The notes beneath the pieces were generated by a model. That model did no database searches, was not told the DNA's origin, and worked only from the letters and a program-made list of their open reading frames with translations. From assembly GCA_009903775.1 (NCBI GenBank), contig WYEM01000111.1, positions 1 to 36,814 on the forward strand: 36,814 nucleotides of DNA. Direction: 5' to 3'. The DNA comes from Nitrososphaerota archaeon. Lineage in GTDB: Archaea; Thermoproteota; Nitrososphaeria; Conexivisphaerales; Conexivisphaeraceae. How positions within the stretch are numbered: the stretch's first letter is position 1; each line of letters starts with the position of its first letter. Of the stretch, positions 1-36,814 are shown one piece after another. The position numbers and the translations under genes are program-made.

Positions 1-386
1 CCGTCCAGCATCCCTATCTTCTGCGATATCACGCTGTGGAGCTCCTCCAGCCCCCTGGCCTTGACCAGCACTATGAAGTCGAACCTCCCGGTGACCTCCG
101 CCACCTCCCTGACCTCCGCGAGCCCCTTCAGCCCCTCGAGCACGGCGTCCCTCTTCTTGGAGTCCGAGCTGACCCCGACGTACGCGGAGACCGTGTAGCC
201 GAGCTGGGCCTCGTCCACCTCCACGGTGAACCTCTTGATTATGCCCCTCCTGACGAGCCTCTTTATCCTGCTGTAGACCACGGATGTGTTCACGTTTATC
301 TTCCTGCTCAGCTTGGGGATGGACTGGTTCGAGTCCCTCACGAGCTCCTGCAGTATCCTGGCATCTATGTCGTCAAGCTTGGCCAT
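1..386 (-). CDS. Lrp/AsnC-family transcriptional regulator (3' end truncated by window edge)
   Basis: The minus strand reads MAKLDDIDARILQELVRDSN, then an N-terminal helix-turn-helix (residues about 5-50, with IPKLSRKINVNTSVVYSRIK as the recognition part) followed by the start of a RAM/effector domain (AYVGVSSDS, VAEVTGRFDFIVLV). This is the standard Lrp/AsnC arrangement, a DNA-binding regulator that usually senses amino acids or related metabolites. About 128 residues are visible and the C-terminus runs off the window; family members are usually 140-160 aa, so little is missing. The ATG at 386 has a TATA-like TTTAAATA at 428-421, so only a very short leader is expected. It is divergent from rps27ae; nothing seen indicates its target or ligand. 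Confidence 0.9.
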   Translation of the reverse strand, partial: MAKLDDIDARILQELVRDSNQSIPKLSRKINVNTSVVYSRIKRLVRRGIIKRFTVEVDEAQLGYTVSAYVGVSSDSKKRDAVLEGLKGLAEVREVAEVTGRFDFIVLVKARGLEELHSVISQKIGMLD

Positions 387-420
387 CCCATGCCACCATC
401 GTGCAATATTTTTCACGCTC

Positions 421-470
421 TATTTAAACGTTGTCTCCGGATGTGCCCCGCTCGCGCGCTAAGCTTTTAA
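421..470. promoter_or_regulatory. Divergent TATA elements for the Lrp gene (minus) and rps27ae (plus)
   Basis: TTTAAATA at 428-421 on the minus strand precedes the Lrp ATG (386). CTTTTAA at 464-470 on the plus strand lies about 27 bp before the GTG at 494. The second spacing is what a leaderless rps27ae transcript requires and fixes GTG 494 as the start, rather than ATG or GTG codons further upstream that would lie in front of the TATA box. Confidence 0.6.
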
Positions 471-493
471 CCGGCCCGCTGGGCGGATGCCGC

Positions 494-754
494 GTGAGGG
501 GCAGGGAGGTCCAGGTCTGGAAGTACTACCGGGTGGAGGGCGGCGCCCTGGTCAGGCTCAGGAGGGAGTGCCCCAGGTGCGGCCCGGGCGTCTTCATGGC
601 GCAGCACGCGGACAGGCTCCACTGCGGCAGGTGCGGCCACACTATATGGCTCGAGGGGCGCGGGTCCGGCCAGGGCGCGGCTGGCCGCGGGCCCGACGGG
701 ACGAGAGGAAGCGCGAGAGGATCGCGGCCACAGCGGCCCCCTCCCCCGGCATGA
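494..754 (+). CDS. rps27ae: 30S ribosomal protein S27ae
   Basis: Small zinc-ribbon ribosomal protein of the 30S subunit. From a GTG at 494 the product reads [17 protein letters not shown], then a four-cysteine ribbon CPRC...CGRC (residues about 26-50) and HTIWL, the conserved core of archaeal S27ae. Family members are normally 50-65 aa; this frame continues as an Arg/Pro/Gly-rich tail to 86 aa because no stop occurs until 752. The tail lies antisense to the last 113 bp of the convergent kinase gene and is probably non-functional readthrough of GC-rich sequence. In many archaea rps27ae follows rps24e; here it stands alone with its own promoter while rps24e lies 5 kb away on the other strand. 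Confidence 0.85.
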
Positions 755-2312
755 GGAGGGGGCTCAGGGGCGCCAGGTACCTCGGGGCGGCCTCCAGGGC
801 CTCCTCCAGCGCCCCGATCCCCCCTCCGTCCCCGCCGGCGTAGCCCTCCAGGAACGCGATCGCCGACCTCTCGACGGCGGCGGCGCCGCGCCTCCTCCCC
901 AGGGGCGCCAGCAGGTAGAGGAAGCTGGCTACGTCCCAGGGCGCGCTCCCGCCGCGCGCGGCCTGCTCGCAGTCTATCAGGTAGATGCCTCCCCCGCCGC
1001 GGGGGACGAGGAAGTTGGAGGGCTTCACGTCGCCGAGGGTCACGCCGGCCGAGTGCAGGCGGCGCATCAGGCGGCCGAGCTCGCGGAACGGGTCCTCCTC
1101 GCCCACCGCCGCCTCGAGGAGCCTCCCCTCCACGTACTCCCTGGCCATCAGGATCCTCCGGGGGTCCACGAGCAGGATCCCGGGGGTCCTGAAGCCGACG
1201 CGCCTCAGCAGGCGGAGGAACGCGTACTCGGAGGCGAGCCTCTCGACCGGGGAGAGGCGCATGGGCCTCACGCCCGCGGCCGCTACCATGACCATAGTCC
1301 ACTTCGCCGCCCAGGGCGACGAGTACTCCTTCACGACCGCCACGGGGGAGGCGGGGCCTCCCCCGCAGCGGACCTCCAGGAGCCTCACCGTGGAGTAGAA
1401 CTCGCCCAGGGGCCTGCGGGAGACGCTGCACCCGCGGCCCCTCGCCTCGCCGATCAGGGGGGACAGCCCCTCGAACGAGAGCCTCCCCTCGGGGAGCGAC
1501 AGCAGGAGCTCGGGGCGCTCGAGCGGCTCCAGCCTGAGCGCGCCCGCGGCGCGCGACCTCCTGGCCTTGGACGTCAGCTCCTCCGCGAAGACGCGCGGCG
1601 ACACCCTGCCCGAGGACGCGTGGGCGGCGTACTGCCTCACCGCCAGCGCCAGGGTGTCGAGCTCCGGGGGGCGCCGGGGGAGCGGGGGGCGCAGCGCCCT
1701 GTACATGCCGCCGACGCGCTCGACTATCCCCTCGGAGGCGAGCCCGTCCAGGGCCTCGCGGAACCTCGAGGCCGAGAACTCCAGGTTCCGAGGGCCCTCC
1801 GGGCCCGAGTAGGTCCTCACGTAGCTGTAGCGCGCGGGCGGGTAGATGCGGGCCCTCCTCCTGAGCTTCGAGAACAGGAAGTACTCGGGGGGCGCGAGTA
1901 TCTCGGTCGCGAACTGGCCGTAGGCGTGCGCGAGCCGGGCCAGCTCCTCGAGGACCACCCTCCTCCTGTAGGCGCGGGCGGCGCGCTCCACGACGTCCCC
2001 GCCGGCCAGCGCCTGGTACGGGTTCAGGAGCCTCCCCACGACGAACTCCCCGAGCTCCGCGCGCTCCGCGTCCCCCTCCAGGAGCCGGAGGCCCACGCGG
2101 AGCACCGAGAAGTAGCGGCCCCCCGGGCGGGAGCGCACGTAGTAGTACCTGAGGCCCCCCTCCCTGAAGACCGCCATCAGGTCGTAGTCGCTCCCGCTGG
2201 ACGCGTAGCCGGCGACCTGCGAGCCGTATGCGGCGAGCGCGACCAGCTCGCCGGGGATGGACCCCACGACCTCCAGCGCCTCGCGGGCCGCGTCCTGCGG
2301 GAGCTCGATCAT
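642..2312 (-). CDS. Nucleotidyltransferase domain fused to a Bud32/RIO-like small kinase domain
   Basis: A 556-aa protein with two recognisable parts. The N-terminus carries a minimal nucleotidyltransferase signature: G30-S31, then D42-x-D44 within [10 protein letters not shown]. The C-terminal third is a compact protein-kinase-like domain: VAVVKEYSS supplies a candidate ATP-binding Lys, [11 protein letters not shown] (D428, K430, N433) is the catalytic loop, and IYLIDCEQA (D447, E449) replaces the DFG metal-binding segment. This catalytic layout resembles Bud32, RIO and aminoglycoside-phosphotransferase-like atypical kinases. The middle (about 100-300) may hold a winged-helix-like stretch ([22 protein letters not shown]). 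Substrate unknown; a role in RNA or protein modification is inference. ATG 2312 lies about 35 bp after a TATA-like GTTAATAT (2353-2346). The 3' end overlaps rps27ae by 113 bp. Confidence 0.75.
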
Positions 2313-2348
2313 CGGGACTGCCCCGGGCTGCTACGCGCCCGCTCGATA

Positions 2349-3050
2349 TTAACGTCGCGCGGCTCGCCACCCGATCGCGCTGAGCTTCCTCTCGACCGCC
2401 TCGTCGATCCTGAGCCTGGCTATGTAGTCGACCGGTATCCTGACGGCGTTCTGATACTGGGTGAGCCTCACGACGGGGAGCCCCCTCCTGACCCAGCGCC
2501 TCTCGGTCCTCAGGTCGAGGGCCCTGTCCCTGAGGCCGAGCTCCATCCTCTCCCTCAGGAGCCTGATGAACCTGCTCCGGGGGCGGAAGATCAGCTCCGG
2601 GGGGATGGCCATCTCCTCGTCGACCTCGAGCGCCTCGAAGTAACCCTCCGGGGGGAGGAGCTGGGCCGCGCCGTAGTCGCGGAACTTCCTCAGGTAGAAC
2701 AGGTAATGCGCGAGCTCGTGCGCCGCGACCGCCTCCACGGTCCTCCTGGAGGCGTAGAGCACCAGGGGGGCCATGAACTCGACCGCGAACTCCAGGCCCC
2801 TCTCCTCGCTCGGCCCGACGATCACCCTGGCGTAGGCGTTGGACTCGACCGAGATGTCGGTCGAGTACATCAGCACGAGCAGGTAGGGCGCGACGGAGGC
2901 GCGCGGGTACGGGACGCCCGACGCGGACTCCACGTCCCTGATCGCGCGCTCCAGGACGCCGACCCTGGAGCGTATCTCGTCGGCGACGGAGCGGGGTATG
3001 AGCTCCAGCTCGACGTGGCGGTCGACCTCCGTCAGGTCTATCAACGGCAC
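2349..3050 (-). CDS. HExxH-motif protein, predicted zinc metalloprotease of unknown family
   Basis: A soluble, 233-aa protein with a zincin-type VEAVAAHELAHYLFY segment: H111, E112 and H115 (numbered from GTG 3050) are the expected two zinc ligands and catalytic Glu. A third ligand downstream could be E142 or E147 region (EALEVDEEM), which is inference. There is no signal peptide or membrane segment. I do not recognise the family beyond the motif. The start is chosen at GTG 3050 because an AT-rich box at 3084-3073 is about 27 bp upstream, suiting a leaderless mRNA; an ATG at 3071 would add seven residues but falls almost on the box. It lies between the thermopsin-like gene and the kinase, same strand; a functional link to the secreted protease is not shown. 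Confidence 0.65.
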   Translation of the reverse strand: MPLIDLTEVDRHVELELIPRSVADEIRSRVGVLERAIRDVESASGVPYPRASVAPYLLVLMYSTDISVESNAYARVIVGPSEERGLEFAVEFMAPLVLYASRRTVEAVAAHELAHYLFYLRKFRDYGAAQLLPPEGYFEALEVDEEMAIPPELIFRPRSRFIRLLRERMELGLRDRALDLRTERRWVRRGLPVVRLTQYQNAVRIPVDYIARLRIDEAVERKLSAIGWRAARR

Positions 3051-3072
3051 GCCGCCCCGGGGGGCGCGCATG

Positions 3073-3084
3073 AATTATTTTTTT
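3073..3084 (-). promoter_or_regulatory. TATA-like box of the HExxH gene
   Basis: AAAAAAATAATT on the minus strand, centred about 28 bp upstream of GTG 3050. It argues for the GTG start and against ATG 3071. Confidence 0.5.
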
Positions 3085-3129
3085 CCGGCCCCGGGGCCGC
3101 GCCCCGCGCGCGGCCGATGAGCTGCTGGG

Positions 3130-5598
3130 CTAGCCCGACGGATCCCCCGGATGAGGAGGACGAACCCGGTCCGAGGCCGCGCGCCGGCGCAGGGCGGCCG
3201 CCGCCAGGGCGGCGATGGCCGCCGAGGCGGCGACCGCGCCGATGAGCGGGTAGTCGTAGGAGGCCGTCACGCGGACGGGCCCGCCGATCACCGCGTAGCC
3301 CGCGGAGTCGACCACCCGAACCGAGAGCGAGTGGGATCCCGGGGGCAGCCGGCACGTGCAGGAGGGGGACGCGGTTACGGCCACCGGGTCCCCGTCCACG
3401 TACCATGTGTAGGTGTAGGGGGGAGTGCCGCCGCTCACGGACGCCGACATGCGGGCGACGTCGTCCTCGTAGAGGGCGCTGCTGGAGGAGAGCGAGATGG
3501 AGACCGACACTGTGGGGTCCGGGTTGACAGTCACATTGATGATGGGCGATTTCACGGTGTAGCCGGCGGAGTCCGTGACCACCACGTAAGCCGAGTAGGC
3601 CCCGGGGGAGCCGGGGGAGAACGCGCAGGACGGCGACGCGCAGACCAGCCGGCCGTCCACGTACCACGCGTAGGAGTATGGGAGAGTACCGCCCTCCACC
3701 GAGGAGGAGAGGGCGACGCCCAGGCCCACGTCGGTGGCGGAGGCGTTGGCGGAGGCGGATACCGTGGGGTCAGGGTTGACCACCACCTCGACTGACGCGT
3801 TCACCGTGTAGCCGGCGGAGTCCGTGATCGAGACCGACACCGCGTGGGGGCCCGGGGTCCCCGGATCGTATGAGTATGAGCTGGACCCCCGGTACACCCG
3901 CACGCCGTCCACGTACCATGTGTAGGTGTAGGGGGGAGTGCCGCCGCTCGCGGACGCCGACAGCGCCACGGGGATCCCGACGTCGGTGACGTTCCTGGCC
4001 GCCCTGAGGGACGCCGAGGGGGCGGGGTTGACCCTGATCCAGCACCGCGCGGACCACGCGGAGCTGCCCACCGCGTCCACGACCTCGACCTGGAGCGAGT
4101 GCTGCCCCGCCGGGAGCGGCGGCAGGTCGAAGGAGGCGCTGAGCAGCTGGCTGTAGGTCGTCAGGTTGTATGCCGGCGCCCCGTCCACGAGGACGTAGTA
4201 TGTGTAGGGGGCCACCCCGTTCGACACCGAGGAGGAGATGCTCACCGGGATCCCGAGCCCGGCGTCGGTCGCCGCGGGAGCTGAGAGGGAGATGGAGGCG
4301 CTGAACGCGGGGACCGAGGAGGAGTAGCCGACCGGGCCGAAGTTCCCGCTCCCGATGGTCACGACCGGGTACCCATTCACGAGCGATGTGCTCAGGTCGT
4401 CCGCGGCCTCCGCGGTGTCGCTCCCGAACCCGTAGATGGCGGGCGGCCACACGATGGACCCGTTCGGGAGCGCGTACCTGAGGATCAGGGTGGCGTTCAT
4501 GGAGGTGAAGTGCGTCGCCTCGCCGTTGCCCTCCCCGCCGAACACGAGCTCCGCGTCGTAGAAGTGGCCGCTGGGCGTGTAGCTGTACCCGTCCACGACC
4601 AGCCCCACCGACGTTATCCCGGGCTCGCGTATGGTGGCGTTGTCGTACCACGCCACGCCCGCGGAGCCGCCGATGCCGTAGCCGAACCCGACGTCGACGC
4701 CGTCCGCCGTGCGCGCGTAAGCTATCGCGAGGTGGAGGGTGAGGGGGAGGGCGTACGGCCGGGGGGCCGTCCCGTACCCGTAGAAGTAGCCCGAACTCGT
4801 CGCGTGGACGGCGCCGCTGCCGGCGACGCTGGCGTTCGTCAGGTACGACGCGGGGGACGTCATGTTCCAGATGTTGTCGTTGAGGAACATGGTGTCGTTG
4901 TTCGTCAGGAAGCACGCCACGTCCTGGAGCCAGTAAACGTAATCTCCATGGGTCGTGTTCACCTGCAAGACGGCGTTCAGCTGGAGGCTGGCGCCGTAGG
5001 GGCTGACCCCGGGCGGGGGGCTCGAGTTGTACGCGCCGATCGAGTATATCACGGCGGTCCCCAGCGCCTCGCCGTAGACGATCTCGTAGGGGTGGAGCGC
5101 CCCGGAGGCGTTAAGCACCCCGTAGTCCGCGACGCCGATGGGCGCTGGGAGGGACGAGTGATAATAGTAGACGTTCACCGGGACCGTCGAGACAGTGTAG
5201 TTCACGAAGGCGGTTCCCGACGATAGGTCGTTGCAGATCACCAGGTAGTAGGTGCCGCCGGCCAGCGGCCCGACGCTCGAGCTCACGTAGGTGCCCGAGG
5301 AGTGGTATACGTACTGGGCCGACCCCGTGGCCTCAAGGCCCGAGAGCTGGGAGGGCGTCATCAGGTACACGTCGACGGGGACTGTGGAGCTCACCCGGAA
5401 AGTGACGCTCATCCCGGTCAGCGCCTGGACCGGCTGCCAGGCGTATTGGTGGGGGGACAGCGAGATGGACCCCGACGGATCCGGGGACCCGCGGGCCGGC
5501 GCCGCCGGGAGCGCGTGCGCACTGGGGGCGGCGCCCGCCTGTAGGAGCAGCGCTAGCGCCAGGAGCGCGGGGAGCGCCGCGAGGAGATGACCCCTCAC
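3130..5598 (-). CDS. Thermopsin-like (peptidase family A5) surface protease with Ig/PKD-like repeats
   Basis: Secreted or cell-surface acid protease candidate, 822 aa from GTG 5598. Order: signal peptide (VRGHLLAALPALLALALLL, about 1-30); thermopsin-type domain about 50-420, recognised by PIGVADYGV, the block VSPYGASLQLNAVLQVN, YWLQDVACFLTNND, NIWNMTSP and many Gly/Tyr/Asn-rich strands; four Ig/PKD-like repeats about 430-780, three containing GTPPYTYTWYVDG or close variants and each starting with an A-T-D-x-G-like strand; then one membrane helix (YPLIGAVAASAAIAALAAAAL) and a basic tail. N-x-S/T sequons are abundant, as in glycosylated archaeal surface proteins. Thermopsins act at low pH and high temperature, so this supports an acidophile. 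GTG 5598 is preferred over GTG 5619 because TATA-like CTTATA (5628-5623) lies about 27 bp upstream. The catalytic residues were not assigned. Confidence 0.75.
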   Translation of the reverse strand: MRGHLLAALPALLALALLLQAGAAPSAHALPAAPARGSPDPSGSISLSPHQYAWQPVQALTGMSVTFRVSSTVPVDVYLMTPSQLSGLEATGSAQYVYHSSGTYVSSSVGPLAGGTYYLVICNDLSSGTAFVNYTVSTVPVNVYYYHSSLPAPIGVADYGVLNASGALHPYEIVYGEALGTAVIYSIGAYNSSPPPGVSPYGASLQLNAVLQVNTTHGDYVYWLQDVACFLTNNDTMFLNDNIWNMTSPASYLTNASVAGSGAVHATSSGYFYGYGTAPRPYALPLTLHLAIAYARTADGVDVGFGYGIGGSAGVAWYDNATIREPGITSVGLVVDGYSYTPSGHFYDAELVFGGEGNGEATHFTSMNATLILRYALPNGSIVWPPAIYGFGSDTAEAADDLSTSLVNGYPVVTIGSGNFGPVGYSSSVPAFSASISLSAPAATDAGLGIPVSISSSVSNGVAPYTYYVLVDGAPAYNLTTYSQLLSASFDLPPLPAGQHSLQVEVVDAVGSSAWSARCWIRVNPAPSASLRAARNVTDVGIPVALSASASGGTPPYTYTWYVDGVRVYRGSSSYSYDPGTPGPHAVSVSITDSAGYTVNASVEVVVNPDPTVSASANASATDVGLGVALSSSVEGGTLPYSYAWYVDGRLVCASPSCAFSPGSPGAYSAYVVVTDSAGYTVKSPIINVTVNPDPTVSVSISLSSSSALYEDDVARMSASVSGGTPPYTYTWYVDGDPVAVTASPSCTCRLPPGSHSLSVRVVDSAGYAVIGGPVRVTASYDYPLIGAVAASAAIAALAAAALRRRAASDRVRPPHPGDPSG
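3392..3962 (-). repeat. Near-identical 58-bp direct repeats inside the Ig-like region of the thermopsin-like gene
   Basis: Positions 3392-3449 and 3905-3962 are identical over 58 bp except one base (A at 3437 versus G at 3950). They are 513 bp (171 codons) apart, in frame, and encode the SGGTPPYTYTWYVDG core of repeats 4 and 2. The equivalent stretch of the intervening repeat (about 3649-3706) is clearly diverged. Confidence 0.85.
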
Positions 5599-5622
5599 CG
5601 CCCCGGAGGGGGGCCCCACGCG

Positions 5623-5629
5623 TATAAGG
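5623..5629 (-). promoter_or_regulatory. TATA-like box of the thermopsin-like gene
   Basis: CCTTATA on the minus strand, about 27 bp before GTG 5598. It lies in the 55-bp gap after the rps24e stop and indicates an independent, leaderless transcript. Confidence 0.5.
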
Positions 5630-5653
5630 TTAAGGATCCGGGCGCGCGATCGC

Positions 5654-6049
5654 TCACTTGCCCCCCGCCTTAGCCCTCTGGGCCGCCTTAGCCTTGCGCC
5701 TCTCCTCCAGGATCCTCGCCCTCTCCTCCTTGCTCATCATCCTGAGGAACAGATGCTCCGGGAGCTGCCTCCTGGCGTCCGCCGGATCGCGGTACACGTA
5801 GACGACCGCCAGGAGGTCGTCCGTGCCGGTCACCGGGCGCATCTCGACCGGCACTATGGCCTCCCTGCTGGCCGAGAGCCTCTCCGCCAGGAGCGAGACC
5901 AGGTCGGCCCTTCTCAGCCTCCCGGACGCCCCGGGCAGCAGGTACTCCATCTCCATCCTGCCCAACAATTTGTTCTCCCTGGAGCTGAGGAGCCTCAGCT
6001 CCGGCTGGGCCGCCGGGGGGCCGGCCCCCCGCTCCGATCCCTGGGCCAC
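5654..6049 (-). CDS. rps24e: 30S ribosomal protein S24e
   Basis: 131 aa, with the S24e core PELRLLSSRENKLLGRMEME, LVSLLAERL, PVEMRPVTGTDDLLAVVYVYRD and a basic C-terminal helix (SKEERARILEERRKAKAAQRAK). It is a component of the 30S subunit. The GTG at 6049 lies about 27 bp after GTTTTAAAG (6079-6071), so it has its own leaderless promoter although it follows the dephospho-CoA kinase gene by 42 bp, the usual archaeal neighbourhood (rpoE-spt4-DUF359-rps24e). The first 17 residues (AQGSERGAGPPAAQPEL) are a low-complexity extension compared with the family. Confidence 0.9.
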   Translation of the reverse strand: MAQGSERGAGPPAAQPELRLLSSRENKLLGRMEMEYLLPGASGRLRRADLVSLLAERLSASREAIVPVEMRPVTGTDDLLAVVYVYRDPADARRQLPEHLFLRMMSKEERARILEERRKAKAAQRAKAGGK

Positions 6050-6070
6050 GGCCTGCCCGCGCCCCCGGAC

Positions 6071-6079
6071 CTTTAAAAC
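6071..6079 (-). promoter_or_regulatory. TATA-like box of rps24e
   Basis: GTTTTAAAG on the minus strand, about 26-27 bp upstream of GTG 6049, in the 42-bp gap after the dephospho-CoA kinase gene. Confidence 0.5.
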
Positions 6080-6091
6080 GTTGCGCGCCCG

Positions 6092-6526
6092 TCAGGCGCC
6101 GCCCATGGACAGGAGGGCGCGCTCCGTCAGCGCGCGCGCCCTGGGGTCCGAGGAGTCGACGACCGCTATCCCTGCGCCCGGCTGCCCGTAGGCGACGATG
6201 GATCCCCTGTCCAAATATATGGCGACCAGCGCCAGCAGGTCCTCCTCGCCGTCTATGATGACGCGCGCCGGCGAGTCGAGCGACATCGCCTCGTCCAGCG
6301 CCTCGGCGGCCTCCCTCGTTATGGTGCCCGGGGGGTTCCGGGCCGAGAGCGACCTCTCGAAGGGGCAGGGGGGAGGGGACCGCGCGGGGCCCCTCCTCTC
6401 CCTCATGTCTATCACGTGGACCCACGGCCGCAGCCCCATGGAGCACAGGGACGCCGACACGCGGTCCCCGACGAGCACGGGCCTCCCGGCCGACAGCGCC
6501 CTCAGGGCCCCCTCCGCGTCCAGCAC
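6092..6526 (-). CDS. GTP-dependent dephospho-CoA kinase (DUF359 family), true 5' end probably upstream
   Basis: Catalyses the last step of archaeal CoA synthesis, GTP-dependent phosphorylation of dephospho-CoA. Visible family features: VGDRVSASL, GLRPWVHVIDMRERR, NPPGTITREAAEAL, VIIDGEEDLLALVAIYLDRGSIVAYGQPGAGIAVV, all typical of DUF359. From the first usual start codon (GTG 6526) the product is 144 aa, short for a family of roughly 160-190. The reading frame upstream continues to encode VLAPGLAEELRRPPGPV, which matches the conserved N-terminal L-x-P-x-L-x-x-x-L-x-x-P-x-G segment, but no ATG, GTG or TTG precedes it before an in-frame TGA. CTG codons at 6613 or 6601 are the only plausible starts; a sequence error or frameshift from spt4 is the alternative. 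See findings. Confidence 0.8.
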   Translation of the reverse strand: MLDAEGALRALSAGRPVLVGDRVSASLCSMGLRPWVHVIDMRERRGPARSPPPCPFERSLSARNPPGTITREAAEALDEAMSLDSPARVIIDGEEDLLALVAIYLDRGSIVAYGQPGAGIAVVDSSDPRARALTERALLSMGGA

Positions 6527-6584
6527 CGGGCCGGGGGGCCTCCGCAGCTCCTCGGCGAGACCCGGCGCCAGGACGAGGGGCCAC

Positions 6585-6773
6585 CTAGTGAACCTCGACA
6601 GCGTATCTCCCAGGCCTCGTCACCCCCATGAGCCTGGCTATCTCGGACGAGGACGGGTCCAGTATCACCGCCAGGCCGCCCCAGTTGTCCGTCAGGTCCG
6701 CGGACCCGCAGTTGGGGCACACCCTCTCGGTCGTCAGGGTCCTGCAGGCCCTGCAGGCGAGCTCCCTCGGCAC
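6585..6773 (-). CDS. spt4: Transcription elongation factor Spt4
   Basis: A 62-aa zinc-binding protein: MPRELACRACRTLTTERVCP with CRAC...CPNCG cysteine pairs (C7, C10, C19, C22), then WGGLAVILDPSSSEIARLMG and a final PGRYAVEV strand, the complete archaeal Spt4 (RpoE'') pattern. It partners Spt5 at the RNA polymerase clamp to promote processive elongation. The GTG at 6773 follows the rpoE stop by 18 bp with a G-rich stretch (CCGGGGGTGGGGG) that could serve as a weak Shine-Dalgarno. The codons for its last residues overlap the probable upstream extension of the dephospho-CoA kinase frame. Confidence 0.92.
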   Translation of the reverse strand: MPRELACRACRTLTTERVCPNCGSADLTDNWGGLAVILDPSSSEIARLMGVTRPGRYAVEVH

Positions 6774-6791
6774 GAGCCCCCACCCCCGGAC

Positions 6792-7367
6792 CTACTTGGA
6801 CTTGGCCTGGACGGGCTGCCTGGCCTTCCTGACCTCGTCCTCTATCCACTCTATGGCGCCGAGGAAGGGCTGCCTGCTAGTCACGCCTATCTTGTCCATC
6901 CTCATCCCGCGCCCCATGCTGACGACCGATATCCTGACGCGGACCCTGGCGCCGCTCTTCAGCACCCTGCCCGTCCCCTTCCCCACGATCGCCCCCTGCT
7001 TCATGTCGACCGTCAGGTAGTCGTCCGTTATCTGGGATATGTGGAGGAGCGCGTCCAGCGGCCCTATCCTCACGAACGCGCCGAAGTCCGTCACCTCGAC
7101 GACCTCGCCCTCGACGACCTCCTGGAGCTTCGGGTAGAAGACGAGCGCCCTGAACCTGGCCCGGTGGTAGACCGCCCCGTCGCCGTGCACTATCCTGCCG
7201 ACCGGCTCCACCTCCACCTCCACCACCCTGATTATGTAGCCCAGCTCGGGGCTCACGGCGCCGCTGTACTTCCTCGAGAGCTCCTCCGCGGCCGCCCTCC
7301 TGAGGTCCATCCCCAGCATCCGGGGCGGTATCTTCACGACGTCCTCGAGCTCCACCAGCTGAAACAA
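6792..7367 (-). CDS. rpoE: DNA-directed RNA polymerase subunit E' (Rpo7/Rpb7-like)
   Basis: 191 aa. The N-terminal tip domain (FQLVELEDVVKIPPRMLGMD) is followed by an S1-type OB fold from about 80 (GEVVEVTDFGAFVRIGPLDALLHISQI) and a basic tail. It forms the RNA polymerase stalk with Rpo4 and helps open complex formation and RNA binding. The start is a TTG at 7367: the protein aligns from there, and a strong TATA box (ATATATAAAAGG, 7402-7391) lies about 27 bp upstream, overlapping the stop codon of the PIN gene. So rpoE-spt4-dephospho-CoA kinase can be transcribed independently of the upstream translation genes, with a leaderless TTG start. Confidence 0.92.
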   Translation of the reverse strand: MFQLVELEDVVKIPPRMLGMDLRRAAAEELSRKYSGAVSPELGYIIRVVEVEVEPVGRIVHGDGAVYHRARFRALVFYPKLQEVVEGEVVEVTDFGAFVRIGPLDALLHISQITDDYLTVDMKQGAIVGKGTGRVLKSGARVRVRISVVSMGRGMRMDKIGVTSRQPFLGAIEWIEDEVRKARQPVQAKSK

Positions 7368-7390
7368 CGTGGGGCCGCCGGGCCCCGCGC

Positions 7391-7402
7391 CTTTTATATA
7401 TT
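7391..7402 (-). promoter_or_regulatory. Internal TATA box driving rpoE-spt4
   Basis: ATATATAAAAGG on the minus strand is the strongest TATA sequence in the translation cluster. It overlaps the TAA of the PIN gene (7403-7401) and is about 27 bp from the rpoE TTG. Confidence 0.65.
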
Positions 7403-7880
7403 ATGCGCGCGGAGAACCTCCCCCTCGGGGCGGGATGGCTCGCGTGTCCTTGGGGGGGCCGCGCCAGGCCGGATCGCCCGTGAGCACGGGCATCCCCCCG
7501 TGCAGCGTCAGGGTCGGGACCCCCATCCCGCGCGCCCTCCTGAGGAGCCCGCCGTCCATGGTCGCGAGCACGCCGCGGGACTCCAGGGCGAGCTCGAGCA
7601 CGGCGTCGTCCGGCCTGCCGCGGCGCTCCACGACCTCGACCTCGATGCCGGGGCGCCCGCCGCGCATGAACTCCACGGCGAGCGCGGCCCCCGGGAGCCT
7701 CCGGGAGAGGGACCGCAGCTCGTCGACGACGCAGGAGGGGATCAGGAGCCGGAGCCTGGGGCGCCCGCCCCCCAGGAGCTCCTCGATCCTCTCAATCGCG
7801 GCCATCCCGCCGGGCTCCGAGAGCTGGATGAGGAAGCTCGTGTCCATGACGATGGGGCGGGGGGCCCTGTCCTCCACCAT
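7401..7880 (-). CDS. PIN-domain nuclease (Fcf1/Utp24-like, COG1412 type)
   Basis: 159 aa from ATG 7880. PIN hallmarks: IVMDTSFLIQL (first acidic residue), IPSCVVDELRSLSRRLPGAALAVEF (E), RRGRPDDAVLELALESRG (D pair) and VLATMDGGLLRRARGMGVPTLTL (last Asp). PIN proteins of this size in the aIF2gamma-rpoE operon of many archaea resemble eukaryotic Fcf1/Utp24, which cleave pre-rRNA; a role in rRNA maturation is inference from context. The C-terminal 20 residues (DTRAIPPRGGGSPRA) are low complexity. Its first 139 bp overlap the extended aIF2gamma frame in a different phase, so translation is probably coupled to aIF2gamma. Confidence 0.8.
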   Translation of the reverse strand: MVEDRAPRPIVMDTSFLIQLSEPGGMAAIERIEELLGGGRPRLRLLIPSCVVDELRSLSRRLPGAALAVEFMRGGRPGIEVEVVERRGRPDDAVLELALESRGVLATMDGGLLRRARGMGVPTLTLHGGMPVLTGDPAWRGPPKDTRAIPPRGGGSPRA

Positions 7881-9109
7881 CGCTCGACCAGCCGGCCCGA
7901 GCCCACGAGCCTCCAGCGGTCGCCCACCTTCCGGCTTATGGCCACGCGGGCGCCCGGAGGGGGGCAGACCGGCCTCCTGAGCGACACTGTGACGCGGGTC
8001 CCCCTGATCTCGGAGACCGTGCCCAGCGTGACCATCGTCCCCACGTTGAGCCTGAGGGGCTCCCCCCTCCTTATCGGCTCGATCCTCGTGGGGACCGCCA
8101 GCCCCACGACGCTGGGCAGCAGCTCCACGTCCATCGTTATGCTGTCCATGACGTCCGGGAGCTCGCCCGGGGGCCCGATCATGTTGCCCACCATCTGGTC
8201 GCCCTTCGTGAAGAAGGGATCCAGCTCCGTGCCCACGGCGACGAGCCCGCCGGGCCTGACCTCCTCGACCAGGCCCGCGCTCGTCCCCAGGCTCACCACC
8301 CTCGTCGTGACCGGGACGTACCTCTGCCTCTCCGGATCGAAGATCCCCGGCCTCACCTCCACCTCGTCGCCGACCCTCAGGACGCCCTGGATGAGGGTGC
8401 CGCCGAGGACCCCGCCCCTCAGCTCCCCCAGCTCGGTCCCGGGCCTGTTCACGTCGAAGGACCTCAGGACCTGCATCATGGGCGGCTTCGACTCGTCCCT
8501 CCTGGGGGTCGGTATGTGCTCCTCCATCGCCTGGATGAGCGCGTCCAGGTTCAGCCTCCTCTGCGCGGACACGGGCACGACCGGGGACCCGCCGTACCCG
8601 TACTCCTCGAGGAAGCCCCTCAGCGCCTCGTAGCTCTCCATCGCCCCCCTCCAGCTGACCAGGTCCACCTTGTTGAGCGCCACGACCACGTTCTCCACGC
8701 CGACTATCCTGAGGGCCTGCAGGTGCTCCCTGGTCTGGGGCTGGGGTATGGGCTCGTTGGCGGCCACCACGAGGACGGCGCCGTCCATGGCGGAGGCGCC
8801 GCTCAGCATGTTGGCCATCAGGGACTCGTGGCCCGGGCAGTCGACGAAGCTGATCACGCGCTCCAGGCGCGGCTCGCCCCCGCACCCATCGCACTCGCCG
8901 CTGGTGTTGTAGGCGGCCGGGGGATCGCACCCGGTGCACCTGTAGACCGCGGCGTCGGCGTAGCCGACCTTTATTGTGATCCCCCTGCGCAGCTCCTCGC
9001 TGTGAGCGCTCGTCCACTTGCCGGTCAGGGCCTCCACGAGCGTGGTCTTCCCGTGGTCCACGTGCCCGGCTGTCCCTATGTTCACCTCGGGCTGCCTGGG
9101 TATCCTCAT
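7742..9109 (-). CDS. eif2g: Translation initiation factor aIF2 subunit gamma
   Basis: GTPase subunit of aIF2, which delivers initiator tRNA to the 30S subunit. G1 GHVDHGKT at residues 15-22, switch 1 RRGITIKVGYAD, the family-specific zinc ribbon CTGC...CDGC, G3 DCPGHE, G4 NKVDLV, then domains II and III (GELRGGVLGGTLIQG; VALSRR-like VAISRKVGDRWRLVGSG). ATG 9109 is chosen; a TTG at 9121 immediately follows the rps6e stop and would add four residues. The conserved end of the family lies near GSGRLVE, but the frame continues another 45 or so residues (WWRTGPPAPSSWTRASSS...) to the stop at 7742, entirely within the PIN gene. That tail is probably a consequence of overlap in GC-rich sequence, or signals a local indel. 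Confidence 0.92.
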   Translation of the reverse strand: MRIPRQPEVNIGTAGHVDHGKTTLVEALTGKWTSAHSEELRRGITIKVGYADAAVYRCTGCDPPAAYNTSGECDGCGGEPRLERVISFVDCPGHESLMANMLSGASAMDGAVLVVAANEPIPQPQTREHLQALRIVGVENVVVALNKVDLVSWRGAMESYEALRGFLEEYGYGGSPVVPVSAQRRLNLDALIQAMEEHIPTPRRDESKPPMMQVLRSFDVNRPGTELGELRGGVLGGTLIQGVLRVGDEVEVRPGIFDPERQRYVPVTTRVVSLGTSAGLVEEVRPGGLVAVGTELDPFFTKGDQMVGNMIGPPGELPDVMDSITMDVELLPSVVGLAVPTRIEPIRRGEPLRLNVGTMVTLGTVSEIRGTRVTVSLRRPVCPPPGARVAISRKVGDRWRLVGSGRLVERWWRTGPPAPSSWTRASSSSSRSPAGWPRLRGSRSSWGAGAPGSGS

Positions 9110-9121
9110 GCCCGGGGGCAA

Positions 9122-9508
9122 CTATCGGCCTTCCCCCGCCCCCGCCCCGGGGGCCGCCGGCAGCTCGCCCTCCACGAGGACGGCGTTCACCTGATAGATC
9201 TCGGGGGTTATCGTGTCCCCCCTGACGAGCTTCCTCCTCCTCTCGCCCCTCCTCCTGGGCCTGAGGCCCGGGGGCCCGGAGAGCAGGACGTAACGCTTGA
9301 CGCCGCCATGGACGTCGGGCCTCATCGGGGTCCCGGACCTGTCGCTCCCGCCGGTGATCCTGAACCTGCCCCTGATCCCCACGGCGGAGCCGTCCACGAC
9401 ATCCCCTATCCTCAGCCCCAGGAGCACGCTGGACTGGGGGTCCTTGAGCTCCAGCTTGACGGACCTGCCGCTCCTGGGGTCCGAGAGCACCAGCTGGAAC
9501 TCCGGCAT
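9122..9508 (-). CDS. rps6e: 30S ribosomal protein S6e
   Basis: 128 aa: PEFQLVLSDPRSGRSVKLEL, LLGLRIGDVVDGSAVGIRG, ITGGSDRSGTPMRPDVHGG and RRRGERRRKLVRGDTITPEI are the conserved S6e blocks, so this is the short archaeal form without the eukaryotic phosphorylated tail. The ATG at 9508 lies 21 bp after the infB stop. The stop at 9124-9122 abuts the aIF2gamma start, giving a tightly packed infB-rps6e-aIF2gamma unit. Confidence 0.92.
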   Translation of the reverse strand: MPEFQLVLSDPRSGRSVKLELKDPQSSVLLGLRIGDVVDGSAVGIRGRFRITGGSDRSGTPMRPDVHGGVKRYVLLSGPPGLRPRRRGERRRKLVRGDTITPEIYQVNAVLVEGELPAAPGAGAGEGR

Positions 9509-9529
9509 GCGCGCCCTCCGGGCGGGAAA

Positions 9530-11338
9530 TTAATAAGCGTATGGGGCTCGCGCCGCGTAGAGCGGGTTCCTCGACCTCTTTATCCTGATTATCTCGTCCA
9601 GCGCCGCGAGCTCCGACTCCGACAGCGCCCCCCTGTACCTCTCGAGGAGGGCCTTCGCCTCATCGGGGCCGGGCGACGTGTAGAGCACGTCCCCCTCCCT
9701 CACCTGGCGCCCGACCGTCGGCCCCCTGACGGAGATGGCGACCTGGTCCCCGGCCCTCGCCTCCTCGACGGGGGACCCGGCCGACTGCACCTGGAGGACC
9801 TCGCCGACCTCGCGCCCCTCCCCGTCCATGAGCATCACGTGGGACCTGATCCTGCCCGCCAGGACCTCTATCCCGAAGATGGCCGGGTTGCTCCTCCTGA
9901 ACACGTAGCCCGGCAGCACCCTGATCTTGGCCGGCGGCGTGAGGCGCGAGAACGCCTGGGCCGCCTCCCTGGCCCTCTCCTCCTGGACCCACCGCTCGTA
10001 GCCCTCGACGAGCGAGTATATCACCCTGTCGAGCAGGATCGTGACGCCCCTGGCATCGGCCTCCTCCTTGGCCTCCGGCAGGGGCCTCACGTTGAACCCC
10101 AGGACCACCCCGAGGTACTTGTCCTTCTCCTTGACGACCGAGGCCTCTATCACGTCCCTCTTCGTTATCGGGCCTATGTCGGCTATCCTCACGGGTATGC
10201 CGCGCCTCTCCATCATGGAGACTATCGCCTCCAGGGACCCGAGCGCGTCCGCCTTGAGCACGACCCCCGTGACCTCCCCCTGCCTTATCGCGGACCTGAC
10301 CTCGGAGGCGACCATCTCCTTCAGCTCCTCGAGCCTCCCGGGGGCCGCCACGTAGATCGGGGTGCCGGGCACGACGCCCTCGAGCCCCGGCGCCGAGAGC
10401 TTCACGCCGGCCGCGGCCGTCACGCGCTCGATGGGGGTGAACCGGTCGCGCGGGTCCCTCATCTCGTCGAGGGGCTTCGGCATCAGGAGCGCCCGGACCC
10501 TGGTCACGATCGCCCCGGACCTGGTCCCGAGGACCACCTCGTCGCCGACCCTCAGCTCGCCGTCCGTCAGTATGACGTTCGCCGTGTGGCCGAGCCCCGG
10601 CTCCTCCCTGATCTCCAGGACTATCCCCCTCCCGGGGCCGCCCTCCAGGGCGAGCCTGCCCCTCAGGAACTGCTGCGCCAGCCCCACCAGTATCGCGAGG
10701 AGCTCGGGGATCCCCTCCCCGGTCCTGGCGCTCAGGGGCACTATCGCGACCTCCCTGGTGAAGTCCCTGACCCTGTAGAAGGCCTCGCCGCGGAACCCGA
10801 CCTGGGACAGCTGCCCGACCACGCGGTATATGGCCTCGTCCAGCCTGTCCACGACCGCCCTCTGCTGGGAGCCTATGGACTGTAGGAGCTGGGAGCCGGG
10901 GTGCGGGACCCACCCGGTGATCAGGTCTATCTTGTTCAGCGCGATCGTGAACGGGACTTTCCTGGACTTGAGGATCTCCATGCTCTCGTAGCTCTGGGGC
11001 TCGAGGCCCTTCGTGGCGTCCACCACGAGTATTGCCAGGTCCGCGGCGGACCCTCCCCTGATCCTCAGGTTGCTGAAGGCCTCGTGCCCGGGCGTGTCTA
11101 TGAAGAGCAGGCCCGGGATCGTGACCTCGAACCGGAACTGCCTGAGGAGCGGGCCGCAGATGGACCTCAGGGTGTCGGCCGGTATGAAGCTCGCCCCTAT
11201 GTGCTGGGTTATCCCGCCGGCCTCCTTCGCCTGGACGGCCGTCCCCCTTATCCTGTCCAGCAGGCTCGTCTTGCCGGCGTCCACGTGCCCCAGCACGACC
11301 ACTATGGGCTGGCGCAGCCTCCGCTCCGCCTCCCCCAT
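9530..11338 (-). CDS. infB: Translation initiation factor aIF5B (IF2-like GTPase)
   Basis: 602 aa, normal for archaeal aIF5B. G1 GHVDAGKTSL near residue 17, G3 DTPGHEAF, G4 NKIDL, SAR at G5, followed by domain II (DGELRVGDEVVLGT), the domain III segment (VLKADALGSLEAI) and the C-terminal domain that contacts aIF1A and initiator tRNA. It promotes ribosomal subunit joining. No intein or unusual insertion is seen. The ATG at 11338 has a TATA-like GATAAAAGC about 50 bp upstream (11391-11383) shared in opposite orientation with the thioesterase gene, so a short leader of roughly 20 nt is expected. It is the first gene of the translation block running to rps24e. Confidence 0.95.
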   Translation of the reverse strand: MGEAERRLRQPIVVVLGHVDAGKTSLLDRIRGTAVQAKEAGGITQHIGASFIPADTLRSICGPLLRQFRFEVTIPGLLFIDTPGHEAFSNLRIRGGSAADLAILVVDATKGLEPQSYESMEILKSRKVPFTIALNKIDLITGWVPHPGSQLLQSIGSQQRAVVDRLDEAIYRVVGQLSQVGFRGEAFYRVRDFTREVAIVPLSARTGEGIPELLAILVGLAQQFLRGRLALEGGPGRGIVLEIREEPGLGHTANVILTDGELRVGDEVVLGTRSGAIVTRVRALLMPKPLDEMRDPRDRFTPIERVTAAAGVKLSAPGLEGVVPGTPIYVAAPGRLEELKEMVASEVRSAIRQGEVTGVVLKADALGSLEAIVSMMERRGIPVRIADIGPITKRDVIEASVVKEKDKYLGVVLGFNVRPLPEAKEEADARGVTILLDRVIYSLVEGYERWVQEERAREAAQAFSRLTPPAKIRVLPGYVFRRSNPAIFGIEVLAGRIRSHVMLMDGEGREVGEVLQVQSAGSPVEEARAGDQVAISVRGPTVGRQVREGDVLYTSPGPDEAKALLERYRGALSESELAALDEIIRIKRSRNPLYAARAPYAY

Positions 11339-11381
11339 GCCTCATCACGCCGATGGGGGCCGCGCGGCGCGGCGAGGTCTT

Positions 11382-11392
11382 AAGCTTTTATC
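11382..11392. promoter_or_regulatory. Overlapping divergent TATA elements, infB (minus) and thioesterase (plus)
   Basis: The near-palindromic AAGCTTTTATC reads as a TATA-like element on both strands. On the plus strand it lies about 28 bp before GTG 11415, supporting a leaderless start there. Confidence 0.5.
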
Positions 11393-11414
11393 GGGATGGG
11401 ACCGCGATCGCGGC

Positions 11415-12470
11415 GTGAGGATCTCGGACACCATGGTGGAGATGGTGAGGCTCGTGGCGCCGCACAACGCGAACCCGAGGGGGGTCCTCTACGGCGGCTA
11501 CATGCTGAACTGGCTGGTGGACGCGGGGACTATCGTGGCCATGGACGTCGCCAAGTCGGACGTCGTCCTGGGCTTCCTCGACAGGATGCACTTCATAGAG
11601 CCCGTCAGGGTGGGCGACGTCCTCGTCTACCGCGCGTGGGCGGTGAACGCGGGGAGGTCCAGCCTGTCCATCCTTGTGGAGTCCTACGTCAAGGGGGGCG
11701 AGGGCGCCAGGCTCGCGACCGTCGGGAGGCTGATCTACGTGGGCGTCGACGGGAGCGGGAGGCCGAGGCCGCTCGGGGTGGAGCTGGAGAGGGGGGAGGG
11801 GTGGGAGGCGCTGCTCTACGACGCGTTCGCCGAGTGGAGGAGGGGCGTCGAGCCCCTGCTGAGGAGGGAGGAGCCCGCGGGCGACCTGCCGAGGCTGAGC
11901 CTCTTCCTGTCGATGCCCGAGGACGCCACCGCCACCGGGATCATGTACGGCGGGAGGCTGCTGTACTACCTGGATCAGCTCAACGCCATAGCGGCCTTCA
12001 ACTTCTCCCCGAGGACCTACGTGACCGCGAACGTCAACGCGGTCGCGTTCAGGAGGCCGATATTCGTGGGGGACATAGTCGAGGTGAGGGCCGGCGTGAC
12101 GTACGTCGGCTCCTCGAGCCTCGAGGTGGCCTTCGAGGTCCTGGCGCGCGGGCTCTCCGGGGAGCGCCGCGTCGCCGAGGGCCGCTCGACGTTCGTGGCC
12201 ATAGGCGCGGACGGCAGGCCGACGCCGATAGGGGCCCAGCGTATGGGCGACGAGGAGACGCTGAGGAGGAAGGAGGAGGAGGTCAGGGAGGCCAGGGAGC
12301 TGAGGAGGCTGCGGCCGGCGCTCGAGGCCAGGCGGCCGGCGCTCGTCAGCGCGCTGGAGGGGGCCCCCTCCCGGGGCCGATCGCCGCCTACGGGACGGCC
12401 CCGATGGAGATCGCGAGCAGCGCCACGGAGGCCGCGAACGCCGCGGCCCAGATCCCCTTGCTCCACCTGA
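11415..12470 (+). CDS. Acyl-CoA thioesterase with two hotdog domains
   Basis: 352 aa from GTG 11415. Two tandem BFIT-type hotdog folds: residues about 1-125 with NPRGVLYGGYMLNWLVDAG and HFIEPVRVGDVL, and about 165-290 with ATGIMYGGRLLYYLDQLNAI and RRPIFVGDIVEVRAGVTYVG. This duplication is typical of acyl-CoA hydrolases (COG1607), which release free CoA and fatty or short acyl acid; the substrate cannot be told. A charged helix follows (LRRKEEEVREARELRRLRP), and the last 40 or so residues are Arg/Pro-rich readthrough that overlaps the convergent M50 gene by 83 bp. Start chosen by the TATA-like element at 11382-11392. Confidence 0.85.
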   Translation: MRISDTMVEMVRLVAPHNANPRGVLYGGYMLNWLVDAGTIVAMDVAKSDVVLGFLDRMHFIEPVRVGDVLVYRAWAVNAGRSSLSILVESYVKGGEGARLATVGRLIYVGVDGSGRPRPLGVELERGEGWEALLYDAFAEWRRGVEPLLRREEPAGDLPRLSLFLSMPEDATATGIMYGGRLLYYLDQLNAIAAFNFSPRTYVTANVNAVAFRRPIFVGDIVEVRAGVTYVGSSSLEVAFEVLARGLSGERRVAEGRSTFVAIGADGRPTPIGAQRMGDEETLRRKEEEVREARELRRLRPALEARRPALVSALEGAPSRGRSPPTGRPRWRSRAAPRRPRTPRPRSPCST

Positions 12471-13005
12471 GGACCTTGAGCCCGTCCAGGATCCCGAGGG
12501 GTATCAGGTTGAAGAACGCTATGAAGGAGTTTATGTAGGCGGCCATCGAGAGGTAGGGGCCCAGGGGCGGGACGGCATAGGACGCTGCCATCAGCGCCGC
12601 CGCCATCGACATGTTGGTCGCGGGCCCCCACATCGCGGTCCGCCCCATCAGCTGGGGGTCGTCCGGGCCGTAGATCACGGTGGCGCCGGGGGCCACTATC
12701 TTGAAGAACGGGATCACGACGCTTACCGCGGTGAGTATCGCGCCCCACGTCTGGAGCCTGAACTCCGCGAAGTACCCGTAGCGCATAGCCGAGAACTTGT
12801 GGGCCATCTCGTGGAGCAGGAACGCCAGCACGAACAGGGCGGCGTCCAGCGCCAGCCCGATGGGGCTGGCGCCGACGGAGAAGACCAGCCAGCTCAGCCC
12901 CACCGCCAGGACCAGGGCCGCTCCTATGAGCAGGTGCAGCCACTCGCCGTGCCTGTACCTGGGCCTGAAGTAATAGTAGTAATAGTAGCCGTCCGAGGCC
13001 AACAC
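12388..13005 (-). CDS. Site-2-protease-like M50 family membrane metalloprotease
   Basis: 205 aa integral membrane protein. The N-terminus contains six consecutive tyrosines (residues 7-12) before the first hydrophobic helix. The zinc site is FLLHEMAHKFSAMRYG (H65, E66, H69), and the third ligand motif is NLIPLGILDGLKVLRW near residue 175, the N-P-x-x-x-L-D-G variant of M50 proteases. About five to six hydrophobic segments. Such enzymes cut substrates within the membrane, often to release regulators; the substrate here is unknown. GTG 13005 lies about 25 bp after GTTAATAAC (13034-13026), consistent with a leaderless start. Converges with and overlaps the thioesterase gene by 83 bp. Confidence 0.85.
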   Translation of the reverse strand: MLASDGYYYYYYFRPRYRHGEWLHLLIGAALVLAVGLSWLVFSVGASPIGLALDAALFVLAFLLHEMAHKFSAMRYGYFAEFRLQTWGAILTAVSVVIPFFKIVAPGATVIYGPDDPQLMGRTAMWGPATNMSMAAALMAASYAVPPLGPYLSMAAYINSFIAFFNLIPLGILDGLKVLRWSKGIWAAAFAASVALLAISIGAVP

Positions 13006-13044
13006 GGCCCGACGGCGCCGGCGGCGTTATTAACGTATCGATCG

Positions 13045-13119
13045 CGGGCCCGGCGGGATTCGAACCCGCGGCCGCCGGGTTAAAAGCCCGGCGCTCTGTC
13101 CCGGCTGAGCTACGGGCCC
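13045..13119 (-). tRNA. tRNA-Lys (UUU)
   Basis: The minus strand folds into a full cloverleaf: acceptor GGGCCCG/CGGGCCC, D-arm TAGCTCAG, anticodon stem CCGGG/CCCGG with loop CTTTTAA (anticodon TTT), T-arm GCGGG-TTCGAAT-CCCGC, discriminator G. No intron and no encoded CCA. A TATA-like GGTTAAATGG (13149-13140) lies about 25 bp upstream. Confidence 0.95.
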
Positions 13120-13162
13120 GCCCCCGATGGGCTGCCCTCCCCATTTAACCTGTCGGGGGGCC

Positions 13163-15256
13163 TCAGGCAGACGTCCTCTTGTAGTACCCGCGCTCGTGCT
13201 CGTACATGTAGCCGGCGCGCCAGAGCTTCTCGACGAGCCTCCTCGCCTCCTCCTCGTCCACCTCGAGCTTCTCCGCCAGCTCCTGTATCAGCTGCTTGGC
13301 CGGTATCAGCCCGGTCTTCGGGTCCTCCAGCCTCCTCATGATCTCTATCGCCACCTTCATCCTGTTCCTCTCCCTCATCGGGTAGCCGTAGAGCTCGCCC
13401 ATGTCGACCTCCCCGGACTCCACGTCTATCCCCATGCCCCTCAGGGAGATCTTCATCAGCCTCACGGCCGCCTCCGCGTCCTCCCTGGTCGCGCGGTCCC
13501 TCAGGAGGAGCCTGGCGCGCGCGACCGTGAGCCTTGCGAGAGACTCCAGCTGCCTGGGCGTGATCGCGATGGCCTCAGGCGGGGCCCTGGACCTCAGGTC
13601 GGCGTAGAACTCGACCAGGACCTCCATGGCCTCGTCCGTCAGCTTGGGCTCCAGGCGCCTCGAGTACGCCAGGTACTTCCTCAGCATGTCGAACCCCATC
13701 GGCGGCGCCTCCCTCTGACCCTCCGACCTGGCGCGCAGCATGTGCCTGGCGAGCTCCACGTCCCTCTCCCTCTGGGGGACGTCCCTGATGACGAATATCA
13801 GGTCGAACCTGGTGAGGAGCGGTATGGGGAGGTTCACGTTGTCGTAGAGGTACTTCTCCTCGTCGTACCTGCCCAGGTTCGGGTTCGCAGCCGCGAGTAT
13901 CGAGGTGCGGGCGTTAAGCGTTGCCACTATGCCCCCCTTGGCTATGCTGACCGTCTGCTGCTCCATGACCTCGTGGAGGACCGCGCGATCCTCGGGCCTC
14001 ATCTTGTCGAACTCGTCTATGGCGGCGAGGCCCTTGTCCGCCAGGACGACGGCGCCCGCCTCCAGGACCATGAGCCCGTTCTTCTCCCTCACGATAGCCG
14101 CCGTCAGGCCGGCCGCGGTCGACCCGCGCCCGGTCGTGTAGAGCCCCCTGGGCGCCGCCCTCGCCGCGTACTTCAGGAGCTCGCTCTTCGCCGTCCCCGG
14201 GTCCCCGACCAGGAGGATGTTTATGTTCCCGCGTATGGTCGCCCCGTCGGGCAGCGCTATCTGGGGCGCGCCGGCGAGCATGAGCAGTATGGCCTCCTTC
14301 ACCTCCTCGTGACCGCTTATGGAGGTCGCGAACGAGCGCACGAGCTTCGAGTAGGCCTCCGGGTCCCTCGAGAGCCTCAGTATGGCGGCCTCGTCCTCCG
14401 GGGTTATCTCGAGCTCCTCGGGCTCCTTCCCTATCACCTCTATGTAGTTCGCCTCCAGGCGGGTGTCGAAGATCGCGAGGGGGACGGCGGGCCCCGCCCT
14501 CCTCTCCTCCGACTCCGGCTCGGCCCTGACTACGCCCGTGACCGCGACCCTGTCGCCCGGGCGGACCCTGTCCACGAGGTCCCCCGTGACCTCCACGTCC
14601 ACGTAGTGGGGGAGCTGGCCCGGCGGCAGCTCCTCCGGCAGCTCCTGCAGCCTCAGGACCTGGTAGTCTATGAACTTCGACGCCCTCTGGTCCAGCTTGA
14701 AGTCGGACCTCCTGTAGATCCTGCCCCTCCTCCCCCCGCCCGACCCCCCGAGCTCGGCCTCGCAGACGGGGCACGTCTCCGGGGGCTGGAGCCTCCTGCC
14801 GGCGACGCGGACCGGTATCGCGTGGCCCGCGGGGCACCTGTAGACCGCCTCGATCACCATCGGCTTCACCTGGGAGGTCCTGACCACCATCGCGTTGACC
14901 GTGACCAGCCTCCCCAGCGCCTCCGCCGTTATGCTCCTGAGGGGGAGGCGCTCGGGGTAACCCCTGATCCTGACCCTCAGGTAGTCCCTGGCGCGCTCCG
15001 CGTACTCCGGCGCCTCGACGGAGAGGACCCTGAGGGCCGCCTCCTTGGCCGCGTCCAGGAAGAAGTCGGGGTTATCCGGGAGGATCGAAGCGGCGTCCGG
15101 GGCCGCGCGGAGGAGGTCCTCGTAATCTATGACCAGGGAGCTGGACCCCGAGACCGACATCTGGGATATGCGGCCGCGGTACTTCCCGCCCTCGTGCGAC
15201 TTGAGGAAGTACTCCAGGACGTCCACGAGCTTCTCCCTAGTGTACGCGACCTCCAA
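13163..15256 (-). CDS. mcm: MCM replicative helicase
   Basis: 697 aa AAA+ hexameric helicase that unwinds DNA at the fork as part of CMG. N-terminal domain with zinc-binding residues C141, H145, C162 and C165 (CPAGH...CPVC); Walker A GDPGTAKS at 351-358; Walker B IDEFDKM from 413; sensor 1 AAANP, arginine-finger segment LTRFDLIF; C-terminal winged helix (about 610-697, LIPAKQLIQELAEKLEVDEEEA). The start is a TTG at 15256, which overlaps the gins23 stop by 20 bp, so the two are translated from one mRNA, the order also known from Sulfolobus. No intein is present. Confidence 0.97.
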   Translation of the reverse strand: MEVAYTREKLVDVLEYFLKSHEGGKYRGRISQMSVSGSSSLVIDYEDLLRAAPDAASILPDNPDFFLDAAKEAALRVLSVEAPEYAERARDYLRVRIRGYPERLPLRSITAEALGRLVTVNAMVVRTSQVKPMVIEAVYRCPAGHAIPVRVAGRRLQPPETCPVCEAELGGSGGGRRGRIYRRSDFKLDQRASKFIDYQVLRLQELPEELPPGQLPHYVDVEVTGDLVDRVRPGDRVAVTGVVRAEPESEERRAGPAVPLAIFDTRLEANYIEVIGKEPEELEITPEDEAAILRLSRDPEAYSKLVRSFATSISGHEEVKEAILLMLAGAPQIALPDGATIRGNINILLVGDPGTAKSELLKYAARAAPRGLYTTGRGSTAAGLTAAIVREKNGLMVLEAGAVVLADKGLAAIDEFDKMRPEDRAVLHEVMEQQTVSIAKGGIVATLNARTSILAAANPNLGRYDEEKYLYDNVNLPIPLLTRFDLIFVIRDVPQRERDVELARHMLRARSEGQREAPPMGFDMLRKYLAYSRRLEPKLTDEAMEVLVEFYADLRSRAPPEAIAITPRQLESLARLTVARARLLLRDRATREDAEAAVRLMKISLRGMGIDVESGEVDMGELYGYPMRERNRMKVAIEIMRRLEDPKTGLIPAKQLIQELAEKLEVDEEEARRLVEKLWRAGYMYEHERGYYKRTSA

Positions 15257-15845
15257 CCAGGTCCACCCCCTCCATTATCTCCCTCCAGCGCCTGAAGATG
15301 GCAGAGGCGCACTCGAAGAGGGCCCTCTCCTCGTCCGTCGCGTTGGGCAGGGACGCGGGGACGCTCGTGTAGCCCAGGGACCTCGCCACCTTCTGGAGCC
15401 TCAGGGTCATCAGGTCCTGGTAGACCGAGAGGGCCCTGCGGGCGGCCTCGCCCATCCCGGCGAGCTCCATGGCCGCCAGGGAGGACGCCACCTTCCTGTA
15501 GAAGCCGGGCCTGAGCTGCGAGAGCTGGGGGGAGCCGGACTGCGCCGCCGCCCTCTCCTTCCCCTGCGCCCTGTAGAGCTCGACCTCCACGCCCTCGTCG
15601 GCGGGCGCCGCGGCGCCCGCCGCGATGAGCGCGAGCCCCAGGATCCGGGGGACCTCCAGGTCCTCGCCCTCCCTCAGCGGGCCCAGGCCCGCCGCCGGGA
15701 TCGCCGGCAGCGCCGACCTGGCCCTCACGCGCGACTGCTCGGCCAGCGACGCCAGCACCAGGGAGCGCAGCCTGACCGTGCAGTCCGACCTGAGCCAGGC
15801 CGCGCCCCCTCCCATCCTCCCCACCCCCTCACCCGATGCCGGCAC
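15237..15845 (-). CDS. gins23: GINS complex subunit Gins23
   Basis: 202 aa. The small beta-type B domain comes first (LGPLREGEDLEVPRILGLALIAAG, about 55-80) and the helical A domain second (LRPGFYRKVASSLAAMELAG ... YQDLMTLRLQKVARSLG, about 110-165). This B-then-A order is that of Gins23, whereas Gins15/51 has A before B. GINS links MCM and GAN/Cdc45-like proteins in the replisome. Sequence conservation of GINS is low, so the call rests on domain order, the recognisable segments and the mcm overlap. GTG 15845 is about 27 bp after GATATACC (15876-15869), i.e. leaderless. Confidence 0.8.
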   Translation of the reverse strand: MPASGEGVGRMGGGAAWLRSDCTVRLRSLVLASLAEQSRVRARSALPAIPAAGLGPLREGEDLEVPRILGLALIAAGAAAPADEGVEVELYRAQGKERAAAQSGSPQLSQLRPGFYRKVASSLAAMELAGMGEAARRALSVYQDLMTLRLQKVARSLGYTSVPASLPNATDEERALFECASAIFRRWREIMEGVDLVGGRVH

Positions 15846-15868
15846 TGGATCCCCTTTCCACCATCTGG

Positions 15869-15959
15869 TATATCTGCGTTGACCACGAAGTGATGGGAGG
15901 TCGGCAACGCGCCCGAGCGGTTCCGATCCGCCGGTGCCCGGCCGGCCAAAGGGTTAAAG
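15869..15959. promoter_or_regulatory. Divergent promoter region gins23-mcm (minus) / rfcS-hisS (plus)
   Basis: A minus-strand GATATACC (15876-15869) serves gins23 and a plus-strand GGTTAAAGG (15952-15960) serves rfcS. Both are 25-29 bp from the start codons (GTG 15845, ATG 15985), so both replication operons appear to be leaderless and fire from one 139-bp gap. Confidence 0.6.
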
Positions 15960-15984
15960 GCCCCGCGGGCCGTACCGCGGCAGG

Positions 15985-16962
15985 ATGTCGACGGAGGCCG
16001 AGCTGATGTGGGTCGAGAAGTACAGGCCCAGGAGGCTGGAGGACCTGGTGGACCAGGAGGACGTCAAGGCAAGGCTCGGGGCCCTCCTGTCGCGCCCGCA
16101 GGAGATGCCCCACCTGCTCTTCGCCGGCCCGCCCGGGACCGGGAAGACGACCGTGGCCATGATAGTCGCCAGGACGGTCCTGGGGGACTCCTGGAGGGAC
16201 TTCACCCTGGAGCTCAACGCGTCCGACGAGAGGGGGATAGACGTGGTGAGGGAGCGCATAAAGTCGTTCACGCGCTACGTCGACCTCAGGGAGGGGGTGC
16301 CCTTCAAGCTCGTGATACTGGACGAGGCGGACGAGATGACGTCCGACGCCCAGACCGCCCTCAGGAGGATAATGGAGGAGTCCTCGAGGGTCGCCAGGTT
16401 CATCCTGACGGCCAACTACTCGTCGAACATAATAGAGCCCATACAGAGCAGGTGCGCCGTCTTCAGGTTCGTCAGGCTCGGCGAGGCCGACGTCGTCTCG
16501 GCCCTGGAGAGGATCTGCAGGGCGGAGGGCTGCCAGTACGAGGGGGACGCGCTGCGCATGATCTACGAGTACACCCAGGGCGACATGCGCCAGGCGATAA
16601 ACCAGCTCCAGGCCGCCGCCGCGCTGGGGAAGGTGACGGTCGAGGCGGTCCGCACGATAGCGGGGACCGGGAGGCGCGCCTCCGTCAGGGAGATGGTCCA
16701 GGCGGCCATCGGCGGGGACTTCGCGGGCGCCAGGAGGAGGCTACTGGAGCTTATGAGGGTCTACGGGATGGAGGAGAGGGACATACTGAAGTTCGCGTTC
16801 GAGGACGCCATGGCGGCCAAGGATCTGGACCACGCCGAGGTGGCGAAGCTCTTCGCGGAGTACGACTACAGGCTGGGGCAGGGCTCGAACCCGGAGCTCC
16901 AGCTCTCGGCTCTGCTCGCCGAGCTCTCGGCGCTCGCCGGGAGGCAGGCGCGGTCGAGTTGA
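15985..16962 (+). CDS. rfcS: Replication factor C small subunit
   Basis: 325 aa clamp-loader ATPase, normal length. MWVEKYRPRRLEDLVDQE is the RFC box, Walker A GPPGTGKT at 48-55, Walker B ILDEADEM at about 111-118, sensor 1 ILTANYSSNI, and the SRC arginine-finger motif (IQSRCAVFRF). A C-terminal helical collar follows (LMRVYGMEERDILKFAFED). It loads PCNA with RFC large subunit, which is not in the window. The TGA overlaps the hisS TTG (TTGA), so hisS is translationally coupled. Confidence 0.97.
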   Translation: MSTEAELMWVEKYRPRRLEDLVDQEDVKARLGALLSRPQEMPHLLFAGPPGTGKTTVAMIVARTVLGDSWRDFTLELNASDERGIDVVRERIKSFTRYVDLREGVPFKLVILDEADEMTSDAQTALRRIMEESSRVARFILTANYSSNIIEPIQSRCAVFRFVRLGEADVVSALERICRAEGCQYEGDALRMIYEYTQGDMRQAINQLQAAAALGKVTVEAVRTIAGTGRRASVREMVQAAIGGDFAGARRRLLELMRVYGMEERDILKFAFEDAMAAKDLDHAEVAKLFAEYDYRLGQGSNPELQLSALLAELSALAGRQARSS

Positions 16963-18215
16963 CGGATCTGAGGCTCCCGAGGGGCCTCAGGGACTACTCC
17001 CCGGAGGAGTACGAGCTCCTCCTCGAGGTGCGCCGCGCCTTCGAGGAGGAGGCCGCGCTCCACGGTTTCAGGATGATGGAGCCCTCCTCCCTGGAGCTGC
17101 TCTCGACCCTCGAGGCGAAGAGCGGCCCCGGGATCCGCGAGGAGATATACAACTTCGTGGACAAGGGCGGGAGGGAGGTCGGCCTCAGGTTCGACCTGAC
17201 GGTCGGGCTCACCAGGTACTACTGCTCCGACAGGAGCCTCCCGAAGGACACGAGGCTCGCCGCGTTCGCGGACGTCTGGAGGTACGATGAGCCCCAGAGG
17301 GGGAGGTACAGGTGGTTCTACCAGTGGGACGTGGAGATATTCGGCCCCAGGTCCCCCCTGGCCGACGCCGAGATAGTCGCCTTCTCCCACGACCTCCTGA
17401 GGAGGCTCGGGGTCGAGGCGGAGTTCGTGCTGAACGACAGGAAGCTCACGGAGTCGATGATCGTCGAGGCCTCGGGCGGGAGGGCCGACGCGGGGGCCGT
17501 GGAGGACGCGCTCAGGGCGCTGGACAAGCTGGACCGGAGGAGGAGGGAGGAGGTCCTGGAGGAGTACGCGTCCAAGGGGCACGACCCCTCAGTCCTCGAG
17601 GAGGTCATGCGGAGGGCCGAGTCCGGCGACTACGAGCTGACCGAGCGCCTGTCGGCGGTGGTGTCGATCCTCGAGGGCGTGGGGGTGCCGCACCGCGTTG
17701 ACCCGAGGCTCGCCAGGGGCCTGGATTACTACGAGTCGTTCGTCTTCGAGGCCAGGTCCAGGGAGCACCCGGAGCTGGGATCGCTCGTGGGCGGCGGGAG
17801 ATATGACGTGCTGACGCGCATCTTCGGGAGGCCGGACTCCGGCGCGACCGGGGCGGGGGGAGGGGTCGACAGGACCATCGACGCGCTGAGGGCCAGGGGG
17901 TCCCGCGCGGCGCCCCGGCCGGCGGTGGCGATCGTCTACCCGTCCGGGTCCGAGGGCTACGCCCTCAGGGTGGCGGAGGCCCTGAGGAGCGGGGGGATCC
18001 CCGCGCACCTCCCCCTGCACGACGGCGAGGTCGGGATGCAGGCGGCGTTCAGGGAGGCGTCAGCCAAGTACGAGGTCCTCGTCATAGCGGGCCCGAGGGA
18101 GGCGTCCAATGGCACCGTCAGGCTGAAGCTGGGGCCCGGCGAGGAGCTCGTGGTCCCGCTGAGGGAGGCCGCGGCCGAGCTCTCCTCGCGCCTCGCTCGG
18201 GGACGCTCTCCGTGA
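16959..18215 (+). CDS. hisS: Histidyl-tRNA synthetase
   Basis: Class II aminoacyl-tRNA synthetase, 418 aa. LPRGLRDYSPEEYELL at the N-terminus; motif 2 FADVWRYDEPQRGRYRWFYQWDVEIFG; histidine A-box LARGLDYYESFVFE; histidine-binding LVGGGRYDVL; motif 3 GAGGGVDRTIDAL; C-terminal anticodon-binding domain (PAVAIVYPSGSEGYALRVAEALRSGG). The only in-frame start near the conserved N-terminus is TTG 16959, overlapping the rfcS stop by 3 bp. The final 98 bp overlap a convergent small gene. Pairing with a clamp loader gene appears to be genomic packing rather than function. Confidence 0.95.
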   Translation: MTDLRLPRGLRDYSPEEYELLLEVRRAFEEEAALHGFRMMEPSSLELLSTLEAKSGPGIREEIYNFVDKGGREVGLRFDLTVGLTRYYCSDRSLPKDTRLAAFADVWRYDEPQRGRYRWFYQWDVEIFGPRSPLADAEIVAFSHDLLRRLGVEAEFVLNDRKLTESMIVEASGGRADAGAVEDALRALDKLDRRRREEVLEEYASKGHDPSVLEEVMRRAESGDYELTERLSAVVSILEGVGVPHRVDPRLARGLDYYESFVFEARSREHPELGSLVGGGRYDVLTRIFGRPDSGATGAGGGVDRTIDALRARGSRAAPRPAVAIVYPSGSEGYALRVAEALRSGGIPAHLPLHDGEVGMQAAFREASAKYEVLVIAGPREASNGTVRLKLGPGEELVVPLREAAAELSSRLARGRSP

Positions 18216-18339
18216 CGAGCTTGCCGTTCTCGACGCGGACGAATAGGAACCTGTTGTCGCGGAATATGAGTATGAGCTCGTTGTCCCTCTCCTCCACCTC
18301 CAGCAGCTCCTGTCCCCTTATGCCGTCGTACTTGGCCAC
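18118..18339 (-). CDS. Small uncharacterised protein, antisense overlap with hisS
   Basis: 73 aa starting MAKYDGIRGQELLEVEERDN, followed by a strand-rich segment (ELILIFRDNRFLFVRVENGK) and an Arg/Pro-rich tail that lies antisense to the hisS 3' end. Not recognised. Two things argue that it is real: the first 55 residues have balanced, non-shadow composition, and the GTG at 18339 sits about 27 bp from a TATA-like GCAAATATCA (18370-18361), the same leaderless geometry as its neighbours. Family and function unknown. Confidence 0.55.
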   Translation of the reverse strand: MAKYDGIRGQELLEVEERDNELILIFRDNRFLFVRVENGKLVTESVPERGARRARPRPPSAGPRAPRRAPASA

Positions 18340-18360
18340 GCGCCTCGGGGGCTCATCCCC

Positions 18361-18370
18361 TGATATTTGC
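18361..18370 (-). promoter_or_regulatory. TATA-like box of the small gene at 18339
   Basis: GCAAATATCA on the minus strand, centred about 27 bp from GTG 18339. Confidence 0.45.
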
Positions 18371-18482
18371 GTTGCGGGCGCGGCCCGTTCAGCCGCCCTG
18401 CATCCCCCGCCATCGAGCGCGGAGTTCCCCGCGGCGCGAGCGCCGGGGGCCGGTTGTCCGGGCCGCGTGGCGGCGCTCAGCG

Positions 18483-18490
18483 TTTAAATA
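18483..18490 (+). promoter_or_regulatory. TATA box deciding the start of the nicotinate phosphoribosyltransferase gene
   Basis: TTTAAATA at 18483-18490. Transcription would begin near 18513, so the ATG at 18490, which lies inside the box, cannot be used; GTG 18517 fits a leaderless start. Confidence 0.6.
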
Positions 18491-18516
18491 TGCCCCGCGC
18501 CGCTCTCGGCGACGCC

Positions 18517-19866
18517 GTGGGGGACCTGGCGGACAGGAAGTTCTGGATAGCGCGCGAGGACGAGATAAAGTCGGGCGAGGTCACCGACCAGTACTTCCTC
18601 AACGTGGAGAGGGCCCTGAGGGAATCCGGCCGGAACCCCATGGTTACGGTCGAGGTCTACACGAGGAAGCTGCCATACCAGGACGAGTGGGGCGTGGTCG
18701 CCGGCATATACGAGGTGGCGAAGCTCCTGGAGGGGCTGCCGGTCGACGCGTGGGCCATGGAGGAGGGGGAGATATTCCAGACCGCCAGCAGGACCGCCGC
18801 CTACGAGCCGGTCATGAGGATAAGGGGGAGGTACGCGGACTTCGCCCGCTACGAGACCGCGATCCTCGGGTTCCTCTGCTCCGCCTCCGGCATCGCGACG
18901 AAGGCGGCGAGGCTGAGGCTGCTCGCGGGCAGGGACAAGGTGCTGCTGAGCTTCGGGACGAGGAGGGCGCACCCGGCGCTCGCGCCCCTGGTGGAGCGCT
19001 GCGCCTACATGGCCGGCTTCGACGGGTTCTCGAACACCGTGGCCTCGAAGCTCCTCGGCGTGCGCGCCTCCGGCACCATGCCCCACAGCTTCATACTGTG
19101 CTACGAGGATCAGAGGGAGGCCTGGCTCGCGTTCGACAGGGCGCTTCCCCCGGACGCGCCCAGGATAGCGCTCGTGGACACGCTCTTCGACGAGAAGACC
19201 GAATCCATAATGGCGCTGGAGACGCTGGGCGACAGGCTCTACGGCGTGAGGCTCGACACGCCGTCCAGCCGCAGGGGCGAGTGGAGGAAGATAATAGAGG
19301 AGGTCAGGTGGGAGCTGAACATAAGGGGCGGCAGGAACGTCAAGATCTTCGTGTCGGGCGGGATAGACGAGAGGGAGGTCTCCGAGCTCTCGGACGTCGT
19401 GGACGGCTTCGGGATAGGGACGAGCGTGTCCGATGCCCCCTCGATCGACTTCAACATGAAGGTCGTGGAGGTCGAGGGGCCGGACGGCAGGCTGAGGCCG
19501 AGGTCCAAGCGCGGCGACCTCTCGGGCGCCAAGGACGTGTTCAGGAACCGCTCCACCATGCACGACTACATAGCTCCCGCCGGCTGGTCGCCGCCCGAGG
19601 GCTACGAGCCGCTCCTGAGGCCCCTCATCAGCGGGGGGCGGATCGTCAGGGACTTCCGGAGCCTCGAGGATCTGAGGGCGGAGCTGCTCTCGAAGATCGA
19701 CGCACTGAGGACGAGGAGGCCCAGCGTCACCCTGGTGTCCCGAGGGCGATCCCTCGGGCGTCGGCGTCCACGAGCAGCCCGGACCTCAGGGACCTCAGCG
19801 TGCCCAGGTAGTACCCGTCGAGCGTGTACACCTCGGCGCGGTCGTCCCTCTCCATCAGGGCCCTGA
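18517..19866 (+). CDS. Nicotinate phosphoribosyltransferase
   Basis: Forms nicotinate mononucleotide from nicotinate and PRPP in NAD salvage. From GTG 18517 the protein begins VGDLADRKFWIAREDEIKSG. Family signatures: DQYFLNVERAL, PYQDEWGVVAGIYEV, YETAILGFLCSASGIATKAA, SFGTRRAHPALAP, the GTMPHSFIL motif, VDTLFDEKTES and SGGIDEREVSELSDVVDGFGIGTSVSDAP near the phosphate-binding end. The conserved protein ends near LRAELLSKIDALRTRRPSV; another 45 residues of Arg/Ser/Pro-rich readthrough carry it to 19866, overlapping the convergent phosphoesterase by 140 bp. About 449 aa in total. Distinguishing nicotinate from nicotinamide or quinolinate activity relies on overall similarity to archaeal COG1488. 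Confidence 0.85.
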   Translation: MGDLADRKFWIAREDEIKSGEVTDQYFLNVERALRESGRNPMVTVEVYTRKLPYQDEWGVVAGIYEVAKLLEGLPVDAWAMEEGEIFQTASRTAAYEPVMRIRGRYADFARYETAILGFLCSASGIATKAARLRLLAGRDKVLLSFGTRRAHPALAPLVERCAYMAGFDGFSNTVASKLLGVRASGTMPHSFILCYEDQREAWLAFDRALPPDAPRIALVDTLFDEKTESIMALETLGDRLYGVRLDTPSSRRGEWRKIIEEVRWELNIRGGRNVKIFVSGGIDEREVSELSDVVDGFGIGTSVSDAPSIDFNMKVVEVEGPDGRLRPRSKRGDLSGAKDVFRNRSTMHDYIAPAGWSPPEGYEPLLRPLISGGRIVRDFRSLEDLRAELLSKIDALRTRRPSVTLVSRGRSLGRRRPRAARTSGTSACPGSTRRACTPRRGRPSPSGP

Positions 19867-20494
19867 TGGCCGGGCCCCGCGGCTCCCCCTCCTCCAGCGC
19901 CGCCCCTCCCAGCAGCTCGTTGAACGCCGGCATCACTATCATCTCCTTCAGGCCGCAGCCCGCGCACCTGATCCACACGGGGTAGCTGGACCCGGGCCCT
20001 CCCCTCACGTAGAAGTGGTTGTGGCCCACAACGACCAGGTCCGCGTCAGCTATCTCGTCGATCCTGGCGTGGCCGTGCGCCAGCCCCACGGTGATCCCCC
20101 CCGCCCTCAGCTTGATGCCGCTCGGCCTCGCGAGCTTCACGGGGCCGAGGCTCATCGACCCCAGCCCGGCGTCGTGGTTGCCGGGCACTATCGTCACGTC
20201 GTCGAAGGCCGCCGCGACGGCGGAGAGGAGCTCGCGCAGCTCCTGGAGCTCGTACGGGCTCACCCCGCTCACCGTGTGCTTGACGTCGCCGAGGAGCACC
20301 AGGCGCCGGGCCCCGGTCTCGCCGGCCAGGGACAGGATCCTGTCGATCAGCCTCCGGGTCTGCGGCGGCAGGAAGATCCCGCCGCGGCGCAGCTCCTCCT
20401 CCAGCCCCACGTGGAGGTCCGATATCACGAGGGTCCTGGCCTCGCCCTCCAGCAGGAGCGCGGGATGGCCCAGGACGAACCTCCATGCCCTCAC
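19727..20494 (-). CDS. Metallophosphoesterase (COG1407-like)
   Basis: 255 aa calcineurin-like phosphoesterase. Metal-binding motifs in order: ISDLHVG (D-x-H, about 24-30), LVLLGDVKHT (GD), VPGNHD (GNHD), LAHGHA and VVGHNHF (GHxH). Proteins of this COG sit near DNA repair or helicase genes in other archaea, but the substrate is unknown. GTG 20494 is about 28 bp after AGGTTAAAGC (20527-20518), so leaderless. The 3' end overlaps the nicotinate phosphoribosyltransferase gene by 140 bp. Confidence 0.85.
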   Translation of the reverse strand: MRAWRFVLGHPALLLEGEARTLVISDLHVGLEEELRRGGIFLPPQTRRLIDRILSLAGETGARRLVLLGDVKHTVSGVSPYELQELRELLSAVAAAFDDVTIVPGNHDAGLGSMSLGPVKLARPSGIKLRAGGITVGLAHGHARIDEIADADLVVVGHNHFYVRGGPGSSYPVWIRCAGCGLKEMIVMPAFNELLGGAALEEGEPRGPAIRALMERDDRAEVYTLDGYYLGTLRSLRSGLLVDADARGIALGTPG

Positions 20495-20560
20495 GTGGCC
20501 CTCGGGGCCGCCCCGGCGCTTTAACCTCTCGCGGCTTCCGTCGGGGCCGCCCCGGCTCCT

Positions 20561-20599
20561 CCCCGCCCTCGAGGGCGGGGTCTGCCGTCCACTTTATCA
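20561..20599 (+). repeat. Hairpin element copy 1 (perfect palindrome plus TCTGCCGT box)
   Basis: 20561-20580 is a perfect 20-bp palindrome (CCCCGCCCTC and its complement), followed by TCTGCCGTCCACTTTATCA. The 3' part contains the TATA-like CTTTATCA that appears to drive the radical SAM gene. It matches copies at 27912-27949 (minus) and 34727-34758 (plus). Confidence 0.7.
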
Positions 20600-20600
20600 T
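20593..20600 (+). promoter_or_regulatory. TATA-like element of the radical SAM gene, within hairpin element copy 1
   Basis: CTTTATCA, centred about 27 bp before TTG 20624. It is the distal end of the repeat element. Confidence 0.45.
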
Positions 20601-20623
20601 TTGGGGGATCCGCGCCCGCGCAG

Positions 20624-22690
20624 TTGCGCCCGAGGGAGATGAACGCGATCCGCAGGAGGGGGGGCCCGGGGCACGTGAAGGTCGGCCTCCTCTACCCATC
20701 CACCTACGAGGCATCGCTCGCCAGCCTGGCCTACCAGTCAATATACTACTACCTGGGATCGCGCGACGGGATCTCGGTCGAGAGGTTCGTGCTCGGCGAG
20801 GGCCCGCCGGCGGGGCTGGAGTTCGGGAGCCGCCTCTCCTCGATGGACGTCATAGTCGCCAGCGTGCACTACGAGCTGGACTACGCCAACCTCGTCCGCA
20901 TGCTGCTGTCCTCGGGGATCGAGGTCCGCAGGTCCGCCCGCCGGTCGAGGCCGCTGGTCGTGGTGGGGGGCCCCGCGCCCGCCGCCAACCCGATGCCGAT
21001 CTCCGAGGTGGCCGACCTCGTCGCCGTGGGGGACGTGGAGCCCCTGCTGCCCCAGCTCGCGGACGCCATCTCCTCGGACCCCCGCTCGGCCGCGGACGCC
21101 CTCTCCGGCCGCGACGGCTTCTTCTCCGCGGGGGTCGAGCGCGTGAGGCTCGCGCGCTCGCTGGACCTCCCGCCGGAGTTCCACCCGGTGGCGCAGATCC
21201 AGCCGCTGGGCGCCGAGGCCGTCTGGGGGAGGAGCCTGCTCGTGGAGTCGAGCAGGGGCTGCTCCAGGCTCTGCAGGTTCTGCATGGAGGGCAACCTGTA
21301 CTTCCCCAGGGTGGACAGGCCGCTGGACCAGATACGCTCGATCATCGAGCGCGGGCTCCCGGCCAACGGCGTGGACAGGGTGACCTTCTACAGCCTCTCA
21401 TTCTTCGACCACCCGAAGGCCGACTCGATACTCGAGGTGGTCTCCGGGCTCGGCGCCGGGGCGTCGCTCCCCTCCCTCCGCCTGGACTCGCTCGACGAGG
21501 GGCGCCTGCGCGCGATCGCGGGGCTGGGCCAGCGGACGCTGACGCTGGCGCCCGAGTCCGGCGCCTGCGCGCTCAGGAGGGCGCTCGGCAAGCCCTGGGC
21601 GCGCGGCGACCTGCTCAGGGTCGCCTCCCTCGCGGAGTCCGCCGGAATCCGGGGCCTCAAGCTGTACTACATGGTGGGGCTGCCCGGGGAGCCGGCCGAC
21701 TCCGCAGCCGAGACGGCGCGCGAGGTCCTGGAGCTCCGGAGGGCCACCGGGCTCAGGCTCTCCGTCAGCCTGACGCCGTTCATGCCGAAGCCCCACACGC
21801 CGCTCCAGTGGGCCGGCATGGAGGGCGAGGGCGAGCTGGAGCGCGGGATCCGCGCCATAGAGTCGCCGCTCAGGGCGGCGGGGATCGAGGTCGACCACTA
21901 CAGCCCCAGGCTCGCGCGGGTCCAGACTGCCATATCCAGGGGAGGGCCGGAGATGCTCTGCCCCATCGAGGGGAGGGCCCGCGGGCTCCCCTGGGGGCGC
22001 GCCTTCGCCGGGTGCGGCATGGACCTGGGGGCCCTGACGGCGCCGCTGGGCGGGCGCGGCGAGGGCCCCTGGTCGGTCGTGGACGCCGGCCGCCCAGCCG
22101 GCGCGCTCGCGGAGTCCGAGCGCCTCTACTGGCTCGAGCTCGGCCGCCCCCGGCGACCCCGAGGAGCCTCCTCAGGTCCCTCTCGCGCGCGTAGAGCGTC
22201 AGGTCGCCGGACCCCTCGACGTCCAGCCTCAGCCTCACGAGCCCCCCCTCCAGCCCCTCCGAGGAGAGCAGCCTCGCGGCCGAGCCGCCCCTCGCGTAGC
22301 GCGCCCTCACGGCCACGGCGAGCAGCGGGACCCCGACGAGGGCCGCCGCCATCGACGCCAGGGCCACGCGAGGCAGCCCCGCGGCTATCGACCCGAGCGC
22401 GACCGCCGCGTAAACGACCAGGGACAGCTCGGGGAGGTGGGCGGCCCAGCTGGGCACGGGGCCGTAGACCACGAGGGAGCCGCCGCGCGACTCGAGCATG
22501 TAGAGCCCGCCCCCCTCGTCCCCCGCCCAGAGCCGGCCGGCCACGCCGGCCGCGCGCCCCGAGGTCCTATTTGGCTTTGGCCCTCGCCCTGGAGATCTCG
22601 GCCAGCCTCCTCAGCTTCTCGATCGTGTCCGCGTCCTCGGGGCCCTTGTCCAGCCTCACGGACTTTATGCGCGGGAACCTGAAGGCGTAG
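20624..22690 (+). CDS. Radical SAM protein with N-terminal B12-binding-like domain; long C-terminal readthrough
   Basis: N-terminal Rossmann-like domain (VKVGLLYPSTYEASLASLAY, VVVGGPAPAANPMPISEVADLVAVGD, about 15-150) is the B12-binding-type module of COG1032 proteins; the radical SAM barrel follows with the iron-sulfur motif CSRLCRFC (C-x3-C-x2-C) near residue 220 and GLKLYYMVGLPGE. Reaction unknown; these enzymes often methylate or modify unactivated carbons or tRNA. The recognisable protein ends near residue 515 (RLYWLELGRP, about 22150). The frame then runs 170 more residues of Arg/Pro/Ala-rich sequence to 22690, through the whole antisense of the membrane gene and 124 bp into the ligase gene. 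A single-base shift in the C-run near 22146-22150 would instead end it at the TAG at 22192-22194. TTG 20624 chosen from TATA spacing; ATG 20639 possible. Confidence 0.75.
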   Translation: MRPREMNAIRRRGGPGHVKVGLLYPSTYEASLASLAYQSIYYYLGSRDGISVERFVLGEGPPAGLEFGSRLSSMDVIVASVHYELDYANLVRMLLSSGIEVRRSARRSRPLVVVGGPAPAANPMPISEVADLVAVGDVEPLLPQLADAISSDPRSAADALSGRDGFFSAGVERVRLARSLDLPPEFHPVAQIQPLGAEAVWGRSLLVESSRGCSRLCRFCMEGNLYFPRVDRPLDQIRSIIERGLPANGVDRVTFYSLSFFDHPKADSILEVVSGLGAGASLPSLRLDSLDEGRLRAIAGLGQRTLTLAPESGACALRRALGKPWARGDLLRVASLAESAGIRGLKLYYMVGLPGEPADSAAETAREVLELRRATGLRLSVSLTPFMPKPHTPLQWAGMEGEGELERGIRAIESPLRAAGIEVDHYSPRLARVQTAISRGGPEMLCPIEGRARGLPWGRAFAGCGMDLGALTAPLGGRGEGPWSVVDAGRPAGALAESERLYWLELGRPRRPRGASSGPSRARRASGRRTPRRPASASRAPPPAPPRRAASRPSRPSRSAPSRPRRAAGPRRGPPPSTPGPREAAPRLSTRARPPRKRPGTARGGGRPSWARGRRPRGSRRATRACRARPPRPPPRAGRPRRPRAPRSYLALALALEISASLLSFSIVSASSGPLSSLTDFMRGNLKA
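21870..22544 (-). CDS. Uncharacterised membrane protein with two predicted TM helices; long C-terminal readthrough
   Basis: Begins GTG 22544, 22 bp after the ligase stop, so likely cotranscribed with ligase. The credible part is about 132 residues: a soluble N-terminus (LWAGDEGGGLYMLESRGGSL), two adjacent hydrophobic helices (LSLVVYAAVALGSIAAGL and ALASMAAALVGVPLLAVAV) and a small C-terminal domain (LEGGLVRLRLDVEGSGDLTLYARERDLRRLLG). After about 22150 the frame becomes Arg/Pro-rich and lies antisense to the radical SAM coding sequence until the stop at 21870. No family recognised. The C-terminal 90 residues are probably not selected protein. Confidence 0.5.
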   Translation of the reverse strand: MAGRLWAGDEGGGLYMLESRGGSLVVYGPVPSWAAHLPELSLVVYAAVALGSIAAGLPRVALASMAAALVGVPLLAVAVRARYARGGSAARLLSSEGLEGGLVRLRLDVEGSGDLTLYARERDLRRLLGVAGGGRARASRGARTPRARRLGGRRPRPTRGPRRARPAAPSGPPGPCRTRRRRAPRGARGPSPRWGRASPALPWIWQSGPARAWGCSGRPRSPPP

Positions 22691-24231
22691 CCGCCCGGGT
22701 GCCTGTCGCTCTCCTGGACGGAGTCGAACGCGACCTCCACCACTATCTCCGGCCTCACCAGGATCCTCAGGCCCTCGTCCCTCACCTCGAGCTCCTTGAG
22801 CCTCCGCGTCATCCACTCTATCTCCCTGTCCGTGAGGCCGGAGTAAGCCTTGCCCACGACCTTCAGCTCGCCGCCATCCCAGACCGCGAATATCAGGTCG
22901 GACAGCAGCCCCGCCCTCCTCCCGTGCCCGTACTCGGCGCCGACGACCACCGCGTCTATGGTGTCCAGCTCCTCCTTCAGCTTCATCCACTTCCACCCCC
23001 TCTTCCCGAGCTCGTAGGCGGACTCGGGGTCCTTCAGCATCAGGCCCTCGTATCCCTCCGCCCGGCTCCTGCGGAAGAGCTCGGCTATCTCGCCCGCGCT
23101 CCTCACGGTCCACCGGGGGCTCACCGCGATGGACCCGCGCCCCCCGCCCAGGAGCTCCTCGAGGGCGCGCCTCCTCTCCCTCAGCGGCTCGTCGAGCAGC
23201 GACCTTCCCCCCACGTAGAGCGCGTCGTAGGCGAAGTACACCACCGGCACCTCCTCCATGAGCTCCCGGGGGTCCTTCCGCCTGAGCCTCCTCTGCAGCT
23301 CCCTGAAGGGGAGGGGCCTCCCGTCCCTGAAGGCCACCGCCTCGCCGTCCAGTATCGCGTCGAGGCCCCTGGCGCTCTCCACCACCTCCGGGAAGCTGCG
23401 CGTCACGTCCTCGAGCCTCCTGGAGAAGATCCTGACCTCGCCCCCCGAGGCGTGGAGCTGCGCCCTTATCCCGTCGTACTTGTACTCGGCTATCAGCTCC
23501 CTGCCCGGGTACCTCTCCGCCGCCTCCTGGGGGGAGGCGAGGGCCTCGGCCAGCATGAACCCGAGGGGCCTGAAGGGCCTCACGCCCAGGCGCCCGAGCT
23601 CCCCGCGCCTCGCGAGCTCGGCGACCTCCCCCATGTCCCCGGTGAGCAGCCTCCCGCGCTTGACCTCCTCCAGGTCCACGCCGAACGCCTCCGCTATGGC
23701 CTGCTCCACCACCCCCTCCACGGCGCCGGTCCTCAGCTCGCCCAGCAGGAGCTTCACCAGGTACTTCGCCTCCAGGGGGCTGCAGGAGGCCAGCAGCCCC
23801 CTGACCCTGGAGAGCTTCCTCTGGTACGACCCCTCGCCCGAGATCCTGGCCAGGCGGGTGAGCTCCCCGTACAGCCCCCTGAGGCTCAGCGGCTCCGCCT
23901 GGACCAGCGTGGCCAGGGCGCCCCCACCCCTAGCCTCCATGAGCTCCCGCGCCGCCTCGCCCAGGTCGCCGTGCCTCCTGTAGGCCTCGAGCAGCTCCTC
24001 CCTCGGGGCCCCCGTGACCTCGGCGACCGCCTCCATCAGCATGCTGTGGCCGACGCCCGCGTCCAGCCCGGACCCGCGCGGGTACACATCGCCGGACATG
24101 AACCTTGCGGCTATCTCCAGGTCCTCGCCCTCGAGCCCCCTCAGGTACTCGGCGATGAGCGCCACCTTCATCAGCCTGCTGCTGATCGAAGCCGACTTCT
24201 CCAGGACCGAGCAGAGCTCGCCGAAGCTCAC
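22567..24231 (-). CDS. lig: ATP-dependent DNA ligase
   Basis: 554 aa. N-terminal helical DNA-binding domain (about 1-220), then the adenylation domain with active-site K251 in EYKYDGIR (motif I), RIFSRRLEDVT, motif III YFAYDALYVGG, motif IV EGYEGLMLKD and motif V WKWMKLK, then an OB-fold domain (DTIDAVVVGAEYGHG...). It seals nicks in replication and repair; other archaeal ligases of this type use ATP, sometimes ADP or GTP. GTG 24231 lies about 26 bp after TTTTAAGCG (24260-24252), which also serves the divergent flavoprotein gene. Confidence 0.96.
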   Translation of the reverse strand: MSFGELCSVLEKSASISSRLMKVALIAEYLRGLEGEDLEIAARFMSGDVYPRGSGLDAGVGHSMLMEAVAEVTGAPREELLEAYRRHGDLGEAARELMEARGGGALATLVQAEPLSLRGLYGELTRLARISGEGSYQRKLSRVRGLLASCSPLEAKYLVKLLLGELRTGAVEGVVEQAIAEAFGVDLEEVKRGRLLTGDMGEVAELARRGELGRLGVRPFRPLGFMLAEALASPQEAAERYPGRELIAEYKYDGIRAQLHASGGEVRIFSRRLEDVTRSFPEVVESARGLDAILDGEAVAFRDGRPLPFRELQRRLRRKDPRELMEEVPVVYFAYDALYVGGRSLLDEPLRERRRALEELLGGGRGSIAVSPRWTVRSAGEIAELFRRSRAEGYEGLMLKDPESAYELGKRGWKWMKLKEELDTIDAVVVGAEYGHGRRAGLLSDLIFAVWDGGELKVVGKAYSGLTDREIEWMTRRLKELEVRDEGLRILVRPEIVVEVAFDSVQESDRHPGGYAFRFPRIKSVRLDKGPEDADTIEKLRRLAEISRARAKAK

Positions 24232-24251
24232 GTGCTCGGGACCCGGGAATC

Positions 24252-24261
24252 GCTTAAAACG
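24252..24261. promoter_or_regulatory. Shared, near-palindromic TATA element of ligase (minus) and flavoprotein (plus)
   Basis: GCTTAAAACG reads as a TATA-like box on both strands. It is about 26 bp from the ligase GTG (24231) and about 30 bp from the ATG at 24287 on the plus strand. Only one transcript can be initiated at a time, so the two genes may be reciprocally expressed. Confidence 0.5.
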
Positions 24262-24286
24262 GTTTCACGCCGCCGAGGGCGCAGCG

Positions 24287-24307
24287 ATGGGCGGGGATAC
24301 GAATTGA
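24287..24307 (+). CDS. Possible six-codon leader ORF ahead of the flavoprotein gene
   Basis: ATG GGC GGG GAT ACG AAT TGA encodes MGGDTN. The ATG is about 30 bp after the TATA element, where a leaderless transcript would begin, and the TGA overlaps the flavoprotein TTG (TTGA, 24304-24307). Evidence is positional only. Confidence 0.3.
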   Translation: MGGDTN

Positions 24308-25347
24308 GGATAGCGATAGTCGGGGCCGGCGTGGCCGGCTCCTACCTGGTCAGGATGCTCTCCGGGGAGCATCGGGTGACGGCGTTCGAGGCTCAGGGCG
24401 AGGCCGACTACAGGTCCATCTGCGCCTGGGGCGCCCCCAAGGCCCCCATGAGGGAGTTCGCCTCGAGGGCGGGCCTCTCATTCGACGAGTACATACTGCA
24501 CGAGGGCAGGTACTTCACGATGAGGTTCGGGGACCGCGTCCTCGAGATACCCCTCACGGGGCTCTCGACGTTCGACAAGGAGAGGTTCCTGGCCGACCTC
24601 AGGCGCGGGGGCGACGTGAGGTTCGGCGTCCGGGTCCCCAGGGGATCCCCGCCGGGCGACTACGACCTGGTCGTGGACGCGACCGGCTTCCACAGGGCGC
24701 TGGTGGGCAGGCCGTCGCGCGAGTTCGCCATACCCACCCTGGAGTACATGGTGAGGTACCGCGAGATGCCCCTCGACGACTTCTACGCGGAGGTCTTCCC
24801 CGGGCTCACCGGTTACCTCTGGTTCTTCCCCCTGTCCGGGAACAGGGCGCACGTGGGCTCAGGCGACCTGTCCCACAGGCACGCGGAGCGCCTGGCGAGG
24901 TTCCTGGGCGACCACCCGCCGGACGAGGTCCTGAGGAGGGTCGGGCGCCCAGTGCGCCTCGCGAGCCCCAGCATGTCGTTGCCGCTGCGCTCCGGGAACG
25001 TCGTGGCGGTCGGGGAGGCCGCCGGGGTCGTCTTCCCCAGCACCGGGGAGGGGATAGTCCCGAGCCTCCAGAGCGCCGAGGTGCTCATATCATCGATCAG
25101 GGGGGGATCGCTCGACTCGTACGAGGAGTCGATCCGCTCGGCCTTCAGGCTCCACGACGAGGTGGGGGAGGTCTTCCTGGACCGGCTGCTCGGGGGCCGC
25201 AGGGACTTCCGGACGGCGATCAGGCTCCTGCGCCTGGCGGTCAGGTTCAGGTCCATGAGCGAGCGCTTCGGCCTGCGCCCCGGCGCGCTCCAGCTCGTGG
25301 GGGCGATGCTGGGGGGAGCCGCCCTGCGCCCGGATTCGGGGAGTTGA
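24304..25347 (+). CDS. Geranylgeranyl reductase-like FAD-dependent oxidoreductase
   Basis: 347 aa from TTG 24304. N-terminal FAD-binding LRIAIVGAGVAGSYLVRML (G-x-G-x-x-G), the mid-protein VVDATGFHRALVGRP motif, and VVAVGEAAGVVFPSTGEGI, the second FAD-contact sequence (G-E-A-A-G) characteristic of geranylgeranyl reductase family members, where it is commonly GDAAG. Members hydrogenate isoprenoid chains of archaeal lipids or menaquinone, but the family is broad and the exact substrate is not evident. The start codon overlaps the stop of a six-codon ORF, see the leader entry. It is followed 32 bp downstream by the CoA-disulfide reductase gene, which has its own TATA box. Confidence 0.8.
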   Translation: MRIAIVGAGVAGSYLVRMLSGEHRVTAFEAQGEADYRSICAWGAPKAPMREFASRAGLSFDEYILHEGRYFTMRFGDRVLEIPLTGLSTFDKERFLADLRRGGDVRFGVRVPRGSPPGDYDLVVDATGFHRALVGRPSREFAIPTLEYMVRYREMPLDDFYAEVFPGLTGYLWFFPLSGNRAHVGSGDLSHRHAERLARFLGDHPPDEVLRRVGRPVRLASPSMSLPLRSGNVVAVGEAAGVVFPSTGEGIVPSLQSAEVLISSIRGGSLDSYEESIRSAFRLHDEVGEVFLDRLLGGRRDFRTAIRLLRLAVRFRSMSERFGLRPGALQLVGAMLGGAALRPDSGS

Positions 25348-25379
25348 CTTAAATCCGGCGCGCCTCGACCGCGCGGGGG

Positions 25380-26729
25380 ATGACACTCAGGATAGCGATA
25401 GTGGGCGGGGGGGCGGCCGGGGCCTCGGCCGCCGCCAGGGCCAGGAAGTGGAGCCAGGACGCGCGGATCACGATGTTCGAGGCGGGATCGATGATAACCC
25501 ACGCGCCCTGCGGGATACCGTACTACGTGGGCGGGATCGTCGGCGACAGCTCGATGCTGAAGACGTACACGCCGGCCGAGTTCTCCAGGAGCAGGAACGT
25601 CGAGGTGCGCACGGGCGCCAGGGTCACCGAGGTCGACCTGAGGAACAGGAGGCTGAGGGTGGAGGAGGGCGGCTCCGCGAGCTACCAGGAGTGGGACCGC
25701 CTGATACTGGCCACCGGGGCCAGGCCCGCGGTCCCGCCGGTCGAGGGCGTCGACCTCGAGGGGGTCTTCACTGTCAGGCTCCCCGACGGGGCCCGCGCCC
25801 TGAGGGAGGGGCTGAGCGCGGCCGGGACGGTGGCCGTGGTCGGGGGAGGTTACATAGGGCTCGAGATGGCGGACGCCGCGCGCTCCCTGGGGAAGCGCGT
25901 CCTCCTATTCGAGGCGATGGATCACGTGCTGCCTACGACGGTGGACCCCGACGTCGCGGAGATAATCCACGAGGAGCTGCGCTCCAACGGCGTGGAGCTC
26001 CACCTATCGGAGCCGCTCGTCCGCCTCGAGGGCGACGGGCGCGTGAGGCGCGTGGTGACGGAGGGCGGGAGCTACGCCGCGGACGCCGTCGTCCTGGCGG
26101 TCGGCGTCAGGCCCGACTCGGAGCTCGCGGAGGCCGCCGGCCTCCGCACGGGCCCCACGGGCGCCGTGGACGTCAACGAGTACATGGAGACGAGCGAGCC
26201 GGACGTCTACGCCGCCGGGGACCTGGTGGAGACCACCCACCTGGTGACCGGGAAGAGGGTCTGGATCCCGCTGGCGCCCCCCGCCAACAAGATGGGGCAG
26301 GTCGCCGGGGCGAACGCCGTGTCGCCGAGGAGCCTGAGGTTCCCCGGGGTCGTGGGGACGGCCGTGACCAAGGTCTTCCGCTACTACGTGGGCAGGACGG
26401 GGCTGAGCGATGCCCAGGCCAGGGAGGAGGGCATAGGCTTCGAGTCCAAGCTCGTGAACACGAGGAGCGCGGCCGAGTACTACGGGATCTACGAGACGAT
26501 ACACATCAAGCTGACGGTCGAGAGGGGGAGCGGGAGGATAATCGGGGGCCAGATAGTCAGCAGGGACAAGATAGCCGCCGGCTACCTGGACCTGGTGGCG
26601 ACGATGGTGAGCAGGGGGATGACCATCGACGACGCCTTCTTCGCGGACCTGAGCTACTCGCCCGCCACGTCGCCCGTGTGGCACCCGGTGATCACCGCGG
26701 CGAGGGTCCTCAGCCACGGCCGCCTCTAG
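25380..26729 (+). CDS. CoA-disulfide reductase / NADH oxidase-type flavoprotein
   Basis: 449 aa, family-typical. FAD motif GGGAAGASAAARAR at 9-22, redox-active C44 in HAPCGIPYYVGG (the single Cys of CoA-disulfide reductases and NADH oxidases), NAD(P)-binding GGGYIGLEMADAARSLG near 158-175, second FAD motif VYAAGDLVETTH, and a dimerisation domain with FRYYVGRTGLS. It would reduce CoA disulfide, polysulfide or O2 using NAD(P)H; the sulfur-metabolising context makes CoA-disulfide or polysulfide reduction plausible, but this is inference. ATG 25380 is about 28 bp after CTTAAATC (25349-25356), i.e. leaderless. Confidence 0.87.
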   Translation: MTLRIAIVGGGAAGASAAARARKWSQDARITMFEAGSMITHAPCGIPYYVGGIVGDSSMLKTYTPAEFSRSRNVEVRTGARVTEVDLRNRRLRVEEGGSASYQEWDRLILATGARPAVPPVEGVDLEGVFTVRLPDGARALREGLSAAGTVAVVGGGYIGLEMADAARSLGKRVLLFEAMDHVLPTTVDPDVAEIIHEELRSNGVELHLSEPLVRLEGDGRVRRVVTEGGSYAADAVVLAVGVRPDSELAEAAGLRTGPTGAVDVNEYMETSEPDVYAAGDLVETTHLVTGKRVWIPLAPPANKMGQVAGANAVSPRSLRFPGVVGTAVTKVFRYYVGRTGLSDAQAREEGIGFESKLVNTRSAAEYYGIYETIHIKLTVERGSGRIIGGQIVSRDKIAAGYLDLVATMVSRGMTIDDAFFADLSYSPATSPVWHPVITAARVLSHGRL

Positions 26730-26771
26730 GGCACTCAGTTTATCTAAGGGCGCCGCCTCGGCGGCGGCGGC

Positions 26772-27914
26772 ATGCTTTCCTCGAGGGTGACGAGGCTCAA
26801 GGAGTCGGCGACCCTCAAGATGATGGAGCGGGCCAAGGCGCTCGAGGCCCGCGGCGTCAGGGTGATCTCGCTCGACGTGGGGGAGCCGGACTTCCCGACG
26901 CCGAGGGAGGTCGTGGACGCCGCCTACCGCGCGATGCTCGAGGGCTACACCCACTACACCCCCAGCAAGGGGCTGCCCGAGCTCAGGAGGGCGATCGTCG
27001 AGAAGCTGAGGAGGGACAACGGCATCGACGTGACCGCCGACCAGGTGCTGGTCACGCCGGGCGCGAAGCAGGCCCTCTTCTACCTGTTCATGGCGCTGCT
27101 AGACGAGGGCGACGAGGTCATCATCGCGACCCCGGCCTGGCCCAGCTACTGGGAGATGGTCTCGGTCGCGGGCGGCGTCGTCAAGGAGGCCCCGCCCTCG
27201 GACGGCTACGGCCTGAACCTCGAGGCGATCGAGGGGCTGGTCACCGACAGGACGAAGGCGATAGTGGTGAACAGCCCGAACAACCCATCCGGCGCAGTCT
27301 TCAGCAGGGAGGACATGGAGGGGCTGGTCGAGCTCGCCTCCAGGAGGAAGCTGATCGTGATATCCGACGAGATCTACGAGAAGATCCTCTACGAGGGGAC
27401 CCACGTGAGCCCCGCCAGCCTGCCCGGCGGCGAGGAAACGGTGGTCGTGGTCAACGGCTTCAGCAAGACGTTCGCGATGACCGGGTGGAGGCTCGGCTAC
27501 CTGGCCGGCCCCAGGCAGATAGTGGACGCCGCGACGAAGCTGCAGCAGCACTCCGCCACCTGCGCCCCGGCCTTCGCCCAGAGGGCGGCCGCCGAGCTCC
27601 TCCCCCAGGCCGACAGGCTCGCGAGACCCATGGTCGAGGAGTTCAGGCGCCGCCGGGACTTCATCGTCTCCGCGCTCAGGTCGCTGGGCTTCAGGCTCGA
27701 GCCGCCGCGCGGCGCATTCTACGTGTTCCCGGAGCTCCCGGACTCGGAGCCGGACTCCACCGCCTTCGTCGAGAGGGCCCTGGAGGCCGGCGTCAGCATG
27801 ACCGACGGGAAGCCCTTCGGCGGGTTCTCGAGGAACGTGAGGATATCTTACGCGAACAGCTTGGAGAACCTGAGGGAGGCCATGGAGCGCCTCTCGGGAG
27901 TGCTCAAGAGGTGA
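26772..27914 (+). CDS. PLP-dependent class I aminotransferase (aspartate aminotransferase type)
   Basis: 380 aa. Conserved points: SLDVGEPDFPTP, YTPSKGLPELRRAI, PGAKQALF, ATPAWPSYW, NSPNNPSGAVF (Asn contacts), ISDEIYEKILYEG, and the Schiff-base lysine in NGFSKTFAMTGWRLGY; the C-terminal Arg lies in RISYANS. This is the I-gamma aminotransferase group common in archaea and thermophiles; aspartate is the likeliest donor but other amino acids are possible. ATG 26772 is about 30 bp after GTTTATCT (26738-26745). The stop overlaps by 11 bp the end of the convergent zinc-finger gene. Confidence 0.92.
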   Translation: MLSSRVTRLKESATLKMMERAKALEARGVRVISLDVGEPDFPTPREVVDAAYRAMLEGYTHYTPSKGLPELRRAIVEKLRRDNGIDVTADQVLVTPGAKQALFYLFMALLDEGDEVIIATPAWPSYWEMVSVAGGVVKEAPPSDGYGLNLEAIEGLVTDRTKAIVVNSPNNPSGAVFSREDMEGLVELASRRKLIVISDEIYEKILYEGTHVSPASLPGGEETVVVVNGFSKTFAMTGWRLGYLAGPRQIVDAATKLQQHSATCAPAFAQRAAAELLPQADRLARPMVEEFRRRRDFIVSALRSLGFRLEPPRGAFYVFPELPDSEPDSTAFVERALEAGVSMTDGKPFGGFSRNVRISYANSLENLREAMERLSGVLKR

Positions 27915-28170
27915 TAGTAAAACGGCAAACCTCGCCCTTCAGGGCGGGGTGAAGGCTTCGGCGCCTCCTCTTCTTCTTCCTCCACGAGGAGTGCGCCCTG
28001 TTCCAGTGCATCTCGAGCTCCTTGCGGCTCGAGAACGTCGCGCCGCACGCCCTGCACCTGTAGGTCCTAACGGCCTCCTCCTCCACTGGGTCCGCATAAT
28101 CGTCCGGGGTTTCCTCGCCTGCGGTCGCGCCCCCGGCCTCGATATCGAAATCAGATTGATCCGCGGTCAA
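27904..28170 (-). CDS. C2H2 zinc-finger protein
   Basis: 88 aa: an acidic, probably disordered N-terminus (DIEAGGATAGEETPDDYADP), one classic C2H2 finger YRCRACGATFSSRKELEMHW with the two histidines (H-x4-H) following in NRAH, and a basic tail WRKKKRRRR. Single-finger proteins of this size occur in many TACK archaea; DNA binding is likely, role unknown. The only in-frame start is TTG 28170, with a purine-rich GAGGAG about 11 nt upstream and an AT-rich box at 28234-28222. The last 17 codons are supplied by hairpin element copy 2, so the stop codon is inside or just beyond that element. Confidence 0.7.
   Translation of the reverse strand: MTADQSDFDIEAGGATAGEETPDDYADPVEEEAVRTYRCRACGATFSSRKELEMHWNRAHSSWRKKKRRRRSLHPALKGEVCRFTITS
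27912..27949 (-). repeat. Hairpin element copy 2, inside the end of the zinc-finger gene
   Basis: On the minus strand a 9-bp stem (CCCCGCCCT with AGGGCGAGG, one G-T pair, 2-nt loop) is followed by TTTGCCGTTTTACTATCA. Compared with copy 1 the stem, the T(C/T)TGCCGT box and the terminal TATCA are all conserved, in the same relative order. Confidence 0.7.
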
Positions 28171-28221
28171 TACGCATTACGCTCCTCGCGGCCAATGCCG
28201 AGGGTCTGATGGCAGGCGCCC

Positions 28222-28479
28222 ATTAATTAATTTTGCCTTCGCGGCACCGGCTCCGTTACCTTGAGCCGATCGACGATCCCAGATCCGAGGGGAGCCTCGG
28301 CCCTGTTCAGCGCGCAGGCTACTCATTCCAGGGAGGGCGCTCTGGGCTCAAGGAGGTCGTCCGGGGGCGGAACCTGGAAAGCGGGCTGGACGAGGCGAGC
28401 CGAGTGCTGCGGCTCCGGGAGGGGTGGCTCGATGGGAAGTCGCCGGACGGGGTCCTACACCGCCGAGTGCGGCGATGCC
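28222..28479 (+). other. Gene-poor spacer with AT-rich box and several GC hairpins, possible structured RNA
   Basis: An AT-rich ATTAATTAATTTT block (28222-28234) could serve as a promoter on either strand. The following 240 bp hold several stem-loops: 28248-28268 (CGGCTC/GAGCCG), 28285-28300 (CCGAGG/CCTCGG with a 4-nt loop) and 28461-28474 (CGCCG/CGGCG). Open frames here look non-coding in composition. It does not match the RNase P, SRP or 5S sequences I know. Possible ncRNA or simply spacer. Confidence 0.3.
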
Positions 28480-28487
28480 CTTATAAG
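28480..28487 (+). promoter_or_regulatory. TATA box of tRNA-Asp
   Basis: CTTATAAG, centred about 27 bp before the first base of tRNA-Asp (28511). Confidence 0.7.
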
Positions 28488-28510
28488 AGCGCGCGAGGAG
28501 GAGCCGTTGA

Positions 28511-28608
28511 GCCGCGGTAGTATAGACTGGCCCAGTATGCCGGCCTGTCGACGGCCGCGGACCGGCGGATAGCCGGTGACCCGGGTTCAAATCCCGGCCG
28601 CGGCGCCA
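28511..28608 (+). tRNA. tRNA-Asp (GUC) with a 20-nt intron and encoded CCA
   Basis: Acceptor GCCGCGG/CCGCGGC, D-arm GTAT, anticodon stem CCGGC/GCCGG, T-arm CCGGG-TTCAAAT-CCCGG and discriminator G. Exon 1 is 28511-28550, ending CTGTCG with anticodon GTC at 28547-28549; exon 2 starts at 28571. The 20-nt insert 28551-28570 sits at canonical position 37/38, the standard archaeal site cut by the splicing endonuclease. CCA is encoded at 28606-28608, unlike the tRNA-Lys in this window. Confidence 0.93.
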
Positions 28609-28688
28609 GCCGCACCCACTCCTGGGGCGGGCCATCCCTCCCTGTCAACGCCCGTTGAGCTCCGCGGCAATGACCATCCACAACAACC

Positions 28689-28696
28689 GATTATTG
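28689..28696 (+). promoter_or_regulatory. TATA-like box deciding the start of the helical protein gene
   Basis: GATTATTG, centred about 28 bp before GTG 28720. Confidence 0.45.
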
Positions 28697-28719
28697 ACGC
28701 GCGGGGCATCGAGGAGCAC

Positions 28720-29094
28720 GTGGGGAACCCCGAGGAGGGCGAGGAGAGGGTCAGCATCGAGGACCTCAGGAGGGAGCTCGACGAGGTCCTGAGGGCGCTC
28801 GTGGGGAGGATAGAGGGGCTGAAGGACGGCCTGGACCCCGAGGTCCTGAGCAGGTGGTACCGCGAGATAGAGGGGCAGGCGCGCGAGAGGGCGCCGGAGG
28901 AGCTCAGGGAGAAGATCAACGTAATACAGGACCCGGACCTCCCGATGAGGTTCAGGATCCACGCATCCAGGAGGGCCGTGCCGTTCCTCGTGGACGCGAT
29001 AGAGTCCAACCTGCCCAGGATGCCCTTGGCCACCAGGATCTACTTCATGCTCGTCGAGAGCCTAATATGGGAGGAGTACAAAAAGTCGAGGTAG
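28720..29094 (+). CDS. Uncharacterised helical protein, weak resemblance to UPF0147
   Basis: 124 aa from GTG 28720; the longer upstream frame would run into the tRNA and is rejected. Two long amphipathic helices (SIEDLRRELDEVLRALVGRI and ERAPEELREKINVIQDPDLP), then RFRIHASRRAVPFLVDAI and LATRIYFMLVESLIWEEYKK. The order D-x-x-x-P-x-x-x-R-x-x-A-x-x-A is reminiscent of the HEAT-like pattern of UPF0147 proteins, but the match is weak and no function is claimed. It is transcribed alone, just downstream of tRNA-Asp. Confidence 0.65.
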   Translation: MGNPEEGEERVSIEDLRRELDEVLRALVGRIEGLKDGLDPEVLSRWYREIEGQARERAPEELREKINVIQDPDLPMRFRIHASRRAVPFLVDAIESNLPRMPLATRIYFMLVESLIWEEYKKSR

Positions 29095-29271
29095 GCGCCG
29101 CGGACCTGGCGACTCAGCTCGTCCGACCCCCTCTCCGAAGGGTTAGGTCTGTCGTCTTTATCAGGGGCGTGTAGGTGGGAGACCGCGTTCCATTTGCCCC
29201 GAACGTGTTTTGCGAGCTGAAGTCGCGGTGCAGCACGAACCCGCGTGCCCTCCCGCGAGCGCCTGGTCCTG

Positions 29272-29344
29272 GCCGCGCTAGGAACTATAGCCTGGCATGG
29301 TCCGGGCAGCGCTGGCCCGGCGCAGGTGAGCCCGGATCAAAATC
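29272..29344 (+). pseudogene. Degenerate tRNA-like sequence (relic)
   Basis: Reads GCCGCGCTAG, then TATAGCCTGGC, a stem CGGGC/GCCCG and GGTGAGCCCGGATCAAAATC. The order and spacing mirror the tRNA-Asp at 28511 (GCCGCGGTAG, TATAGACTGGC, GGTGACCCGGGTTCAAATC). There is no intact acceptor pairing, no U33 and no 3' half of the T-stem, so it is not functional. It marks the point where base composition and gene content change. Confidence 0.45.
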
Positions 29345-29367
29345 AGCTGATAATACGCCCTGATCAA

Positions 29368-29401
29368 CAAAAACTTTCCACAAAATAATAAAAAATATTT
29401 G
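29368..29401 (-). terminator. T-rich terminator downstream of the DUF981 gene
   Basis: The minus strand after the stop at 29408 is strongly T-rich (AAATATTTTTTATTATTTTG), as in archaeal intrinsic terminators. Confidence 0.55.
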
Positions 29402-29407
29402 TGTGAT

Positions 29408-30013
29408 TCACGGCGCATGCGCAAGATGCGCTCCAACCGTCGGCGCGATCAGAACCAGATTTACGATCAGCGATAGTATTGCCAGGACGCCGAAGATGAG
29501 CGCCGCCCACGCCACCCATTTGGCGCGTTGACCGGGCATCCTGTAATCGTCGATGGCGATCCCCAGGGGCAGCGATAGGAAGCCCGTCAGGCCGTAGAGC
29601 GCGAAGAGCGCGAACATCGCGGCCGGCTCCTGCGTCATGCCGAGCGAGTATCCAACGGAGCCGTAGTAGATCGTGAGGAGCCCCAGGATGGCCGTGAGGA
29701 CGCCGGCGTAGAGGAACCTCTGGCCGGAGCGCAGCGTGAGCCACCAGGCGAGCACCGACACGCCCAGGAACACCAGCGGATCGTAGAATAGGATGTTGTA
29801 GCTCCCGGGCAGCGGCCACGTGAACTCGTCCTTGAGCGCCACTATCAGGAGCACGAGCCCGGGGGCGAGCGCCGCGTTGAGGAAGCTGGACAGCTCGAAG
29901 TCGATCGGGCGCCCCTTCCTCATGGAGTTCCACGCGGCGAAGCCGAAGACGGCGCTGGCCAGACCCAGGGCCGACAGGACCGCTTCGTCCATCAGGAGAT
30001 CGTCCACGAACAT
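29408..30013 (-). CDS. DUF981-type membrane protein
   Basis: 201 aa with about six hydrophobic helices: ALGLASAVFGFAAW, NAALAPGLVLLIVAL, ILFYDPLVFLGVSVLAWWL, FLYAGVLTAILGLLTIYYG, MFALFALYGLTGFLSLPLG and VAWAALIFGVLAILSLIVNLVLI. The layout and the F-x-x-W-N-x-x-R-K-G segment after helix 1 fit the archaeal DUF981 family (COG3374 type), common in acidophiles, function unknown. ATG 30013 is preceded by a Shine-Dalgarno-like GAGGGG (30021-30016) and TATA-like AATAAAAATAG (30052-30042). Divergent from the DsrE operon. Confidence 0.75.
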   Translation of the reverse strand: MFVDDLLMDEAVLSALGLASAVFGFAAWNSMRKGRPIDFELSSFLNAALAPGLVLLIVALKDEFTWPLPGSYNILFYDPLVFLGVSVLAWWLTLRSGQRFLYAGVLTAILGLLTIYYGSVGYSLGMTQEPAAMFALFALYGLTGFLSLPLGIAIDDYRMPGQRAKWVAWAALIFGVLAILSLIVNLVLIAPTVGAHLAHAP

Positions 30014-30040
30014 TTCCCCTCGAGGAACTCAAAGAAAAGC

Positions 30041-30116
30041 CTATTTTTATTCTTTTATTAGTTCGCCGATGAATACAGTAATACATAACTATACATCGCG
30101 TAAAAGTTAAATAACA
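30041..30116. promoter_or_regulatory. AT-rich divergent promoter region, DUF981 gene and dsrE operon
   Basis: Minus-strand AATAAAAATAG (30052-30042) for the DUF981 gene and plus-strand GTTAAATA (30106-30113), about 27 bp before ATG 30137, for the DsrE gene. It lacks the GACCATATTTGT operator seen near tusA. Confidence 0.55.
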
Positions 30117-30136
30117 ACATTATCCTATGCCACTCG

Positions 30137-30541
30137 ATGAGCAAGTTCTCCATGATTGTGTTCTCGGGTACCGAGGACAAGATGATACCGGTCGGCGTGC
30201 TGTCCCAGGCGGCCGCGGCGATGGGCTATGAGGTGAGGGTCTTCGTGACCGGGTGGGCGCTGCTCAGGTTTCTCAGGAACCCGCCCCCGCCCACGTGGCC
30301 GAAGGAATTCGAGCACTACGTTCCGAGGTTGGCGAAGGGCATGGAGGCGGCGAAGGCCCCCACGTGGGCCGACATGCTGAGGCAGGCCAGGTCGATGGGC
30401 GCCAAGGTCTACGCCTGCAGCATGATGTCGCAGGCCATGGGGCTGAGCAAGGAGGACTACGATCCCTCGTTAGTTGACGACGTCGTCGGGGCGGCGACCT
30501 TCCTGCAGGAGTCCGAGGGCGGGCAAGTGATCTTCATCTAA
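30137..30541 (+). CDS. DsrE/DsrF-like sulfur-relay family protein
   Basis: 134 aa. MSKFSMIVFSGTEDKMIPVG, then AAAAMGYEVRVFVTGWAL, a long loop, and MGAKVYACSMMSQAMGLSKE with candidate sulfur-carrying C94, the pattern of DsrE2/peroxiredoxin-like DsrE proteins. These proteins carry persulfide between TusA and oxidising or reducing enzymes. First gene of a three-gene unit with an SQR-like flavoprotein (20-bp gap) and DUF1641 protein. Leaderless geometry with the TATA at 30106. Whether it delivers sulfur to or accepts it from the flavoprotein is not evident. Confidence 0.85.
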   Translation: MSKFSMIVFSGTEDKMIPVGVLSQAAAAMGYEVRVFVTGWALLRFLRNPPPPTWPKEFEHYVPRLAKGMEAAKAPTWADMLRQARSMGAKVYACSMMSQAMGLSKEDYDPSLVDDVVGAATFLQESEGGQVIFI

Positions 30542-30561
30542 CAGTCGCGGGAGCGATCGGG

Positions 30562-31755
30562 ATGCCCCAGGCGCGTCGCGTTGTGATAGTGGGGGGCGGC
30601 GCGGGGGGCCTGATAGCCGCCAACATGCTGGCCCGCGAGAGGGACGTCAAGGTCACGCTGCTGAACGATACCCCCTATCACTACTACCTGCCCCAGCTGC
30701 TTCAGATAGCGTTCAGGGGTGACGACTCCCAGCTGAGGAGGCCCCTCGATTCCCTGGTCAGGAGCGGCGTGGAGCTGTTGCTGGAGCGCGCGGCTCGCGT
30801 GAACCTGGCCGAGAGGAGCGTGGAGACGGAATCCGGCAGATCGATCCCCTATGATTACCTGATACTCGCGCCCGGCTTGACGGTGGACCATTCCGCCATA
30901 CGCGGGAACGAGCCCCTCGCCTCCAAATTCGGGGACTTCCACTCCACCCCGGAGAACGCCTGGAGGGTCCACTCCGCTATCAGCGGCATTAATAAGGGCC
31001 GCGTAGTGGTCGCGGTGGCCGATCCGAAGCACAGGTGCCCGCCGTCCCCCTACGAGGCCGTGCTGCTGGCCGACGAGGCCCTGAGGGCCAGGGGGGTTCG
31101 GCAGGATGTCTCGATAACCCTGGCCGTCCCGTATCCGAGGGCCTATCCATCCGAGAGCTTCAACGAGGTCATCGAGCCCGTGCTCAGGGAGAGGGGCATA
31201 GCGATCGAGACGTTCTTCACCGTGGACAGCGTGGACGTCGAGGGCGGGAGGATGACGTCCCTCGAGGGCGGGGAGCTGCAGTTCGACGTCGGCATAGTGG
31301 TGCCAATGCATAAGGGGCCCAGGTTGAGCGTGCTGCCCGAGGGCACCCTAGACGAGGATGGGTTCGTGAAGGCCGACAGGCTGACCAACGCGGTGAACGG
31401 CTACGACGACGCGTTCGCAATAGGTGACGCGTCGACCTCGGCCAACGCCAGGACGGGCGTCACCGCCCACCTGCAGGCGGAGGTCGTGGTCAAGAGGCTC
31501 AGGGGGGAACATTCTGTGAACACCGGGAGGACCAACTGCCCCACGGAGCTGGGCTTCGGCATGGGGACCTTCGTGATAAGCGACTACCAGCATCCCGCAG
31601 TGAGGTTGCCGCCTATGCGCGTTTTCTTCCTCATGAAGCGGATGTTCGCGGATATGTACTGGGATATGCTGAAGTATCCGGAGTTCTGGAACCCGATCTT
31701 CGAATCCTATCTGGAGGCCACGGAGCCCGGGAGGCTCAGCAAGATTTTCGGGTGA
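30562..31755 (+). CDS. Sulfide:quinone oxidoreductase-like flavoprotein (copy 1)
   Basis: 397 aa. FAD-binding VVIVGGGAGGLIAANML (8-24), YDYLILAPGL, second FAD motif AFAIGDASTSAN, and a C-terminal membrane-associating stretch (FFLMKRMFADMYWDM). Two cysteines match the SQR redox pair: C159 in KHRCPPSPYEA and C326 in TNCPTELG. SQRs oxidise sulfide and pass electrons to quinone; related proteins with the same fold may handle other persulfides, so activity is inferred. The short C-terminus and absence of a third Cys place it among the archaeal SQR-like subtypes. Followed 10 bp later by DUF1641. Confidence 0.85.
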   Translation: MPQARRVVIVGGGAGGLIAANMLARERDVKVTLLNDTPYHYYLPQLLQIAFRGDDSQLRRPLDSLVRSGVELLLERAARVNLAERSVETESGRSIPYDYLILAPGLTVDHSAIRGNEPLASKFGDFHSTPENAWRVHSAISGINKGRVVVAVADPKHRCPPSPYEAVLLADEALRARGVRQDVSITLAVPYPRAYPSESFNEVIEPVLRERGIAIETFFTVDSVDVEGGRMTSLEGGELQFDVGIVVPMHKGPRLSVLPEGTLDEDGFVKADRLTNAVNGYDDAFAIGDASTSANARTGVTAHLQAEVVVKRLRGEHSVNTGRTNCPTELGFGMGTFVISDYQHPAVRLPPMRVFFLMKRMFADMYWDMLKYPEFWNPIFESYLEATEPGRLSKIFG

Positions 31756-31765
31756 GGTGAAGGAT

Positions 31766-32167
31766 ATGTCATCCTCCGAGCTGAACTCCGAATCCCTGGA
31801 GCGCCTCCTGAGCCTGCTGAACTCCCTCGGCGCTGTGCTGAATGATCAGGAGTTCCTGAAGCGCGCCTCGGAGCTTCTCCTGGAGCCGGAGACGTTCATC
31901 GTCATCGAGAGGCTACCCCGGCTCATAGCCCTCCTCGAGAGGCTTAGCCGTCCGGAGATCCTGGACCTCCTCGAGCGCCTAGTGGAATCCCTGGAGTCGG
32001 CGGCATCGGCACCGCCTCCCTCCCTCTCCCGCTTACTGGCGAGCTTGAGCGACCCGGGCGTCAGAAGGTGGCTCGGCGCACTCCTGGGGGCGTTGAGCTC
32101 CCGGGGAGTGGATGAGCGCGCGAAGGGCCGATGCGCGACTCCCGCTCGTGCAGGTGATCATATCTAA
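31766..32167 (+). CDS. DUF1641 protein (copy a)
   Basis: 133 aa, nearly all helical and leucine-rich (LERLLSLLNSLGAVLN, LIALLERLSRPEILDLLERL, LLASLSDPGVRRWLGALLG), as in DUF1641 proteins encoded next to SQR-like or formate-dehydrogenase-like enzymes. ATG 31766 has a good Shine-Dalgarno, AGGTGA at 31756-31761, and its upstream GTG 31757 would destroy that site. It probably assists the SQR-like partner, perhaps in membrane or complex assembly; no function is established. Confidence 0.75.
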   Translation: MSSSELNSESLERLLSLLNSLGAVLNDQEFLKRASELLLEPETFIVIERLPRLIALLERLSRPEILDLLERLVESLESAASAPPPSLSRLLASLSDPGVRRWLGALLGALSSRGVDERAKGRCATPARAGDHI

Positions 32168-32178
32168 CTGGGGTTCCG

Positions 32179-32214
32179 GTTGGGGCGGGGGCTTACCTCG
32201 CGCCCCGCCCCAAC
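32179..32214. terminator. Strong GC hairpin between convergent DUF1641 operons
   Basis: GTTGGGGCGGGG (32179-32190) and its exact complement (32203-32214) form a 12-bp stem with a 12-nt loop, 12 bp downstream of the DUF1641a stop. The symmetry could act on both converging transcripts or protect 3' ends; no T-run follows, so it is not a classic intrinsic terminator. Confidence 0.55.
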
Positions 32215-32396
32215 GAGGGCCCGCGCTGGCACGCGGATGTATATGTTAAAACGCTGCGGGGATCGGGGCGGGAACGGCCCCGAGCTCGCCCTCCACCAGC
32301 CCTCGGCGGGCGAGGTAATCCATCCATGGATATGCCGGGTGCGGTTGAAATGACTGTGATCTCGTTTATTTCCCAGGGCGGTTCCTGGAGCGCTTC
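32215..32396. other. Intergenic spacer between the convergent sulfur operons
   Basis: No credible gene is present. It contains a TATA-like ATGTATATGTTAAAAC (32233-32248) without a suitable start codon downstream on either strand and a short palindrome ATCCATGGAT within 32322-32336. Confidence 0.4.
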
Positions 32397-32840
32397 CTAC
32401 TTCCCAGACCTCAGCGCCCTCGCGCAGGCGCCGAACTCCTTGGCCAGATCGAGCAGCAGCCCCAGACCCTGCGCCACGTCCGGATCGCTCAGCCGACGGC
32501 TGAGCGACAGCAGTCCCATCTTCCTGGGCTTTGAGACGTCGATCTTGCCCAAAGAGTCCGCGAGGCATGACGCCACGTCGCTGAGCGCGTTCTGCGCGTT
32601 GGAGAACCTGTCCCCGTCGACGCGCTCCAGTCCCCTCGCAAGGGCCCCCAGGAGCCCGACCATCCTCATTATGGCGGGATCCGTTGCGGCCGCCAGGAAC
32701 GCCTCGTCCGCATTATCGGCGAGGCGCTCGAGGAGCCCCAGGAGCCCGCTCCTCTTGAGCTGGGCCAGCGCGTTCAGGAGGCCCACCAGCGCCTGAACCT
32801 GATCGTCGGTCAGCTCGGGTTGCGCTCCGGCACCGCTCAT
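32397..32840 (-). CDS. DUF1641 protein (copy b)
   Basis: 147 aa: TDDQVQALVGLLNALAQLKR, LLGLLERLADNADEAFLAAA, MRMVGLLGALARGLERVDGD and LSRRLSDPDVAQGLGLLLDLAKEFG. It shares the Leu-rich helical plan and the L-S-D-P-(D/G)-V motif with copy a but is clearly diverged. ATG 32840 overlaps the SQR-like copy 2 stop (ATGA), indicating translational coupling. Its downstream end faces the hairpin at 32179-32214. Confidence 0.78.
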   Translation of the reverse strand: MSGAGAQPELTDDQVQALVGLLNALAQLKRSGLLGLLERLADNADEAFLAAATDPAIMRMVGLLGALARGLERVDGDRFSNAQNALSDVASCLADSLGKIDVSKPRKMGLLSLSRRLSDPDVAQGLGLLLDLAKEFGACARALRSGK

Positions 32841-34027
32841 TCGGCACCACCCCTCAGGCCGTCCAGCCAGCCATGGTAGAACGCCTGCTTCAGGAGGCGC
32901 ATGGGAGCGAAGGCGCCCAGGAAATAGCACTTGAGCATGTACATGCCCATCTTCGGATCGTAGGGCATCTCGCACAGCCCTCCCCAGCCCCTGGTGCCCG
33001 CGTAAGCCACGCAGGAGACCGGGCTGGGCATGAACGCCGGGCCGAAGCCGCCGGCAGCGTCACCCAGCAGATTCGTCACGGACGTGGTCGCCAGCGACTC
33101 CACGAAGACCCCGGCGAGGCCTATCCCCAGGGGCGGCAGCGAGTGCTCCCCGGCGAAGTACACGTCGTCGAACTTGGGATGCCTCCCCGTGGGCAGGACG
33201 GGCGTCCACCTCGGGTCCGGCTTGAACACGAAGTCCTCGTTCTGGGCCAGCGGCTTGGGGAGCCCGGGCGGCGGGACCTTGATCAGCAGATCGTACTTGT
33301 ACTCCCAGCTCTCCGTGAGCACCTTCTTGTTGCCCGGCTCCACGCGCACCAGCTTGCTCTTGGGGACGTACTCGATCCCCCTGGCCGCCATCTCCTCCTC
33401 CAGGAACCTCGAGATCGCGCTCCCCAGTCCCATGCCGTTGCTCATTATCACCGGCCTGACGTGCGGGTCCAGGAGCCTGATGCTGACCGAGCGGCCCCTG
33501 GCTTTGTAGAAGTCAGCCAGCACCGTGACGAGCTCGTACGGGTACACGCCGCACCTGTAGAGCTCATCCGGCACAAGCACCGTTATGTTCTGGCCATCCC
33601 TCACGGACTTCAGCGCCTCCCTCATCTTCAACGCGTCCTCGAGCGTGTAGTTGTGGTAGCCCTCCCCGCTCAGGTCGGGATAGGCGTCCCATTTCATCTC
33701 GCTCCCGAGCGCCACTATCAGGTAATCATATTGATACTTGGCCTTGGCGCCGGTGACCGCGCGGTTGCCCGCATCTATCGCCTGGACCTCGTCCTGCACG
33801 ACCTTGATGCCCAGCTTCTCCATGTTCTTGACAGGCGCCCATGTCTCGTCGGGGGACGCGTAGCCCAGCGCGACGTCGAAGAAGAGCGGGGGCATGTAGT
33901 GCCTCTCCTCGCGCTCCACCAGGGTCACGTCCAGGTCGACGCCTAACTCCTTAGCCCCCCGCACCAGCTTCTTCGCCGAGGAATATCCACCGACCCCTCC
34001 TCCCAGGATCAGGACCTTCTTTCCCAT
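32837..34027 (-). CDS. Sulfide:quinone oxidoreductase-like flavoprotein (copy 2)
   Basis: 396 aa. FAD motif VLILGGGVGGYSSAKKL (5-21), YDYLIVALGSEMKW, DDVYFAGEHSLPPLGIG as the second FAD motif, and a C-terminal amphipathic region (MYMLKCYFLGAFAPMRLL). C159 in YRCGVYPYE corresponds to C159 of copy 1, and C339 in SCVAYAGTRGWGG occupies the position of the second redox Cys; C352 and C367 are extra. It is closer to classic SQR than copy 1 in these features. It lies between tusA (18 bp upstream) and DUF1641b, in the same orientation, so is probably regulated with tusA. Confidence 0.87.
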   Translation of the reverse strand: MGKKVLILGGGVGGYSSAKKLVRGAKELGVDLDVTLVEREERHYMPPLFFDVALGYASPDETWAPVKNMEKLGIKVVQDEVQAIDAGNRAVTGAKAKYQYDYLIVALGSEMKWDAYPDLSGEGYHNYTLEDALKMREALKSVRDGQNITVLVPDELYRCGVYPYELVTVLADFYKARGRSVSIRLLDPHVRPVIMSNGMGLGSAISRFLEEEMAARGIEYVPKSKLVRVEPGNKKVLTESWEYKYDLLIKVPPPGLPKPLAQNEDFVFKPDPRWTPVLPTGRHPKFDDVYFAGEHSLPPLGIGLAGVFVESLATTSVTNLLGDAAGGFGPAFMPSPVSCVAYAGTRGWGGLCEMPYDPKMGMYMLKCYFLGAFAPMRLLKQAFYHGWLDGLRGGAE

Positions 34028-34044
34028 GAGCTGCGCCAGCCCCC

Positions 34045-34287
34045 CTACTTCTTGGCCGTAATCTTTATCACGGCCACGATCTTATCCGGGTCATTCCTCA
34101 TCTCGAGCAGCTGGTTCCCGGTCCGCTTTATCCAAGCCTCGACGTCGGGCTTGAAGCCCTGATCTGTCGCCCAGACCTCTATAAGGTCACCGTTGGCGGC
34201 GTTCCTGTAGGCCTTCACTATCTCGGTTATGGGACCTGGACAGGCAAGTCCTCTAGCATCCACGACGATTTTTCTACCATCACTCAT
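34045..34287 (-). CDS. tusA: TusA-family sulfurtransferase
   Basis: 80 aa. IVVDARGLACPGPITEIVKAY holds the CPxP-type motif with C16, whose thiol carries a persulfide; the rest (GDLIEVWATDQGFKPDVEAW) is the usual TusA two-layer fold. In archaeal and bacterial sulfur oxidisers TusA passes sulfane sulfur together with DsrE. TATA-like GGTTTTAAAAAGG (34321-34309) is about 27 bp before ATG 34287 (GTG 34290 is the alternative), and two copies of a 17-bp operator-like motif lie directly upstream. First gene of tusA - sqr-like 2 - DUF1641b. Confidence 0.93.
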   Translation of the reverse strand: MSDGRKIVVDARGLACPGPITEIVKAYRNAANGDLIEVWATDQGFKPDVEAWIKRTGNQLLEMRNDPDKIVAVIKITAKK

Positions 34288-34308
34288 CACTGCCGGTTTC
34301 AGATCCCC

Positions 34309-34321
34309 TTTTTAAAACCTT
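34309..34321 (-). promoter_or_regulatory. TATA box of the tusA operon
   Basis: GGTTTTAAAAAGG on the minus strand, centred about 28 bp from the tusA ATG. Confidence 0.6.
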
Positions 34322-34325
34322 ACCA

Positions 34326-34342
34326 TAGCCATATTTGTTAGC
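34326..34342. promoter_or_regulatory. Operator-like motif, copy A (tusA-proximal)
   Basis: TAGCCATATTTGTTAGC. It shares CCATATTTGT with copies B and C, with weaker flanks. It lies immediately upstream of the tusA TATA box. Confidence 0.55.
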
Positions 34343-34355
34343 AAAAATCTTATAA

Positions 34356-34372
34356 TGACCATATTTGTCAAC
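34356..34372. promoter_or_regulatory. Operator-like motif, copy B
   Basis: TGACCATATTTGTCAAC, with dyad TGAC-N7-GTCA. Its centre is 30 bp (about three helical turns) from copy A. Confidence 0.6.
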
Positions 34373-34726
34373 ACGTCTGATCCCCGGCCCTTAACTGTAG
34401 ATCCAAAATTCATCCCAGCGATCCCGGCTGGAAACGCGTTCGGCGAGGGCGGTTCCCCGTCCAAGCGACCCGTACCTTGTCTCCGCGTCCATCTGGAGGG
34501 CAAATTGGGGACGTGGGGCGTGCCGGCCCAGGCGCCCAGGGACTACGTGGAGGACCGAGGGCTCGGCGTGAAAGTGACTCATATTTAAGGAGATGATTTT
34601 GGGTCTACGGTGAAGGGTGAGGGTTCCGCTGGGGTCTCGGGCGTTACCCGCCTTTTGCACGAACCACTGAACGCTCCATGATGCTCGATTTGAAATCCTT
34701 CGCTTCAGCCCACGCGGTGGGGCCAC

Positions 34727-34758
34727 CCCGCCCCTTCCAGGGGCGGGATTTTTGCCGT
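34727..34758 (+). repeat. Hairpin element copy 3
   Basis: CCCGCCCC (34727-34734) pairs with GGGGCGGG (34740-34747) across a 5-nt loop and is followed by ATTTTTGCCGT. It has the same stem and (T)TTGCCGT box order as copies 1 and 2; the terminal TATCA is absent. Confidence 0.6.
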
Positions 34759-34900
34759 CGCCTCCAGCCGCGCGCCAGCGCCGGTCCTCGGTTGGTTTGA
34801 GCATGGCATGGGGGCTGGCCTACCTCATCGTCTGAACATATCGGCCGCATTTTGAGAAATCGCGAAGGTCGCCTCGCCCTCGTCGGGTCGATCTGCACGC

Positions 34901-34975
34901 GAGCTCGATGAAATGCGGCCTGACAAAGCCTCATCCGACCAGCATCCTATCCGAAGGCCGCACTTCATCGAGCTC
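34901..34975. repeat. 21-bp inverted repeat with 33-bp spacer
   Basis: 34901-34921 (GAGCTCGATGAAATGCGGCCT) is, apart from one base, the reverse complement of 34955-34975. No open frame spans it convincingly. It could be an RNA hairpin, a binding site or the ends of a tiny deleted element. Confidence 0.7.
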
Positions 34976-34979
34976 ACCC

Positions 34980-35133
34980 CTACCCGAGCGAGAGGATCGG
35001 GTGCAGCCCGTTCAGCCACCGCGGCATCCCCTCCCTCCACTCGAGCGGGAGCCTCCCCAGGCCCCCGTCCTCGAGCACGAAGTCCCGCGTGGACGTGAAC
35101 GCGGAGATCCAGTTGCGCGTGAGCTCGAAGGCA
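34980..35133 (-). pseudogene. Possible C-terminal gene fragment
   Basis: A minus-strand frame reads AFELTRNWISAFTSTRDFVL, then LPLEWREGMPRWLNGLHPIL and a stop. Its composition is protein-like, whereas upstream in frame it becomes Gly/Pro/Ser-rich with no proper start. A related stretch (GDAGRLNGPRP, 18375-18420 minus) lies in another intergenic gap. Family not recognised. Confidence 0.35.
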
Positions 35134-35280
35134 CGCCCGGACCTAGCCTGCGCTCGCCGGCCGGGAAGGGATCCTCCTGATCCGGTGCCGATCAGCGATA
35201 CGGCAGATCCGGGCGGAGGGTTCCCCGGATCCGGGATCATCGATCGGCCTGGCGGAACGAGCCAATTCAAACACCAATAA

Positions 35281-35288
35281 CCTTAAAT
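35281..35288 (+). promoter_or_regulatory. TATA box of the RHH regulator gene
   Basis: CCTTAAAT, centred about 29 bp before ATG 35314; a leaderless transcript is likely. Confidence 0.55.
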
Positions 35289-35296
35289 GAAATAGT

Positions 35297-35314
35297 GTGT
35301 ACAAATATGGTCAA
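35297..35314. promoter_or_regulatory. Operator-like motif, copy C, between TATA box and start of the RHH gene
   Basis: The plus strand reads GTGTACAAATATGGTCAA, i.e. TTGACCATATTTGTACAC on the minus strand. This matches copy B over TGACCATATTTGT. The position over the transcription start is classic for autorepression. Confidence 0.6.
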
Positions 35315-35991
35315 TGGCTAGGACCAACCTTGCAGTCGACAGGGACGTTGCCGAGCGCCTGTCAGAGGAAGCGAGGGCACAGGGCAAGACGCTTTACGCG
35401 CTGACGAACGAGATTTTGAGGGCATGCATTGATATTTACAGGGACGGCGGGGATGCGCGCCAAGCAGCGGCGCTCTGGCGCGCATCCAACATAATGAGGG
35501 ATTTGGACCTCGTGCCTGTTCCGCTCGGCATACTGGAGTGGTTGATAGATAGCCTGGGCGAGAGCAGCATGAACGGGCTGCTGGAGGCCATGGAGAAGCA
35601 AGGATCCATTCTCGGCAAATATCTATCCATACTTTACCCACAGTTCACCTCCCTCTTCGAGGAAACCCCGGAAGTCCTGGCTAGGCTTCTCCCGGCCAAG
35701 AAGGTAGAGATCGTCTCCAATGAACCCGGGGGAGGCCTCCGTGTTAGGTTGGTCGGCATCGGGAATTCGGAGAGGGCCGCGCGTGCCCTCGGCAGGCTCC
35801 TGGAGGAGGCTGTACGCAGCTATGGGGCGCTAAAGCTTGTGGAGTTCAAATACGCAGTGGGAGTGCTGGAGCTCGTGCTGGCGCCGATCGATGAGGGCAA
35901 CGCTCAACCGAGCCGTCGAACCGGCGCGAACCGTTCCGCCAGCTTCGATCCCCATGGGCCGCAGCGCCGGGCTGAGCGCCTCCGGCCATGA
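35314..35991 (+). CDS. Ribbon-helix-helix transcriptional regulator
   Basis: 225 aa. Residues 1-45, MARTNLAVDRDVAERLSEEA followed by RAQGKTLYALTNEILRACI, form a ribbon-helix-helix: a short beta strand and two helices with the conserved G-K-T-x-x-x-x-x-N turn. Residues about 50-190 form an alpha/beta domain (PLGILEWLIDSLGESSMNGL, VEIVSNEPGGGLRVRLVGIG, LVEFKYAVGVLELVLAPI) that may sense a ligand; I do not recognise it. The last 35 residues are low complexity. An operator-like motif overlaps its transcription start and two more precede tusA, so autoregulation and control of the tusA operon are inferred. It is transcribed away from tusA across the 0.9 kb gap. Confidence 0.75.
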   Translation: MARTNLAVDRDVAERLSEEARAQGKTLYALTNEILRACIDIYRDGGDARQAAALWRASNIMRDLDLVPVPLGILEWLIDSLGESSMNGLLEAMEKQGSILGKYLSILYPQFTSLFEETPEVLARLLPAKKVEIVSNEPGGGLRVRLVGIGNSERAARALGRLLEEAVRSYGALKLVEFKYAVGVLELVLAPIDEGNAQPSRRTGANRSASFDPHGPQRRAERLRP

Positions 35992-36348
35992 CCGAGCCTC
36001 CATCCCCCGCGCAATCCCCATCCGGGTACCGCACGTTCGCCGATCTTCGCGGCTTTGTAGCGGGCTGAGGATTTCGCTGCCGCCATCGCCTTTCCCGGTC
36101 AAAATCCCAGCCAGGATCGCCTCGAGCTTCATGAGCAATCGATTCGGGCCCGCGCCGGAAGCCGCGAGGGAGATCGGCCCGCTCCTCATCCTAAGTGAGT
36201 TGGGTCGACGCGGAGCACTCAGGATGAGAGGATTTCTGAGTTTTTGCTCCTTCCCACCCGCCCCGCCTCGGAGGGGAACCCGCGTAATTGCTACGCGCGT
36301 GCGGCGCAAAAATAAAAAATAAAATAAATAAATTATGGAACAGATCGC
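35992..36348. other. Intergenic region without a confident gene
   Basis: Open frames on both strands have mixed, non-convincing composition. Towards the right it becomes extremely AT-rich (36308-36340). No RNA gene or repeat recognised. Confidence 0.45.
36308..36343 (-). terminator. T-rich terminator of the surface protein gene
   Basis: Downstream of the stop at 36349 the minus strand is almost pure A/T with long T-runs (ATTTATTTATTTTATTTTTT), as in archaeal termination sites. Confidence 0.6.
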
Positions 36349-36814
36349 TCAGCCGGCGGTCGCCGTGGCGGTCGCGTTGGACGCGGGTATCGTCATCACC
36401 GTTATCCCGTAGGACTGCCCGGCGATCGGCGTGATGGTGATCGTGATCGGCCCGCTCGACCCGCCGATGTCCAGGCGCGGCCCGAGCGTTATGACGCCCT
36501 CGAACGTGAACGTGGCGCTCTGCCCGGGCCCGAGCGTGTAGCCGGGCACCATGGGCCCGGGTATCGGCCCGGGGTGCTCGTCGGAGTCGTGCATTACGTT
36601 GGAGTCCGCGAGGGCCGGCGCCGCGGGCCACTGCGACCAGTTGCCCCTCCCGGAGCCGGGGAGGCCAGAGGGGGCCGGCGGCGTGAAGTTCCAGCGCCAC
36701 AGTTGGGTCGCGTTCACGAGCGTGGTGCCGTTGGGCCCCGCTATGGTTATGTGGTCCGGCGCGCTGCGGCTCATATTGCCCAGCCACTCCTTCATAATAT
36801 GATCGAACTCCTTC
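36349..36814 (-). CDS. Secreted or surface protein (5' end probably beyond the window)
   Basis: At least 148 aa. Sequons are frequent (NGT, NAT, NFT, NWS, NAT), a Pro/Gly-rich middle (GPIPGPMVPGYTLGPG) precedes a beta-rich C-terminus (ATFTFEGVITLGPRLDIGGS, SYGITVMTI) and an Asn-Ala-Thr tail. Such composition is typical of glycosylated archaeal surface proteins or pilins. The frame is open to the window edge, where KEFDHI precedes the ATG at 36795, so the N-terminal signal sequence is likely outside. A TATA-like sequence at 36803-36796 raises the alternative of a leaderless ATG at 36774, but that would lack an export signal. Family not identified. Confidence 0.6.
   Translation of the reverse strand, partial: KEFDHIMKEWLGNMSRSAPDHITIAGPNGTTLVNATQLWRWNFTPPAPSGLPGSGRGNWSQWPAAPALADSNVMHDSDEHPGPIPGPMVPGYTLGPGQSATFTFEGVITLGPRLDIGGSSGPITITITPIAGQSYGITVMTIPASNATATATAG

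Follow-up and report, generated by a model that had tools for sequence, protein, structure and literature searches.

Spacer DNA bordering an accessory region with Thermocladium-like sulfur genes, and its probably fortuitous likeness to tRNA-Asp, in a Nitrososphaerota archaeon

Archaeal integration sites and the setting of the segment

Among attachment sites of thaumarchaeal elements, the shortest measure 8 bp and the median is 17 bp, and all but one of the tRNA-targeting elements make use of the 3'-distal part of the tRNA, according to excerpts of PMC6563490. It is an exact stretch of common sequence that defines an archaeal attachment site, with 40–50 bp given for two integrase types, according to excerpts of PMC8371274. 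Literature such as these excerpts yielded no account of the present locus in searches made with terms other than gene names. In the window, by which we mean the whole stretch of DNA that was analysed (36,814 bp), the initial annotation had described the segment 29272–29344 as a degenerate tRNA-like sequence that may mark the integration of an element with sulfur genes. The segment resembles the tRNA scars at archaeal attL and attR in that it borders an accessory region and has some likeness to a nearby tRNA. It differs from them in that no exact repeat longer than 7 nt is present, in that the likeness involves the 5' rather than the 3' part of the tRNA, and in that neither a PF00589 integrase nor a second copy was found. 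The interpretation as a tRNA relic and integration site is not upheld on these grounds.

The window corresponds to the whole of contig C2 of the source genome (G000), which comprises 1.45 Mb in 117 contigs and is 79.8% complete; its congeners G001 and G002 are 99% and 55% complete, respectively. The segment is located within a 313-bp spacer between two convergent genes, arranged tail to tail (Table 1). The left-hand gene, referred to here as the conserved ORF, is matched in 20 of 21 genomes (G000 counted) and was assigned to no Pfam or NCBIfam family under the limits applied. When the spacer (29095–29410) was compared with 60 relatives, nothing other than the window itself was found at E ≤ 0.001; 15 matches of 18–44 nt, mostly at the A+T-rich end, had E values of 0.0097 to 0.095.

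Given that contig C2 stops at 36,814 and that a fifth of the genome is missing, the negative results for a repeat and an integrase are limited in reach: none of the 117 contigs contained a second copy of 29200–29400 at E ≤ 0.001, so that the matching direct repeat expected for an integrated element, with exact tRNA sequence at both ends, was not recovered beyond the word of 7 nt, and no PF00589 match was detected at E ≤ 0.01 in G000 (incomplete), G001, or G002. The search for recombinases covered the PF00589 family, for which a single match was obtained in G004, a genome of the same order.

The initial annotation had also placed a tRNA-Asp gene about 760 bp upstream of the segment, and a tRNA gene is indeed present at a distance of 761 bp. 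ARAGORN labels this gene Arg(TCG), as it does a near-identical gene in G002. Once the 20-nt intron is removed, and with the arms read by hand, the loop reads as CUGUCGA and the anticodon as GUC, which points to tRNA-Asp. Automatic annotation would miscall this intron-bearing tRNA-Asp as tRNA-Arg(TCG).

Table 1. Coordinates of the features around the spacer, in positions of the window.
Feature	Position	Strand	Basis or remark
tRNA-Asp(GTC) gene, 20-nt intron after position 37	28511..28608	+	tRNA search; intron and anticodon read by hand
Conserved ORF	28720..29094	+	start uncertain; longest ORF 28576–29094; final backbone gene ahead of the boundary
Intergenic spacer	29095..29407		conserved ORF ends at 29094; DUF981 stop at 29408 (minus)
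Proposed tRNA relic, its likeness most likely due to chance	29272..29344	+	models, profile, pairwise scans, shuffles
GC-rich hairpin downstream of conserved ORF	29298..29339	+	z of –2.47 alone, stability moderately above that of shuffles
A+T-rich stretch with T runs, after DUF981 gene	29345..29407	-	archaeal terminator-like by eye
DUF981 gene	29408..30013	-	PF06168, 1.5e-32; 55–56% relatives elsewhere in G001 and G002
DsrE-like gene	30137..30541	+	PF13686, 2.7e-17; 70% to Thermocladium L139
Sulfide:quinone reductase-like flavoprotein (SQR1)	30562..31755	+	Pfam/NCBIfam; 51% to Thermocladium
DUF1641 protein gene	32397..32936	-	PF07849, 1.7e-9 (ORF 32397–32975); start uncertain, overlaps next ORF
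Second SQR/flavocytochrome-c-like flavoprotein (SQR2)	32837..34027	-	Pfam family search
TusA-like gene	34045..34290	-	PF01206, 3.9e-19; 64% to Thermocladium L139
ORF with relatives near DUF981 genes, family f2 of the order	35314..35991	+	loci L041–L044
ORF cut by contig end	36349..36813	-	40% relative next to conserved ORF in G001

Likeness of the segment to tRNA

The letters quoted in the initial annotation (GCCGCG.TAG and so on) are present at 29272–29344, and the segment aligns with mature tRNA-Asp with 46 identities in 70 columns, of which 9 are gapped. The longest exact word common to the two sequences is 7 nt, and words of at least 7 nt were shared with tRNA-Asp by 46% of 3,290 background windows. 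One explanation for the likeness, very improbable in our judgment, is that tRNA-Asp, or a different tRNA with a long D-loop, was duplicated long ago and that the segment is the decayed copy, left by an integrated element that brought the sulfur genes. The alignment spans positions 1–61 of the mature tRNA, and the absence of the tRNA 3' end speaks against such a duplicate.

A narrower first test of the segment was favourable (0 of 2902 windows; a proportion of 0.0003 with 3000 shuffles of the 73-mer), and this result did not hold in wider tests. When both tRNAs were masked and the contig was scanned in 966 tiles, the segment gave the best match to tRNA-Asp (46.0), followed by tile 10726 on the minus strand (45.0), a ranking in favour of a decayed duplicate. 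The initial annotation had looked over a whole contig, and at that scale a score of at least 46 was attained in 29 of 120 dinucleotide-shuffled sequences of 23.5 kb (mean best score, 43.6), and a 20-kb stretch of the congener G001 in which ARAGORN detects no tRNA also reached 46.0; a likeness beyond chance is thus not confirmed at the scale of the contig, and both results weigh against a duplicate. Two observations fit less well with chance. The unshuffled 23.5-kb background reached a top score of only 42.0, and shuffles of the spacer alone equalled the segment in just 3 of 1000 cases for tRNA-Asp and 5 of 300 for all 28 tRNAs, which is nominally significant. The comparison with the tRNA set of the genome, suggested in the initial annotation, was divided in its outcome even in these pairwise scores, which are the most sensitive of the tests: the spacer shuffles favoured a relation to tRNA, whereas the contig shuffles did not. 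Of 12,040 background windows (overlapping, so that the counts are not independent), 5, 46, 372, and 1 scored at least as high as the segment against the 28 tRNAs under four scoring schemes. The corresponding counts for tRNA-Asp alone were 0, 0, 151, and 0 of these 12,040 overlapping windows.

The likeness is confined to one strand, with z values above background of 5.4 for Asp, 4.9 for Val(GAC), and 3.1–4.1 for Pro(GGG), and several of the tRNAs that score above background at the segment have a long D-loop. When the other 27 tRNAs of the genome were scored against tRNA-Asp (37–123.5), 20 were above the value of 46 for the segment and 7 were below. The 20 tRNAs with higher scores are a point for chance. 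The one-strand likeness to several tRNAs is a point for a decayed duplicate, and both this pattern and the 7 real tRNAs with lower scores count against chance.

Models of tRNA structure and sequence did not recognise the segment, a further point against a duplicate. The RF00005 covariance model listed nothing at E ≤ 10 in 29100–29500. A covariance model of the genome's own tRNAs was built from 28 of 45 tRNA matches, with duplicates and with intron-bearing and long-variable-arm genes excluded, except that tRNA-Asp was retained with its intron removed. This model gave 8.2 bits (E of 7.7) at 29275–29324, ranking 55th of 74 window matches, and its top score in the spacer was on the opposite strand at 29204–29285 (11.6 bits, E of 1.3). 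The assertion that the segment cannot fold as a tRNA is in agreement with this lack of a cloverleaf score. With a structure-free tRNA profile HMM, the segment was absent on the plus strand among the matches listed, and the match in the spacer was on the minus strand (29281–29237, E of 18). Taken together, the two covariance models, the profile, the pairwise comparisons, and the shuffles led us to reject a tRNA relic at 29272–29344, which at contig scale cannot be told from chance. The likeness is most likely a chance match in GC-rich sequence, with a small remainder of probability for a decayed copy. An in-place remnant of tRNA-Pro(GGG) was also considered and rejected: the gene order in G001 and a further family member, G003, requires the opposite strand, on which the signal is at background (z of 0.2–0.3), and an intact copy is present on contig C60 of G000.

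The segment might instead contain a structured RNA, or a hairpin with which the transcript of the conserved ORF ends; such an explanation would accommodate a chance likeness to tRNA, and we consider it rather unlikely. The plus-strand fold of 29272–29344 had a z value of –2.79, with 1 of 200 shuffles as stable, compared with –0.27 for the minus strand. With the flanks included (29250–29360), by contrast, the value fell to –1.40, with 17 of 200 shuffles as stable. Rfam returned no match for a structured RNA at gathering score in the window and three weak, unlikely matches at E ≤ 10 near the segment, and relatives provided no homologous sequence for analysis of covariation. A transcript-end hairpin at 29298–29339 is possible on the basis of the predicted fold.

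Boundary and rearrangement beyond the conserved ORF

The boundary of an accessory region described in the initial annotation is evident in base composition and gene content. The G+C content is 0.695 in 1–29094 and 0.628 in 29408–36814, with 7.4-kb windows taken every 100 bp to the left of the boundary ranging from 0.682 to 0.711, and all three relatives examined (G001, G002, and G003) have other sequence and genes past the conserved ORF. The DNA immediately after the segment is A+T-rich, as had been noted, with a G+C content of 0.286 in 29345–29407. The T-rich terminators reported there were reproduced in part: T runs are seen by eye on the minus strand of 29345–29407, but a terminator consensus scan listed no site in this interval. 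The location of the segment at a real composition boundary favours a decayed tRNA duplicate and is a point against chance likeness. From the difference in composition and gene content we infer that the spacer is a junction of the backbone with laterally exchanged or rearranged DNA.

With regard to the suggestion that relatives might lack 29.3–36+ kb, searches of both congeners did not recover SQR1, SQR2, or DsrE; with the flanking order kept in none of the three relatives, no clean empty site was observed. A tRNA-Pro(GGG) gene adjoins the conserved ORF convergently in G001 and G003, whereas in G002 it is upstream of the ORF on the same strand. In G000, this tRNA gene is on contig C60 (18163–18238), and the sequence before it resembles that of G001 and G002. 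The conserved ORF and tRNA-Pro(GGG) are thus together in three family members, in two arrangements, and on separate contigs in G000. Given these differing arrangements, the spot at the conserved ORF appears to have been rearranged more than once within the family. In G001, the relative of 36349–36813 (40% identity) lies immediately 5' of the conserved ORF, at 72723–73115, so that genes from either end of the accessory stretch have relatives at a single spot of that genome.

We also considered whether a minus-strand tnpB gene of IS605 type, now decayed, left its 3' end in part of the spacer, in line with the TnpB sequences that follow the conserved ORF in G002 and G001; this explanation is unlikely. 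In its favour, TnpB (PF07282) matches follow the conserved ORF at a distance of about 0.15 kb in G002 (C10:15981–16094; 26.3 bits, at the cut-off) and of about 1.1 kb in G001 (70973–71167). The G002 match is the C-terminal end of a broken TnpB gene; it separates the conserved ORF from the following ORF, which by eye we take to be histidyl-tRNA-synthetase-like. The spacer itself contains, at 29117–29242 on the minus strand, an open stretch of 42 codons (GFVLHRDFSSQNTF...) that encodes GFVLHRDFSSQN..., which is similar to the RD-x-N-A motif of TnpB; this one TnpB-like motif is at 29230. It favours the explanation that, across all six frames of the window, the pattern [HDNY][RS]D.[NS][ASG] occurs nowhere else; against it, this pattern was picked after the sequence had been seen. 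The stretch had no Pfam or NCBIfam match, a search of 20 other genomes gave none at E ≤ 1, and its second match in its own genome (E of 0.35) was in another frame of a larger ORF. A TnpB profile constructed from relatives found nothing in the spacer among the 25 matches listed; this profile had 17 rows including the G002 remnant, so that the G002 control is partly circular, and the remnant was found independently of it by PF07282. The spacer thus shares with the IS605/IS1341-type remnant of G002 its position on the same side of the same conserved ORF and the strand opposite to it, but the window differs in showing no TnpB similarity beyond one short motif and no likeness to the TnpB C-terminal domain. 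With a motif that lacks family or profile support, a TnpB remnant in the spacer was rejected.

Rearrangement assisted by insertion sequences is nevertheless plausible at the conserved ORF, judging from the relatives' sequences. Of the 17 PF07282 matches over the cut-off in G000, none is on contig C2, which has no such match even at E ≤ 1; this result and that of the profile count against the involvement of insertion sequences. Elsewhere in the window, a frame on the plus strand at approximately 27910–27952 ends in ...VKRQTSPFRAG, resembling ...VKQEASPFRAG, the tail of TnpB in locus L103. It is possibly a trace of an insertion sequence end and overlaps the 3' end of a zinc-finger-like ORF on the minus strand (27904–28170).

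Sulfur genes and their neighbours

The closest counterpart of the sulfur genes is a cluster in Thermocladium (loci L139 and L140). In L139, DsrE, TusA, and SQR genes stand in a row, with the identities to those of the window given in Table 1. The window contains the same three genes, with DsrE and SQR adjacent and co-directional, and differs in that TusA is apart on the other strand, beside the second SQR-like gene. A scan of genome contigs with SQR1, which reaches close relatives only, yielded three loci, two in Thermocladium (51 and 47% identity) and one in Bacteroidetes (23%). In a tree of 12 rows, SQR1 paired with Thermocladium L139 with support of 100/99, nearer to this distant lineage than to the organism's own relatives; L140, whose SQR match was in several pieces, was left out of the tree, and a long-branch warning applied to other rows.

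Presence across genomes was counted for SQR1, SQR2, and DsrE. SQR1 was found in 7 of 21 genomes including G000 but in none of G001, G002, and G003. SQR2 was found in 8 of 21 and DsrE in 14 of 21, with neither found in G001 or G002; in G003, the SQR2 match was weak (E of 1.4e-4) and DsrE was 31% identical. Members of the order (G004, G006, G007, and G009; loci L047–L050 and L053) have DsrE, TusA, and SQR in a row at 30–43% identity to those of the window, which indicates that this gene set is not in itself foreign to the order. SQR2 paired with G017, of the same order, in the 12-row tree. Relatives of the DUF981 gene and of 35314–35991 are neighbours in four of the five f2 loci (L041–L044, not L045); this pairing of two of the stretch's genes in a family of the order argues further against a decayed tRNA duplicate left by an incoming element, as does the absence of a PF00589 match and of a repeat. 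Given the occurrence of DsrE, TusA, and SQR across the order, the pairing of SQR2 with G017, and the f2 neighbours, the stretch from 29.4 to 36.8 kb probably combines native genes with acquired ones and is not one element. The proposed delivery of the sulfur module by one element fits less well with these f2 neighbours, the stretch being not clearly a single foreign block.

A viral or plasmid origin was examined for the sulfur module. The DNA of 28500–36400 had no match in plasmids or phages, and SQR1 had none in viral contigs in a search that reaches close relatives only. Comparison of the SQR1 protein with plasmids gave 191 records, all at <60% identity (32.8–34.8% among the ten listed), so that distant SQRs do occur on plasmids. 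When ten proteins were compared with PHROGs, the single match was of SQR1 residues 5–38 to a ribonucleotide reductase family, which we take for a shared nucleotide-binding motif. Carriage of the module on viruses or plasmids was rejected on the basis of these results.

DsrE, TusA, and SQR1 were likely acquired horizontally, and the support for this acquisition is independent of the tRNA question. On the strength of the identities and the small tree, they were most likely acquired from, or are common to, Thermocladium-like archaea. The earlier proposal that the sulfur module came from outside is thereby retained for these three genes, but not in the form of a tRNA-integrated element or a single foreign block. 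It seems extremely unlikely that a decayed tRNA-Asp copy marks the entry of a lost integrase-bearing element with the Thermocladium-like sulfur cluster. We consider it likely instead that 29272–29344 is ordinary spacer DNA between convergent genes with a chance likeness to tRNA-Asp, at a junction from backbone to laterally exchanged or rearranged DNA that includes sulfur genes of Thermocladium-like type. The sulfur genes would have been gained from, or be shared with, Thermocladium-like archaea, and the conserved-ORF spot would have undergone repeated rearrangement, perhaps through IS605-type elements or other recombination. No site-specific integration into a tRNA gene would be required.

The two groups of Thermoproteota that share the sulfur genes may inhabit similar hot springs. 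The sulfur genes can be explained without a tRNA-targeting element, and that weak lead is set aside. The case that is left is a modest one, in which genes for sulfur metabolism are common to two distant groups of Thermoproteota.

Follow-up and report, generated by a model that had tools for sequence, protein, structure and literature searches.

Outside the Thermococcales, the sensing and regulation of sulfide oxidation and of TusA/DsrE sulfur transfer in archaea are poorly understood. In proteins of the ribbon-helix-helix (RHH; MetJ/Arc/CopG) superfamily, the N-terminal segment of about 45 residues consists of a beta strand and two subsequent helices, and short dyad operators are bound by dimers or tetramers. 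In regulators of the NikR/CopG type, this N-terminal RHH part binds DNA at short pseudo-dyad operators, and autoregulation occurs. SurR, from the Thermococcales, binds DNA through another fold and is controlled by a redox-thiol switch, while the protein considered here has a single cysteine. SurR does resemble the system proposed below in being an archaeal, sulfur-linked dual activator/repressor (cited in PMC6737238; PMC12162507).

For two regulators from Pyrococcus furiosus, TrmBL1 and CopR, the same operator leads to different outcomes depending on its position: repression from downstream of the TATA box or at the own gene, and activation from upstream of the BRE (PMC4706686, PMC7830388). 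TrmBL1 represses from sites located downstream of the TATA box; when templates with sites upstream of the promoter were tested in vitro, two of three showed activation (PMC4706686). In genes activated by CopR, the motifs directly adjoin the BRE on its upstream side, and the CopR gene itself is repressed by its product (PMC7830388). For TK0271, sites upstream of BRE/TATA mediate activation (PMC6737238). The locus described here shows a comparable arrangement, but TrmBL1 and CopR belong to the TrmB and Lrp families and have many targets genome-wide, whereas here the protein is RHH-like and apparently has one local target. Local regulators of sulfur-transfer and sulfur oxidation clusters, as proposed here, are known from Hyphomicrobium (sHdrR and SoxR; PMC12423496, PMC10451225). 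These are ArsR-type repressors, of which sHdrR uses two conserved cysteines (PMC12423496), in contrast to the RHH-like start and the one cysteine of our protein.

Genes of the locus and a shared promoter element

The window, which is the complete stretch of 36,814 bp that was analysed, carries a cluster of genes for sulfide oxidation and sulfur transfer. On the minus strand, the gene for the sulfur carrier protein TusA (34045..34287; Pfam TusA, E=3.7e-19) is the first gene of the operon which is presumed to be controlled. It is followed by sqr2 (32837..34027), coding for an FAD-dependent sulfide:quinone-reductase/FCSD-like flavoprotein with Pfam domains Pyr_redox_2 and FCSD_central, and by DUF1641b as the last gene (32397..32861; Pfam DUF1641, E=1.1e-9). 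A convergent arm on the plus strand consists of dsrE, sqr1, and DUF1641a (30137..32167). The regulator gene (35314..35991, plus strand) codes for 225 aa with an RHH-like N-terminus (residues 1-45) and a C-terminal domain (about 66-192). Between tusA and the regulator gene is a gap of ~1 kb without a convincing gene; it contains a near-perfect inverted repeat (GAGCTCGATGAA...TTCATCGAGCTC, 34899-34977) that is single-copy in the genome. Rfam matches in this intergenic region were all sub-threshold and affected one hairpin.

The promoter regions on both sides of the gap have a short element in common. Its core, ACAAATATGGTCA, occurs upstream of tusA as site B (34356-34368, minus strand, -81 to -69 from the tusA ATG) and upstream of the regulator gene as site C (35301-35313, plus strand, -13 to -1 of the start codon; element 35299..35313), with identity at 13/13 bp. 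Site A, ACAAATATGGCTA (34326-34338, minus strand, -51 to -39 from the tusA ATG; element 34326..34340), is a weaker copy which matches at 11/13 bp. The initial annotation had described a shared sequence of 17 bp. This is present at the places reported, but only 13 bp are exact, and the "17" corresponds to the 17 of 19 positions at which the extended B and C sequences agree (GTGTkkACAAATATGGTCA). Its description of a weaker copy 30 bp from B was precise, the spacing of A and B being exactly 30 bp, and the dyad TGAC-N7-GTCA which it attributed to copy B is indeed found there (34356-34370, 15 bp); it is clear in this copy alone, with part of it retained in C and A.

When a 14-mer was searched with up to three mismatches, the window had three matches compared to 0.21 expected, and three were reached in 0/100 shuffles. 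When the two upstream regions, 113 bp each, were shuffled with their dinucleotides preserved, a common word of at least 13 bp arose in 9 of 20,000 trials. For a third copy (at least 11/13) in shuffled tusA upstream DNA, P=0.006. The window has perhaps a hundred promoter pairs, in view of which the 13-mer by itself would be statistically only borderline; the case for the motif is made by the third copy, by the neighbouring regulator gene, and by uniqueness in the genome. The latter was assessed by a pattern search with mismatches in the draft genome (1.45 Mb, about 80% complete), as had been suggested along with the initial annotation. Exact copies of the core were detected at B and C only and copies with one mismatch were not found. 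With two mismatches, site A and two further places match, of which one is inside a coding ORF and one in a GC-rich gap without an evident promoter. The motif is thus present at the promoter of the regulator gene and at that of its presumed neighbouring target, with little elsewhere in the draft genome, as would be expected for a local autoregulated regulator. This supports its assignment as a shared, locus-specific, operator-like element.

The regulator protein and its family

The N-terminus of the protein is RHH-like, in accordance with its initial annotation as an RHH regulator. It is, however, not a short protein of the CopG type but a two-domain protein of ~190 residues from an unnamed family. 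The Pfam RHH_1 match (residues 3-26) has 13.9 bits, which is below the cut-off of 20.5. The full-length monomer model shows RHH-type helices at residues 10-22 and 27-44 and a separate C-terminal domain; residues 1-5 have low confidence in this model, the RHH strand requiring a dimer. R3, at the putative DNA-contact strand, is invariant in the 18 homologues of the family alignment. Neither the regulator nor the scanned relatives are covered by a family in Pfam or NCBIfam. Like the NikR/CopG-type regulators, the protein combines an RHH-like N-terminus with a candidate pseudo-dyad operator of 13-15 bp, here at three sites. It differs from them in its C-terminal domain, which is not ACT-like and for which a fold resembling H-NOX, TRAPP, and BcsD is predicted. 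This prediction is based on a model of the domain alone, computed with 27 sequences (pLDDT 86), for which Foldseek returned BcsD, H-NOX, and TRAPP Bet3 proteins with a TM-score of about 0.45-0.57. The probabilities of these matches are mostly >0.9, but E-values are no better than 1.6e-3 and some designed proteins also rank high. A sequence-based profile search of solved structures returned no meaningful match.

Several more specific assignments were considered and rejected. A heme-binding H-NOX can be dismissed because the proximal histidine that ligates the heme has no counterpart, residues 66-192 of the window protein being free of histidine, so that the similarity is confined to the fold (TM-score about 0.5). 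The V4R domain (PF02830), which is marked by a Cys cluster, had no match in 11 family members, and the C-terminal domain of the window protein is free of cysteine. The only cysteine of the protein is C38, so an intramolecular disulfide switch, as in the two-cysteine thiol sulfur switch of the sHdrR/SurR type, is not possible.

About 190 residues are conserved throughout the family. Some genomes of the same order encode several paralogues, and among 398 further genomes sampled from the phylum, two others matched at E 1e-20 or better; in the draft genome itself, the window regulator is the only family gene found. Family members flank DsrE-TusA-Hdr clusters in six genomes from three related genera (DsrE-TusA-FlpD-HdrA-HdrA-HdrC in G010, G013, G014, G015, G016, and G018). 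The regulator gene is convergent with a DsrE-TusA-FlpD-HdrA-HdrA-HTH-HdrC cluster in G010 and G013. It comes first in G018, directly before DsrE-TusA and the remaining cluster, and is beside the HdrC end in G014, G015, and G016, of which only G015 shows the DsrE-TusA end as the contigs of G014 and G016 stop at the Hdr end. In the phylogenetic tree, the window protein is sister to the members from G010 and G013 (support 0.886), and those from G014-G016 and G018 constitute another branch. Without any recourse to the motif, synteny thus connects two branches of the family with sulfur transfer, which supports a link between this regulator family and sulfur transfer.

A gene for a DUF981 membrane protein adjoins dsrE in the window (29408-30013), and such a gene also adjoins family members in G008, G005, and G006 (L031 7451-8167; L036 9842-10573; L042 6909-7385). 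It may be part of the same regulon.

Relatives of the sulfide cluster and of the element

The closest relatives found for the DsrE, SQR1, SQR2, TusA, and DUF1641 proteins are from a distant family (f19), where their genes form one cluster. Sequence identity is up to 75% for DsrE, 55-62% for SQR2, and up to 69% for TusA. The gene set DsrE/TusA/SQR1/SQR2/DUF1641a/b (30137-34290 in the window; L100-L104 in f19) is common to both, with variation in gene order and orientation: tusA is located between dsrE and sqr1 in L103 and L104 and heads the sqr2 operon in the window. The complete genome G002, which is from the same genus as the window, lacks SQR2 as well as the regulator. Contamination of the contig is unlikely, because a housekeeping gene on the same contig (25380-26726) is 83% identical to that of G002. 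On the simplest reading, the sulfide cluster is accessory, was probably transferred, and came under the control of a regulator from a family that is common in this order. In one f19 locus, an AAA_assoc_C protein (L100 7818-8264) flanks the sulfide cluster in place of the RHH-like regulator and is possibly a different regulator in that genome.

The initial annotation had also proposed to look for conservation of the motif in front of tusA orthologues with a linked regulator gene. Such a relative did not turn up, as none of those examined combines a tusA-sqr2 operon with the regulator, and no copy of the motif was seen elsewhere. The f19 genomes with the sulfide cluster have no member of the regulator family, and a motif scan of these clusters revealed no close copy beside the operon starts. 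The regulator and DsrE promoters of G010, G013, and G015 have no significant 15-mer in common (P 0.05, 0.49, and 0.53), and at 19 homologous regulator loci, a comparison of the regulator promoters with those of their neighbours gave no comparable common word. Two candidates from this comparison were discarded, a long common word in L041 being a repeat near two contig ends and that in L031 simply reflecting a shared divergent promoter region. The hexamer TGTACA occurs within site C. Within the 40 bp before the starts of family members, it is shared by the window and the Hdr-linked genera g7 and g8, thus by three clades (1/500 shuffles reached three), but was chosen post hoc. In G010, ATGTACACGTGCAT is found just upstream of a TATA-like stretch in the DsrE promoter (L029 about 4015-4074), and the regulator promoter contains ATGTACAT. 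TGTACA could possibly be a half-site of the family and is a post hoc lead.

Promoter geometry and mode of regulation

The TATA box of tusA, assigned on the basis of its position, is TTTTAAAA (34310..34317, minus strand), located at -30 to -23 from the ATG at 34287. The regulator gene has TTAAAT (35283..35288, plus strand) at -31 to -26 from its ATG at 35314, and dsrE, starting at 30137, has TTAAAT at -30. As these TATA-to-ATG distances are the usual archaeal distances between the TATA box and the transcription start site, we infer that all three genes have leaderless transcripts. Leaderless starts are likewise suggested for the regulator genes of the relatives, since TATA-type 6-mers are the commonest words within 40 bp before the starts of family members and alone stand out in a de novo analysis of 6-mers. 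Site C is located between the TATA box and the ATG of the regulator gene and would cover the transcription start, as initially annotated. Sites A and B are upstream of the BRE/TATA region of tusA, with A just upstream of it and ending 8 bp from the TATA box. The dsrE promoter was correctly described as devoid of the motif; no 15-mer in it comes closer than 11/15 (P=0.75).

The reading that we favour, with a probability of about 0.5, is that the motif serves the adjacent regulator as its operator, with autorepression via C, activation of tusA-sqr2-DUF1641b via A and B, and a sulfur-linked signal. The regulator would bind site C at its own transcription start, resulting in self-repression. It would also occupy A and B, which directly adjoin the core promoter of tusA on its upstream side, and from there would most likely help to recruit basal factors and so activate the operon. 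The activity of the regulator would be altered by a ligand or by a redox signal, linked to sulfur metabolism and perceived by the C-terminal domain. The dsrE arm would be outside its control. Self-repression with tusA activation appears likelier than double repression because C is downstream and A/B are upstream of the TATA box, to which the archaeal position rule applies. The initially proposed self-repressing regulator of the tusA-sqr2-DUF1641b operon is thus retained in part, as the placement of C fits autorepression but that of A and B favours activation.

The main rival, which is close to the model of the initial annotation, assumes the same regulator and the same sites but pure repression of the regulator gene and the tusA operon. 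The protein would bind cooperatively to A and B and thereby intrude on the BRE, and both genes would be released by the signal. Most known RHH proteins are repressors, and the footprint of a dimer at site A could extend to the BRE. In addition, the stretch from B to A contains a weak TATA-like TTATAAGA; if this is used as a second promoter, A would be downstream of it and hence in a repressor position. Two sites at a distance of 30 bp could also allow cooperativity. The helical phasing to which the initial annotation alluded is, however, not independently proven by this spacing: the right flank of the 30-bp unit is also duplicated (TAAGrTTTT, 9/12; left flank 4/10), so the even spacing looks like an imperfect tandem duplication. 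As A and B are wholly upstream of the best-placed TATA box, which is the activation position for TrmBL1, CopR, and TK0271, we regard pure repression as rather unlikely.

It is still less probable that the sites belong to a different regulator, which would bind there to control tusA and the RHH-like gene alike, and that the RHH-like protein acts elsewhere. In favour of this, the relatives of the protein do not show the motif at their own promoters, but the confinement of the motif to this locus, beside a regulator gene, is as expected of a local regulator, and the RHH-like gene is the sole family gene found in the draft genome. That the motif is a non-functional by-product of chance and of a local duplication of promoter DNA, which is AT-rich in both upstream regions within a window of 68% GC and has alike right flanks at A and B, is very improbable, given that the A/B core was kept at 11/13 while the left flank decayed, that B and C share little outside the core beyond the left GTGT, and that the 13-mer match reaches the 5e-4 level before the third copy is counted.

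Beyond this locus, we tentatively suggest, as a possibility rather than an expectation, that the protein represents an unnamed family of archaeal one-component regulators, in which an RHH-like part is fused to an H-NOX/TRAPP-like ligand-binding domain. Such regulators would sense a signal from sulfur metabolism without a cysteine pair and would control DsrE/TusA genes by position-dependent activation and self-repression; in the organism described here, the regulator would be wired to a sulfide-oxidation cluster that has its closest relatives in another family. For the sulfide genes of this uncultured archaeon, the analysis offers a concrete regulator family and a precise candidate operator of 13-15 bp, and predicts that activation at one promoter and repression at the other would be seen in vitro. 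It also points to a candidate ligand-binding domain that lacks the usual cysteine switch.
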